Shown here: positions 1-48,988 of the stretch, piece by piece
How positions within the stretch are numbered: the first letter of the stretch is position 1
Layout: every line of letters begins with the position of its first letter
Source: Planctomycetota bacterium
GTDB taxonomy: Bacteria; Planctomycetota; Planctomycetia; Pirellulales; Pirellulaceae
Length of the DNA: 48,988 nt
Assembly (NCBI GenBank): GCA_027619595.1
Contig: JAQCHP010000020.1
Span: forward strand, 1 to 48,988
Reading direction: 5' to 3'
Translations under genes and position numbers: made by a program
Notes under the pieces: model-generated
Database searches by the model: none
What the model saw: only the letters and a program-made list of their open reading frames with translations
Told to the model about the DNA's origin: nothing

Positions 1-1053
1 CCCCGCCATAACGTCCAATACGTTGGCATCGTTTTCACGCATGCAATTGATCGCAATGGTCGACTCCCCGAACCGCCGAACCATTCCGTCGGGCTTCTTG
101 TGGCCATGGCGCACGCTCGCCACGTCCCGGACAAACACCGGCGCCCCATCGCGAACGGCCAACAACTGATTCTCAACTTGTTCCGGCGATCGAAATCGCC
201 CGAGTGATCGGACAATCCACCGGCGTTTCCCTTCCCAAAAGTCACCCGCCGAAACGTCTGAATTCTGTCCTCGCAGGGTTGTATTGACTTGCGACAGAGT
301 CAGCTGCCGAAGCGCGAGCCGCTCGGGGTCCACCACCACTTGCATTTCGTCACGCAATCCGCCAATGACATTCGATTGCGCCACTCCCGACACGCGTTCA
401 AACTTGGCTTCGATTTCGTCTTCTGCAAATCGTTTCAACTTTGCCACATCCAGATCGGCTGGCGGTAGCAACTCAAGAAACTCCGCGTGTTTTGTCGCCA
501 GTTGACGCAAACGCAACATGGCAACACCGACATTGTGAGCATTCTGAACGGACTTCAATTCGGCCAACAAGTTGGGGTGTTTCTGGCCGAACGAAACTAA
601 CTGTTTCGGCGAAGGGCGCCGGGCGCTCAAGATAAACCATGCAATGGGATTATTGGAGGAACTGGAGGACGTAATGACCGGCTGGTCTGCGTCTTCCGGG
701 TACCGCGGAACTTGCTGTAGACGGCTGTTTACCTTAAGCCACGCAGCACCGATATCGGCTCCTACCGGAAATTCCAGGGTAATTTTCCCAATGGAATCCA
801 TACTTTCAGAGGTCATTTCTGTGACCCCTTCCACGCTCTTCAGCTGTTCTTCTTGTTCGACGACGATTTCTCGTTCAACTTCTTGTGGACTTGCTCCTGG
901 CCATACTGTCTCGATGGTTAAAGTTGGGATTTGCACTTCTGGCGTCAGTTGCATCGGCATTCGCAACAATGCGATGGTTCCAAATAGCGCCACGAGTAAG
1001 ACAGCTACGGAAACTTTAATCGGGTTCCGCACAAACGCTTCGATGAGGGCCAT
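1..1053 (-). CDS. RND-family efflux permease, N-terminal part (runs off window)
   Basis: My translation of the minus strand gives 351 uninterrupted codons from the ATG at 1053 to the window edge. The N-terminus (MALIEAFVRNPIKVSVAVLL) is the short cytoplasmic lead and first membrane helix of RND pumps. It is followed by QLTPEVQIPTLTIETVWPGA and SPQEVEREIVVEQEEQLKSV, the conserved start of the porter domain. Later DPERLALRQLTLSQV and FVRDVASV match the PN/PC subdomains. Proton-driven RND pumps export drugs, metals or lipids through an adaptor and an outer-membrane channel. Only about a third of a typical 1,000-residue pump is present, so the substrate class cannot be decided. The start lies 4 bases after the adaptor stop, so the two genes are almost certainly co-transcribed. 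Confidence 0.9.
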   Translation of the reverse strand, partial: MALIEAFVRNPIKVSVAVLLVALFGTIALLRMPMQLTPEVQIPTLTIETVWPGASPQEVEREIVVEQEEQLKSVEGVTEMTSESMDSIGKITLEFPVGADIGAAWLKVNSRLQQVPRYPEDADQPVITSSSSSNNPIAWFILSARRPSPKQLVSFGQKHPNLLAELKSVQNAHNVGVAMLRLRQLATKHAEFLELLPPADLDVAKLKRFAEDEIEAKFERVSGVAQSNVIGGLRDEMQVVVDPERLALRQLTLSQVNTTLRGQNSDVSAGDFWEGKRRWIVRSLGRFRSPEQVENQLLAVRDGAPVFVRDVASVRHGHKKPDGMVRRFGESTIAINCMRENDANVLDVMAG

Positions 1054-1057
1054 GGGC

Positions 1058-2431
1058 TTATTGCACTACTGACGCTGGGGTAAGATCGCTGCGTGTTTCC
1101 AGGTTTGGCTCTTCGCTGAGAACCTTATCGACGCGTACCGATTGGCCAGGGCGTAGACGCTCGTTTCCTTGTACAACTACTTCCTGCCCCGCACGTAACT
1201 GCCCTGTAACTTGAATCCAATTGCCAACCGCGGCACCCAATTCGACGGGCACAGGCTGCGCCACAGACGCTTTCGGACTTTCTTTGGATGGCACAATTAC
1301 GTAGACGATTCGTTGCCGAGCATTCAGAACCAAGGCATCCTTGGGCACCAATAGGCTCATGACGTTGTCGCCCGTTGGCAGGAAAACCCGCACCGACATA
1401 CCCGATTTAATCATCGGCTGACCTGCCTCGATTCGATTGACAACCCGAATTTTCACTGGAAACGTTCTGGCGCGTAGATCGGCTTGTGGCACGATCAAAG
1501 CGACTTTCCCCAATAGATCGAGTTCGGGCATCGACAACACCTCAACACGTACGGGCATCCCAGTGTTCACATGACGAATGCTATTTTCGACGACGTAGGC
1601 TTCGACATCGACTTCGTCAAGTGCCGCGACATCTGCGACTGGATCGCCGGGATTCAACCATGCCCCTTCCTCGGTGTGTTCTGCGGTCACGTATCCACTA
1701 AAACGCGAAATGATGGTATGTTTCTTTAATTGATCATTAAGCTTTTCCAACATCGCATTGTGCATGGCAAGTCGTGCCTTGGCTTGCGCAATTTTTTCCC
1801 GGCGCGGCCCTGCTTTCGACAACTCGAACTGACTCGTGGCCTCACGATAGTTCTGAATCGCCGTGTCGGCTGCGGCTACCGCCTCATCCCGTTGTTCGGC
1901 GGTCACAGTGGAACCTTGCGAGAAGAGTCGCTCTACCCTCTGCCGCCGCGATTCCAGGTAATCACTGGTCGCTTTGGCCGCCATCATTTTCGCCTCGTCT
2001 CTGGCAATTTCTTCTGGGCGCGTACCGCGTTCTAACTCGAGTAACTCCTGCTCTCGAAGCTCCCGTTCGGCCGCCGCCCCCACGATGTCTGCGGATATCG
2101 TTTCCACGAGCAACTGGGCCAGTGCTTGCCCTTGCTCGACTCGGTCCCCTTCATTCACTAAGAACTTCGCCACGCGCCCAGAAACGGCACTCCCTACCGT
2201 GACACGTCGTGAGGGCATGACTGTCGCCACACTCGATTGCCCCTGCATGGTACGTCTCTCGATAACTTTCACGGCAACCACCGGAGCTTCCGGTGGTTGA
2301 GCCCAGGCATATCCGAAGGGGATCAAACCGAGCCCCACAAAAAGCGTTTCGCGGACCGATCGAAGAAGTGGGCCTGGCGCCTGGGCAATCGAGCGCCGCC
2401 AATTAGGGAAGGACATGATAGGGATACTCAT
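1058..2431 (-). CDS. RND efflux periplasmic adaptor (membrane fusion protein)
   Basis: A 457-residue protein of the HlyD/AcrA adaptor family. A signal-like helix (ETLFVGLGLIPFGYAWAQ) is followed by a split biotinyl-lipoyl domain (GRVAKFLVNEGDRVEQGQ and ISRFSGYVTAEHTEEGAWLN), with a long alpha-helical hairpin between them, then beta-barrel and membrane-proximal domains (VPKDALVLNARQRIVYVI). Adaptors bridge the inner-membrane pump to an outer-membrane channel. I chose the ATG at 2431 because it precedes the signal sequence; a TTG at 2524 would add 31 unlikely residues, and an ATG at 2416 is also possible. No strong ribosome-binding site is visible. The gene stops 4 bases before the RND pump start, and together they form a classic adaptor-pump operon. 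It lies 132 bases after the metG TGA. Confidence 0.9.
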   Translation of the reverse strand: MSIPIMSFPNWRRSIAQAPGPLLRSVRETLFVGLGLIPFGYAWAQPPEAPVVAVKVIERRTMQGQSSVATVMPSRRVTVGSAVSGRVAKFLVNEGDRVEQGQALAQLLVETISADIVGAAAERELREQELLELERGTRPEEIARDEAKMMAAKATSDYLESRRQRVERLFSQGSTVTAEQRDEAVAAADTAIQNYREATSQFELSKAGPRREKIAQAKARLAMHNAMLEKLNDQLKKHTIISRFSGYVTAEHTEEGAWLNPGDPVADVAALDEVDVEAYVVENSIRHVNTGMPVRVEVLSMPELDLLGKVALIVPQADLRARTFPVKIRVVNRIEAGQPMIKSGMSVRVFLPTGDNVMSLLVPKDALVLNARQRIVYVIVPSKESPKASVAQPVPVELGAAVGNWIQVTGQLRAGQEVVVQGNERLRPGQSVRVDKVLSEEPNLETRSDLTPASVVQ

Positions 2432-2563
2432 CCGAGAGCCAGAGCGGGTTGGATTGTTGATTCTATCATACAGCGGCCGGCCATGTCCGAAAAACCGCTG
2501 AAAACCCACTGCAACTTCCCGCAAAGCTGGAAAGAGTCGAGTCTGAGGCCCATCTTCTGGTTG

Positions 2564-2656
2564 TCAGTGTATCCGCTGACCAGGCTGAGCTCCCTCATCG
2601 GGACCCAGCAAGAAAACGTCACTGCCACCCGGCCCCGATGCCAATATCATCCCCTA
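2564..2656 (-). other. metG: In-frame TAG and intact continuation of metG
   Basis: After TAG (2654-2656) the same frame reads 29 more codons, starting GMILASGPGGSD and ending PDEGAQPGQRIH, then TGA at 2564-2566. This is the normal C-terminal end of the MetG tRNA-binding domain (E. coli has FGVSEGMV...AAGPGG...PDAGAKPG at this place). With one residue at the TAG, total length becomes 678, essentially that of E. coli MetG (677). By alignment from memory the TAG replaces a Glu-type position, one base from GAG. Shown by the sequence: the stop and the intact downstream frame. Inferred: a recent nonsense mutation, suppression, or sequence error. Confidence 0.85.
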
Positions 2657-4600
2657 CCTGAGGCCAAATTTCATTTGTCGCGGAGCCAAATTTGCCACCA
2701 CAATTACCAACCGCCCTGTGAGTCGGCTCGGCTCGTACGCTTGCTTTATCCCCGCAAAAACGGTGCGTGTCACGTCACCGCCTAAGCCGAGCGTAAGCTT
2801 GATGAGTTTCCGAGCCTCTGGAACCTCTTCTGCTGCCAGGACGCGAGCGACTCGCAAATCGACTTTGGTAAAGTCGTCGATGGAAATCATTTCGCACAAT
2901 GGCTCGTCGATAAGTGGCTGGCCACTGTCAGCGATGGCTGGAACGGGGACCGACGCGGCATTTGACTCTTTGCTACTTTCAATCATGGCTTGTACCTTTG
3001 TTGGATCGACGGGCTTCATCAAATGTTGGAATGTACGTAGCGCTTTACCGGTAAGCGGCTGCCGAGCCTGCTCCCATGACCAGATGGGATCATTCAATAG
3101 TTCACCAACTTGCTGGGCTAAGCGTGGCACGACCGGAGCCAGATAAATCGCTAGTTGGCGAAAGAGATTGACGGCGATAGTGCAAACGTCTTGGAGTTCC
3201 TGCGCTTGCTGCGGATCCTTCTTTAGCTTCCAAGGTGCGCGCAAGTCGACAAATGCATTGGCCTCATCGGCAAGTTCCATGATCAGCCGAATGGCGCGAC
3301 CATAATCACACTGCTCGTAACAAGCAGCGATTTCAAGGCCGACCTGCGCTCCTTTTTCAAATCTACCGCCATCCTCCGGATACCGAACTGACAGGCCCGA
3401 TGCCTCCAAGAACCGAGCCGAACGACTGGCAAGATTGATGACCTTATTCTGTAACTCCGCGTTGACACGATTGACAAACTCGTCCAATCCCAGATCAAGA
3501 TCTTCCAGCCGGGGTCCCAGTTTACTGGCGTAATAGTACCGCAGGTAAGCAGGATCGAGGTGTTCAAGGTATGTCGCTGCGCGCACGAACGTACCTTTGC
3601 TTTTCGACATCTTTTCGCCACCCACGGTCAAGAATCCGTGTATATGAATTTTCGTCGGCAATTGAAATCCCGCTACTTTCAACATGCCTGGCCAGAACAG
3701 GGTATGAAAGTACGTGATGTCTTTGCCGATAAAGTGATGAATCTCAGTGTCCGGATTCTTCCACCATTGATCAAAGTCTTCTTTCTCTCGCTCGCACCAT
3801 TCTTTCGTGGCCGCCATGTAACCGATCGGCGCGTCAAACCATACGTACCAATAGTTGCCGGGGCTGTCGGGGATCTCGAAACCAAAATAGGGGGATGGGC
3901 GTGACACATCCCAATCCCGTAAGGGTTGGCCCAGAAAATGTCCTTTGAGGTAATTGGCAACTTCGGCCTGCAAGTGGTCTCCCTCCTGAGTCCACTGGTC
4001 CAAGAACGCGTGCAGTTTCTCCAATTCGACAAACAAATGAGATGCCGACCGTAGTTCCGGCCGTGCCCCGGATAGCGCACTTATGGGGTCGATCAAATCG
4101 GTCGGGGAATAGGTAGCGCCACACTTATCGCAATTGTCGCCGTACTGGTCGGGGGCTCGGCAGGACGGGCAGGTGCCTTTGACAAAGCGATCCGCCAAGA
4201 AAACTTTTTCCTGAGGATCATACAACTGAGTGACCTCCTTTTCGCGAATCATGCCGGAACTGCGTAACGCTCGCCAGATCTCGCCACATAGCTCGCGATT
4301 AGCCGGACTGTTCGTGCTCCCGTAATGATCGAATTGCACATCGAAGGCAGAGAAATCATCCATGTGTTGCAATTGAGTCGCGTTAATTAGCGACACTTCG
4401 TCAGTATTCTCTTGACGAGCACGCATCATGATCGCCGTTCCGTGAGTGTCATCAGCACAAACATAGACGCAACGATGCCCCATGAGTCTCTGAAATCGCA
4501 CCCAGATATCGGTTTGTATGTATTCCACTAGATGGCCCAAGTGAATGGGGCCATTGGCGTAGGGCAAAGCGGAAGTGACCAAAATTCGGCGAAATGACAT
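2654..4600 (-). CDS. metG: Methionyl-tRNA synthetase, reading frame ended early by an amber codon
   Basis: Class I aminoacyl-tRNA synthetase charging tRNA-Met. Visible: the HIGH-type motif in [15 protein letters not shown] near the N-terminus, a zinc knuckle with two CxxC pairs (CPSC, CDKC), the KMSKS loop ([11 protein letters not shown]), the anticodon-binding helical domain, and a C-terminal EMAP/Trbp-like tRNA-binding domain ([20 protein letters not shown]). The start at 4600 is well supported: AAGGAG lies about 7 bases upstream and [17 protein letters not shown] is the normal N-terminus. The frame gives 648 residues and then TAG at 2654-2656, inside the tRNA-binding domain just after MKFGLR. 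The missing C-terminal strands follow in the same frame (separate entry). Up to the TAG the protein holds every catalytic element; E. coli MetG lacking its whole dimerisation domain is known to remain active, so the truncated form may still work. Confidence 0.95.
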
Positions 4601-5049
4601 CAAATGCTCCTTTTGCAAGCGGCCCATTGTAGCGTTCGGTCTTTTGCGCCGCGAGATTGGCTCAACTTGTGTCTGGACAGGCATCGGCAGTTTTGGGTTC
4701 AACTTGCCGGCACAGAATCTGCTGAGGTAAGGAGAGAGCCTGGCGAAGCAGTGAAACATTGCAGTGACAGCAAGGTGGCAAATTTGCACAGCACCCAGGT
4801 ACCAACGCAGGCGAAAAAATGGGAATGGCCGCGTTTTGCTCGGGAAATTCCACGTACTGAAGGGAAACGGACTTCCACGATGGCCGCCACGATGACGCTA
4901 TCTGCTCGGTTTTTTGGCCATTGGACTTAAATTGAACTTGTAATTTTTACCGAGACGGGTGAGATTGTTACCTCAGCCAAGTTGTTTCTTCGAAACGACG
5001 GACCGTGGATGGATCCCGGTGGCTTACTTTTTCCATGGAGGGAAACGAG
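4601..5049. other. Divergent intergenic region between metG and the thioredoxin/protease gene
   Basis: About 450 bases between two divergent starts, so it must carry promoters for both. Apart from the AAGGAG site of metG (near 4608-4613) and the GGAGGG site of the rightward gene (near 5037-5042) I see no convincing gene, RNA or operator. Short open frames here have no recognisable product. Confidence 0.5.
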
Positions 5050-6435
5050 ATGCAGGTGAAGCACCGACTGGCGTGGCGCTCCTTACGGTGGTTATTCGTC
5101 TTTTACGCACTGACGGTAGCATCGACGGCACACGCCGAATTGCTCGTCTTTACAGCACCCTGGTGTAAAGTCTGTAGGCTCATGGACAACACAACCCAAC
5201 GGATGTTGGGTGAAGGGTTCGCAGTTCGGGAAGTCGACGTCGACCAACATGCTGATGCAGCTAAAAAATTCCAGATCCGTGGTGTACCGACACTCGTTAT
5301 GGTCGATGGCGACCGGGAGATCAGGCGATTCGAAGGCCCACAGAGCTTCGCACAGTTGCGTGACTGGTTCGCCCAAGCGGGGCAATTGCCGCAGAATCCG
5401 CTCACACGGCCGAACCGTGCGCGAGCTACCACACAGCGTGAACTAATTCCGCGACAGTCATTGGGACAACAAGTTCAATCCGGCCCACTCTCGGATCCGC
5501 CCGGGCTGTCGAAAGAAGCGACTGTGCAGCGCGCGCTGGCTGCCAGCGTACGACTCAAAGTTGAGGACGAAGCGGGGCACTCTTACGGCAGCGGGACGCT
5601 CATCGACGTGCATGGCCAGCACGGTCTGGTCGTCACGTGCGCTCACATTTTCCGCGACTCCCAAGGGCAGGGGCCCATCTCGGCCGACCTGTTCCTGCCT
5701 GGAAAAACGGAAACAGTGCGCGGTCAGCTCGTGCGGTATGATCTCGATCAAGACATCGCCCTCGTTTCGATTCCTCTCACTGCACCGGTCGTTCCCGTCC
5801 CTGTCTCACTTATTGTGCAAGAAATCCAAAAGCAGCAAGCAGTATTTAGCATTGGCTGCGATCGAGGCGCTGACCCCAACCCGATTCATTCACAAATCGT
5901 CGACATCAACCGCTATTTGAATGCGGAGAACCTATTGGTAAAAGGACATCCCGTCGATGGGCGCAGCGGCGGTGGACTATTCAACCAAAAGGGGGAATTG
6001 ATAGGAGTTTGCAACGCGGCCGACCACGAACGAGACGAAGGCCTTTTCGCGTCGTTGCCCGTAATCCACCGAATCTTGGATAGCGCGAAGCTGAGTTCGG
6101 TCTACCAACGCAGCCCTAACGCTTCGCCGCTGGCTGCTCCCTCAAACAACCTGGTGTCAAACGATTTGCCGGTGTCCAAAAGCACCGCGATGAACGGCGA
6201 CCGAGGCTCACAACTGGCAAGCTTTTCCCAGGAGGTCCGCACGTCGGCCAGCCCACCGCGTGGTCAAACCACTCAGTCCACGGAGTCAGATACCGAAGTA
6301 ATCTGCATCGTACGATCTCGCACAAATCGGCAGCAGCCGGCCGAAATCATTGTGGTTCACGAACCGTCGCCGGCAGTGCTGGCCGCGCTGCGGCAAGAGG
6401 GTCAACCGCAAGCGAATACAACAACACTTCGTTAG
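5050..6435 (+). CDS. Secreted thioredoxin-domain / trypsin-like serine protease fusion
   Basis: A 461-residue protein. Residues 1-29 form a signal peptide ending ASTAHA. Residues 30-115 are a thioredoxin fold with active site WCKVC (Cys39, Cys42) and the cis-proline segment RGVPTLVMVDG. Residues 155-355 are a trypsin/DegP-like domain with a complete triad: His199 (VVTCAHIF), Asp235 (DQDIALVSI) and Ser306 (DGRSGGGLFN). The remaining 100 residues are low-complexity and polar. No PDZ domain is visible. The protein probably acts outside the inner membrane, either cleaving substrates or coupling disulphide exchange to proteolysis. The ATG at 5050 is preferred because GGAGGG lies about 8 bases upstream; an ATG at 5035 and a GTG at 5005 are also in frame. 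Its stop overlaps that of the convergent DHH gene by 4 bases. Confidence 0.85.
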   Translation: MQVKHRLAWRSLRWLFVFYALTVASTAHAELLVFTAPWCKVCRLMDNTTQRMLGEGFAVREVDVDQHADAAKKFQIRGVPTLVMVDGDREIRRFEGPQSFAQLRDWFAQAGQLPQNPLTRPNRARATTQRELIPRQSLGQQVQSGPLSDPPGLSKEATVQRALAASVRLKVEDEAGHSYGSGTLIDVHGQHGLVVTCAHIFRDSQGQGPISADLFLPGKTETVRGQLVRYDLDQDIALVSIPLTAPVVPVPVSLIVQEIQKQQAVFSIGCDRGADPNPIHSQIVDINRYLNAENLLVKGHPVDGRSGGGLFNQKGELIGVCNAADHERDEGLFASLPVIHRILDSAKLSSVYQRSPNASPLAAPSNNLVSNDLPVSKSTAMNGDRGSQLASFSQEVRTSASPPRGQTTQSTESDTEVICIVRSRTNRQQPAEIIVVHEPSPAVLAALRQEGQPQANTTTLR

Positions 6436-7388
6436 ACACTCACGACACTCGCGTCAGCATTGATCCGAGCAATAAGTTCGGCCAGTACCGATTCGGACTC
6501 ATCATGTGGAACTTGACAGGTTCCGGCCGCCTCGTGACCGCCACCGCCGTATTCCAGACACAACGCGCCAATATCGGTGCGGCAAGTGCGATTCAAAATC
6601 GACCGTCCAATCGTAAACACCGTATTCTTCTTTTCTTTGCCCCACAGGACATGGATCGAAATATTGCAGGAGGGAAATAGAGAGTAAACCGTAAATCGAT
6701 TGGTTGCATAGATGGTTTCTTCAAACCGCAAGTCGAGAACAACGAGATTCGCGTACTGTTGTGAACATCGTTGAATTTGATCCCGAGCAAACGGAGCGTG
6801 TTCGTCATACAATCGCACACGTTCCTTGACGTCAGGCAACTCCAAAATTTGCGATATGGTATGGTCACGGCAATAGTCAATGAGTGACATCATGAGTTCA
6901 TAGTTCGATACCCGAAAGTCACGAAAACGCCCCAGCCCAGTTCTGGCATCCATGAGAAACGACAGTAGGGCCCAACCACTCGGTGACAGAATTTGATCGC
7001 GGGTGAATCGAGCCGAATCCGCTTGATCGATAGCAGCGAGCATCTCAGTCGAGATATCAGGAAAGGTCGCTTGCCCGCCATAGTATTCGTAGACAACTCG
7101 CGCCGCTGAATCCGCCGACGTATGCAAAATATGGTTCGTGCGGGGTAGATTTTCTACACGAACTCCTTCGCTTGCATGATGGTCGAAGCAAAGGTGACAA
7201 TCAGCATGATAGGGTACGTTCGTCAAAATATCGTCTGCGGTAACACGAACTAGCCCGTCCTGCATGTCCTTCGGATGAACGAATTTGATTTCTCCCAGGA
7301 TCCCTAGTTCCTTGAGCAAAATGGCACAGCCAAGGCCATCGAAATCACTGCGGGTCAAAAGACGGTATTTTTTGTCGTGGTTGAACAT
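6432..7388 (-). CDS. DHH-family phosphoesterase
   Basis: A 318-residue DHH/DHHA1 phosphoesterase, related to NrnA, exopolyphosphatase-like and RecJ enzymes. Motif I is TRSDFDGLGCA near residue 15, the metal-binding DHH signature is CFDHHASEG near residue 70, and the DHHA1 substrate-binding motif is LEYGGGGHEAAGT near residue 285. The family uses two metal ions, usually manganese, to hydrolyse phosphoesters in short oligonucleotides, cyclic dinucleotides or polyphosphate. The exact substrate cannot be told from sequence. The middle (residues 120-250) is not typical of NrnA, so a separate subfamily is possible. The ATG at 7388 has GAGGAG about 7 bases upstream. No signal peptide, so cytoplasmic. 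Tail-to-tail overlap of 4 bases with the preceding plus-strand gene. Confidence 0.85.
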   Translation of the reverse strand: MFNHDKKYRLLTRSDFDGLGCAILLKELGILGEIKFVHPKDMQDGLVRVTADDILTNVPYHADCHLCFDHHASEGVRVENLPRTNHILHTSADSAARVVYEYYGGQATFPDISTEMLAAIDQADSARFTRDQILSPSGWALLSFLMDARTGLGRFRDFRVSNYELMMSLIDYCRDHTISQILELPDVKERVRLYDEHAPFARDQIQRCSQQYANLVVLDLRFEETIYATNRFTVYSLFPSCNISIHVLWGKEKKNTVFTIGRSILNRTCRTDIGALCLEYGGGGHEAAGTCQVPHDESESVLAELIARINADASVVSV

Positions 7389-7711
7389 GGCACACTCCTC
7401 GAAATCACCCGAACCTGAGTTGATGCTGCACTACCAGACAGACACCCTACCCTCGAAAAAACTCTAAGTCATGCAATTCGCTCGCAACGGCCCCTTTGCG
7501 TCAATTGTAAAACGCTCCCGGGTGTACCGAGGGGTGTCCAGGCGCAATAGGCGTCACAATTGGTATAGGAGTGCTTTCAGTCCTTGGGTCGACCTGATAT
7601 TTTAGGGTGTGACCGGGGGAATTCGCTCTGAAACTTCCTTCGGCAATCGACACAATTCATACCCCCACAGACTACGAATAAGCCTGCCCCATCGGCGAGG
7701 CGGTCATCCCC
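7389..7711. other. Divergent intergenic region, no gene seen
   Basis: Some 320 bases between the DHH phosphoesterase and the ceramidase-like gene, which point away from each other. It must hold promoters for both. I find no RNA gene, repeat or clear hairpin. The 13-mer ggtgtgaccgggg near 7606 recurs near 17416 in another intergenic region; the significance is unknown. Confidence 0.4.
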
Positions 7712-9184
7712 ATGCAAAACACGACAGATAAATCGATTACATCGGTGACGCCATCTTTTAGCCGCTGCCGATTCGGCATCGCCGTCGGTGACATCACACC
7801 GCCGGTCGGAATTTATCATCGAATGTGGGGAGCGTCAAAACACGATCAGGCTACCGGCGTCCACCGACCACTCAGAGCAACCGCCATCGTATTTGAAAGC
7901 CTGCCCGAAATCACGCCACGCTGTCGGCAAGTCCTTATTGCGTTGGACCTTTGCCTGCTAGGAATTCCGGAACTCGAACTAGTCTATTCAGCAATTGAAA
8001 CACGAGCTTCTGTATTGCGTCATCAAACCGCGATCGTCTGCTCCCACACCCACGCCGCAGGTTTTCTTGCTCTCGATCGGGAGTCACTCCCGGGTGGGGA
8101 GTTTATTCCGGACTATCTGCAAAGGATGTCGGAGAAAGTCGCTCAATTGGTGGCAGATGCCCTGAACTCCATGCAAGACGCCACGATTTCCTACGGCACA
8201 GGATGGTGTGACCTAGCTGCCCATCGGGATCAATGGGACGAGCAACGTCAACACTATGTTTGTGGCCATTCTCCTCTGACGGAAGCCGACCGCACATTGC
8301 TGCTAGGAGTGGTTCACGACAACCACGACCGACGAATCGGCGCCATCGTCAATTATGCGTGCCACCCTACAACATTGGCCTGGGACAACACGCAGATCAG
8401 CCCAGATTTTCCAGGGGCCATGCGCGATATGGTTGAGGAAAAAATGGGATGTCCGTGTGTATTTCTACAAGGTGCCTCTGGGGACCTTGGGCCGCGCCAA
8501 GGGTTCCTCGGCGATACGTCGGTAGCCGATCGAAACGGACGCCAGCTGGGATATGCGGCGCTCACCATCGAAGAAGGAATGTTGCGCGGCGGAACTAGAT
8601 TTGTTTATCAGGGGGTAGTTGAATCGGGCGCCGCCATCGGCAATTGGGCCGTCGAACACATCGACCGCACTTCGTCGGATCCATCCCAAGTTGTGTCGAC
8701 GTGGCGGGGCAAGATCGGACTTAAGTATCGCGAGGAATTGCCGACGGTGGCAGAAGTTGAGCTGGAACTCGCACGACTCACACGAGAAGAAGTCGAAGCA
8801 AACGACCGAGGCGACCTACAAAATGGCCTCATCAAGCGAGCCATGGTCGAACGTCAGCGTCGCGAACTGACACGCAGACGGTCTCATCCGCCGGGTTCCG
8901 AATTCCCCTGGGAAGTCGCTCTCTGGCGAATAGGCGGAGCCATTTGGGTGTGCGCCCAAGGTGAGCCTTATAGCTATTTACAAAGCGAACTCCGCCGTCG
9001 ATTCCCTCAGCATCCGATCCTTGTTGCCTCCTTGGGATTCGATTGGGGACTGGGGTATCTCCCTATTCACGATTGCTACGGCAAGAACCTTTACCAGCAG
9101 AACATCGCCATCGTCGAACGCGGTTCACTGGAATTTGCTACGGACCGAATCGCCGCGGAAATAGCCTTGTTGTTGGAAGGTTGA
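7712..9184 (+). CDS. Neutral/alkaline ceramidase-like hydrolase
   Basis: A 490-residue protein resembling the N-terminal catalytic domain of neutral/alkaline ceramidases. It opens with [14 protein letters not shown], the typical start of this fold (GxxxxDITPP). Putative zinc ligands lie in [10 protein letters not shown] near residue 110 and [13 protein letters not shown] near residue 220, equivalent to the THTH and IHPT motifs of true ceramidases. [13 protein letters not shown] near residue 255 corresponds to the GDVSPN region. No signal peptide is evident and the usual C-terminal immunoglobulin-like domain is absent, so the substrate may not be ceramide; related proteins are common and uncharacterised in planctomycetes. 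It is followed after 67 bases by an enolase-superfamily gene on the same strand, suggesting an operon. Confidence 0.75.
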
Positions 9185-9251
9185 TCCTCACACTCAACCA
9201 TCAGTTGCCCCACAATTCATTTATTACTCTGCACGCCTGCACTTGAATCTC

Positions 9252-10430
9252 ATGAAAATTACCAAAATCGAAACACTTGTGTGCCATGCACGGATGCGAA
9301 ATTGGATCTTTGTCAAAGTCCTGACCGATCAGCCAGGTTTAGTGGGTTGGGGTGAAGCAACTCTGGAATGGCATACGCGAGGAGTAGTCGGATCGATCGA
9401 GGACATCGCAGAACTTATTGTGGGTGAAGACCCACGTCGCATCGAACATCTGTGGCAGATGATGTTTCGCCAGCATTTCTGGCACGGCAATGGCGTTGTA
9501 AGAGCAACCGCGATTGCTGGAATCGACCTAGCGTTGTGGGACATTCTGGGAAAAATCACGGGTGTCCCGTGTTCGCAACTTTGGGGCGGGCGGGTACGCG
9601 ATACGATTCGCACTTACTGCCACTTGGGCGGAGGCAAGCTAGAAGACTTCTACGAAACCTCGGTAGAGGACGCCGCTCGCTTTGCCGATCTGGCTTTGCA
9701 GGCAGTGAGTGACGGCTATACCGCTTTCAAATGTATGGCGGTCCCCCCCACGATGCCTTTGGAAGGACTCAAACCAATCCGGGCAGCAGAACGTTGTGTT
9801 GCTGCGATTCGCGAGGCCGTCGGAGAAGAGATTGACATCATGGTCGATTGCCACGCCAGACCGTCCCCCGCGATGGGACTCAAGTTTGGCAAAGCCCTTG
9901 AACCCTACGATCTCTATTTCTTTGAAGAACCGTGCTGGCCCGAGTCGATCGATGGACTTGCCATGATCAACGCAGCATTGACCACTCCCGTTGCAACAGG
10001 GGAACGCATTACCCATTCCAGCGTTTTTCGGCAACTGTTTGAGAAACGGGGATGCGATGTTTGCCAGCTCGACATCACACATTGCGGCGGCATTACCGAA
10101 GCGAGACGGATCGCCGCTTTGGCAGACGCTCACCGAATCGCAATTGCACCCCACAATCCCCAAGGCCCCATTAGCACAGCCGCATCTTTAGAATTCGGCT
10201 TTTCGCAACCGAACTATATTATCTGCGAGACGGTCAACTCCGACGTCCCATGGCGTAAGGATGTCGTGCAGGAAGGGTTCACGATCGAGCCACAGGGACG
10301 CATCGTCCGACCCAATCTCCGACCCGGACTGGGGATTGATATCAATGAATCGGAGGTCCGCAAACATCCCTTCCAACAAGAAACGCTCCAACGTGTGTTT
10401 TATGCGGATGGGAGCGTTGGGGATTGGTAG
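9252..10430 (+). CDS. Enolase-superfamily sugar-acid dehydratase (galactonate dehydratase-like)
   Basis: A 392-residue mandelate racemase/muconate lactonising enzyme-type protein. The N-terminal capping domain ([20 protein letters not shown]) is followed by the barrel. Predicted metal ligands are Asp in [10 protein letters not shown], Glu in [10 protein letters not shown] and Glu in [10 protein letters not shown]. The His after the Asp (VDCH) and the late His in [10 protein letters not shown] are the pair typical of D-galactonate dehydratase-like members. Such enzymes abstract the proton alpha to a carboxylate and dehydrate aldonic acids. The exact sugar is not predictable. The ATG at 9252 begins the conserved MKI; a TTG at 9243 is in frame. 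It probably shares a transcript with the ceramidase-like gene and may work in breakdown of glycoconjugates. Confidence 0.85.
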
Positions 10431-10456
10431 AGGACAACGTGCCTGGGAATGGCTAG

Positions 10457-10482
10457 ACCACCGCAACAAGATCCCCGGTGGT
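10457..10482. terminator. Possible bidirectional hairpin between convergent genes
   Basis: ACCACCG (10457-10463) and CGGTGGT (10476-10482) form a 7-bp stem with a 12-base loop between the convergent dehydratase and ridA-like genes. No run of T follows, so it is at best a weak intrinsic terminator. Position is the main support. Confidence 0.3.
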
Positions 10483-10499
10483 ACATGCTAAAATCTGTG

Positions 10500-10964
10500 T
10501 TAGACCACGATTTCAAAAATCGCTTCGATTTCCACTGCGATATTGCCCGGCAAAGATCCCATTCCAACGGCGCTTCTCGCTCCCACACCGTGCTCCTCTC
10601 CCAATAGATTCGCAAACAGTTCACTGAATCCATTGATCACGGCGGGGGGGTTGCCAAATTCCGGGACGCAGTTGACCATCCCCAACACTTTAATAACACG
10701 TTTCACTTTATCGAGATTCCCAAGCGACGCACGCAACGTGGCCAGAATCGCCAGTCCGGTCTGTTTAGCAGCCAAATAAGCGGCCGCTTGATCAATGTCG
10801 CGTCCAACGCAACCCACGATCAATGTGCCGTCGGAACGCAAAGGCCCGTGGCCCGAAACATAACATAGATTGCCCACAAACACTGCCGGCTTATATACGC
10901 CGACCGGCTTGGGAGGCGGTGGCAATTCGAGTTTCAATTCTTGAATTCGCTTTTCAATGCTCAT
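10500..10964 (-). CDS. RidA/YjgF-family protein
   Basis: A 154-residue member of the RidA (YjgF/YER057c/UK114) family, in the longer subgroup of about 150 residues. Visible features: VGVYKPAVFVGNLCYVSGHG near residue 20, GRDIDQAAAYLAAKQTGLAI (helix), VKRVIKVLGMVNCVPEFGN and the C-terminal GVGARSAVGMGSLPGNIAVE. RidA proteins deaminate reactive enamines and imines, such as 2-aminoacrylate made by PLP enzymes. In this subgroup the catalytic Arg is commonly placed in the C-terminal GxGxRxxxG segment, and here GVGARSAVG fits. Its ATG overlaps the hisI TGA (ATGA, 10961-10964), so the two are translationally coupled. Confidence 0.85.
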   Translation of the reverse strand: MSIEKRIQELKLELPPPPKPVGVYKPAVFVGNLCYVSGHGPLRSDGTLIVGCVGRDIDQAAAYLAAKQTGLAILATLRASLGNLDKVKRVIKVLGMVNCVPEFGNPPAVINGFSELFANLLGEEHGVGARSAVGMGSLPGNIAVEIEAIFEIVV

Positions 10965-11368
10965 GGCTGCGTTTCATCTCCCGTAGAATGGTAAACTTGC
11001 GATGGATCGACGAGTCGCGGGTACAAAATATTCCATTCTTGCCCCGACCATTGTCGAAAAAAACACGATCTAAAACCTTCATGGCAGGCAGCCCCTTGTT
11101 GTAGAACCTGCAAAAGGATCGTGTCACCGTCGCAATCAACGCAAAGTGACTGAACCTGCTGTCGGTGGCCGCTTTCCTCACCTTTGCGCCACAATCGCTT
11201 CCGCGAGCGGCTGTAATAGACCGCAAATCCGCTGCGCAGTGTCTCATCGTAGGCGTCGCGATTCATGTAGGCCAACATGAGCACCTGCCCGGTCTCAACG
11301 TCTTGCGCAATGACCGGGAGCAGTCCTTCGTTCCGCGAAAAATCAGGTAGTGACTGTGAATTGTTCAT
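10961..11368 (-). CDS. hisI: Phosphoribosyl-AMP cyclohydrolase
   Basis: A 135-residue stand-alone HisI, which opens the adenine ring of phosphoribosyl-AMP in histidine synthesis. Signatures: VLMLAYMNRDAYDETL near residue 30, YYSRSRKRLWRKGEESGHRQ near residue 50, the metal-binding LCVDCDGDTILLQV, and ACHEGFRSCFFR with the two further zinc cysteines. The start at 11368 gives a normal N-terminus (MNNSQSLPDFSRNEGLLPVI) and has GAGAG about 5 bases upstream. No HisE domain is fused, and no other histidine genes are in the window, so the pathway is dispersed as in many planctomycetes. Cytoplasmic enzyme. Confidence 0.95.
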   Translation of the reverse strand: MNNSQSLPDFSRNEGLLPVIAQDVETGQVLMLAYMNRDAYDETLRSGFAVYYSRSRKRLWRKGEESGHRQQVQSLCVDCDGDTILLQVLQQGAACHEGFRSCFFRQWSGQEWNILYPRLVDPSQVYHSTGDETQP

Positions 11369-11635
11369 TGCTCTCTCATGACCGAACGGCCTGCGTTCTG
11401 TCGATATCCTACCGCGAGCACTCCCTCCTTGCGAGTCGTCCTCGGTTTGTGGTGGCATGAACGTATCGATTGTACTAAGGGGGCCAACCACAGCAAAGGC
11501 ACATGGGGACCACCCGAACAATCCGAACAGGAGCCTCAGGCGGAAAACGCGTCCCTGTAGTTGAGCTACGACGCCTGCCAATCCGATGCTGCTCTTAGCT
11601 AGCTATTTGGTACCAAAACCGAAGTCGCGGAGATC

Positions 11636-12265
11636 GTGATCGTGTACCCAGCCATCAGTGTCCTCATCCCGCTTCGGAATGCCGAAAAATCGGCCGCCGT
11701 TACGCTCTTGGAAGTCATGGACATTGTTGGCGAACTATGCCCCAGCTTCGAGATCCTCTTGGTCGATGACGGGTCGATTGACGAAACGGCTTACGCCCTC
11801 GCCGAACTATCGCGACGTTACCCGCAGGTTCGAGCAATATCTTCGCCGCGGCAGCGCGGGTTTGTGGAGGCGGTCCAGGCCGGACTCGAGATAGTAACTG
11901 GCGATTTCGTGTTCATCCAGGACGGGGCTGCTCTCCCCAGCTCGTCCGCCTATCGAAATCTATGGCAGACACGACAGTCAGCGGTCGCTCGATCTGCTGG
12001 GATCGTGCGAGACGAACCCGTGAAAAGCGATGCTTGGCTGGAACGACTCGTGGCATGGGGAATCCAGATTTCGGGAGGAGTATGTCGTGTCGATATTCCC
12101 AGCGGCCTGCAGATGATTCGCCGTAATGGTGCACACCCCATTCGGGCCTTCTCGCCTGGGACGGTCGGCCAACGCAACCTGCGGCACGACGGGGCTACCC
12201 CCCCGGTGGTTATTGGAACGATGCACGATTTGGTTACCGGTGCGACTGTCACGCGGGCCAACTAA
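11636..12265 (+). CDS. Small family 2 glycosyltransferase-like protein
   Basis: A 209-residue GT-A fold protein. The nucleotide-binding start is clear: AISVLIPLRNAEKSAAVTLL then FEILLVDDGSIDETAYAL. The segment SPRQRGFVEAVQAGLEIVTG matches the RGxGxAxxxGxxxAxG region of GT2 enzymes. The expected DxD motif is only partly kept (FVFIQDGAALP), and the acceptor half of the fold is short, so the enzyme may be altered or inactive. No membrane helix is seen. Either of two in-frame GTGs (11636, 11642) could start it; GGAG lies about 4 bases before the first. It is divergent from hisI and ends at TAA. Confidence 0.7.
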   Translation: MIVYPAISVLIPLRNAEKSAAVTLLEVMDIVGELCPSFEILLVDDGSIDETAYALAELSRRYPQVRAISSPRQRGFVEAVQAGLEIVTGDFVFIQDGAALPSSSAYRNLWQTRQSAVARSAGIVRDEPVKSDAWLERLVAWGIQISGGVCRVDIPSGLQMIRRNGAHPIRAFSPGTVGQRNLRHDGATPPVVIGTMHDLVTGATVTRAN

Positions 12266-12663
12266 TTCCATAACTACGGTCGCTTGCCCACACACCGAGA
12301 CACTCGTATAATCGGGTTGAGGTTTCGGGAGCGACCTTTTCGCGAGATGACTCATCAATTTTTCTTGCTCCCGCGGGCTTGAAGCCATGTGATCTTGGGC
12401 AAGCACTGCCATCGCAGTGAAGATCACACAGCGACCCCTTAAGACGGAACAAAGAATTCAGAGCTTGGGCGTTCACCGCTAAAGTTATCTTCCAATCGCT
12501 GCTGCAAATGCGTTACGTTTGCGGAACGATTCGGCCCGCCATGTAGGGACCGAGGGAGCAATTTTCAGTCGGTTTGCCATCGAGAAACAAACCCACCGCG
12601 TCTCGTGTAGCTACAGCTCTGAAGTTCAATGCCGTGTCCGACACAACGGACGGGAGTATTCGC
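12266..12663. other. Intergenic region, no gene seen
   Basis: About 400 bases between two plus-strand genes. Open frames on both strands are short and show no recognisable domain. No convincing hairpin or RNA motif was found. It probably contains the promoter of the HTH gene. Confidence 0.4.
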
Positions 12664-13245
12664 ATGATGTCAGGAGGCGAAAACAATTTGCCATTTCCCG
12701 AACACTTGTCTCCGTCACCAGCCCTGCCGGTAGATCCGCGCATTCCCTTGACGCCGCCGCTAAGACGGGGGCAGCCGCGACAATATCACCGGCTTGCCGC
12801 AGTCAGGAAGCAACAGGGAATTTCGATCCGAACCGCCGCGCGACATCTTAATAACGATGTGGCTCGCGTCCGGGTGCAAGAAGAGCCAAGCTGTGACCTT
12901 ACGATTAGCGAGCTGCGCAAGTGGCAACAATTGTTGGATGTGCCATTGGCCGACCTATTAGTCGATCCTGGCCATGGACTTTCAACTCCCGTGTTAGAAC
13001 GCGCTAAAATGCTACGGGTCATGAAGACCGTCGTCACCATTCGCGAACGCGCCACAACGCCTGCCATGCAAAGATTAGCCGAAATGCTCTTCGAACAGAT
13101 TGTGGACGTTATGCCCGATCTCAAGGATGTTCCGGCCTGGCATTCCGTGGGAAAACGGCGAGGCTTGGACGAGTACGGACGTGCTGCCGAACGGCACATT
13201 AGCGAAGATCAGCTGTTTCGTATACCGCATCACGGCGACTACTAA
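12664..13245 (+). CDS. Helix-turn-helix DNA-binding protein
   Basis: A 193-residue protein. Residues 1-35 are polar and proline-rich (PALPVDPRIPLTPPLRRG). Residues 40-100 form an XRE-like helix-turn-helix: YHRLAAVRKQQGISIRTAARH followed by a sequence resembling the rest of the fold and ending SELRKWQQLLDVPLADLL. The remaining part (TPVLERAKMLRVMKTVVTIR, then AMQRLAEMLFEQIVDVMPDL) is helical and may dimerise. Probably a transcription regulator; the target is unknown. Either Met at 12664 or 12667 could be used; a further upstream ATG at 12574 would add 30 residues with no conserved features. No signal peptide. Confidence 0.7.
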   Translation: MMSGGENNLPFPEHLSPSPALPVDPRIPLTPPLRRGQPRQYHRLAAVRKQQGISIRTAARHLNNDVARVRVQEEPSCDLTISELRKWQQLLDVPLADLLVDPGHGLSTPVLERAKMLRVMKTVVTIRERATTPAMQRLAEMLFEQIVDVMPDLKDVPAWHSVGKRRGLDEYGRAAERHISEDQLFRIPHHGDY

Positions 13246-13349
13246 CAAAATAAACGTAGGCAAACATAGAATCTTTTTGGCCGGCGCTAATCGACAGAGT
13301 CAAATCCGGAATGTGGCTGAGCTTGTCATCGGGCGAAAATTTTAGGGGG

Positions 13350-15368
13350 TTAAACCAGCAGAGCGGCTCCGTGATGTTGTTGGCAAGTCTCGATAACGCT
13401 CCGACGAACTTCGTCGGCTTGGTCTCCGGTGAGCGTTCGAGCAATTGATCGCAACTGCAGAGAAAAGAGCAGCCTCTTTTTGTTTTGACCATCCTTTTGG
13501 GGATCGCGGTACGTTTCGCAATACTCCAATTGATCGAGCACATCGCCTGCGGCTTTTCGCACCGACTTTGCCACGTCGGCCCAACGAACCGCCTCGTCCA
13601 CCACAAAGTTGAGATCGTAGCGGACTGCCGGGAAAAGACTTACCGGCTTAAATTGCGGTACCAGCTCGGCACACGGCACTAGCGATCCAAAGTCGATCTC
13701 GGCGACGACAACAGGCTGTCGTAATGCGTAGTGCTTCTGCGTCTGAGAATCTAACACGCCCATATACCCAATTGTCTGGCCGTTGAGCATCAGTTGCACG
13801 GCCTGTTCCGCGGCAAAGAACGCATGATCCCACGTCTGAACATCCAAGCATTGTCCGTGCCGCAAACTATCGACCAGTGCTTCGAGCACTCCCTTGAGGT
13901 ACCGAAAGGGTCGCGTACTTGCCAATGTGACCATGAACCGTTCGTCGGGAAACTTGCCTGCACGAGGCAAATACACCCGAGCGGTTTCAAAAAACTCAGG
14001 GTCTTTGTTACCAAGCGATTCATTGAGCTGCATGACTCTCAGGATGCTTGGAACGAGACTCTTTCGGAGATGGTCGGCCCCTCGCAGCATCGCCAAGGAA
14101 ACGCTCAGGCACGGTTCACCACTCCATGGTGAAAACTCTTCCGATTGCTCTTTTTCCACGAGACTAGGTGTCATCGCTTCAAAGAATCCGCTCGCCACCA
14201 ACGTATCTCTGGTTATCTTTAGAACCCGTTCAGAGTCTCCTTGATGTGACGAAGCCATTGGTACGCCGACATCTTCAGGAATCTTGTCATAGCCGTGGAT
14301 ACGCACGACCTCTTCGATGAGATCAATCTCCCGGAGCAGGTCCCGCCGCCACGTGGGAGGTGTGGCGACGATCTGTTTGGCGTTCATTTGCACATCTTGA
14401 TTTCCCAGCGCGGTGACAATCCGCTGCACTTCCTCCGCCGGAACTTCAATCCCGAGGACGCGCTGTAGCTGTGAAAATCGCAACACGATCGGAGGATGTG
14501 CCACGGTCGGATTCGCAGTCACGTCAATCATGCCTTCTGCCAATATCCCGCCGGCGTTTTCCCGAATCAGCTGGCAAGCACGTCGACTGGCCCAATCGAC
14601 ACCATGCGGATCGACGCGTCGTTCAAAACGATACGACGAAGGACTATGCAGCCGCAGCGTTCGAGCGGTCGTGCGCACGGAAAGGGGAGCGAAGTCAGCC
14701 GCTTCGATGAGCAAGTCCGTGGTGGCATCGGTAACTTCGGTAGCGGTCCCTCCCATCACTCCCCCGAGCGCCACGGGACGCTCCCTATCTGCAATGACAC
14801 ACATCCCTTTTTGCAGGTTATAACTGCGGTGGTCAATGGCTACGAAGGGTTCATCCTGCCTCGCTTCACGAACGATAATACGCCCTCCAGCCAACTTCTG
14901 TAAATCGAAAGCATGGAGCGGTTGGCCACACTCCATCATCACATAGTTCGTAATATCGACGACGTTATTGACCACTGCGATGCCGATCGTCGTGAGCCGA
15001 TCGGCCAACCACTTTGGACTCGGCCCAATAGCGACACCACGCACGACGCGCGCGGTATACCGTGGACATAACTGTGGAGCTTCCACGACAACTGACGCTA
15101 AAGTGTGCACCGAAGGCCCAGCGGCCAGTGGAGTCGGATTGGGAACGGATAGTGCCTCCCGCCAAAGCACGGAGATCTCCCGAGCAATCCCGATATGACC
15201 GAGACAGTCTCCCCGATTGCTCGTCACTTCCAGGTCGATTGCGATGTCATCTCCCACAAGTTCCGACGACTCATGATTCAAGCCGCTCATCGTCAGCCGA
15301 TGCACGGCTTCTTCCGGCGACATCGTCAGCGGAACGTAATCCTTCAACCAATTCCAGGAGACAATCAT
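13350..15368 (-). CDS. pheT: Phenylalanyl-tRNA synthetase beta subunit, short form
   Basis: A 672-residue PheT, the partner of PheS in the alpha2-beta2 enzyme that charges tRNA-Phe. Seen in order: B1 start MIVSWNWLKDYVPL; DLEVTSNRGDCLGHIGIARE; the B3/B4 core RYTARVVRGVAIG and VVDITNYVMMECGQPLHAFD; the B5 domain; the catalytic-like module; and a C-terminal ferredoxin-like anticodon-binding domain (FPAVRYDLNFVVDEAVRWAD). E. coli PheT has about 795 residues. The difference lies mostly near the N-terminus, where residue 37 passes directly to DDIAIDLEV, so the inserted EMAP/OB-type B2 domain is missing. The start at 15368 matches the family; no ribosome-binding site is visible. It lies 92 bases after pheS. 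Confidence 0.95.
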   Translation of the reverse strand: MIVSWNWLKDYVPLTMSPEEAVHRLTMSGLNHESSELVGDDIAIDLEVTSNRGDCLGHIGIAREISVLWREALSVPNPTPLAAGPSVHTLASVVVEAPQLCPRYTARVVRGVAIGPSPKWLADRLTTIGIAVVNNVVDITNYVMMECGQPLHAFDLQKLAGGRIIVREARQDEPFVAIDHRSYNLQKGMCVIADRERPVALGGVMGGTATEVTDATTDLLIEAADFAPLSVRTTARTLRLHSPSSYRFERRVDPHGVDWASRRACQLIRENAGGILAEGMIDVTANPTVAHPPIVLRFSQLQRVLGIEVPAEEVQRIVTALGNQDVQMNAKQIVATPPTWRRDLLREIDLIEEVVRIHGYDKIPEDVGVPMASSHQGDSERVLKITRDTLVASGFFEAMTPSLVEKEQSEEFSPWSGEPCLSVSLAMLRGADHLRKSLVPSILRVMQLNESLGNKDPEFFETARVYLPRAGKFPDERFMVTLASTRPFRYLKGVLEALVDSLRHGQCLDVQTWDHAFFAAEQAVQLMLNGQTIGYMGVLDSQTQKHYALRQPVVVAEIDFGSLVPCAELVPQFKPVSLFPAVRYDLNFVVDEAVRWADVAKSVRKAAGDVLDQLEYCETYRDPQKDGQNKKRLLFSLQLRSIARTLTGDQADEVRRSVIETCQQHHGAALLV

Positions 15369-15460
15369 TTTTGCACCCGCGGCGCGCGAGCCGCTGTCCT
15401 GAGGAAACAATCGAATCAGAAGGTACTACGTGATTCCAGCCAAGGTGATTCGAACCAAAT

Positions 15461-16483
15461 CTAGAATTGCTGGAGGAACCGCACGTCGTTCTTATAGAAC
15501 TCGCGGATATCGGTCACACCATGCCGTCTCATGCATAGGCGTTCCACACCCAAGCCAAACGCGAATCCAGTCACTTCTTCGGGATCATAGCCAACTGCTT
15601 GCAGTACGTGCGGGTCTACCATCCCAGCGCCTCCGAATTCAATCCAATTGTCCTTCCACTGATAGTCGACTTCCACGCTCGGCTCGGTGAATGGAAAGAA
15701 CGATGGACGGAAACGGATGTGAACTTCACTTCCCAAGTATGTCTGTGCGAACAATCGCAAAACACTCTTAAGATCCGCCATGGTTACTCGGTGATCGACG
15801 AGCAAGCCCTCGATCTGGTGAAACATTGGATAATGAGTCGCGTCGGCAGTGTCTGGCCGATAGACACGTCCCATGGAGATAATGCGAATCGGAGGGCGTT
15901 TCGCCTCCATCACGCGAATCTGCACCGTACTTGTCTGGCTACGCAGTAGAAATACCGAATCAGGATCTCCCACCCCGGCCGTAGCCAAGTAGAAGTTTTC
16001 GAGCGGGTCACGGGCTGGATGTTCGCGAGGAATATTAAGCGCTTCGAAATTGTGCCGCTCGTCTTCCACTTCCGGACCATCGGCCACGGTAAACCCAAGA
16101 CGCCCCATAATATCCTTGAGTTCTTCCATTGTCTGGGTCAGCGGATGTCGCTTCCCCAGTTGCGGCCGAATTCCCGGGAGTGTCGCGTCAAACGTGGGGT
16201 CGGGAGGCCTACGAACGGAACCTCCCGTCAATCTTTGCTGTGCGGCCGCGTAGGCCGACTCAATCGATTGCTTAACCTCATTGAATCGCTTACCTGCGAG
16301 GGGACGGTCCGATGGACCCACATTCCCCATCTGCTTCTGGGCCGCCTTCAACCGTCCCTGTTTCGCGCCCAGAAAAGCGACACGCGCAGACTCGAGCGTC
16401 TCGCCGTCGACCGCCGCAGCAAACTGCTCGACCGCCGCACGCGCAAGCTCATCGAGTTCTTGCAGAAATACTGCCAATGCCAT
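15461..16483 (-). CDS. pheS: Phenylalanyl-tRNA synthetase alpha subunit
   Basis: A 340-residue class II synthetase subunit. The N-terminal 90 residues form the coiled-coil arm ([35 protein letters not shown]). Catalytic motifs: [14 protein letters not shown] before the core, motif 2 with [20 protein letters not shown] and HQIEGLLVD, and motif 3 in [35 protein letters not shown] binds phenylalanine. Length is normal. The ATG at 16483 begins the arm ([20 protein letters not shown]). It sits 28 bases after rplT on the same strand, in the widespread rpmI-rplT-pheS-pheT arrangement. Confidence 0.97.
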
Positions 16484-16511
16484 ACTTAAAGAACTTCTCG
16501 TCGGATCGATT

Positions 16512-16871
16512 TCAGGCGGCTGATAACTTATTCTTAGCCTGCTCCACCACAAGATCGAACGCTGTCGGGTCGTGGATCGCCATTTCGGAGAGGCTCTTGC
16601 GATCGAGTTCAATACCCGCCAGCTTAAGGCCGTGGATGAACTGGCTATACTTCAAACCACGCTCCTTAACGGCCGCGTTGATTCGGATAATCCACAATTT
16701 GCGGAACTCCCGCTTGCGAACTTTTCGGTCACGGAACGCAAAGACGCCGGCGCGAACTAACGTTTCTTTCGCCGTTCGGAGCAGCCGTTTACGGCCACCC
16801 ACAAATCCCTTGACCTTCTTAAATAGACGTCGCTTCGCCTTCGTGCGAGCCGCACCCTTAATCGTTCTCAT
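16512..16871 (-). CDS. rplT: 50S ribosomal protein L20
   Basis: A 119-residue basic protein matching L20 throughout: [20 protein letters not shown], then [20 protein letters not shown] and a C-terminal domain with [21 protein letters not shown]20 binds 23S rRNA early in assembly of the large subunit and, in E. coli, represses its own operon by binding the mRNA leader. The N-terminus ([10 protein letters not shown]) is slightly different from the usual MPRVKGG start but of normal length. It lies between rpmI and pheS on the minus strand. Confidence 0.97.
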
Positions 16872-17059
16872 TGGTAGCTAGTCCTGCTTCACATTTCGAA
16901 ATCGTCATCGATTAATCCCGCACCACAATGGCGCCTTAACGCGACACTGACGGGATCAAAGTGACCAAGGCCCTTCGACATAGGCCGAAGTGTTGGTTGC
17001 CCGGAAACGTGTTCGTACAAATGACTGCTCGCGCCCAGCACGGCAGTTATCAATCACAT

Positions 17060-17087
17060 AGTAACTGTATTTTAGTAACTGTATTTT
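17060..17087. repeat. 14-bp tandem duplication across the rpmI stop codon
   Basis: agtaactgtatttt occurs twice back to back (17060-17073 and 17074-17087). On the coding strand the duplicate repeats the last rpmI codons and the stop just downstream of the gene. It changes nothing in the protein and looks like replication slippage. Confidence 0.9.
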
Positions 17088-17275
17088 CCCAAAGCATTGC
17101 GAATTTGATCGGTCATGGCGGCCGACACCACCTTAGTACCGCGCAAGTTCCGCTTTCGCTTAGCGCTCATTCCGGTAGCGAGGTGGCTCGTTCCGGCCTG
17201 GCGGTGCTTAGCTTTGCCGGTCGCCGTCAAGCGAAACCGTTTTTTCGTACCTTTGTGTGTCTTCTGTTTTGGCAT
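17072..17275 (-). CDS. rpmI: 50S ribosomal protein L35
   Basis: A 67-residue protein with the L35 signature at the start ([20 protein letters not shown]) and a basic middle ([20 protein letters not shown]). Normal length. It is the first gene of the rpmI-rplT-pheS-pheT cluster; infC, which often precedes it, is not present here. The stop codon lies in a 14-bp tandem duplication. Confidence 0.97.
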
Positions 17276-17601
17276 AGTTTCGTCTCACAATCGATCCGCA
17301 CAAAAACCTGGCGGACCGCTGGCAGGTCAAATGGAAGCCAGTCATTATAGCTATGTCTCGATCGGCCGCAATTTGACTTGGGCCGATTTTTTCCTTGAAT
17401 CTGTCAACAATTACCGGTGTGACCGGGGACAGAGGTTCGAAAGCGGGGGCCACGGGGACTGGGAAGGCCGTATGGATCAGCGAAAAAGGGAGAAACGCGA
17501 CCCGCGGTTCGACGAATAGGCAATCGTCAGGCAAAATAAGGCCTGAGTCGAGTGGGCCTGACAATTTTCTCCCTGGGAACTCCGGCTGCCATGTGAGGCG
17601 A
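17276..17601. other. Divergent intergenic region upstream of rpmI and the GT4 gene
   Basis: About 325 bases between rpmI and the glycosyltransferase. It should hold the promoter of the ribosomal/phe operon. I cannot identify an L20-type leader or a T-box by eye. The 13-mer ggtgtgaccgggg near 17416 also occurs near 7606. Confidence 0.4.
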
Positions 17602-18918
17602 ATGACACACCGATCACCCCAACCTGTCGTCTATATCACCGCTGGCGCTGCTGGAATGTTCTGCGGAAGTTGTATGCACGACAATACGCTCGTACGGGCC
17701 CTCCTGCGGGACGGCATGTCCGCACTGCTCGTCCCGACGTATACGCCCATTCGTACCGACGATCCGGACAACGTCAGCGATCCGCGGGTCTTTCTTGGGG
17801 GAATTCACGTTTACTTGAACCAGCGATTTTCCTGGTTCCGACATCTACCCAGCTGGTTAACCGGTTGGCTCGACAGTCCCAGACTCCTTCGCTGGGGCAC
17901 GCGCGGAGGAATTTCCATCCAGCCGACCGAATTGGGGGAATTGACTCTGTCGATGCTGCGCGGCGAGCAGGGCGTACAGGCTGCCGAATTCGCAAAGCTG
18001 ACGAATTGGCTCAATTTGGAAATCCAACCCCGGGTGGTGCATTATACCAATCTCTTGATCGGCGGCACGATCTCGGTCCTCAAGAAGCAGCTAGGGGTGC
18101 CGGTCGTCGTAACCCTCCAAGGAGACGATGTCTTCTTGAACGCACTGCCGGCACCTTATCAGCAGAAAGCACTGGAAATGGTCCGGGAGGTCGCAAGTCA
18201 CGTCGATCGGTTTATCTCATTTTCCAACGACTACGCCAGCTTAATGACGGAATATTTGCACATATCGCGTGACAAAATTTCGGTGATTCCGCTGGGAATT
18301 GACGCTGAGTCACTCGCCACTTCCGTCGGAGTACGATCCGACCACGACCATGAACCAAGGCGTATCGGATACCTGGCCCGACTATCTCCCGAAAAGGGCC
18401 TACATGTTTTGATCGACGCGTTTTTGAAACTTCGAGAACAGGGAGACATGCAGGATGTCGAACTTCACGTCGCCGGCTGGAAGAGTGTCGATCAATGGGA
18501 CTATGCCGAGCAACAATTCAATCGCATACGCGATGCAGGACTGCAACACGCATTCCGATATCACGGATCGGTAGATCATGACGGCAAACGGGATTTCCTG
18601 CGGACGATTGATGTGCTCTCAGTCCCGGCGACCTATCGCGAACCGAAAGGGATCTACGTATTGGAAGCGCTGGCCAGTGGCGTACCAGTCGTTCAGCCTC
18701 GCATTGGAGCGTTTCCCGAGATCCTCGCAGCGACAGACGGCGGTTACCTTGTCGCGCCCAATGACCCTCAGGACTTGGCGGGACGTTGGGCCGAGATCCT
18801 CCGCCTACCCGACCGCGGCCGATCCATTGGCGCGACGGGACAACGCAACGTCCTGGCAAAATACGGGCTATCCTGCCTCAGCCGTGCAATTCAAGACGTC
18901 TACGACCAGATCGTGTAG
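17602..18918 (+). CDS. Family 4 glycosyltransferase
   Basis: A 438-residue GT-B fold protein. N-terminal domain: VVYITAGAAGMFCGSCMHDN, a glycine-rich acceptor-side loop with an unusual CGSC. C-terminal donor domain: IGYLARLSPEKGLHVLIDAF, the diagnostic GT4 motif, then FRYHGSVDHDGKRDFLRTID, PATYREPKGIYVLEALASGV (the E-x7-E motif) and PVVQPRIGAFPEIL. GT4 enzymes retain anomeric configuration and use activated sugars. Likely target: envelope polysaccharide or a glycolipid; not determinable. The ATG at 17602 is preceded by GAGG at about 4 bases and gives a normal N-terminus. No membrane helix, so cytoplasmic or peripheral. Confidence 0.88.
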   Translation: MTHRSPQPVVYITAGAAGMFCGSCMHDNTLVRALLRDGMSALLVPTYTPIRTDDPDNVSDPRVFLGGIHVYLNQRFSWFRHLPSWLTGWLDSPRLLRWGTRGGISIQPTELGELTLSMLRGEQGVQAAEFAKLTNWLNLEIQPRVVHYTNLLIGGTISVLKKQLGVPVVVTLQGDDVFLNALPAPYQQKALEMVREVASHVDRFISFSNDYASLMTEYLHISRDKISVIPLGIDAESLATSVGVRSDHDHEPRRIGYLARLSPEKGLHVLIDAFLKLREQGDMQDVELHVAGWKSVDQWDYAEQQFNRIRDAGLQHAFRYHGSVDHDGKRDFLRTIDVLSVPATYREPKGIYVLEALASGVPVVQPRIGAFPEILAATDGGYLVAPNDPQDLAGRWAEILRLPDRGRSIGATGQRNVLAKYGLSCLSRAIQDVYDQIV

Positions 18919-19229
18919 CGACCGAGCTTGCGTCAAACGCACCCTCCCACGAGATTCGTCCACAATTCCCCGCCGGACCTCTCTCTGCGATCTCAACTCG
19001 ATTTAAGGGACCTTGATTCCCGTATTCATCCATGCATTCATGCAATCATGCAATCATGCATTCATAGGGTCAGACTTTTTTTCGTCTGGATGCACGGATC
19101 GCCGCTCGGTATACTCCGCGGCCTCCTCGCGTCGGGTGAACAGTTGGCTGGAGCCGATCCGACGCCTGTCGGCGGTGGCGCGAGAAGGAATCGGTCGCGA
19201 TGAACCCCAATTGTAACAGGAGTACAACC
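18919..19229. other. Intergenic region with a short tandem repeat
   Basis: About 310 bases between the GT4 gene and the SPOR-like gene. Apart from the octamer repeat (listed separately) and an AGGAG site just before 19230 I see nothing gene-like. Confidence 0.4.
19032..19063. repeat. Four tandem 8-bp repeats
   Basis: Four contiguous octamers: ATGCATTC, ATGCAATC, ATGCAATC, ATGCATTC. Further partial copies flank them. The array lies in a non-coding region 165 bases upstream of an exported protein gene. It is a candidate slippage locus or a cluster of binding sites. Confidence 0.9.
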
Positions 19230-20384
19230 ATGTGGACGACTTGGCTCGGCGAGTTCGCAACGGTGCCCCTCTGGGTGATCGCACTTTCACTGGCGGTTCA
19301 CGCCGCGGATTCGTCCAAGAAAAGAGTCCAGCCTTCCCACGCAACAAAAGCCGAATCGTCCGAGAATCGCTTCGAAATTTCCGAGTCCAATGGTCCATGG
19401 ATGGTATTCGCAGCATCGTTTGCCGGACCCGGGGCGGAAGACGATGCGTTGGCGCTTGTGCACGAACTACGGCAGGACCGAATTCCCGCCTATCTCCATG
19501 CTCAAAATTTTGATTTCAGTAAACCCGTGCAAGGACTCCGCGTGGCTCCCAATGGGAAGCCACGCATGATGAAGTACAAGAGCTACAACCGTTCGGCAGA
19601 ATGGGCGGTGCTCGTCGGTGATTACCCCAGCGTCGATGACTCTCGACTGCAACTAACCGCGGAAAAGCTCAAAAGCTACCATCCCGACTGCATCAAGAAA
19701 CAAGGCGAGCATACGACCCTTCGCTACGCCGAATTTCGCGAATTGCAAAAGAAGGGCAATAAGAATCCCAAAAAAAGTCGCAAAGGTCCCTTGGGACATG
19801 CGTTTGTTACACGAAATCCACTACTGCCGGCGGAGACATCGTCAAATTCCGGAATCGACAGCCTTGTTGTAAAAATGAATCGGGGACTGAAATTTAGCCT
19901 TTTGAAATGCCCGGCAAACCATACCGTACGCATTGCCACGTTCCGCGGTAAGGTCGTCATCGATCAAAAACAAATAAAAGCGATCGAAGAAGAAGAAGAG
20001 AAAATCGACAGCAAATTGGATGAAGCGGCAAACAAAGCCGATCGATTGGTCCAAATCTTGCGTCGACGCGGGGAAGAGGCGTACCAGTTCCATGACCGCT
20101 ATGCCAGCTATGTGACCGTAGGTAGTTTCGATTCAATTGGCACGCAGATTGACTCGGGCGTCTCGAACCAATCTCCTCCCGTTTTCAGCCCATCGCCTGC
20201 CATCTTCGAAGTAATGCAAAAATACGGTCCACAAAAGAATCCAGTCATTGGAAAAATGGGGCGTGAAGAAATTGTCATGACTCCACAGATCATCAGCGGA
20301 ATTCACTTAGACATGCAACCCTATCCCATGGAGATACCACGTCACTCCATCGCGGCGGACTACGGCCGTTCCGCCATCCACTAG
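19230..20384 (+). CDS. Exported protein with SPOR-like regions, function unknown
   Basis: A 384-residue protein. Residues 1-27 form a signal-type segment (EFATVPLWVIALSLAVHAAD). GPWMVFAASFAGPGAEDDAL then LRQDRIPAYLHAQNF near residues 55-90 resemble a SPOR fold, which binds denuded peptidoglycan glycans. A second similar strand is YASYVTVGSFDSIGTQIDSG near the C-terminus. Between them are a lysine-rich stretch (KKGNKNPKKSRKGPL) and an acidic helix (IKAIEEEEEKIDSKLDEAAN) that may form a coiled coil. The SPOR assignment is my inference from pattern. The ATG at 19230 is favoured by AGGAG about 8 bases upstream; 19200 is also in frame. The stop overlaps that of the convergent rsmE gene by 4 bases. 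Confidence 0.7.
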   Translation: MWTTWLGEFATVPLWVIALSLAVHAADSSKKRVQPSHATKAESSENRFEISESNGPWMVFAASFAGPGAEDDALALVHELRQDRIPAYLHAQNFDFSKPVQGLRVAPNGKPRMMKYKSYNRSAEWAVLVGDYPSVDDSRLQLTAEKLKSYHPDCIKKQGEHTTLRYAEFRELQKKGNKNPKKSRKGPLGHAFVTRNPLLPAETSSNSGIDSLVVKMNRGLKFSLLKCPANHTVRIATFRGKVVIDQKQIKAIEEEEEKIDSKLDEAANKADRLVQILRRRGEEAYQFHDRYASYVTVGSFDSIGTQIDSGVSNQSPPVFSPSPAIFEVMQKYGPQKNPVIGKMGREEIVMTPQIISGIHLDMQPYPMEIPRHSIAADYGRSAIH

Positions 20385-21166
20385 CCCATTCGACCATCCC
20401 ACGAACATGGCCCACTAACAAAGCCATTTTGCCCCGGTAGCGCGCAGGCTCCCAACAGCGTTGCTGCGGCAATGGCTGCGGTCTCGACCCTTAGGACATG
20501 AGGACCAAACGAAATTCGGTCCCAGCCGCTCGTATCGGCCAGCAACTCTTCTTCGGCAGTAAAACCACCTTCCGGTCCAATCGCAACACATACACTGGCC
20601 ACTTGAGATTTGTCACGTCCCAATGACGGTGGCTGAAAAAACTCCCACATGCTTCGGCTTGAGCGGGGATCGGCCAGGAATCGAATCGTATACGTCGAGG
20701 CGGTGAAGAGGTCTATCATCGAACGTGGCGACTCGATCTGCAGCAAGTGGTTGCGACCTGACTGCTTACAAGCTTGAATCACATTGCGTTGCAATCTCCG
20801 GCAGGCATTTTCGGTTGGCTGAGCAACGCCCCGTTGTGTGACGAGGGGAACTAACTGAGCCACACCCAATTCCGTGATTTTTTCTACAAGCCACGTTTGC
20901 CGTTCCCCTTTCGGCAAAGCGACCGCCAGTATAACTCTCAACCCTCCGCTTTCGTCATCGTGGACACGCTCGCCTAGTTGCAATAACGCGCGACCGCGAT
21001 TTGTCTCGACAATTTCAGCGCGAACGCTGATACCATTCCCGTTAAACAGTTCGATACGGTCACCGGGCTTGGCGCGAACTACATTTAAGAGATGGTGGGC
21101 TTCTTCTCCCTCCAACCACATTTCCCGGACGGACGAATCTGGTATGACAGCATGAAATCGCATCAT
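20381..21166 (-). CDS. rsmE: 16S rRNA m3U1498 methyltransferase
   Basis: A 261-residue RsmE of the SPOUT class, which methylates N3 of U1498 in 16S rRNA. The N-terminal PUA-like domain has MRFHAVIPDSSVREMWLEGE and HHLLNVVRAKPGDRIELFNG. The SPOUT domain has LAVALPKGERQTWLVEKITE, ELGVAQLVPLVTQRGVAQPT, the cofactor loop VAIGPEGGFTAEEE and the final knot FGPHVLRVETAAIAAATLL. Length is normal. Two adjacent Met codons (21166, 21163) can start it; neither has a strong ribosome-binding site. Divergent from the ATPase gene downstream. Confidence 0.93.
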   Translation of the reverse strand: MMRFHAVIPDSSVREMWLEGEEAHHLLNVVRAKPGDRIELFNGNGISVRAEIVETNRGRALLQLGERVHDDESGGLRVILAVALPKGERQTWLVEKITELGVAQLVPLVTQRGVAQPTENACRRLQRNVIQACKQSGRNHLLQIESPRSMIDLFTASTYTIRFLADPRSSRSMWEFFQPPSLGRDKSQVASVCVAIGPEGGFTAEEELLADTSGWDRISFGPHVLRVETAAIAAATLLGACALPGQNGFVSGPCSWDGRMG

Positions 21167-21401
21167 GGAAGCAACACTCTCTGCAAGTCGATCCGCGGCT
21201 TCCAATCAAGCCGCCGTCGCAAGTCATGCCGGACTCTACTGGCCGGCCAAATCCAACTCCGATCACTGCTATCGATTGTTTTCATTGTAGACATCGCGCA
21301 CCTTTTACCGAATGGGGTAAACAGAGGGACGTACCGCCGCAGTGGCCAGGCAATGACTTTGCTGCGCGACCACACTGACCACGAAATAGGATTCGAACCG
21401 T

Positions 21402-22202
21402 ATGGATGGAAATGCCCTGAGCGTCCAGCAGCCCCCGCAGTCCAATCCAATCACTGGACGGGCAGGCTATTTTGCCAATGCCGTTCAGGATGAGGCCCTG
21501 GCACGTGTTCGATACATGGCTTCCCATCGCCATCGACTGGGTCTCCTACTGGGTGGCTCTGGCAGCGGAAAATCGATGGTATTGCAGATATTGGCGCAGG
21601 AACTCACGCGGCAAGGTCACCTTGCCGTTACCTGCTCACTCCTGGGACGTGAAAATATCGAATTCCTTTCCACGTTAGCCACCGGCTTGGGGCACTTTCC
21701 CGATGAAAGGGACTCTTGCGTTAGCCTTTGGCGGGCCATCAACGACAGGTTGCGAGAAAATAAGTACCAACAGCGAACTACGGTCATCCTCTTGGATGAC
21801 GCCGATGAAGCCGAAATGGACGTGCTGACATCGATTACGCGATTGGCACAAACCGACGCCATGCTGGCCGCCACGTACACCGTCATTGTGTCGGCACACT
21901 CTGCCCGTTGTCAGTTGCTTGGACCACGACTGAAAGATCTTTGCGAACTGCGCGTCGAACTTGAAGCTTGGGGGTTGGAAGAGGTGGCCAGGTACGTCGA
22001 ATATCACATTCGAGCGAATCCACGATTCGAGCAGGACGCCGTTCGAACGTTGCTCCAGCTAACGGACGGTCTGCCGCGACGGGTCGTGCAACTGGCCGAG
22101 CTTTCGATACTCGCGGGAGCGGATCGTGACCGAGTCGACTCCGACACGGTTGAATCGGCCTATCGAGAGCTGAGCCTACAAAACCCCGACTATCTTTCGT
22201 AA
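21402..22202 (+). CDS. ExeA/GspA-like AAA ATPase
   Basis: A 266-residue P-loop protein. Walker A is GGSGSGKS at residues 51-58 and Walker B is VILLDDADE at about 128-136, followed by the helical lid (LEAWGLEEVARYVEYHIRAN) and a winged-helix-like end (LLQLTDGLPRRVVQLAELSI). This layout matches the ATPase domain of ExeA/GspA and related MshM or TniB-like proteins. No peptidoglycan-binding domain or membrane helix is present. In its family such ATPases assist secretion or transposition; here the next gene encodes a membrane protein and no transposase is nearby, so an envelope role is more likely. The ATG at 21402 has AGGA about 10 bases upstream. Confidence 0.8.
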   Translation: MDGNALSVQQPPQSNPITGRAGYFANAVQDEALARVRYMASHRHRLGLLLGGSGSGKSMVLQILAQELTRQGHLAVTCSLLGRENIEFLSTLATGLGHFPDERDSCVSLWRAINDRLRENKYQQRTTVILLDDADEAEMDVLTSITRLAQTDAMLAATYTVIVSAHSARCQLLGPRLKDLCELRVELEAWGLEEVARYVEYHIRANPRFEQDAVRTLLQLTDGLPRRVVQLAELSILAGADRDRVDSDTVESAYRELSLQNPDYLS

Positions 22203-22356
22203 CTGCCCAGCGATCGCCGATCCTGCCATCGCACCCCTCAGCGCCCATCGCACACGCGATACTCTCCCGCACTATCGGGCCAGTGGGGTATCGGCAATCG
22301 CATTCTGTCGCGTAATATAACTGCCAGTGGCCTTCAACCTCCCCAGGCAGAGAGTT

Positions 22357-22923
22357 ATGGATAGTTCCTCATCAGCAATCGACCGTCATGCCCCGGTCGA
22401 AGTCAATTTACGGAACCCCTACTTTGCCGCTCTATTGGGATGGTTGTGGCCAGGCGCCGGACACCTCTACCAACGACGCTATGGGAAGGGAATACTTTTC
22501 ATGGCGTGCATCGTTAGTACGTATTTTTTTGGTTTGGCCTTGGGAGAGGGTCGCGTGGTCTACGCTTCCTACAATGCCAGCCATAAACGATATCCTTTCA
22601 TCTGCCAGCTCGGCGTGGGTCTCCCATCGCTGGGTGCAGTTGCGCAAGCGGTTTCCAAAGAACAGTATCAAAAACCGCTCTTGGGTATCACATGGATGTA
22701 TCCGCCCAATACAATTTCGGAAGAGCAACACGACGAACTTTCGAATTGGCATCACGATTTGCATGGCTACTTTGAAATGGGTACATTATACACAATGATT
22801 GCTGGGCTTTTGAATATTCTGGTAATCTACGACGCTTTCGCCGGACCAGTATTTCCGGAACCCCACCTACGCGACAAGCATCCAACTCCGGTTCCCGATG
22901 CGTCAGACGATCCAGCAAAATAG
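22357..22923 (+). CDS. Membrane protein, TM2/DUF6677-like
   Basis: A 188-residue protein. NPYFAALLGWLWPGAGHLYQ then RRYGKGILFMACIVSTYFFG resemble the TM2-type helix pair with its glycine/proline-rich turn, often found in planctomycete membrane proteins. A third and perhaps fourth helix lie at YTMIAGLLNILVIYDAFAGP. A loop between them (residues 75-140) may face the periplasm. The function is unknown. The ATG at 22357 removes a 10-residue lead that starts at a GTG (22327). It follows the ATPase gene by 154 bases on the same strand. Confidence 0.7.
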   Translation: MDSSSSAIDRHAPVEVNLRNPYFAALLGWLWPGAGHLYQRRYGKGILFMACIVSTYFFGLALGEGRVVYASYNASHKRYPFICQLGVGLPSLGAVAQAVSKEQYQKPLLGITWMYPPNTISEEQHDELSNWHHDLHGYFEMGTLYTMIAGLLNILVIYDAFAGPVFPEPHLRDKHPTPVPDASDDPAK

Positions 22924-23067
22924 TTTCCTTCTAGGTTCGTTCCTACGAGGTACGCTGATACTGGTTCACAGTCAAGCAATCGACAAACGTCACGTCACAA
23001 CGAAACCCAATCAACTCGTATCCACAATCTCTCCGAATCCCCGATCTCCTTGTATTCATAGTGCCGT

Positions 23068-23292
23068 ATGAGTGAAATGATCGCCTTGACTCCGCTCTTA
23101 ATAGGAGTCGTTTTGCATCACCGGATGTGGTACGCCTTACCGCTAGTTGTCGCCGTGAGCCTCGTGTACGCGGCAACACGACACGAATTATTTGCACCGA
23201 TCCTTGAACATGCCATCCGCTTTGGTGGATGGCTTGTCGGATTCTTGGTCGTCTTTTACTTTTTAATCCTCGGCCTTTCGACGTGGCTGTAA
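23068..23292 (+). CDS. Small membrane protein, function unknown
   Basis: A 74-residue hydrophobic protein with two predicted helices: LLIGVVLHHRMWYALPLVVA extending to SLVYAA, and FGGWLVGFLVVFYFLILGLS. It has a short polar middle (TRHELFAPILEHAIR). It follows the TM2-like gene on the same strand and converges on the UbiD-family gene. No family recognised; reality is supported by membrane pattern and position only. Confidence 0.55.
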   Translation: MSEMIALTPLLIGVVLHHRMWYALPLVVAVSLVYAATRHELFAPILEHAIRFGGWLVGFLVVFYFLILGLSTWL

Positions 23293-23347
23293 CACAGCCT
23301 CCGGGCCACCAGGCAGGCTTTCCGTCAGTACTTTCTGTGGATGGCGG

Positions 23348-25183
23348 TTACAAGTAGCGTGCCAACGGTCCGCCTCGCGCCGCCATCGCGTCAATCCGAC
23401 GCACGACGTTCGGATCGGGTTCCAGCACCGGTGCATGATGGGGCTTAAGTCGCGCGTCAATTACGAGCGGACCGCTACAGCCCCAATGCTTATTATGAAT
23501 TGAAGCCCCAATTCCATCCACATCGCTGGCCGGGTCACTACGCGTAAATGTTACCCACAAAAAATTATTCAATGACTGAGATACGAAGTCGCTATCATCC
23601 GCCAGGACCACCAATCCAAGGTTCCCCATCAGGGCTGGATCTGCCTGTTCAAAGTGGCGACAAAAATCGCGGCATGACGCACCCTTGGACCACCGTGGTC
23701 CCGATATCGCCAAAACACCCGGCAAACATATCTTGGCCGAATGATAGTCTCGCGGTAGCTCCGGTAAACCCGCCGGCACCTCGGTCGCAAGAACGCGCCT
23801 TGGCGGCCCCACTGCCGCTACGACAACCTTCGAACCCTGATTGAGTGATGTTCCTGAGTAGTCCAGCGTATCGATTGTCGTACACGTCTGAAAATGAACA
23901 TCGCGTCGCCAGTCAACGCGCGCCAACACGTGACAGATGAATTCCTGCACCGCATGGACGTCAAGTTGAGGATCGTCGTGGAGCGCCGCTATCCACAGGT
24001 ATTTTGCCAATGACATTTGTCCGTGCCCTAATATGGCATTGGCCTGCGTCAGCAATTCGCGTGGAATCGCTTCTTTCAAAAACGGAGCGTATCGTTCACT
24101 ACCGATCGCCAACATGAGCGGATGAACTCCGGCGGCATCGACGGCATGTACCGCTTGAACTCCTGGCACAACTGCGGGAATCATCGGTCCCGTAAGTTCA
24201 TGGATCAGTTGCCCAAACATCGTGTCTTCCTGCGGCGGCCTCCCCACAACGGTAAATGGCCAAATCGCGTCGCGACGGTGATAGACTCGCTCGACACGTA
24301 ACACGGGAAAATCATGCGCTAAACTGTAATATCCCAAGTGGTCGCCAAAGGGACCTTCCGGCAGAAGCTTTTGAGGTTCGACGATTCCCGAAATACAAAA
24401 ATCAGCATCCGCATAAATCGCCGGGTGATTAGCTTGCCCAATCATGGGAATCCTGTGCCCGCCGAGAGCACCGGCAAAGGTCAATTCCGACATGCCTTCT
24501 GGCAGGGGCATGACGGCGGCCACGGTCATGGCGGGAGCACCACCAACGAAGATATTGACCCGAAATGGTTTCCCCAGCCGATTTGCCAACGTATGATGGA
24601 TGCCGATACCACGATGTAATTGGTAGTGAAGTCCGATTTCTTGGTTCGGCTCGTACTGATTCCCAGAGATCTGAATACGGTACATGCCAAGATTCGATCT
24701 CCAGAGGCCGGGCTGACGAACATCTTCGGAGTATACGAGTGGCAGGAGCACAAATGCACCACCGTCGTTGGGCCAGCTACGGATCTGTGGCAATTCGCTG
24801 ACGGTTGTCGAATTGCACATGACGGGACCTCTGCGGCACCGCCTGGGAATCATCCCCCAAGCCACCAAGGGAGCACGCCAGTAGCGAAGGGGGTCGCGGA
24901 GGAAGTGGGAAGGGTCTGCCCGCAACTCAATGAGTCGGCGTACGGACTCCCATCGATCTCGGAACAGAAACCGTACTCGCTCCATCGTCCCAAAAAGGTT
25001 CGACACCAGCGGGAATTTGCAGTTGCGAACATTTGCATAAAATACCGCCGGACCTCCGGAGGCAAAAACGCGGCGGTGAATCTCCGCCACTTCCAAGTTC
25101 GGATCGACCTCCGCATCGCAAACCAACAGGTGACCGTTCTTCCGCAGGTCATCCACGCATGACTTCAGCGACCGGTACCCCAT
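23348..25183 (-). CDS. UbiD-family prenylated-FMN decarboxylase
   Basis: A 611-residue UbiD-like enzyme. UbiD proteins decarboxylate unsaturated or aromatic acids with prenylated FMN, in ubiquinone/menaquinone synthesis or aromatic metabolism. Visible: NLGMYRIQISG then QLHRGIGIHH near residue 190 (cofactor-binding Arg region), FVGGAPAMTVAAVMPLPEGM, and the catalytic Glu in LLPEGPFGDHLGYYSLA (Glu276). The late VLPGVLAISGPRW-type region is present. Length is larger than E. coli UbiD (497), with the extra sequence toward the C-terminus, as in menaquinone-type planctomycete versions. The ATG at 25183 is chosen over a GTG at 25195; GGGGA lies a few bases upstream. No UbiX gene is in the window. 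Divergent from pepA. Confidence 0.85.
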   Translation of the reverse strand: MGYRSLKSCVDDLRKNGHLLVCDAEVDPNLEVAEIHRRVFASGGPAVFYANVRNCKFPLVSNLFGTMERVRFLFRDRWESVRRLIELRADPSHFLRDPLRYWRAPLVAWGMIPRRCRRGPVMCNSTTVSELPQIRSWPNDGGAFVLLPLVYSEDVRQPGLWRSNLGMYRIQISGNQYEPNQEIGLHYQLHRGIGIHHTLANRLGKPFRVNIFVGGAPAMTVAAVMPLPEGMSELTFAGALGGHRIPMIGQANHPAIYADADFCISGIVEPQKLLPEGPFGDHLGYYSLAHDFPVLRVERVYHRRDAIWPFTVVGRPPQEDTMFGQLIHELTGPMIPAVVPGVQAVHAVDAAGVHPLMLAIGSERYAPFLKEAIPRELLTQANAILGHGQMSLAKYLWIAALHDDPQLDVHAVQEFICHVLARVDWRRDVHFQTCTTIDTLDYSGTSLNQGSKVVVAAVGPPRRVLATEVPAGLPELPRDYHSAKICLPGVLAISGPRWSKGASCRDFCRHFEQADPALMGNLGLVVLADDSDFVSQSLNNFLWVTFTRSDPASDVDGIGASIHNKHWGCSGPLVIDARLKPHHAPVLEPDPNVVRRIDAMAARGGPLARYL

Positions 25184-25338
25184 GAACGTCCCCACTCTCT
25201 TTCATCGAAGTGAAATTACTGGTAGATTCTTCGTGTCCGACCTAGAACCGTGACCGGCTCCCCTAAGATAACGACTACCGCAACTCTCGGTAGCAAGGTT
25301 CAGGAACAACGCAAAAAAATAGATTGAGGAATCTCCTT

Positions 25339-26829
25339 ATGACAACCAAGGCCTTCTGGCCGGCTGAACCTTCAGTTCTGTCGATTTCCACGCCTCCCCA
25401 TCAGGCCGCTACAGACGCCGTGGTGATCGGCATGGATCCATCTGGGCGGTTAGGAGCGTCAGCTACCCTATTGGACCAGGCCTGTGGTGGCACCTTGTCG
25501 CGTCTGATCGAAGCGGGTGAAATCCGCGGAAAGTCGTTGGAACTGACCCCGCTGTATGGCCTAGCTAACGTCACAGCACCGCTGGTATTGGTCGTTGGCC
25601 TGGGAGATTCCGCTGAATTGGACCGAGGCGTCGCGTTCCGTGCCGCCGCAACCGCTTCGCGGCACTTGGCTAGTCGCGAACGCAAGCGTGTCGCGTTTTT
25701 CCTCGATTTGTCGGCAACGGAACTGGTTGAGCACGCCATCGCCGGCGCATTGGTCGGCTGCCAAGGCCCCGACCTTTACCGCCGCGAAAAAAATCGATTT
25801 CCTTTTTCTGAGGTGCACTGGCAGAGCCACCATCAAGCATCCATCGATGCCGGCAAGATTTTGGGTAATTCTGTCAACTTGACGCGCCGACTCGTCAACG
25901 AACCTCCACAAGAGCTCTATCCGGAAACATTCGCAGAATTTTGCGTCGACGTGGCACAACGACGCGGACTGGAAATCGAAGTCTGGGACGAAGCTAGGCT
26001 AACGACCGAACGATGTGAATCGTTGCTGGCAGTCGCCCGCGGATCGGTCCGTCCACCCAGGATGGTCATCCTCCGATATCGTGGAAATCCACAAGACAAA
26101 CGCAACCTAGCCTTCGTTGGAAAAGGGGTAACCTTTGACTCGGGCGGCTTGTCGATCAAGACGAGCGACTCGATGCAAGACATGAAATGCGATATGGCCG
26201 GGGCTGCTACCGTTCTGGGCGCCATCAACGCAATTGCACAGCTCAAGCTGCCGATCAATGTCTCTGCTTTCCTCGGACTCGTGGAAAACATGCCCGGCGG
26301 AGCCTCCTACAAATTGGGAGATGTACTGAAGACACGCCAAGGCACAACGATTGAGGTACTCAACACCGATGCCGAAGGACGATTGGTGCTGGCCGATGTC
26401 CTCAACGTAGCCGTGGAACAAGGCGCTTCGCATTTGATTGACCTTGCTACGCTCACCGGCGCCTGCATGGTCGCCCTGGGCACCGACGTCACTGGTGCTA
26501 TGTCGAACTCTGCGGACTGGTGCGATGAGATCTTGTTGGCTGCCCAAGAATGCTGCGAGCGAGTGTGGCAACTCCCAATGTATCCTGAGTACGGCGAGTT
26601 GATTCGAAGTGAAGTTGCGGACATCAAGAACATTGGCGGACGCTGGGGCGGAGCCATTACCGCAGCGAAACTGTTGGAAGTATTCGTCAACAATCTACCT
26701 TGGACGCACCTCGATATTGCCGGCCCCGCTTTCTTGGACAAACCAAAGACTTGGCAGGACGCCGGCGGCAGTGGTGCCTTGGTACGGACTCTAGTGCAAA
26801 TCGCTCGTCGCTTTACCAAGAGTGCGTAA
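25339..26829 (+). CDS. pepA: Leucyl aminopeptidase (M17)
   Basis: A 496-residue cytosol aminopeptidase. The C-terminal catalytic domain shows FVGKGVTFDSGGLSIKTSDS, MQDMKCDMAGAATVLGAINA, the family signature NTDAEGRLVLADVL and IDLATLTGACMVALG. These carry the Lys, Asp and Glu ligands of two metal ions and the catalytic Arg. The N-terminal 170 residues match the regulatory domain. M17 enzymes trim N-terminal residues from peptides; some also bind DNA. The ATG at 25339 follows GAGGA by about 9 bases. Cytoplasmic; no signal peptide. Followed by a TerB-like gene. Confidence 0.95.
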   Translation: MTTKAFWPAEPSVLSISTPPHQAATDAVVIGMDPSGRLGASATLLDQACGGTLSRLIEAGEIRGKSLELTPLYGLANVTAPLVLVVGLGDSAELDRGVAFRAAATASRHLASRERKRVAFFLDLSATELVEHAIAGALVGCQGPDLYRREKNRFPFSEVHWQSHHQASIDAGKILGNSVNLTRRLVNEPPQELYPETFAEFCVDVAQRRGLEIEVWDEARLTTERCESLLAVARGSVRPPRMVILRYRGNPQDKRNLAFVGKGVTFDSGGLSIKTSDSMQDMKCDMAGAATVLGAINAIAQLKLPINVSAFLGLVENMPGGASYKLGDVLKTRQGTTIEVLNTDAEGRLVLADVLNVAVEQGASHLIDLATLTGACMVALGTDVTGAMSNSADWCDEILLAAQECCERVWQLPMYPEYGELIRSEVADIKNIGGRWGGAITAAKLLEVFVNNLPWTHLDIAGPAFLDKPKTWQDAGGSGALVRTLVQIARRFTKSA

Positions 26830-26889
26830 ATTCGTCGATTTTCGAACCGCCGCACGGACAAGTAACTGACAAAAAAGGGTTAGGCCGTT

Positions 26890-27234
26890 ATGAAACCGAA
26901 AGATCTCCTGAAAAACCTTCTGGCCATGGCCGCCTCCGATGGTGCGATCCATCAAGGAGAAATGTCATTGCTCGCCGACCGCTGTACGCAATGGGGTGTA
27001 TCGGATGACGAATTCGGTGAAATGCTCGAACTGGCGACAAACGGAAAACTTGCGCTACAAATTCCCCCGGAACCCAGTGACAGGGAAACCCTCCTGCGAG
27101 AACTGGTGCACATGATGGCGGCGGATGGCCAATTAGCCGACACAGAGAAGCACCTGTTCGCTACCGCGGCTGCGGTAATGAAAATCACACCCGCCCGCTT
27201 GGACCAGATTATTGACCAGGCAATTAGCCGTTAG
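26890..27234 (+). CDS. TerB-like (tellurite resistance B family) small protein
   Basis: A 114-residue all-helical protein. The two halves share a pattern: LKNLLAMAASDGAIHQGEMS and LRELVHMMAADGQLADTEKH, each with the acidic DG-x-(5)-E motif that binds metal in TerB-like domains. The family is associated with membrane stress and metal ion sensing, but small stand-alone versions have no firm role. It lies 60 bases after pepA on the same strand and ends 13 bases before the giant exoprotein gene on the other strand. Confidence 0.8.
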   Translation: MKPKDLLKNLLAMAASDGAIHQGEMSLLADRCTQWGVSDDEFGEMLELATNGKLALQIPPEPSDRETLLRELVHMMAADGQLADTEKHLFATAAAVMKITPARLDQIIDQAISR

Positions 27235-27247
27235 GGGCAAACTGCGT

Positions 27248-30200
27248 CTACTCGGGCCACCAGGAATCATCGGCGAACGCATCATCGACGAAAAGCGACT
27301 GACGACTCACTGATCCGCTTTCCGATTCTGGCACCGCAGCATTAGCTGGAACCGGAGCAGGAGTGACCGTAATCCGAACTGGTATTGTCTGCACATTTCC
27401 CGTAGTGTTGGCGACATTCACAGTAAATTCGAACGGAGTATCGCTCGACGAGAACACACTGGGCTTCAAGACTCGGATCGCACCCGTAAGTCGATCCAAG
27501 GTTACGACATCGGTCAGCGAATCGACGGCCGCCTGGATTTGCGCTGCAAATGCCGTTGCCGACGTGGGTGTAGTGATATGCTGAGGTCCCAAGAAGAACC
27601 AAGGCGTCGCGTTCGCACCTAGCCCAACCGCCGCTGTCTGATCGCGGGTCACTCGATTTGCAATTGCTGGCGCCGAATAGTCGAACAGGAACTGCGTCAC
27701 GTTCAATCCCAACGTTTGAGCGTAGACCTCGAAAAACGGCAATGGATTAGGAACTGACGGGAACCGCCATTCATTTTGCTTTTCGAATAACAGGTCGGTC
27801 ATTTCATTGAATTTCCCCTGAAGACTGGCTGCCTCCGCTGCCCAAGCCGCTTCCGGACTGTTCGCAGTTACGACTGGCAAATGACGTCGAACCACCAGTA
27901 ATTGACCGGTAAACTGTTGCTCCATCTGCTTGACGACCGAATGAATGGCTCTGCAAGCTGGGCAACCGTAGTCTAGATATTCGATTAACACTACAGGTGA
28001 CGCTGGGTTGCCGGAGATGTGATCATCCGCCGCGAGTGCCAGTCGCGGGTCCAAGCCACTCCGATTAATCTGAAATAGTTTCGAACTGCCTGTGACCGTT
28101 GTCGACAGTGTGCCAATGAGCGTACCCGCAGCACTCCCTTGTTCTGCTATCAGTTGGTTCGCCCCATTTACTTGTATGGTCACAGTCGTTGGTTGCGACA
28201 GCGAAGCTCCATCGTCAACACGATACGTAAATGTATCGGTTCCAGAAAATCCTATTGAAGGGGTGTAATCAAACGCGCCGCTGGGATTCAAACTAACGAG
28301 ACCATTGGCCGCCGTCACCGCGATCACTGCGGTTAGCGTCCCCAAATCGACATCGGTGTCATTGGCGAGCACGCCACGAACACCAGGCACCACAAGTGTA
28401 CGACCGATATTCGTAGCATACGAGTCTGCCACGCCCACCGGAGCATCGTTCACCGGCACAACCGTCATCGACACCGTTGTTACATTGCTTGTCGCAACAC
28501 CGTCGCTCGCCCGATAAGTAAACGAATCGGGACCATGGTAATTTCCGGTCGGAGTATAGCTGAACGAGCCATCAGCATTGAGCGTCACGTTGCCATGTTG
28601 CGGCTGAGCGACCACACTCGCTGTTAACGTCTGACCATCGGCATCTGTGTCGTTCTTCAGTACGCCGTTTGCTGCATTGACGGAGAGGGTCGCATCCTCA
28701 TTGACGGAATACGTGTCTGCCACTCCCACTGGCGCGCGATTCACAGCCGCAACATTGATCGTCACGGTCGCAACATTTGAGTTACCCGTACCATCGTTCG
28801 CACGATAGGTGAACGTATCGACAAAGGTAGCAGTCGGCGTGTAACTGAACGATCCACTTGGGTTTAAGGTGACGGCCCCATTCTGTGCTTGCGCCACCAA
28901 CACGGCCGTCATGGTATTCCCGTCAGCATCGGTATCATTCTTGAGCACTCCATCGGCGACTGCTACATTTAACGTACCGCCTTGGTTCATGTTATAACTA
29001 TCATTGGCGGCCACCGGCAAACGATTCACAGCCGCAACATTGATCGTCACGGTCGCGACACCCGAATTACCGGTACCATCGTTCGCACGGTAGGTGAAGG
29101 TATCGACGCCAGAAAAAGTAGCCGTCGGCGTGTAGCTGAACGATCCATTGGGGTTTAAGGTGACGGCCCCATTCTGTGCTTGCGCCACGATGACGGCCGT
29201 CATGGAATTCCCGTCGGCATCGGTATCATTCTTGAGCACGCCATCGGCGACTGCTACATTTAACGTGCTGCCCTGGTTCATGCTGTAATTGTCGTTCGCT
29301 GCCACCGGCAAATCATTCACGGCGTTGACCGTAATTGCCACCGACGTGACACCACTTGAAGCAGCACCGTCACTGGCACGATAGGTAAACGAATCCGCAC
29401 CGGTATAGTTTGCGGTGGGAGTATAGCTGAACGATCCATCGGCATTGAGCGTTACGGTCCCCTGCTGGGGTTCCACCACCAAGGTGGCCGTCAACGTCTG
29501 TCCGTCGGCATCGGTATCATTCTTGAGCACTCCATTGGCAGCATTGACCGTGAGTGTCGTATCCTCAGTGGCCGAATACGTATCTGCGACCCCCACTGGC
29601 GCGCTGTTGACGGCGGTGACATTGACCGTAACTGTGGCCACATTCGAATTCAAAGTTCCGTCATTCGCACGATACGTGAATGTGTCGGTTCCCACAAACG
29701 TTCCTGCGGGAGTGTAAACGAACGATCTATCGGCACTCAACGCGACGGTGCCATTTTGAGGATCTGTTACGACTGAAGCGGTAAGCATTTGAGCGTCCGC
29801 GTCGGTGTCATTCTTTAGCACACCATTAACCGCTGCCACGGTCAAGACTCCGCCTCGCGTGATGCTGTAATTGTCGTTCACAGCCACCGGAGCGTCTGGC
29901 GCAGCTTCTATTGTGATATTCACCGTCACAGGTGCCGAGTTTGAGTTACCGTCGCTGACACGATACTGAAATGAATCGGCCCCATTGAAATTCGCTGCCG
30001 GAGTGTACACAAAAGATCCATTCGTGTTCATCTCAAGCGTGCCACGCTGCGGCTGTTGCGTTACGGTGGCGGTGAGCGAATCCCCCTCTGCGTCGGTATC
30101 ATTCTTCAATACACCGTTGGCTACATTCACCGTAAGTACGGTGTCTTCCACCGTCGAATAGGAATCATTGGCACCCACGGGAGTCGAATTCACAACAATA

Positions 30201-30250
30201 TTGACCGTTGCGACAACCGACTCATCGCCAACTCCGGCTCGATACGTGAA
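27248..30250 (-). CDS. In-frame C-terminal part of the giant exoprotein, after the amber codon: tandem repeats and DsbA-like domain
   Basis: Continues the frame of the upstream gene straight after TAG (30251-30253) for 1,000 codons including the stop (999 residues). It starts with the rest of the interrupted repeat (FTYRAGVGDESVVATV), then seven full tandem roughly 95-residue repeats of the form (P-V-G/A)xxD-x-Y...LxVxxxxGVLKNDTDADG...GSFSYTPTxxFxGxDxFTYR. After a linker comes a DsbA/thioredoxin-4-like domain: SPVVLIEYLDYGCPACRAIH with the CPAC active site at 27953-27964, and a late ATPWFFLG cis-proline loop. A short cadherin-like tail ends it. No signal peptide or plausible independent start is present (only a GTG at 30193), so it makes sense only as part of the larger protein. 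Confidence 0.85.
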   Translation of the reverse strand, partial: FTYRAGVGDESVVATVNIVVNSTPVGANDSYSTVEDTVLTVNVANGVLKNDTDAEGDSLTATVTQQPQRGTLEMNTNGSFVYTPAANFNGADSFQYRVSDGNSNSAPVTVNITIEAAPDAPVAVNDNYSITRGGVLTVAAVNGVLKNDTDADAQMLTASVVTDPQNGTVALSADRSFVYTPAGTFVGTDTFTYRANDGTLNSNVATVTVNVTAVNSAPVGVADTYSATEDTTLTVNAANGVLKNDTDADGQTLTATLVVEPQQGTVTLNADGSFSYTPTANYTGADSFTYRASDGAASSGVTSVAITVNAVNDLPVAANDNYSMNQGSTLNVAVADGVLKNDTDADGNSMTAVIVAQAQNGAVTLNPNGSFSYTPTATFSGVDTFTYRANDGTGNSGVATVTINVAAVNRLPVAANDSYNMNQGGTLNVAVADGVLKNDTDADGNTMTAVLVAQAQNGAVTLNPSGSFSYTPTATFVDTFTYRANDGTGNSNVATVTINVAAVNRAPVGVADTYSVNEDATLSVNAANGVLKNDTDADGQTLTASVVAQPQHGNVTLNADGSFSYTPTGNYHGPDSFTYRASDGVATSNVTTVSMTVVPVNDAPVGVADSYATNIGRTLVVPGVRGVLANDTDVDLGTLTAVIAVTAANGLVSLNPSGAFDYTPSIGFSGTDTFTYRVDDGASLSQPTTVTIQVNGANQLIAEQGSAAGTLIGTLSTTVTGSSKLFQINRSGLDPRLALAADDHISGNPASPVVLIEYLDYGCPACRAIHSVVKQMEQQFTGQLLVVRRHLPVVTANSPEAAWAAEAASLQGKFNEMTDLLFEKQNEWRFPSVPNPLPFFEVYAQTLGLNVTQFLFDYSAPAIANRVTRDQTAAVGLGANATPWFFLGPQHITTPTSATAFAAQIQAAVDSLTDVVTLDRLTGAIRVLKPSVFSSSDTPFEFTVNVANTTGNVQTIPVRITVTPAPVPANAAVPESESGSVSRQSLFVDDAFADDSWWPE

Positions 30251-33200
30251 CTAATCTGCTCCTCGATAGCCTGTAGTCGGCGTATAGACGAACGAACCGT
30301 TGGGGCTCAGATCAAGCGTCCCGTGCTGTACATTCGCTTGCAACGTCGCAACCAATGCTTGTCGGTCCGGGTCTTGGTCATTGGCAAGCACTCCATTGGC
30401 CGCCGTGACCGTCAAGACTTGATTGACATCGGTTCGATAGGAATCATTACGAACGACCGTCGGACCGTCATTAACTGCATTCACCGTAATCGTCACTGTC
30501 GTGGCCGCACTGAAGGAGGTCCCGTCCCCTGCGCGATAGGTAAACGTGTCCGTGCCGTTATAGTTGGCCGTTGGTTGGTAGGTAAATGACCCGTCCGAGT
30601 TTAATGTCAGGGAGCCGTGTTGGGGCTGGGTCACCACGCTCGCCGTAAGCGTTGTCCCGTCGGCGTCCGTGTCGTTCTTGAGAACGCCGGTCGCTGCATT
30701 GACCGTAAGTGTAACATCCTCATTCACGGTGTAGGAATCCGCCACGCCAACAGGCGGATCATTGACCGACGTGACATTCAGGGTGACCGTCACGACGTTC
30801 GAGGTCAGGGTTCCATCGCTGACACGATACGTGAAACTGTCTGTTCCATTTGCATTCGCATTCGGAGTGTAATTAAAGCTTCCGTTGGCGTTGAATATTA
30901 ACTGTCCCTTCGACACCGTCGTAACCAATTGAGCCGTCAAACTGTCACCATCTGCGTCCGTGTCATTCTTGAGCACACCATCCGCAACAGCAACGGACAA
31001 AACCACATCTTCGTTCGTCGTGAAACTGTCGGCCACAGCCACTGGCGCCGCATTCACATCATTCACTTGGATTGCAACAGTGATTGGATCCGAACTCAAT
31101 GTTGCGTCTTTGGCTCTATAGGTAAACGAATCGGCGCCAACGAATCGAGCAGTGGGGGTGTACGAGAAACTCCCGTTCGGGTTCAAAGCGAGTTGGCCGT
31201 GGGCAACGTTGGTTACCAATTCGACCGTCAAACTGTTGGCATCCGGATCCGTATCGTTGCTCACTACCCCTGCCGCGACAACAACAGTCAGAACTGCATT
31301 TTCATTGACAGTATAGCTATCGTTCACGCCAACCGGCTTTTCGTTGACATTTGTGACGTTAATCGTAGCGTTTATGTTCTGCCGCTGTCCATTCGCACCC
31401 ACTGCCTCAACAGTGAGCGAATAACTCGCCTGTTGTTCGAAATTAAGTGCGACGCTATCCGAGACCGTAACTCTTCCGGTGGCACCATCCAAGTTAAACG
31501 CATTCGCATTGCTACCATTCTTGAGCGCGAAAGTTATCGGTTGATTCAAAGCAGAACCGGCGGTCAAGGTACCAACTAAAGTACCCTGAGCGCTATTCTC
31601 GGCAATCGTGAGTACCTGATTTAACGCAGGGTTTCCGACAGTAATCGTCACAGTCTGAGGGGCTGACGTCCCTTTCCCATCGCTGGCACGGTAGGTAAAT
31701 GCATCGGTCCCATTAAATGTCGTGGTCGGCGTGTACGTGAACGACCCGTCGGCATTCAAGGTAAGTGCGCCCTGTTGCGGCTGGGTGGCTACAATGGCGG
31801 TCAGTGTTGTCCCATCGGCATCCGTATCGTTCTTCAGCACTCCATTGGCGGCGTTCACTGTCAACACCTGCCCTTGCGGCACGGCATAAGAGTCCGCCAC
31901 AGCGACAGGAATTGCGTTGACAACTGGCGGGGTAGTGCTCCCGCTTCGAATGGCCGCAGCCAAGGGTAGGTCGCCCGAGCGTTGCTCGCCCGCCGCGACC
32001 ATCTGACGGAATATCGGCGCCGTACTCGCCGACACGGGTTTGGAAGATGATGCGAAGAACCAGGCAATTGAAACGTAGGACGGCTCAAGCTGGAGTTCCC
32101 CGAAATTATTGTTCTCGTAGGAACCTCCCCCTGTAACGACAAGATTTGTGATCTTATCTTCACCGGCCAAAGCTCCACTTACCACGACGCTTTCTTTGCC
32201 ATCTTTGAGCGCGGCAGGTTGCCGTTGAGTGACCTCGTAGGTCCCCGCAAGCAAATCGCGAAACGAATACGATCCATCATCCGCGGTCAGCGCGGTTCGT
32301 GATGGGAGGGCAACTCCGTTTGTATTCTTTCCGGTGAGCGTGACCAATACTCCGGGAACTCCAGACTCGGTCGTCGCACGTGTGCCGTTCTTGTCGGCAT
32401 CTAAAAAGACAAAGCCAGAAATGCGGTTACCGTCCGGGTTGGTTACCGTAACCGTTACACTACCGCTATCAGACAGTCCGCTAGCATTTTGCGTTACATA
32501 GGTGAACGTATCTGTACCCACGAATCCGGATCGAGGAACATAACGCAGCTGGTTGTTCTCTAAAGTAACAACACCCGATGCACCCTGAGTGAAACTCTGA
32601 ATGGTCAACAATTGGTTATTGCCCGCGTTGGCAACATCATTCTTGAGGACATCGATCAATGCCCCGGTTACAACAACGCTTGCGGTATCATCGACGGCGC
32701 TCGGAGGGTCAGGCTGATCAGCTATCGTAATCGTGACAGTGGCTGCGGCTGAATCGAGCGAACCATCGTTAGCTCGGTAGGTAAACGAATCGCTTCCAAA
32801 GAAGTTGGCCTTAGGTGTATAAGTAAACGACCCATTCGCATTTAATAGCACGGTCCCATTGGTTGGCTGCGTCACAACCGTGGCGGTCAGTGGGCTCCCT
32901 TCTGCGTCAGTGTCATTTGCTAACACGCCTTGTGGCTGAGCAATATTGAGCACGGCATCTTCATTGACGGAATACGTGTCAGCAACCGCTACAGGCGCGT
33001 CATTCACTGCCGTCACCGTGAGCGATACCTGGACTGGGGTTGAATTCCCAGTTCCGTCGCTGATCGTATAGGTGAACGAATCCGCACCACTGAATTGTGC
33101 CGTGGGGGTGTAACTAAAGGAACCGTTGCTGTTGAGGATAAGCGATCCGTTTGCCGGTTGCGTGGCAACCGCCACGGCAAGGGTGTCACCGTCGGCATCA

Positions 33201-33590
33201 GTATCATTCGACAAGACGCCATTTGCGACATTCACTGCCAGCGTCGTATCCTCACTCACGGAATACGAATTCGCAACTCCCACCGGCAAATCATTGACTG
33301 CAGTCACGTTGATCGTAACTCGAGCATGATTGGAGTCAATCGTCCCGTTATTCGCTTTGTAGATAAACGAATCGGCTCCAAAGAAATTGGCGTTCGGCGT
33401 ATAGTTGAACGTACCATTCGGACTCAGCACGAGGGTTCCGCGAGAAGTGGTCTGCACAACCGATGCAGTCAGGGTGCCAGGATTCGGGCCGCCGTCATTA
33501 AAAAGAACACCGTTCGCCAGAGCAACTGTCAAGACGCCATCTTCGGCGATGGAGTACGAATCTGGAAAAGCCGGTAATGTACCAAGGACT
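27248..33590 (-). repeat. Sixteen tandem roughly 95-residue (about 285-bp) coding repeats
   Basis: Sixteen copies of a VCBS/cadherin-like ('tandem-95') unit lie within the giant gene between about 33590 and 28160, interrupted by one SdrD-like and one cadherin-like module. Hallmarks are DSYSVNED-type openings, GVLKNDTDADG and GSFSYTP. Copies 13 and 14 (about 29325-29030 and 29035-28735) are almost identical in DNA, indicating recent duplication. Confidence 0.85.
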
Positions 33591-36500
33591 GTAAGACTGA
33601 CGCTCTGTATAGCCGCGTTTCCAGCCACATCACTCAGGCGAATATCAAACTGCTGGGGTACAAGTTGTGTATTCGTGGGCGTCCAACTGACGACGCCTGC
33701 CGAACTAATTGTCATTCCGGCCGGGGCATTTGCGAGAGAGTACACCATACCAGACAGGTTCTCGTCCGGGCTGTTGGCATCAAAACTGTAGAGGGTGTTG
33801 ACAGTCGCCAAAGCCGGTGCGGTGTTCGAAAAAAGGGCCGGCGCAATGGTGTCAATCGTCAGGGTAAGCGCCGGGGATGTGGCACTGCTTGTCCCGTTAA
33901 CGATCTGTACCGCACGAACCTCACGCTGACCGTCGGTGACCGCTTGATTACCGGATGTCGTCACGGTAACCGTCGTACCGGTCGCCGTCGCGGTCCCCAT
34001 TTGGACTCCATCGACAAAAATTCGCACCTCAGCCCCACTTGTGACACCACTCACTAAGAACTGCAACGTTCGCTGAGCGCTGCTGTTGTTCCTGTTCGTG
34101 AAATTGTCACTATCGGATGTCCCTGTGTCAGATACCGCCACAAGATCCACCGAAGTTGGAGCAACGATCGTTGATTCGCCAAAGCTTCTGCCGATCGCCT
34201 CACGCCCAATTTCAACGTTGACCGTATACGATTTCGATGTGGCCAACGGCTCGGTGAACACGAACCCCGCCGACGCTTGTGCTCGTACCGTATACGTGCC
34301 TGGATTTAGCTCAAAGACATAGTTGCCATTGGCATCGGTTGCCGTTGACACCTCGCCAGCGTCGAGCACATTATTGTTGTTCGAGTCGATGTAGATGACG
34401 GAATTGGCGACACCGGTTTCACCGCTATCTTGACGACTATTTCCGTTCGTGTCTCGGTAACGCGCCCCCCGAATCCGTCCCTGTCCCGCGATCGTCTGAA
34501 CGACGACCAGCTGATTCGATTCACTCACGGGCAGCTCGCGATACGGATCGACTGATTGATCCCTGATGGGTAATGCCGCCACCGTATCGGCGGTTGTCAT
34601 GTCGAGCACTGCCCCGAACACCGTAAAGCCACCGTTGTTAGTATCGAGTGAGCGATTGTCGTCATGCAGATTGACAAAAAACTGATTGGTGGCGCTGTTC
34701 GGTTGCCCGCCAAGCTTTGCCATGGCAACCGTACCGCGCACATTGGAAATTCCGGGTTCATTTTGAATCTGCGCGTCTTGCGGCACCGAGGTGAATTGAG
34801 ACCTACTGGTAAACGTCGTCGAATTGGTGCGGAACCCCCCCGCCTGAATGACAAAATCCTTTCCGCCGCTGTCCGCCGAACGATGAAAAAATGTATTAAC
34901 GTAGTCGCCGTCGTTGATATAGGTCAAGAAGTTGTTCACTGTGATCGGTTTACGGTCGAGGAATAGCTCCATCACGAGCGGACCAAAGTTGGTATTGAGA
35001 GACACAACCGGATTCGAACCGTACACCAGAACGATCTGGTCACCATCGCGAATAGCATAGTTCTCGTAGTCCTTGGAAACTTGGCCATTCACGTACATCT
35101 TGACCGTCTTCGTAGTGTTGGCCAGGTTGCCCAGCAATTGGTTGGAGCTGAGCGTGGCCGCGGCATTATTTCCGGCTTGACCGCCGTTAGTACGCCACGT
35201 GGTAAAAAAGTCGCCCAATGTAAATTTCGTAAGTGGTTCGTTGGTGAGTGGCTCGACGCGTATCCCCCCGGTGGCGTTCACGGAGCGGATTTGCGATAGA
35301 GCAGCTCCTCCTACCGCCGTGCCCACGCCGGTAGGTATGGTGACGGCCTGACTATCGACAAAAATTGTCAGTCTGGCATCGATTCGCCCGTCGACCTCGG
35401 CGACTCGCAGTTCTTGACCAGCGACGGCATCGGACGCCGAGAAGAGCACAAGTCCACCCAACTGACCAAACGAACTGGGATTGGAACTCGTGGCCCCCGC
35501 TGCCAGATCAGCGACTTGTTTGGTACCGGCCGAAGTACCATCCGACTCCCATGCCTCTTTGCCGCTCGCCGTCGTGGCAGCGAAGAATAACCGCGTACCA
35601 ACGGTTGTAATTTCCTGAGGCGTCGAACTGCCGGCGCCACTTTCCAAGTCACGTACGAGCGTTGTGCCTGCGTCCGTGCCATCGGTCTTCCACAGTTCCG
35701 TCCCTGTGGACCCGTCATTCGCCGCAAAATAGAGGCGGTCTCCCAACACGGCCCACGTCCCGGGAATTGTGAGACCGTCGGGGGCACCTGCCCGAATGTC
35801 CTTGACACGCACCGTACCGACAGATGTACCATCGGACTTCCAAAGTTCGCGACCCGAACTCCCGTCATTGGCGGAAAAGAACAGAGTGTTACCTAACCGA
35901 ATAAGTACATCTTGGCTGGTCAACGCCCCATCCGCCCCCGCCCGCACATCCTTGACACGAACCGTACCGGCGGCGGTTCCATCAGTCTTCCATAACTCTC
36001 GACCCGTCCCGCTATCGACGGCCGTAAAAAAAAGTGTGCTACCGACCGTCGTCAGCTGCCCAGGTTCGGAGGAATTGGCAACCGTCTGACCGTTTGAGGT
36101 GGTCGTTCCGGAAAATATATCGAGCACCATGACAGTACCGGCCGAAGTTCCGTCGCTCTTCCAAAGTTCGGCGCCGGTGGAACCGTCTGTGGCAGTAAAA
36201 AACAGGGTACCGTTCAAATTCACGAGCCCTCGAGGGCTAGAAGACGGGGCGACACTCGACGACCCGTTGCCAAAAATGTCCTTCACCAGCACGGTTCCAT
36301 CCGCCGTTCCATCGGACTTCCAAAGCTCCCGTCCATTTGCGGCGCTGATTGCGCTAAAAAAAAGCTGATTGCCGACGACTGTCAGCTCTTGCGGCAATGA
36401 ACGTAATGGACCGTTGCCGTAGGGAACTTGCTCCCCCTGGCCAGGATGGAGATCCTTTACCAGGACCGTTCCGCTCTCTGTGCCGTCGCTCTTCCACAAC

Positions 36501-36883
36501 TCCTGACCGTTTACCCCATCGTCGGCAGCAAAGTACAAGGAACCCTTGTAGGCAGTAAGTTCCGTTGGATTAGCGGAGCCACTGCCAGCCCGAATGTCTT
36601 TTACTAGCTTCGTCCCCAGCGTAGTGCCGTCCGTGCGCCACAACTCGCGTCCGCTAAGAGAATTTTCTGCGGTAAAGTAGGCATAGTTCCCCAACTGGAC
36701 GAAGTCCCGAGGACTTGCGTCGCCCGCTGGGTTGATATCAATGAGGAGAGGAGAACTTGCCAATACGCGTCGGTCTTCACACATTTCAAGGACTAAGTGC
36801 CTTGAGTGTTTCTGCTTCGACGTCGGTCGATGCGTAAGCGACTTGGAACGGCTAGTGCGAAGCAAATGGGTTTTGAACTGCAT
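30251..36883 (-). CDS. Giant secreted/surface protein, N-terminal part: ELWxxDGT repeats, cyclophilin domain, SdrD-like and tandem repeats
   Basis: 2,210 residues before TAG; 3,211 if read through. Residues 32-42 (LEMCEDRRVLA) are an LEPR-XLL-like N-terminal motif of planctomycete exoproteins. Residues about 44-510 hold eight ELWKSDGT-type repeats and a degenerate ninth. Residues about 624-775 form a cyclophilin prolyl isomerase with the catalytic Arg in FFHR (Arg668), FVIQAGGF and ATNQFFVNL. SdrD-like modules lie at about 801-885 (YRDTNGNSRQDSGETGV) and 1487-1590. Between these are immunoglobulin-like modules, a cadherin-like one (about 1752-1847) and tandem repeats 1-9. The ninth is cut by TAG at GAD-stop-FTYR. 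The ATG at 36883 fits the motif spacing; GTG/TTG starts further up are possible. It lies 373 bases after the DUF1559 gene. Confidence 0.88.
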   Translation of the reverse strand: MQFKTHLLRTSRSKSLTHRPTSKQKHSRHLVLEMCEDRRVLASSPLLIDINPAGDASPRDFVQLGNYAYFTAENSLSGRELWRTDGTTLGTKLVKDIRAGSGSANPTELTAYKGSLYFAADDGVNGQELWKSDGTESGTVLVKDLHPGQGEQVPYGNGPLRSLPQELTVVGNQLFFSAISAANGRELWKSDGTADGTVLVKDIFGNGSSSVAPSSSPRGLVNLNGTLFFTATDGSTGAELWKSDGTSAGTVMVLDIFSGTTTSNGQTVANSSEPGQLTTVGSTLFFTAVDSGTGRELWKTDGTAAGTVRVKDVRAGADGALTSQDVLIRLGNTLFFSANDGSSGRELWKSDGTSVGTVRVKDIRAGAPDGLTIPGTWAVLGDRLYFAANDGSTGTELWKTDGTDAGTTLVRDLESGAGSSTPQEITTVGTRLFFAATTASGKEAWESDGTSAGTKQVADLAAGATSSNPSSFGQLGGLVLFSASDAVAGQELRVAEVDGRIDARLTIFVDSQAVTIPTGVGTAVGGAALSQIRSVNATGGIRVEPLTNEPLTKFTLGDFFTTWRTNGGQAGNNAAATLSSNQLLGNLANTTKTVKMYVNGQVSKDYENYAIRDGDQIVLVYGSNPVVSLNTNFGPLVMELFLDRKPITVNNFLTYINDGDYVNTFFHRSADSGGKDFVIQAGGFRTNSTTFTSRSQFTSVPQDAQIQNEPGISNVRGTVAMAKLGGQPNSATNQFFVNLHDDNRSLDTNNGGFTVFGAVLDMTTADTVAALPIRDQSVDPYRELPVSESNQLVVVQTIAGQGRIRGARYRDTNGNSRQDSGETGVANSVIYIDSNNNNVLDAGEVSTATDANGNYVFELNPGTYTVRAQASAGFVFTEPLATSKSYTVNVEIGREAIGRSFGESTIVAPTSVDLVAVSDTGTSDSDNFTNRNNSSAQRTLQFLVSGVTSGAEVRIFVDGVQMGTATATGTTVTVTTSGNQAVTDGQREVRAVQIVNGTSSATSPALTLTIDTIAPALFSNTAPALATVNTLYSFDANSPDENLSGMVYSLANAPAGMTISSAGVVSWTPTNTQLVPQQFDIRLSDVAGNAAIQSVSLTVLGTLPAFPDSYSIAEDGVLTVALANGVLFNDGGPNPGTLTASVVQTTSRGTLVLSPNGTFNYTPNANFFGADSFIYKANNGTIDSNHARVTINVTAVNDLPVGVANSYSVSEDTTLAVNVANGVLSNDTDADGDTLAVAVATQPANGSLILNSNGSFSYTPTAQFSGADSFTYTISDGTGNSTPVQVSLTVTAVNDAPVAVADTYSVNEDAVLNIAQPQGVLANDTDAEGSPLTATVVTQPTNGTVLLNANGSFTYTPKANFFGSDSFTYRANDGSLDSAAATVTITIADQPDPPSAVDDTASVVVTGALIDVLKNDVANAGNNQLLTIQSFTQGASGVVTLENNQLRYVPRSGFVGTDTFTYVTQNASGLSDSGSVTVTVTNPDGNRISGFVFLDADKNGTRATTESGVPGVLVTLTGKNTNGVALPSRTALTADDGSYSFRDLLAGTYEVTQRQPAALKDGKESVVVSGALAGEDKITNLVVTGGGSYENNNFGELQLEPSYVSIAWFFASSSKPVSASTAPIFRQMVAAGEQRSGDLPLAAAIRSGSTTPPVVNAIPVAVADSYAVPQGQVLTVNAANGVLKNDTDADGTTLTAIVATQPQQGALTLNADGSFTYTPTTTFNGTDAFTYRASDGKGTSAPQTVTITVGNPALNQVLTIAENSAQGTLVGTLTAGSALNQPITFALKNGSNANAFNLDGATGRVTVSDSVALNFEQQASYSLTVEAVGANGQRQNINATINVTNVNEKPVGVNDSYTVNENAVLTVVVAAGVVSNDTDPDANSLTVELVTNVAHGQLALNPNGSFSYTPTARFVGADSFTYRAKDATLSSDPITVAIQVNDVNAAPVAVADSFTTNEDVVLSVAVADGVLKNDTDADGDSLTAQLVTTVSKGQLIFNANGSFNYTPNANANGTDSFTYRVSDGTLTSNVVTVTLNVTSVNDPPVGVADSYTVNEDVTLTVNAATGVLKNDTDADGTTLTASVVTQPQHGSLTLNSDGSFTYQPTANYNGTDTFTYRAGDGTSFSAATTVTITVNAVNDGPTVVRNDSYRTDVNQVLTVTAANGVLANDQDPDRQALVATLQANVQHGTLDLSPNGSFVYTPTTGYRGAD

Positions 36884-37256
36884 CACCAGAAAACTCACTG
36901 AAGTAATTTTTTCGAAACGAATGAACGACGACTCGCGATCGCATAATCCAAGTGAAGCACCGGGCACAGCCACGCGCGGCAATTGCCGCAATCTCTCGAA
37001 TTCCGAGGGGGAGGGTACCTCTATCGTGCTCGGAGCCGGTTAGCAATGCAAGCTTGTGAACCTGTCCCGCCGCAGCTGCGAGCGCAAGCCCAACCCGCTA
37101 GTCCAGAGGGCCGATTCTTCAGGCAGAAGTAACGCGACCCCCCCAGGCGTCCCAGACATTATAACCGCCACTTGGTAGGCAGTTAACAGTATGCGATCGG
37201 CATCCGCGCTCGCCGGTCCGTCGGACTCGTACGCACGAAAGAGAAGGGAGTTGAGG
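36884..37256 (-). other. Gap between DUF1559 gene and giant gene
   Basis: 373 bases with no convincing gene. Open frames here overlap the DUF1559 gene out of frame and show no domains. This is the likely promoter or 5' leader of the giant gene. No clear terminator was identified after the DUF1559 stop. Confidence 0.4.
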
Positions 37257-38285
37257 CTACTGGCCAATTTCCGCGCCGGCCATCGTTGACGATCGGATCC
37301 AGACTTCCTGGTCGATCGTGTCTGCCACGCCCCGTACCGACGCGTCGGCATAGGCCACATTGACGCTGCCAGTGTGCCAGCTTCGAGCCCCTTTCCATCC
37401 GAAAGGAGTAAACAAGCGGTCCATTCCCGCCCCAAGCACGACTCCGATACAATCAGCCGTGGGCGAATTGGGCGTGAAGTAGTGATTGTATAACGCACAG
37501 CGAAATTCTCCGTTGACCCACGAAAATCCCCGTGGATCGTTGACGTTCCAACTCTGGGAATCGTTGCATCGTACCGTCGTTAACGGCGCGGTCGTAATGA
37601 ATTTGTATTCCATCCGCGCGTCATGCGTTCCCTCCTGTGGCTGTCCGAGAATGCTCTCGGACGCCAGGACGGTCGCACTGAGACCATCGGTTACCATGGC
37701 CGGCGTGACCCGAGAATTCACCGCAAAAAGTCCGTCAGTTTCTAAGGGAGAGCCATCGTCGTTGGGTTGTGGACCTCCCACGCCGCTCCCAGCACAGACT
37801 GCATAATTCGTCGGTCCAAAATTCGGCGAAACCTTCCTAGCAATATCGCTCGGGCATAAGAACTCCGACACGATCAATTTGACAGGCTCACGATTGCTGG
37901 CAGTAATAGAAAGACTTGCGTCGTAAAGTGGTTCGGCAAGATTCAGCGCGTTGTACGCCACGGAATTTTCCATGTACGGAGTGAGAGCCGACAACGCCGA
38001 CCAACGGTAAAAGGTCCAGGGCGTACCGGCAGAGTTCGGATTCGCCATGGCGACCGCACCGGCCGGAAAATGCTGTTGCGACGACAGGAAATTTTGCGTC
38101 GCCAAACCGATCTGGCGCAGGTTGTTGCTGCAGGATACTCGACGCGCCGATTCGCGTGCTGATTGCACGGCAGGCAACAAGATGGCTACCATCAAACCCA
38201 TAATTGCGATCACCACCAACACCTCGACGAGACTGAACGCCGAACGATAGTACTCCGTTTTTGCCGAGGACATCGTCGATCTCAT
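37257..38285 (-). CDS. DUF1559 pseudopilin-like protein
   Basis: A 342-residue protein of the planctomycete DUF1559 family. The prepilin-type start is YRSAFSLVEVLVVIAIMGLM followed by VAILLPAVQSARESARR; cleavage would fall before FSLVE. Then SCSNNLRQIGLATQNF and, near the C-terminus, the H-x-G-G-like segment SWHTGSVNVAYADASVRGVA, both typical of DUF1559. Such proteins are numerous in planctomycetes and presumed to be assembled by type II/IV pilus-like machinery at the inner membrane; no specific role is established. Its ATG overlaps the transglutaminase stop as ATGA (38282-38285), so translation is coupled. AAGGGA lies about 8 bases upstream. Confidence 0.93.
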   Translation of the reverse strand: MRSTMSSAKTEYYRSAFSLVEVLVVIAIMGLMVAILLPAVQSARESARRVSCSNNLRQIGLATQNFLSSQQHFPAGAVAMANPNSAGTPWTFYRWSALSALTPYMENSVAYNALNLAEPLYDASLSITASNREPVKLIVSEFLCPSDIARKVSPNFGPTNYAVCAGSGVGGPQPNDDGSPLETDGLFAVNSRVTPAMVTDGLSATVLASESILGQPQEGTHDARMEYKFITTAPLTTVRCNDSQSWNVNDPRGFSWVNGEFRCALYNHYFTPNSPTADCIGVVLGAGMDRLFTPFGWKGARSWHTGSVNVAYADASVRGVADTIDQEVWIRSSTMAGAEIGQ

Positions 38286-40609
38286 ACCAATTTCCCTTTT
38301 GATTCATTTCGTCGACTATCGGCCAGCGTTTTCCCCAACTCGTTTACAATACGCGACAAGTGGTTCTTTTCCCCAATTTGCAGCATCTGCTGACCAAAAC
38401 GGACACGATAATACGCCTCAACAACTTGTCTTGGTACGTGTTGCATCTCGGCACCCAATCCCAATTTCGCCATCGCGGCAACGGTCTGTTCCGCAAACTC
38501 TTGCGGCGTTTGTCCTTTTCCGCGAGCCCAACCGAACTCACTGAGAACACGCTCGAACCCCAAGTAAAACGGCGCGTGAATATACGCTAACGAGTTGGTC
38601 CTGAGAAATTCACCGCGCCATTTTCGGCGTTGTTGCAGAAATCGAACCATCCGCACAACGGTACCCAGACCGACGATAACCAAGACCAAGACCGCCGTCA
38701 CAAACCAAGCCATGGCCTTTCTTATGGTTGCCGCTGGGATTCCAAATTGTCCCGCCAGCCACACAATCCACACTTGCCATGCGTGAGGATCGCTGGCAGA
38801 TAGAGCCATCTGTCGCGCTCGGTCAAGTATCGGTTGGTACACCGCCTCCCGCTGACGGTCCGAATTCATGCCGAGCACATATCGGCTCCATACAACCTGC
38901 GAGTAGTCCATCCATTGTTGAAGGTGGTTTAGAAACGCAAAATTCGACTGATGCAACGTCGGCCCATCTCCAGCCGGCGTAGGGTCCAATCGCAACCAAG
39001 CTCCTTCGTCGGTGGCATCTAGCTTAACCCCGGCTTCTTCTGCATCGTCGCGCTCTATAAATGCTTCGACCCAGGCGTGGGCGTGCAAATGCCGCACCAC
39101 GTAATACTTACCCGGTTCGTTATAGTCGCCGCCCTTGTAACCCATCACCATTCTCGCAGGAATTCCCTGAGACCGCAGCATTATCACCAAAGCGCTGGCG
39201 AAGTATTCACAATGTCCGCTCTTGTGATTACTGACGAAATCTTCGATGGGATCGACGTCCAACTGACGCGACGGACTACGGCCTAGGGAGTACGTGTAAT
39301 CGCGGTTCGTCAAAAAATGCGATTCAAGATATCTGCATAGTCGGATCCGACTCGGCTGACGCGTCTCACTTGACCTTGCCAACGCTTCCGTAATTTGCCA
39401 TAGCTTGGGGAAGCGGTCTCGGTTCACGAAGGTGCAGAGTTCGAACTCGTCACTTTGTAGGAAGCCGATGCGCTGTGTTCGAAACGGGTCTTGCATATTT
39501 CGCGAAATTCCACTCGTCAATAGTGAATAATGAAAGGCAGAGAAAAATTCCACGCGATCCCGATCCATGAGAGTTAGCTGATGGCTAAACTGCTGCATGC
39601 CGAGACCCGGCTTAACCTGACGGTCCGTGGCCAGAAATGCCGGGGCAATCGAAAACAAGAAAGGATATTTTCCCGGCTCCAACTCGATATCCTGCCGCAC
39701 CGTAGACACGCCGGGCGACGGTTCCGCCAATGAATCAATATTGTTTTTGTGGTGGTATTTCCAACGCGAGTCGGCTGAATACTCGACTAAAACGGTACCG
39801 TGAAGGTAAGGCTCGCCGGTAGAGGCAAACTTTTTTCCGGTGCTCGGGTCGACCAGTGACATTCGCAAGACCGTTTCCGGATTCTCAAGAATCCGCTCCA
39901 TATCGTCCAGCGCAACTTCCGCCGACATCCCCGTGGTGCCGATCGTACTTGACGAAATCTCTGCATCTTCGTCTCCCCTCAATCTGGGCAAGGCGAAAAA
40001 GAGGATGACCGTCGCTAAGAGTGTCTGCAACCCGACCACAACGACGGGCCGCAAACTCTGATGTACATGATCACCATAAGCGGCGAATTCGGCCACTGTT
40101 CGCCGCGAGTTATCATCCGTCTTGCGCGGATTGGCGCATCGATTGTACTCTCGATACAAAAACAAAAGCGACATCGCAACGAGCGCTGCGAAAAAATAGA
40201 CGCCTAACAGGACGCCAAAAAACATGCTCAAATTGAGCGCAGCTGCCACTATGACTTGCAGCAGACTGAGCGCGGCAATCTGCCAAAACTTCCGTTCTGT
40301 CTTTCTTTGGAATAACAGCACCATTTGCAAATAAATGAGCAAGTTCGCTAGAGCCAGTAGATCGGTTCCGTCACCGATCCGTGTAATCTGCGCTAACGAG
40401 AGACCGAGTGCCACGAGTGCCACGACGTTCGAAATCCCCTTGGGAAGATCAACCCAATTCCACATATCAGTGACATAGACCGAAGCTGTGGCTGCCAGCC
40501 CAAATAGAATTGCGATCAAACTTGAGCGTTGTTCCATGCTGAGTAAACACACGCCCAACACGGCAACTATCGCCATGCAAACCTGTAGCAATCGTTCGAC
40601 TTGTTTCAC
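38282..40609 (-). CDS. Membrane transglutaminase-like protein (TgpA type)
   Basis: A 775-residue protein with the TgpA layout. About six N-terminal helices lie in residues 5-215, then a large outer domain, then a final helix near 640 (AWFVTAVLVLVIVGLGTVVR) and a cytoplasmic tail of DUF4129 type. The transglutaminase core has the triad Cys in SGHCEYFASALVIML (about residue 466), His in HLHAHAWVEAF and Asp in WLRLDPTPAG. In Pseudomonas TgpA is essential and acts in the periplasm; the substrate is not known. The start is a GTG at 40609 with GAGAGG about 6 bases upstream. It lies 22 bases after the DUF58 gene. Confidence 0.9.
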   Translation of the reverse strand: MKQVERLLQVCMAIVAVLGVCLLSMEQRSSLIAILFGLAATASVYVTDMWNWVDLPKGISNVVALVALGLSLAQITRIGDGTDLLALANLLIYLQMVLLFQRKTERKFWQIAALSLLQVIVAAALNLSMFFGVLLGVYFFAALVAMSLLFLYREYNRCANPRKTDDNSRRTVAEFAAYGDHVHQSLRPVVVVGLQTLLATVILFFALPRLRGDEDAEISSSTIGTTGMSAEVALDDMERILENPETVLRMSLVDPSTGKKFASTGEPYLHGTVLVEYSADSRWKYHHKNNIDSLAEPSPGVSTVRQDIELEPGKYPFLFSIAPAFLATDRQVKPGLGMQQFSHQLTLMDRDRVEFFSAFHYSLLTSGISRNMQDPFRTQRIGFLQSDEFELCTFVNRDRFPKLWQITEALARSSETRQPSRIRLCRYLESHFLTNRDYTYSLGRSPSRQLDVDPIEDFVSNHKSGHCEYFASALVIMLRSQGIPARMVMGYKGGDYNEPGKYYVVRHLHAHAWVEAFIERDDAEEAGVKLDATDEGAWLRLDPTPAGDGPTLHQSNFAFLNHLQQWMDYSQVVWSRYVLGMNSDRQREAVYQPILDRARQMALSASDPHAWQVWIVWLAGQFGIPAATIRKAMAWFVTAVLVLVIVGLGTVVRMVRFLQQRRKWRGEFLRTNSLAYIHAPFYLGFERVLSEFGWARGKGQTPQEFAEQTVAAMAKLGLGAEMQHVPRQVVEAYYRVRFGQQMLQIGEKNHLSRIVNELGKTLADSRRNESKGKLV

Positions 40610-40631
40610 ACGTTGCCTCTCACGGTAGAAG

Positions 40632-41879
40632 TCAATCCTCGAGCTGCCCAGCAGGAATTGGGCGACCTAATATGTCCTCGGACCCTGACTCGGACGGCAG
40701 TGCGAACACATGGCGGAATTCGGTCGAAAGAACAGGTACGTGCGTACATCGATCCATCCAGGAAAATTCTCCGGTTGGATCCGGAGCAGTTTCGTTCCCC
40801 GTCACCAACAATACGATTGCTTCGCGCGGTATTTTATCCTTCAGCCTCCGCAATAGTTGCGGCAGGGTCGACCTCGGTGGGACCTCCGCTACCGCTAGTC
40901 GACGAAGAACGGCATCCTGAAACCTGGAGCTCGCTGCGCCCTGGAAGACCTCAACTTCCTTCCCGGCCAGGCCAAGCAGAATTGAAGCAGCACCGCTTGT
41001 ACATTGTCGTACTACGAGCGTCGCTACGAAACTGAGCATCCGTTCTGTATCGCGATGGCTCGCCATTTTTGGTTCCCGGCACTGCGTTGTGCTCAGGTCT
41101 ACGATCACAAATAGGTCTTTGTTCCGCGGCGACTCCAATTCCCGCACTGTTAAAACGTTTCGTCGAGCCGTGGTGCGCCAGTGTATCCATTTTCGAGGGT
41201 CGCCTGGCCGCCAATCCCGCATCGCATGGAATTCGCCCTCACTTCGCCCACGTCTGGATCCACCATCTCGGCCAATCGCTAAAGCGCGTCGCAACCAAGT
41301 CACCCAATTTGCGCCAAGACTCCCTAGCTCGGGCGTGACGTAGAACTCGTTCGACTGCATCATCATCGCCGAGACGGCCAACAGACCAAAGGGGAATCGA
41401 CTGGTGAGCGTCAATGGACCACAGTGATACCGCCCGCGTGGCAACGCTGGACCCGAGAAGTCGACACACTCGATGGCGGCAGACCCTACGTAAGGTAAGA
41501 AGGCCTGAATTCCGCCAATCTTCTGCCCCGCTTGCGAACGCAACGCGTCGTGTACAAGGAGTGTCCACACGGGTGATTTGCCGATTCGATTGTCAATGCG
41601 AAAGGCACCACGCCAGGGATTTTGTGCCGAGATATCCGGAGGTAGGTCACGGCTCACACGAAGCGATCCTAACATCGATGCCGCAACGATACCATTTAAC
41701 AAAAATGGGCCAATCATCATGCAGGCCAAGACCAACAGTAGATTCACGTCCCTCAGAATGGAACCCAATAAAACCACGGAACAAACCGCCAAGTAGATAA
41801 GCCCCTCACGGCAGATCCGCACCCTGCGACGCCGGAGTTGGCCGACGTTGAGCGACTTGGGTGGTCGTTTGCGTAACAT
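40632..41879 (-). CDS. DUF58 membrane-anchored protein
   Basis: A 415-residue DUF58 protein. Two helices near the N-terminus (GLIYLAVCSVVLLGSILRDV, LLLVLACMMIGPFLLNGIV) are followed by a beta-rich domain and then the DUF58 signature FHAMRDWRPGDPRKWIHWRT (residues about 240-260) and LFVIVDLSTTQCREP, which resembles a von Willebrand A-type core with a weak metal site. In many bacteria DUF58 proteins act with a MoxR ATPase and TgpA-like transglutaminase, as here. The ATG at 41879 precedes a basic cytoplasmic tail (MLRKRPPKSLNVGQLRRRRV). Confidence 0.9.
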   Translation of the reverse strand: MLRKRPPKSLNVGQLRRRRVRICREGLIYLAVCSVVLLGSILRDVNLLLVLACMMIGPFLLNGIVAASMLGSLRVSRDLPPDISAQNPWRGAFRIDNRIGKSPVWTLLVHDALRSQAGQKIGGIQAFLPYVGSAAIECVDFSGPALPRGRYHCGPLTLTSRFPFGLLAVSAMMMQSNEFYVTPELGSLGANWVTWLRRALAIGRDGGSRRGRSEGEFHAMRDWRPGDPRKWIHWRTTARRNVLTVRELESPRNKDLFVIVDLSTTQCREPKMASHRDTERMLSFVATLVVRQCTSGAASILLGLAGKEVEVFQGAASSRFQDAVLRRLAVAEVPPRSTLPQLLRRLKDKIPREAIVLLVTGNETAPDPTGEFSWMDRCTHVPVLSTEFRHVFALPSESGSEDILGRPIPAGQLED

Positions 41880-41959
41880 GATTGCTTTTCCATTCTCCCC
41901 CTGAAGCCCACAACTCGCCCCATTCAATAAGACCAGTCTGGCGAGATCCCTCAGAGAAG

Positions 41960-42919
41960 TTATTGAGGGACGGGGACTTCCCTTAGTAACCGTTCCACGA
42001 TCTGCTCCATTGCTGCTCGCATCTCACCTGCGACGAATCCCCGCGGAAAGATACGATGCGAAAAAACGGGTACCGCCAACCGTTTTACGTCGTCAGGTAC
42101 CACAAATTCGCGAGACTCGATGAAGGCCAGTGCCTGAGCCGCTCGGTAAAGACTAAGCGTTGCACGCGTGCTGACCCCAATCCTTAATTCGTCGGTCTGA
42201 CGAGATGCGTCCGCGATATCCAAGATGTAATTCTGTACGGATTCGTCCACTAAGATGTCACGAACTTGTCGCTGTAAATCGAGTACTTGCTCAGCGTTAA
42301 GAACCGGCGTTACGAAGTCGACTGGCTCTCCAGACCGGTGACTCTGAAAAATGCGTCGCTCATCCCCGCGTGGGGGATATCCGACAGATATCCTCATGAG
42401 AAATCGATCGAGCTGGCTCTCGGGAAGCGGATAAGTCCCCTCGAACTCGTAGGGATTCTGTGTCGCGATGACGAGGAATGGCGAAGGCAGCCTATGTGTC
42501 ACGCCATCGACGGTAATCCGGCGATCGCTCATCGCCTCCAAAAGAGCACTTTGAGTCCGCGGTGGTGTTCGATTGATCTCGTCCGCCAATATCACGTTGG
42601 CGAAAATGGGTCCTTGATGAAACGCAAAATCACCTGATTGCGGCTGAAAGACGCTACTTCCGAGAATGTCGCTCGGCAGTAGGTCGGGCGTGAACTGGAT
42701 GCGGGAGAATTTTGCATTGAGGCTCTTGGCAATCGCCTTTCCTAGCAACGTCTTACCGACCCCTGGTACGTCCTCAAGCAACAGATGTTCCCCCGACAAG
42801 AGGGTCACCAGACATAGTCGTACCACGTCCGCCTTACCGAATACGGCTTGGGAAATGTTTTGTTCAAGCTGCAGGGTTTGCTTATTTTGCACAGGCATTC
42901 TTGACTCGCACGTCATCAT
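41960..42919 (-). CDS. MoxR-family AAA ATPase
   Basis: A 319-residue AAA+ protein. Walker A: LLEDVPGVGKTLLGKAIAKS. Walker B and sensor region: VILADEINRTPPRTQSALLE, LVIATQNPYEFEGTYPLPES (sensor 1) and the arginine finger region QLDRFLMRISVGYP. GVSTRATLSLYRAAQALAFI is the C-terminal lid. MoxR ATPases act as chaperones that mature or activate partners with VWA or DUF58 domains; the partner is encoded 80 bases downstream. Start choice: ATG at 42919 or 42916; a TTG at 42928 and ATG at 42898 are also in frame; none has a good ribosome-binding site. Confidence 0.93.
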   Translation of the reverse strand: MMTCESRMPVQNKQTLQLEQNISQAVFGKADVVRLCLVTLLSGEHLLLEDVPGVGKTLLGKAIAKSLNAKFSRIQFTPDLLPSDILGSSVFQPQSGDFAFHQGPIFANVILADEINRTPPRTQSALLEAMSDRRITVDGVTHRLPSPFLVIATQNPYEFEGTYPLPESQLDRFLMRISVGYPPRGDERRIFQSHRSGEPVDFVTPVLNAEQVLDLQRQVRDILVDESVQNYILDIADASRQTDELRIGVSTRATLSLYRAAQALAFIESREFVVPDDVKRLAVPVFSHRIFPRGFVAGEMRAAMEQIVERLLREVPVPQ

Positions 42920-43222
42920 CGTATCCAATCGCCGTCTGGCGGACCATGGATCTTAGGGTTTGCAAGCATTGTCGAAAATGTGGCACACCCTCGTGTCGCG
43001 AAATGGAGTGAACGGATGCCACCCCCCACCCCCTCCGGACCTGGCGTTAACTCGACGCAAATTAGGCCGTCTGGGCGCCGGTTTCCATCGAATCGCCGGT
43101 ATGCAGGACGGTCGGAGATTGCGCGGGAGGCTGCGTTTGTGCCGCAGTCGCGATTCTTTCCGCATGCGACGACTGTTTGGCGCTGGTCAAAGCGGCCGCC
43201 CCAGACCATTAACTGCCTGCCG
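42920..43222. other. Divergent region between MoxR and the zinc-ribbon gene
   Basis: About 300 bases. Two plus-strand frames are open here, but neither shows a domain; part may be an N-terminal extension of the zinc-ribbon protein. No RNA or repeat seen. It should contain the promoter of the MoxR cluster. Confidence 0.35.
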
Positions 43223-43957
43223 ATGGGTTCTACCGTCCGACCGAAGTCACTGGCGGCTCGGGCGTTGCGATTGCCGCCCCAAATTGTCCCCAACGACATT
43301 ACGACAGTGGCCTGTTCGATATGCGGCACGAAATTTACGGCTCGAATTTCATTGGCGGGTTCCAGCTGTTGGCAATGCGGCAGCAACTTTCGACTACGTC
43401 CGCCGGGTGCCCAAGCCCCAAACATTGACGGTCGGTCCGCCGGACAGGCCGTACCATCTCCTCAGTCCGTCGTTCCGCGGCGCCGATCGAAGTCCGCCCC
43501 GATCCGACGCCCCTGGCATTCCTCACCAATTTTGGCCGCCAGTGCTTGCGTACACTTCCTTGTGCTCGAACTCCTCGCCCTCACGCCGGTGCCCAGTTCT
43601 GAAAGCGGGAGAAACGACTTAGTCTTGCACTGCCAATTCACGAGCGATTCGGCAGTACATCTATCGGCCTTAGCGGATCAACTGACCGTCGTCCCTCCCG
43701 ACATTGGTCATGGCGATCGCATGCCCGAAGCGCCGGCTCACCCCCCGGCGCACCGACGCCAACAATCTGCCGCATTCGTCGCGGACTTCCGCTCTTGCCA
43801 CCACGAGATCCACTCCGCTCTTGGGATCACCAGATCTCCCGATTTCGCCAGCCTCACCCTCCATCCACCCTTCTGGACAAATACTGAACCCGTACTCGAT
43901 TGGGGTTATCGTCTGCGGTCCAAACGACTAGGATTTCCGTTTCGATTGCCCGAATAG
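43223..43957 (+). CDS. Zinc-ribbon protein with one hydrophobic segment
   Basis: A 244-residue protein (start uncertain). A zinc ribbon near the N-terminus, VACSICGTKFTARISLAGSS followed by CWQCGSNF, has CxxC-x16-CxxC spacing, as in planctomycete proteins with a CPxCGxxxxxxxxLAGxxxxCxxCG start. A hydrophobic stretch, SPILAASACVHFLVLELLAL, follows the proline/arginine-rich linker and probably spans the membrane. The rest is polar. The frame extends upstream to about 42980 but the sequence there lacks conserved features. Function unknown. Divergent from the MoxR gene and followed by the ABC permease. Confidence 0.6.
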   Translation: MGSTVRPKSLAARALRLPPQIVPNDITTVACSICGTKFTARISLAGSSCWQCGSNFRLRPPGAQAPNIDGRSAGQAVPSPQSVVPRRRSKSAPIRRPWHSSPILAASACVHFLVLELLALTPVPSSESGRNDLVLHCQFTSDSAVHLSALADQLTVVPPDIGHGDRMPEAPAHPPAHRRQQSAAFVADFRSCHHEIHSALGITRSPDFASLTLHPPFWTNTEPVLDWGYRLRSKRLGFPFRLPE

Positions 43958-44053
43958 AACGCAGAAACTATCTGTTGCGGGTCGGGCGCGGATCGGGCAC
44001 AGAACGAACGCCGACCACGGTCGCCCGGACCGGAACACGTTGCTAAGGGATCG

Positions 44054-46450
44054 TTGCTAACTGCACTGGAAGTTGTGAGCGTCCTTGACCGTAAACTACG
44101 CCGGGATCTTTATGCCGCACGAGGGTTGCTAACGGCAATCGTCGTTATTTTGTCCCTGGGCGTTTCCGCTTACGTTGCCAACCTGTCACTTTACTTTAAC
44201 CTCGAAAGAGCTCGCAGCAACTATTACGGTCAATGCCGGATGGCGGATTTCTGGGTCGACATCCAGAAAATACCACGGGTGGAAGTCGAGAGACTGGCCC
44301 AAGTTTCTGGTATCAGCGAACTACAATCCAGAATCGTGATGGCCGTCACGATCGACCTCCAAGACGAACCCAAGCCGGTTTCCGGGCAGTTGATCTCGAT
44401 GCCGGCTGACCCGCAACCAATTATTAACGGGCTGCTGCTGAAGGAGGGGACTTACTTCACGGAATTCTACCGCGAAGAGGTGATTCTCAGTTACGGATTT
44501 GCAAAAGCGCGCGGAATCCGACCGGGAGATCGGTTACGTGTAATTCTCAATGATCACATGGAAGAACTACTGGTGGTGGGAACAGCCATCAGTCCCGAGT
44601 TCTTGTTTGCACGTGCTCCGGGCGCAATGATTCCAGACAAGTCGACGTTCGCTCAACTGTACGTCAAGCGCGAATTTGCAGAAGAAGCGACCTCCTTAGA
44701 AGGTGCCGCGAATCAACTGTGCGGTCTGTTAGCACCTGAATTCCGATCGCGACCTGGTGTCGTACTTGAAACCTTGGAAGACCTCCTTATTCCATTCGGC
44801 GAGGCCACGTCGACACAATTGAGCGAACAAGGGTCCAACCAACAATTATCCAGCGACCTAGCGCAGATTCGTTCGATCAATTTGATCGTACCAAGCGTGT
44901 TTTTGTGCGTCTCTGCGTTGATTCTCGACGTACTCATGATGCGAATGGCTCAGCAGCAGCGAACCATTATTGGCACCTTGAAAGCCTTGGGTTATACCAA
45001 TTTCCAGCTGCTCGCGCATTTCCTGAAATTTGGGATCGTTATTGGTCTTTCCGGAGGTGTCGTGGGCGCCGCCTTCGGGTATTGGCTTGCGGGTGTAATC
45101 CTTACGTTGTTCAATCAGCTCTATGAACTTCCTAACATCGTCAACCGCACCTACCCGAGTATTGTTGGGGGATGTCTCGCCTTGGGAGTTATTGTCGCCT
45201 GCGTCGGCACGTTGCGAGGCGTATGGCAAGTGATTGCTCTTATGCCGGCCGAAGCCATGCGTCCGAAGCCGCCTGAGGCAATGCGACGTGTTGCCCTGGA
45301 GGGCCTGCAGACCCTGTGGCGAAAGCTCGACTTTCGCTGGCAAATGGTTTTTCGAAGCCTTACGCGGAATCGAATTCGTACGTTTACAAATATTTTCTCC
45401 TCCGCCATGGGAACCGCCTTAATTCTACAGACACTGCAAGTATCCGATGCGCTGAATGAGCTCTTGGAATTCACATTTGAGCAGATGTTGGTGAGCGATT
45501 TTGATCTCACATTCAAGGACGAACTTGATTTTGATGCCTATTTGGCCGTGAGTCGCCTACCCGGAGTGGACGATGCAGAACCAGTGCTTAATGTGGCCTG
45601 TACCTTCTACCATGGCCATCGAAAACGGCAAGGCGCTCTAAGCGGCATTTTCCCAGGAGCCAGACTAACGGTCCCACAGAACTCAGATGGTACATTGATC
45701 CCCATTCCCGATTATGGAATCATGCTCTCCGATGCTTTGGCCAGGAAGCTTCAAGCACAGGTTGGTGACACCATCTCGTTTGTGCCGACCAAGGGCGAAA
45801 GACGTCAAATTCGCATCCCGGTCGCAGCCATCGTCCAGAGCTATGTCGGAATGACTGCGTATGCAAATTTCAAACACTTGAATCAACTCCTGGGTGAAGA
45901 ACTATCTCTCAACGCAGTGCAAGCAGTTGTCGATAGCCGTCCTACTGTCGTCCACGCTTTCTACCAACAACTGAAACAAATCCCGGCACTCCAGGGATTT
46001 GCTGCCATTCGCGAACAAAAGGCGCAGTTAAAACAACTTCTGGCGCCGGTCGACACGATCAACTCGTTGCTTATCGTCTTCGCCGGCCTATTGTGCTGCG
46101 GCAGTATCATCACGTCGTCCCTCATATCCTTGGCCGAACGACGCCAGGAAATAGCCACGTTTCGCGTACTCGGTTACCAACCGCATCAAATTGGAGCAAT
46201 TTTTTTGCGTGAGAGCCTACTGGTCAATTCCGTCGGTATCGTTTTGGGACTGCCGATTGGCTATTGGTTTGCGCGATACATTGTGGCGGCAGTTGGAACC
46301 GACACCACGCGCCTACCATTCATCATTACGCCGACGACCTGGTACTTCGCAGTCGCGTTATCGCTCTTGTTCACAGCGTTTGGTTTCTTGCCCGTTTACC
46401 GAGCGATCAATCGAATGAATTGGAAAGAAGTACTGAGTGTCAGAGAATAA
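44054..46450 (+). CDS. ABC transporter permease (FtsX/MacB type)
   Basis: A 798-residue permease with two FtsX domains, like LolC/E or YbbP-type exporters. First helix: LLTAIVVILSLGVSAYVANL. First FtsX domain near residues 285-400 (NLIVPSVFLCVSALILDVLM, FGIVIGLSGGVVGAAFGYWL). A second copy of the layout begins at WQMVFRSLTRNRIRTFTNIF and ends with the second FtsX domain near residues 680-790 (ITSSLISLAERRQEIATFRV then IGYWFARYIVA). The large outer loops are typical of exporters working with a periplasmic adaptor. The start is a TTG at 44054 (AAGGGA just upstream) or a GTG at 44075; no ATG is available. No ATPase gene is adjacent. The adaptor gene follows after 43 bases. Confidence 0.88.
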   Translation: MLTALEVVSVLDRKLRRDLYAARGLLTAIVVILSLGVSAYVANLSLYFNLERARSNYYGQCRMADFWVDIQKIPRVEVERLAQVSGISELQSRIVMAVTIDLQDEPKPVSGQLISMPADPQPIINGLLLKEGTYFTEFYREEVILSYGFAKARGIRPGDRLRVILNDHMEELLVVGTAISPEFLFARAPGAMIPDKSTFAQLYVKREFAEEATSLEGAANQLCGLLAPEFRSRPGVVLETLEDLLIPFGEATSTQLSEQGSNQQLSSDLAQIRSINLIVPSVFLCVSALILDVLMMRMAQQQRTIIGTLKALGYTNFQLLAHFLKFGIVIGLSGGVVGAAFGYWLAGVILTLFNQLYELPNIVNRTYPSIVGGCLALGVIVACVGTLRGVWQVIALMPAEAMRPKPPEAMRRVALEGLQTLWRKLDFRWQMVFRSLTRNRIRTFTNIFSSAMGTALILQTLQVSDALNELLEFTFEQMLVSDFDLTFKDELDFDAYLAVSRLPGVDDAEPVLNVACTFYHGHRKRQGALSGIFPGARLTVPQNSDGTLIPIPDYGIMLSDALARKLQAQVGDTISFVPTKGERRQIRIPVAAIVQSYVGMTAYANFKHLNQLLGEELSLNAVQAVVDSRPTVVHAFYQQLKQIPALQGFAAIREQKAQLKQLLAPVDTINSLLIVFAGLLCCGSIITSSLISLAERRQEIATFRVLGYQPHQIGAIFLRESLLVNSVGIVLGLPIGYWFARYIVAAVGTDTTRLPFIITPTTWYFAVALSLLFTAFGFLPVYRAINRMNWKEVLSVRE

Positions 46451-46493
46451 CAAGGCAATTGCGTCGCGGAGAGCAGGCAAAGAGAGTCGAACC

Positions 46494-47771
46494 ATGAAAA
46501 CCAGAAAATGGACCGTTGTGTTGCTGTTAGGAACGATCGCGGCTGCCGTCTTTTTGGCACAACCATCACCGCGAACGACCGTGCAGGCCGTCGCTGCGAT
46601 CCGCGGAACGATCCACTCCTACGTAGAAGAGCGGGGCATGACGCGACTACCAGAGATCCACCAAATAACAATGCCGTTACAGGGAAGAATTCAGTCTATC
46701 GAATTGAAAGAAGGGGATCCTGTCAATATAAAACAGATTGTGGCCAGGATGGATACTAGTGATTTAGATACCGATCAAGTCGAAGCAACGAACACCGTCA
46801 AGCGGTATTCCAAGAACCTCGAACAGGTCGAATTAGCGATCCAACAAGCCGAACAGACGGTTGTCGCCAGTCGCGAAGAGCATAAGTTCCACGAAATTGA
46901 ATTTGCCAGGATCGTGCGTCTGCTTGAGAAAGGCTCCACGACCGAATCGGCCAAAAATCAAGCGGAGCTAAAGATGATTGAGGCACGCACCGACCTACGA
47001 AAAGACGAGTTGAACCTGAGCATGTACGTGTTGGGTCGTGGCATTATGGAATTGATGCACAACACCGAACAAGCCAAACTGGAAAAGGTACAGCGAGATC
47101 GACGCCGTACGGACATTCACTCGCCCGTCAGTGGAGTTGTACTCAGCAAAGCGGTGTCCAACGAGCGGGTACTTCAAGCTGGCACGGTCCTCCTCGAAAT
47201 CGGAGATCCTGCAGCGATTGAAGTTGAAGCCGACTTATTATCGGAAGATGTTGTGGGTGTCAAAATTGGGAATACTGCCGACATTGAAGGACCTGCCATC
47301 GGCGCCCAACCTGTCCCTGGTACCGTCCATCGAATTTTTCCTCAGGGCTTTAAGAAAGTTTCGTCGCTCGGTGTCGAACAACAGCGTGTTAAGACGATTC
47401 TCAGCTTCACTCCCGCAGCACGAACGATGCTCGACAAATCGGGCCACCAACTGGGAATTGATTACCGCGTGAGCGTAAAAATCTATACCGCGGAAAAATC
47501 CGATGCGATCGTTGTGCCACGTACAGCGATCTTCCGCAGCGAGGCAGGAGTCTGGCAAGTATTTGTGGTCCGTAATGAAATTGTTCGGCGCACGGACGTT
47601 CAAATCGGCTTACGCAATCCGTTCCTCGTAGAAGTCACTAGCGGGATCCAGGAGGGGGAAATGATCGTCGTGGCCCCGGAATCCGGTCTGACGGATGGGC
47701 AAAGGGTGGAAGCAATGGTTGGCCAATCACCGCAAGTACCTGCTACCAATTTGGCGTCGGACGGCAGTTAG
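46494..47771 (+). CDS. ABC-exporter membrane fusion protein (HlyD type)
   Basis: A 425-residue adaptor. A signal-anchor (KWTVVLLLGTIAAAVFLAQP) is followed by a split lipoyl domain (MPLQGRIQSIELKEGDPVNI and IHSPVSGVVLSKAVSNERVL), a long alpha-helical hairpin between them (TVKRYSKNLEQVELAIQQAE, REEHKFHEIEFARIVRLLEK), and the barrel and membrane-proximal domains (IVVPRTAIFRSEAGVWQVFV). It pairs with the FtsX-type permease 43 bases upstream. The ATG at 46494 has GAGAG about 9 bases upstream; a GTG at 46437 inside the permease end is in frame. Ends with TAG. Confidence 0.9.
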   Translation: MKTRKWTVVLLLGTIAAAVFLAQPSPRTTVQAVAAIRGTIHSYVEERGMTRLPEIHQITMPLQGRIQSIELKEGDPVNIKQIVARMDTSDLDTDQVEATNTVKRYSKNLEQVELAIQQAEQTVVASREEHKFHEIEFARIVRLLEKGSTTESAKNQAELKMIEARTDLRKDELNLSMYVLGRGIMELMHNTEQAKLEKVQRDRRRTDIHSPVSGVVLSKAVSNERVLQAGTVLLEIGDPAAIEVEADLLSEDVVGVKIGNTADIEGPAIGAQPVPGTVHRIFPQGFKKVSSLGVEQQRVKTILSFTPAARTMLDKSGHQLGIDYRVSVKIYTAEKSDAIVVPRTAIFRSEAGVWQVFVVRNEIVRRTDVQIGLRNPFLVEVTSGIQEGEMIVVAPESGLTDGQRVEAMVGQSPQVPATNLASDGS

Positions 47772-47929
47772 GCAACTGGCCCCTAAGGCTCTCGACGGGC
47801 CCTACGACTGAAACGATCGCCACCTTCTACGCCATCCGTTCAAATTAACGTAAATCGTGGCCATATCCCTACACTGGCGATGCCCGCCGACCGATCGTCC
47901 CCTGCGTATCGACGGATTGCGATCGTTCC

Positions 47930-48988
47930 ATGGATGGACAGACCGACTCCTGCTGTTCCCTGCCCAAGCCATCTGCCGTGCCATCGAAACACCCGAATCA
48001 CTTGCGTCTCCACATTGAGTCAGAGGAAACAGCTCCAGCGAGCCCCACCCCACAATTGAATTGGGACCACATCCAGTCGGCGTTCGCGCATGTCACAGGA
48101 TGGTCACCCGTGCTGACACCAGCGACCAAACCTACGTCTACCCGCGGAGCTACTCCTCGGCACGACATTCAGTTGCGGCGCAGTTCCACAACGGAAGTGA
48201 CTCCCCTGGACAAGGATGGAGTACCGTTGAACTCCGCTGCACCGCTCGCCAATATCGTCGGCGAATTGTGGCAACAAAACACAGCCATGACGCAAGCCTT
48301 GCGATCGTCTGAAGCTGAGTTAGCGACGGCAATCCCTGTCGTGTCTCGGGGCAGTGACCGATTGGCCGATCAACTCGAGTCGATCCTTCGTGGAGCCGCT
48401 CAATTGACGGGATCGGTGGCAGCTGGGCTGTATCTTTTGGACGATGCAACGACAGAGCTCAAGTTGCGTGCATGCTGGGGGATGGATCCGAATCGACTCA
48501 GCGATCCGCCGCGCTCCCTTCGGCACGCCATTGCCGATCTTGAGGCCCTGACGGGACATGCGGTAGTCCTGGAGGATACCCGACTACTTCCGCATTGGAA
48601 TCCGCCTTTCAGCTACAAATCGGCCGCCTGCGTACCGATTCAGTCGGCTAGTATGTCGCTCGGTACACTCTGGGTCTTTCGAGACAGTCAATCCGACTAC
48701 AGCGATCATGAAACTCACATTTTGGAGATGGTCGCGGAGGGGATGTCGGCAGAATTGGAACGTCAAGTTCTGTTGCGAGAAGTAGGCAAGCGACGCCCGA
48801 CAGCTGGTCGCGCAAGCTCGCTCTGGATCCCCCCTGAAATCGATGGCTGGGAAATCGCCGCTTCGGCCGTTGATGCCATTCCACGTGGTTTCTGCTTTTG
48901 GCACGCACGCCGTGACGAGAGGGTACTCTTGGCGGCTGGTGAGGGCTTCGACGGCCCAGAACAAAACGATGCCTTAAAGCTCATCTTG
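47930..48988 (+). CDS. GAF-domain regulator, start of a SpoIIE/PP2C-like protein (runs off window)
   Basis: My translation gives 353 uninterrupted codons from the ATG at 47930 to the window end. The N-terminal 120 residues are polar. A GAF-type sensor domain spans about residues 145-285: QLESILRGAAQLTGSVAAGL, YLLDDATTELKLRACWGMDP, then AACVPIQSASMSLGTLWVFR and DYSDHETHILEMVAEGMSAE. After it, WIPPEIDGWEIAASAVDAIP and GFCFWHARRDERVLLAAGEG resemble the start of a SpoIIE/PP2C-type serine phosphatase (RsbU-like). The phosphatase core is beyond the window, so this part is inference. It may act in a partner-switching stress pathway. Confidence 0.75.
   Translation, partial: MDGQTDSCCSLPKPSAVPSKHPNHLRLHIESEETAPASPTPQLNWDHIQSAFAHVTGWSPVLTPATKPTSTRGATPRHDIQLRRSSTTEVTPLDKDGVPLNSAAPLANIVGELWQQNTAMTQALRSSEAELATAIPVVSRGSDRLADQLESILRGAAQLTGSVAAGLYLLDDATTELKLRACWGMDPNRLSDPPRSLRHAIADLEALTGHAVVLEDTRLLPHWNPPFSYKSAACVPIQSASMSLGTLWVFRDSQSDYSDHETHILEMVAEGMSAELERQVLLREVGKRRPTAGRASSLWIPPEIDGWEIAASAVDAIPRGFCFWHARRDERVLLAAGEGFDGPEQNDALKLIL

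Follow-up and report, generated by a model that had tools for sequence, protein, structure and literature searches.

The window analysed here is a stretch of 48,988 nucleotides from a Pirellulaceae contig (JAQCHP010000020.1). On its minus strand lies a gene running from an ATG at 36883 to 27248, which corresponds to 3,210 residues plus one amber codon (Table 1). It is represented by two open reading frames, 30251-36991 and 27248-30193 on the minus strand, which share the same frame with only one TAG between them. The earlier note on this DNA had described adhesion-type repeats joined to two classes of folding enzyme, and repeats of the ELWxxDGT, tandem-95, SdrD B-like and cadherin-like types were indeed found. 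The tandem-95 profile (NCBIfam, NF012211) matched nine plus seven stretches (487.7 and 457.6 bits; cut-off 90). At the N-terminus, the motif LEMCEDRRVLAS was recognized by eye; PF07595 gave no row for this protein up to E 0.1, and its matches in the relatives L074, L081 and L109 were weak and below the cut-off. A loose form of the C-terminal FVDDAFAD motif is common to other giant proteins of the family.

Table 1. Positions in the window of the features of the giant gene
Feature	Position	Strand	Basis or remark
Whole gene, ATG 36883 to final TAG	27248..36883	-	3,210 residues plus internal amber codon
N-terminal LEMCEDRRVLAS motif, similar to the extracellular signal of planctomycetes	36755..36790	-	By eye, comparison with relatives
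ELWxxDGT repeats, 8 stretches	35393..36691	-	NCBIfam; outer limits by eye
Unnamed domain ahead of cyclophilin (LTIFVD...VNG...DGDQIVLVYG)	35012..35371	-	Weak ThiS/DUF4430 resemblance only
Cyclophilin domain (PF00160)	34589..35005	-	Pfam
FFHR with catalytic Arg668 (numbered from ATG)	34880..34891	-	Sequence, alignment
SdrD B-like domain, best stretch	32204..32422	-	Pfam
Uninterrupted cadherin-like repeat, template for the DsbA flanks	31352..31615	-	Pfam, profile match
In-frame TAG, codon 2211, within a tandem-95 repeat	30251..30253	-	Divides the gene into a cyclophilin and a DsbA half
Cadherin-like repeat with DsbA nested inside	27362..28171	-	Alignment, model, profile match
DsbA-like Thioredoxin_4 domain	27533..28027	-	Pfam, profile matches, Foldseek
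CPAC active site	27953..27964	-	No other cysteine follows the N-terminal signal region
Thr-Pro of the cis-proline loop	27602..27607	-	Invariant in 16 aligned modules
C-terminal FVDDAFAD motif	27269..27292	-	Sequence, comparison with relatives

The prolyl isomerase domain was matched by Pro_isomerase with an E-value of 5.6e-26 (92.1 bits against a curated cut-off of 21.7), and numbering from the ATG places its key arginine at 668, as had been claimed. The domain itself is present as proposed; it occupies residues 627-765, behind the ELWxxDGT repeats, so that placing it near the N-terminus is only approximate. None of the 19 aligned domains departs from the His-Arg, Gln, Ala and Phe, and over the same 19 rows the catalytic arginine and the conserved Phe, Gln, Ala and Phe, which we take to be pocket residues, are invariant or nearly so. 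For the unnamed domain ahead of it, a DUF4430 match of this type was seen in the relative L103.

In the C-terminal half, the CPAC motif lies where the earlier note had put it, within a domain matched by Thioredoxin_4 (E 7.9e-17, 62.4 bits against a cut-off of 23.2) and by DSBA (E 5.4e-7, 30.0 bits against 25.6). A cadherin-like repeat encloses this domain. Profile matching aligned the two flanks of the domain with both halves of the uninterrupted repeat of the same protein, which is better evidence for nesting than Pfam on joined flanks: once joined, four of five flank pairs matched Cadherin PF00028 (E 1.2e-6 to 2.4e-4, one above the curated cut-off), and the window's own pair gave no PF00028 match. 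Both the CxxC and the cis-proline are invariant across the 16 nested modules that were aligned, the window's own included. With three more modules checked and a twentieth in the relative L084 of genome G034, the CxxC is present in 19 of the family's 20 full-length nested modules. AlphaFold predicted for the nested module a thioredoxin fold with a helical insertion (pLDDT 91, pTM 0.85), and the nearest solved folds are of DsbA type (Foldseek, 3gyk, E 1.9e-12). The nested cadherin-DsbA module is compact and confidently modelled. Of the structure models of both domains, which the earlier note had proposed, that of DsbA is intact; the cyclophilin model reached a pLDDT of 51, too low to be used, and its active-site residues are conserved by alignment.

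The two domains also occur together elsewhere. Among 241 genomes of the family, four (G004, G047, G067 and G069) encode a cyclophilin and a nested DsbA in one unbroken reading frame of 2,217-2,272 aa, Pfam having been run on two of these proteins; a fifth pair was found by Pfam in 971 aa of a planctomycete contig (L114). The possibility raised beforehand, that homologues always lack one domain, is therefore contradicted by five relatives that carry both, and the layout, with the catalytic residues of its two domains, is real and conserved. In all six cyclophilin-DsbA proteins, the two cysteines of the CxxC are the only ones past the N-terminal signal region; judged from these sequences, the CxxC domain should act on other proteins, since its own polypeptide offers no further cysteine there. 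Outside the family, a draw of 392 genomes of the phylum yielded no full-length nested module except the window's own. In five genomes, complete genes with the nested DsbA (L086-L090) gave BLAST matches to neither cyclophilin nor FKBP, and Rhodopirellula baltica has a double-DsbA gene.

Pairing of a prolyl isomerase with a thiol enzyme takes several other forms. A VKOR-type thioredoxin domain with CxxC accompanies the cyclophilin in five proteins (profile match to PDB 3kp8, E 5.3e-15), an AhpC/TSA-like domain does so in six (L082, Pfam E 1.2e-8), and FKBP is combined with DsbA in two genes, both of G064. A thioredoxin-fold domain was found in 17 of the 28 giant cyclophilin proteins examined, and in none of seven other reading frames of at least 800 aa, some of which are not certain genes, from the places fetched in the window's own genome. 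Two of the 11 giant cyclophilin proteins in which no redox domain was found are cut by contig ends, and the 11 include two of the three such proteins in the genus of L074. Three giant cyclophilin reading frames outside the family (L201-L203, with those of 700-750 aa left out) likewise gave no redox domain. In L084, a TGA stands exactly at the first cysteine of the CxxC (TGA-Pro-Gly-Cys). It is the only stop in the open stretch and is followed on its 3′ side by a strong hairpin (z -4.15; none of 200 shuffles as low), so that it looks like a selenocysteine codon at the catalytic position.

Alignment and modelling together show that both domains are present with conserved catalytic residues, that the DsbA domain is nested and that relatives keep the pairing. 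We infer a surface location and a role in folding newly secreted proteins. The protein would belong to a giant exported family of Pirellulaceae whose long repeat-built stalk bears both a prolyl isomerase and a thiol-disulfide oxidoreductase, a surface foldase scaffold to which we give a probability of roughly 0.47. Export would go through the putative LExLExR-type N-terminal signal, with the protein retained on the surface or within the envelope and both enzymes kept outside the cell by the stalk. There, the cyclophilin would speed proline turns and the CxxC domain would make or reshuffle disulfides in other exported proteins, perhaps those of the planctomycete envelope that are rich in proline and cysteine. 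Cysteine-rich YTV proteins are reported in planctomycete cell walls (PMC8567305). As candidate substrates they occur in all 60 genomes tested, whether or not the enzyme pair is there; their distribution is hence uninformative and lends no co-occurrence support. Against the scaffold also stand the TAG in this copy; the lack of any match in this genome to DsbB, to VKOR or to a second Thioredoxin_4, so that no membrane enzyme for re-oxidising the CxxC was found; the 11 giant cyclophilin proteins, and the three outside the family, without a redox domain; the genes L086-L090; and a second giant of this genome, L206, whose thioredoxin domain has lost its cysteines. None of nine window neighbours recurred within a few kb of the relatives checked as an operon partner; the neighbours named by Pfam are aminopeptidase, TerB, DUF1559, TgpA transglutaminase, DUF58, MoxR, UbiD and FtsX.

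The same protein could instead serve in adhesion or as matrix, its cyclophilin and thioredoxin-fold domains being shuffled binding or spacer modules with no joint folding role. Tandem-95, SdrD_B, ELWxxDGT and cadherin repeats dominate it, 11 of the 28 giant cyclophilin proteins go without a redox domain, and on the cyclophilin tree the redox label requires five changes for DsbA and four for the VKOR type. In L206, the cyclophilin adjoins a VKOR-type thioredoxin domain that is retained with both cysteines lost. However, the catalytic residues of both domains are conserved across genera, L084 seems to have selenocysteine in place of the catalytic cysteine, three thioredoxin-fold groups supply the redox partners and FKBP substitutes for cyclophilin in G064; pure shuffling would not predict that prolyl isomerases meet thiol enzymes so often. 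We regard the adhesin as a rather unlikely explanation. An improbable one is that the domain acts at the surface as a thiol reductase or a redox sensor, cleaving or sensing disulfides on algae, partner cells or matrix, the isomerase tuning the stalk or the partner. A stalk rich in repeats would be suited to touching partners outside, and neither DsbB nor VKOR was matched in this genome (96.4% complete), so that an oxidase cycle is not evident; against this, the nearest solved relatives are DsbA-type proteins.

The remaining explanation concerns this copy and not the family. Because the TAG separates the two halves, the gene here is recently broken, polymorphic or affected by a sequence error, and this genome may not produce the complete protein. 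The exported scaffold of about 3,200 residues, which the earlier note made conditional on read-through or error at the amber codon, would have 3,210 residues around the TAG, which here cuts off the DsbA half. Recoding of the amber codon is unlikely, since TAG is an ordinary stop for 8 of 18 other window reading frames checked. These 8 include TerB and DUF1559 genes, in which the Pfam domains are whole or almost whole; as the 18 were taken from the list of open reading frames, their freedom from internal stops is no test of recoding. Collapsed repeats are not indicated either, no long near-identical DNA repeat being present at the TAG (the best copies, 28823-29404, are 80% alike), and the tandem-95 register runs through it undisturbed. 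The gene could then be a pseudogene or a sequencing mistake, whose upstream 2,210 residues alone form a cyclophilin-only surface protein like the existing relatives L077, L079 and L081. A single TAG with ordinary usage fits this, but about 1,000 codons beyond it remain open with a similar third-position GC (0.56 versus 0.58), CPAC and cis-proline are intact there and four relatives are unbroken. We consider it improbable.

Folding enzymes are usually small, soluble and within the cell envelope. If the surface foldase scaffold is correct, a conserved layout with both on a single surface stalk would constitute a new site of protein folding and offer an enzyme for the long-known disulfide-linked, proline- and cysteine-rich planctomycete envelope; the several forms of the pairing among relatives hint at cell-surface folding in these bacteria. 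A bolder extension, which we hold rather unlikely, is that Pirellulaceae keep an extracellular counterpart of the folding shop of the ER, in which surface stalks with both enzymes, the thiol enzyme of one relative apparently being a selenoenzyme, fold and cross-link the proline- and cysteine-rich envelope, both enzyme types having been swapped for unrelated ones in evolution while the pairing is kept.

The titles and opening abstracts of the literature searched, subscription journals lying outside it, contain no such layout. By sequence, the cyclophilin domain shares fold family and catalytic residues with bacterial cyclophilins of the PpiA/PpiB type (PF00160), but those are small free enzymes, whereas here it forms a single domain within a repeat protein of 3,210 residues. 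Similarly, DsbA-like Thioredoxin_4 proteins (C. diphtheriae TsdA/DsbA, Wolbachia alpha-DsbA1, BdbD) have the same fold, CxxC and cis-proline, while the present domain sits within a cadherin-like repeat and shares its protein with a prolyl isomerase, in a genome that, unlike the DsbA/DsbB or VKOR pathway, shows no match to either partner. Its best NCBIfam match is the Rcas_1661 family thioredoxin-like (seleno)lipoprotein (NF041057, E 1.3e-18), named for members with selenocysteine, which L084 also seems to contain; at 67.5 bits against a cut-off of 190 it is not a member, and the layout is not that of a lipoprotein. The thioredoxin domain of the cyclophilin plus VKOR-type relatives belongs to the same group as that of the VKOR-thioredoxin fusion (PDB 3kp9), but is joined to cyclophilin, and the window's own genome has no VKOR match. 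Finally, Tandem-95/ELWxxDGT surface proteins (NF012211, TIGR04534) with the PF07595 signal have the same repeats and, by eye, an LExLExR-like N-terminus in common with this protein, which in contrast carries two folding-enzyme domains.

The window spans the whole of contig C52, part of an assembly of 5.18 Mb (completeness 96.4%), and carries the gene under study on its minus strand. Reading frame and repeat register both carry on across the single internal TAG, which may silence the DsbA half of the gene in its own organism. The earlier note had assigned to this protein a cyclophilin and a DsbA-like domain, and the searches bore out both: the former matches PF00160 (E 5.6e-26) and bacterial cyclophilins of the PDB (1j2a, E 1.3e-21), the latter Thioredoxin_4 (E 7.9e-17), and the 16-module profile matches Corynebacterium DsbA/TsdA (E about 1e-24). 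The top NCBIfam match of the DsbA domain is the thioredoxin-like (seleno)lipoprotein family NF041057, with a score well under the family cut-off. The unnamed domain weakly resembles ThiS/DUF4430, and its slot corresponds to the VKOR-type Trx domain of the type B relatives.

Features of the window gene and of related loci
Feature	Position	Strand	Placement
Window gene	ATG 36883 to TAG 27248	minus	
Internal TAG	30251-30253	minus	
N-terminal motif LEMCEDRRVLAS		minus	first element of protein
Eight ELWxxDGT repeats			after LEMCEDRRVLAS motif, before unnamed domain
Unnamed domain	35012-35371		between ELWxxDGT repeats and cyclophilin
SdrD_B and Ig-like domains			C-terminal to cyclophilin
About 16 tandem-95-like repeats, one plain cadherin repeat in their midst			after SdrD_B/Ig-like domains
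Cadherin-like repeat enclosing DsbA domain			after tandem-95-like repeats
Loose C-terminal motif	27269-27292		
Short tail with VDDAFADDSWWPE			C-terminal end
Second giant of own genome, L206	C250:11140-17373	minus	
Nested DsbA module with TGA, L084	G034:C180, L084:8570-9319	minus	
FKBP and nested DsbA, G064	L091:8880-12002		
FKBP and nested DsbA, G064	L109:8134-11160, 5412-7430 (with the adjoining FKBP protein)		
Giant outside the family	L201:5022	plus	

The DsbA domain is nested inside a cadherin-like repeat. The second match of the 272-position module profile in the window protein is an uninterrupted cadherin repeat, in which profile positions 6-47 correspond to residues 1793-1834 and positions 221-271 to residues 1829-1880 (counted from TTG 36991); positions 48-220, absent from this repeat, are the DsbA domain. 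The AlphaFold model of the nested module (pLDDT 91, pTM 0.85) places a Trx-type fold at about 50-217, between strands that precede residue 36 and further strands at 223-270.

Full-length nested modules (at least 215 of 272 positions) were found in 15 of all 241 family genomes, 20 modules altogether; among 392 genomes drawn from the phylum, one turned up in the own genome alone, the sole representative of its genus among the genomes compared. Five of the 15 have module and cyclophilin in one gene, across the TAG in the own genome and unbroken in G004, G047, G067 and G069. G064 fuses the module to an FKBP domain in two genes, one of them adjoined by a 673-aa FKBP protein. Two modules per protein (G085, G110, G163) or one (G048, G117) occur without a BLAST match to cyclophilin or FKBP, and the genes of G033, G034, G049 and G051 are broken off at contig ends. 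The Rhodopirellula proteins L086-L088 and L113 (about 1,050 aa; L086 and L113 denote one gene) each hold two nested modules, with no cyclophilin or FKBP by BLAST; the double-DsbA gene of G163 contig C92 is also on PPHI01000006.1 of Rhodopirellula baltica, a species assigned by NCBI to Pirellulaceae, the probable family of the genomes compared here. Among the at least 80 loci listed in the contig scan, L114 combines cyclophilin and nested module within 971 aa.

The pairing was further evaluated in 28 giant cyclophilin ORFs of the family (at least 800 aa): the window gene, 25 others among the matches listed, L104, and L206, which entered through its tandem-95 repeats. Seventeen contain a Trx-fold domain (5 DsbA, 6 VKOR-type including L206, 6 AhpC/TSA-like), with CxxC intact in 15; L096 has an ambiguous base there, and in L206 (2,078 aa; PF00160, E 4.7e-36) the VKOR-type domain adjoining the cyclophilin lacks both cysteines. 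No Trx-fold domain was found in the other 11, two of which (L083, L106) are cut by contig ends. The background rate of Trx-fold domains in PPIase-free giants comes from only seven ORFs of at least 800 aa at the own-genome loci examined, some uncertain as genes. On the cyclophilin tree (27 rows), the DsbA label changes five times (at least two forced by starred branches), the VKOR-type label four times (at least three forced) and the AhpC/TSA-like label once, and therefore the redox domain was repeatedly gained or lost; L114 is a long branch of unsure placement. A loose motif, (A/V/I/L)Dxx(F/L/M)A, often preceding acidic residues and Trp, is a candidate sorting signal at the C-terminus of 17 of the 28 (window gene, L073-L081, L092, L099, L101-L104, L206). 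Outside the family, the giant L201 (2,945 aa) has two cyclophilin domains, zero cysteines and the signal-like motif LERLEDRLLLT.

We consider that this gene family encodes a surface foldase scaffold pairing a predicted PPIase with a predicted thiol-disulfide enzyme, with a probability slightly under one half (about 0.47). An adhesin or matrix protein that gained both domains by shuffling, with no joint folding role, appears less likely. CxxC is present in 19 of the 20 nested modules. The exception, L084, reads VLIDYLDFQ-TGA-PGCAGYN, and this TGA is the sole stop from the contig end to the natural gene end. A strong hairpin follows directly: the 55 bases starting at the TGA have a folding energy of -29.3 kcal/mol (z -4.15; none of 200 shuffles reached so low a value), versus -4.5 to -22.7 kcal/mol for the equivalent stretch in 16 aligned modules. 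Judged from sequence, the TGA is likely a selenocysteine codon, and so read it favours a redox-active module. Because it sits at the position of the first catalytic cysteine, it slightly raises the foldase scaffold and counts somewhat against shuffling.

In all six cyclophilin+DsbA proteins, the only cysteines beyond the N-terminal signal region are those of CxxC, which thus cannot act on disulfides within the same chain; the domain would therefore act on other exported proteins. No match to DsbB, VKOR or a second Thioredoxin_4 was obtained in the own genome. YTV proteins are present as a possible substrate (matches in 60 of 60 genomes tested, two in the own genome), yet their distribution does not follow that of the PPIase-redox pair. 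Later reports of peptidoglycan in planctomycetes limit the older statement of protein instead of peptidoglycan. Cysteine-rich YTV-domain proteins are discussed in connection with the cell wall in two papers (PMC8567305, PMC10632474).
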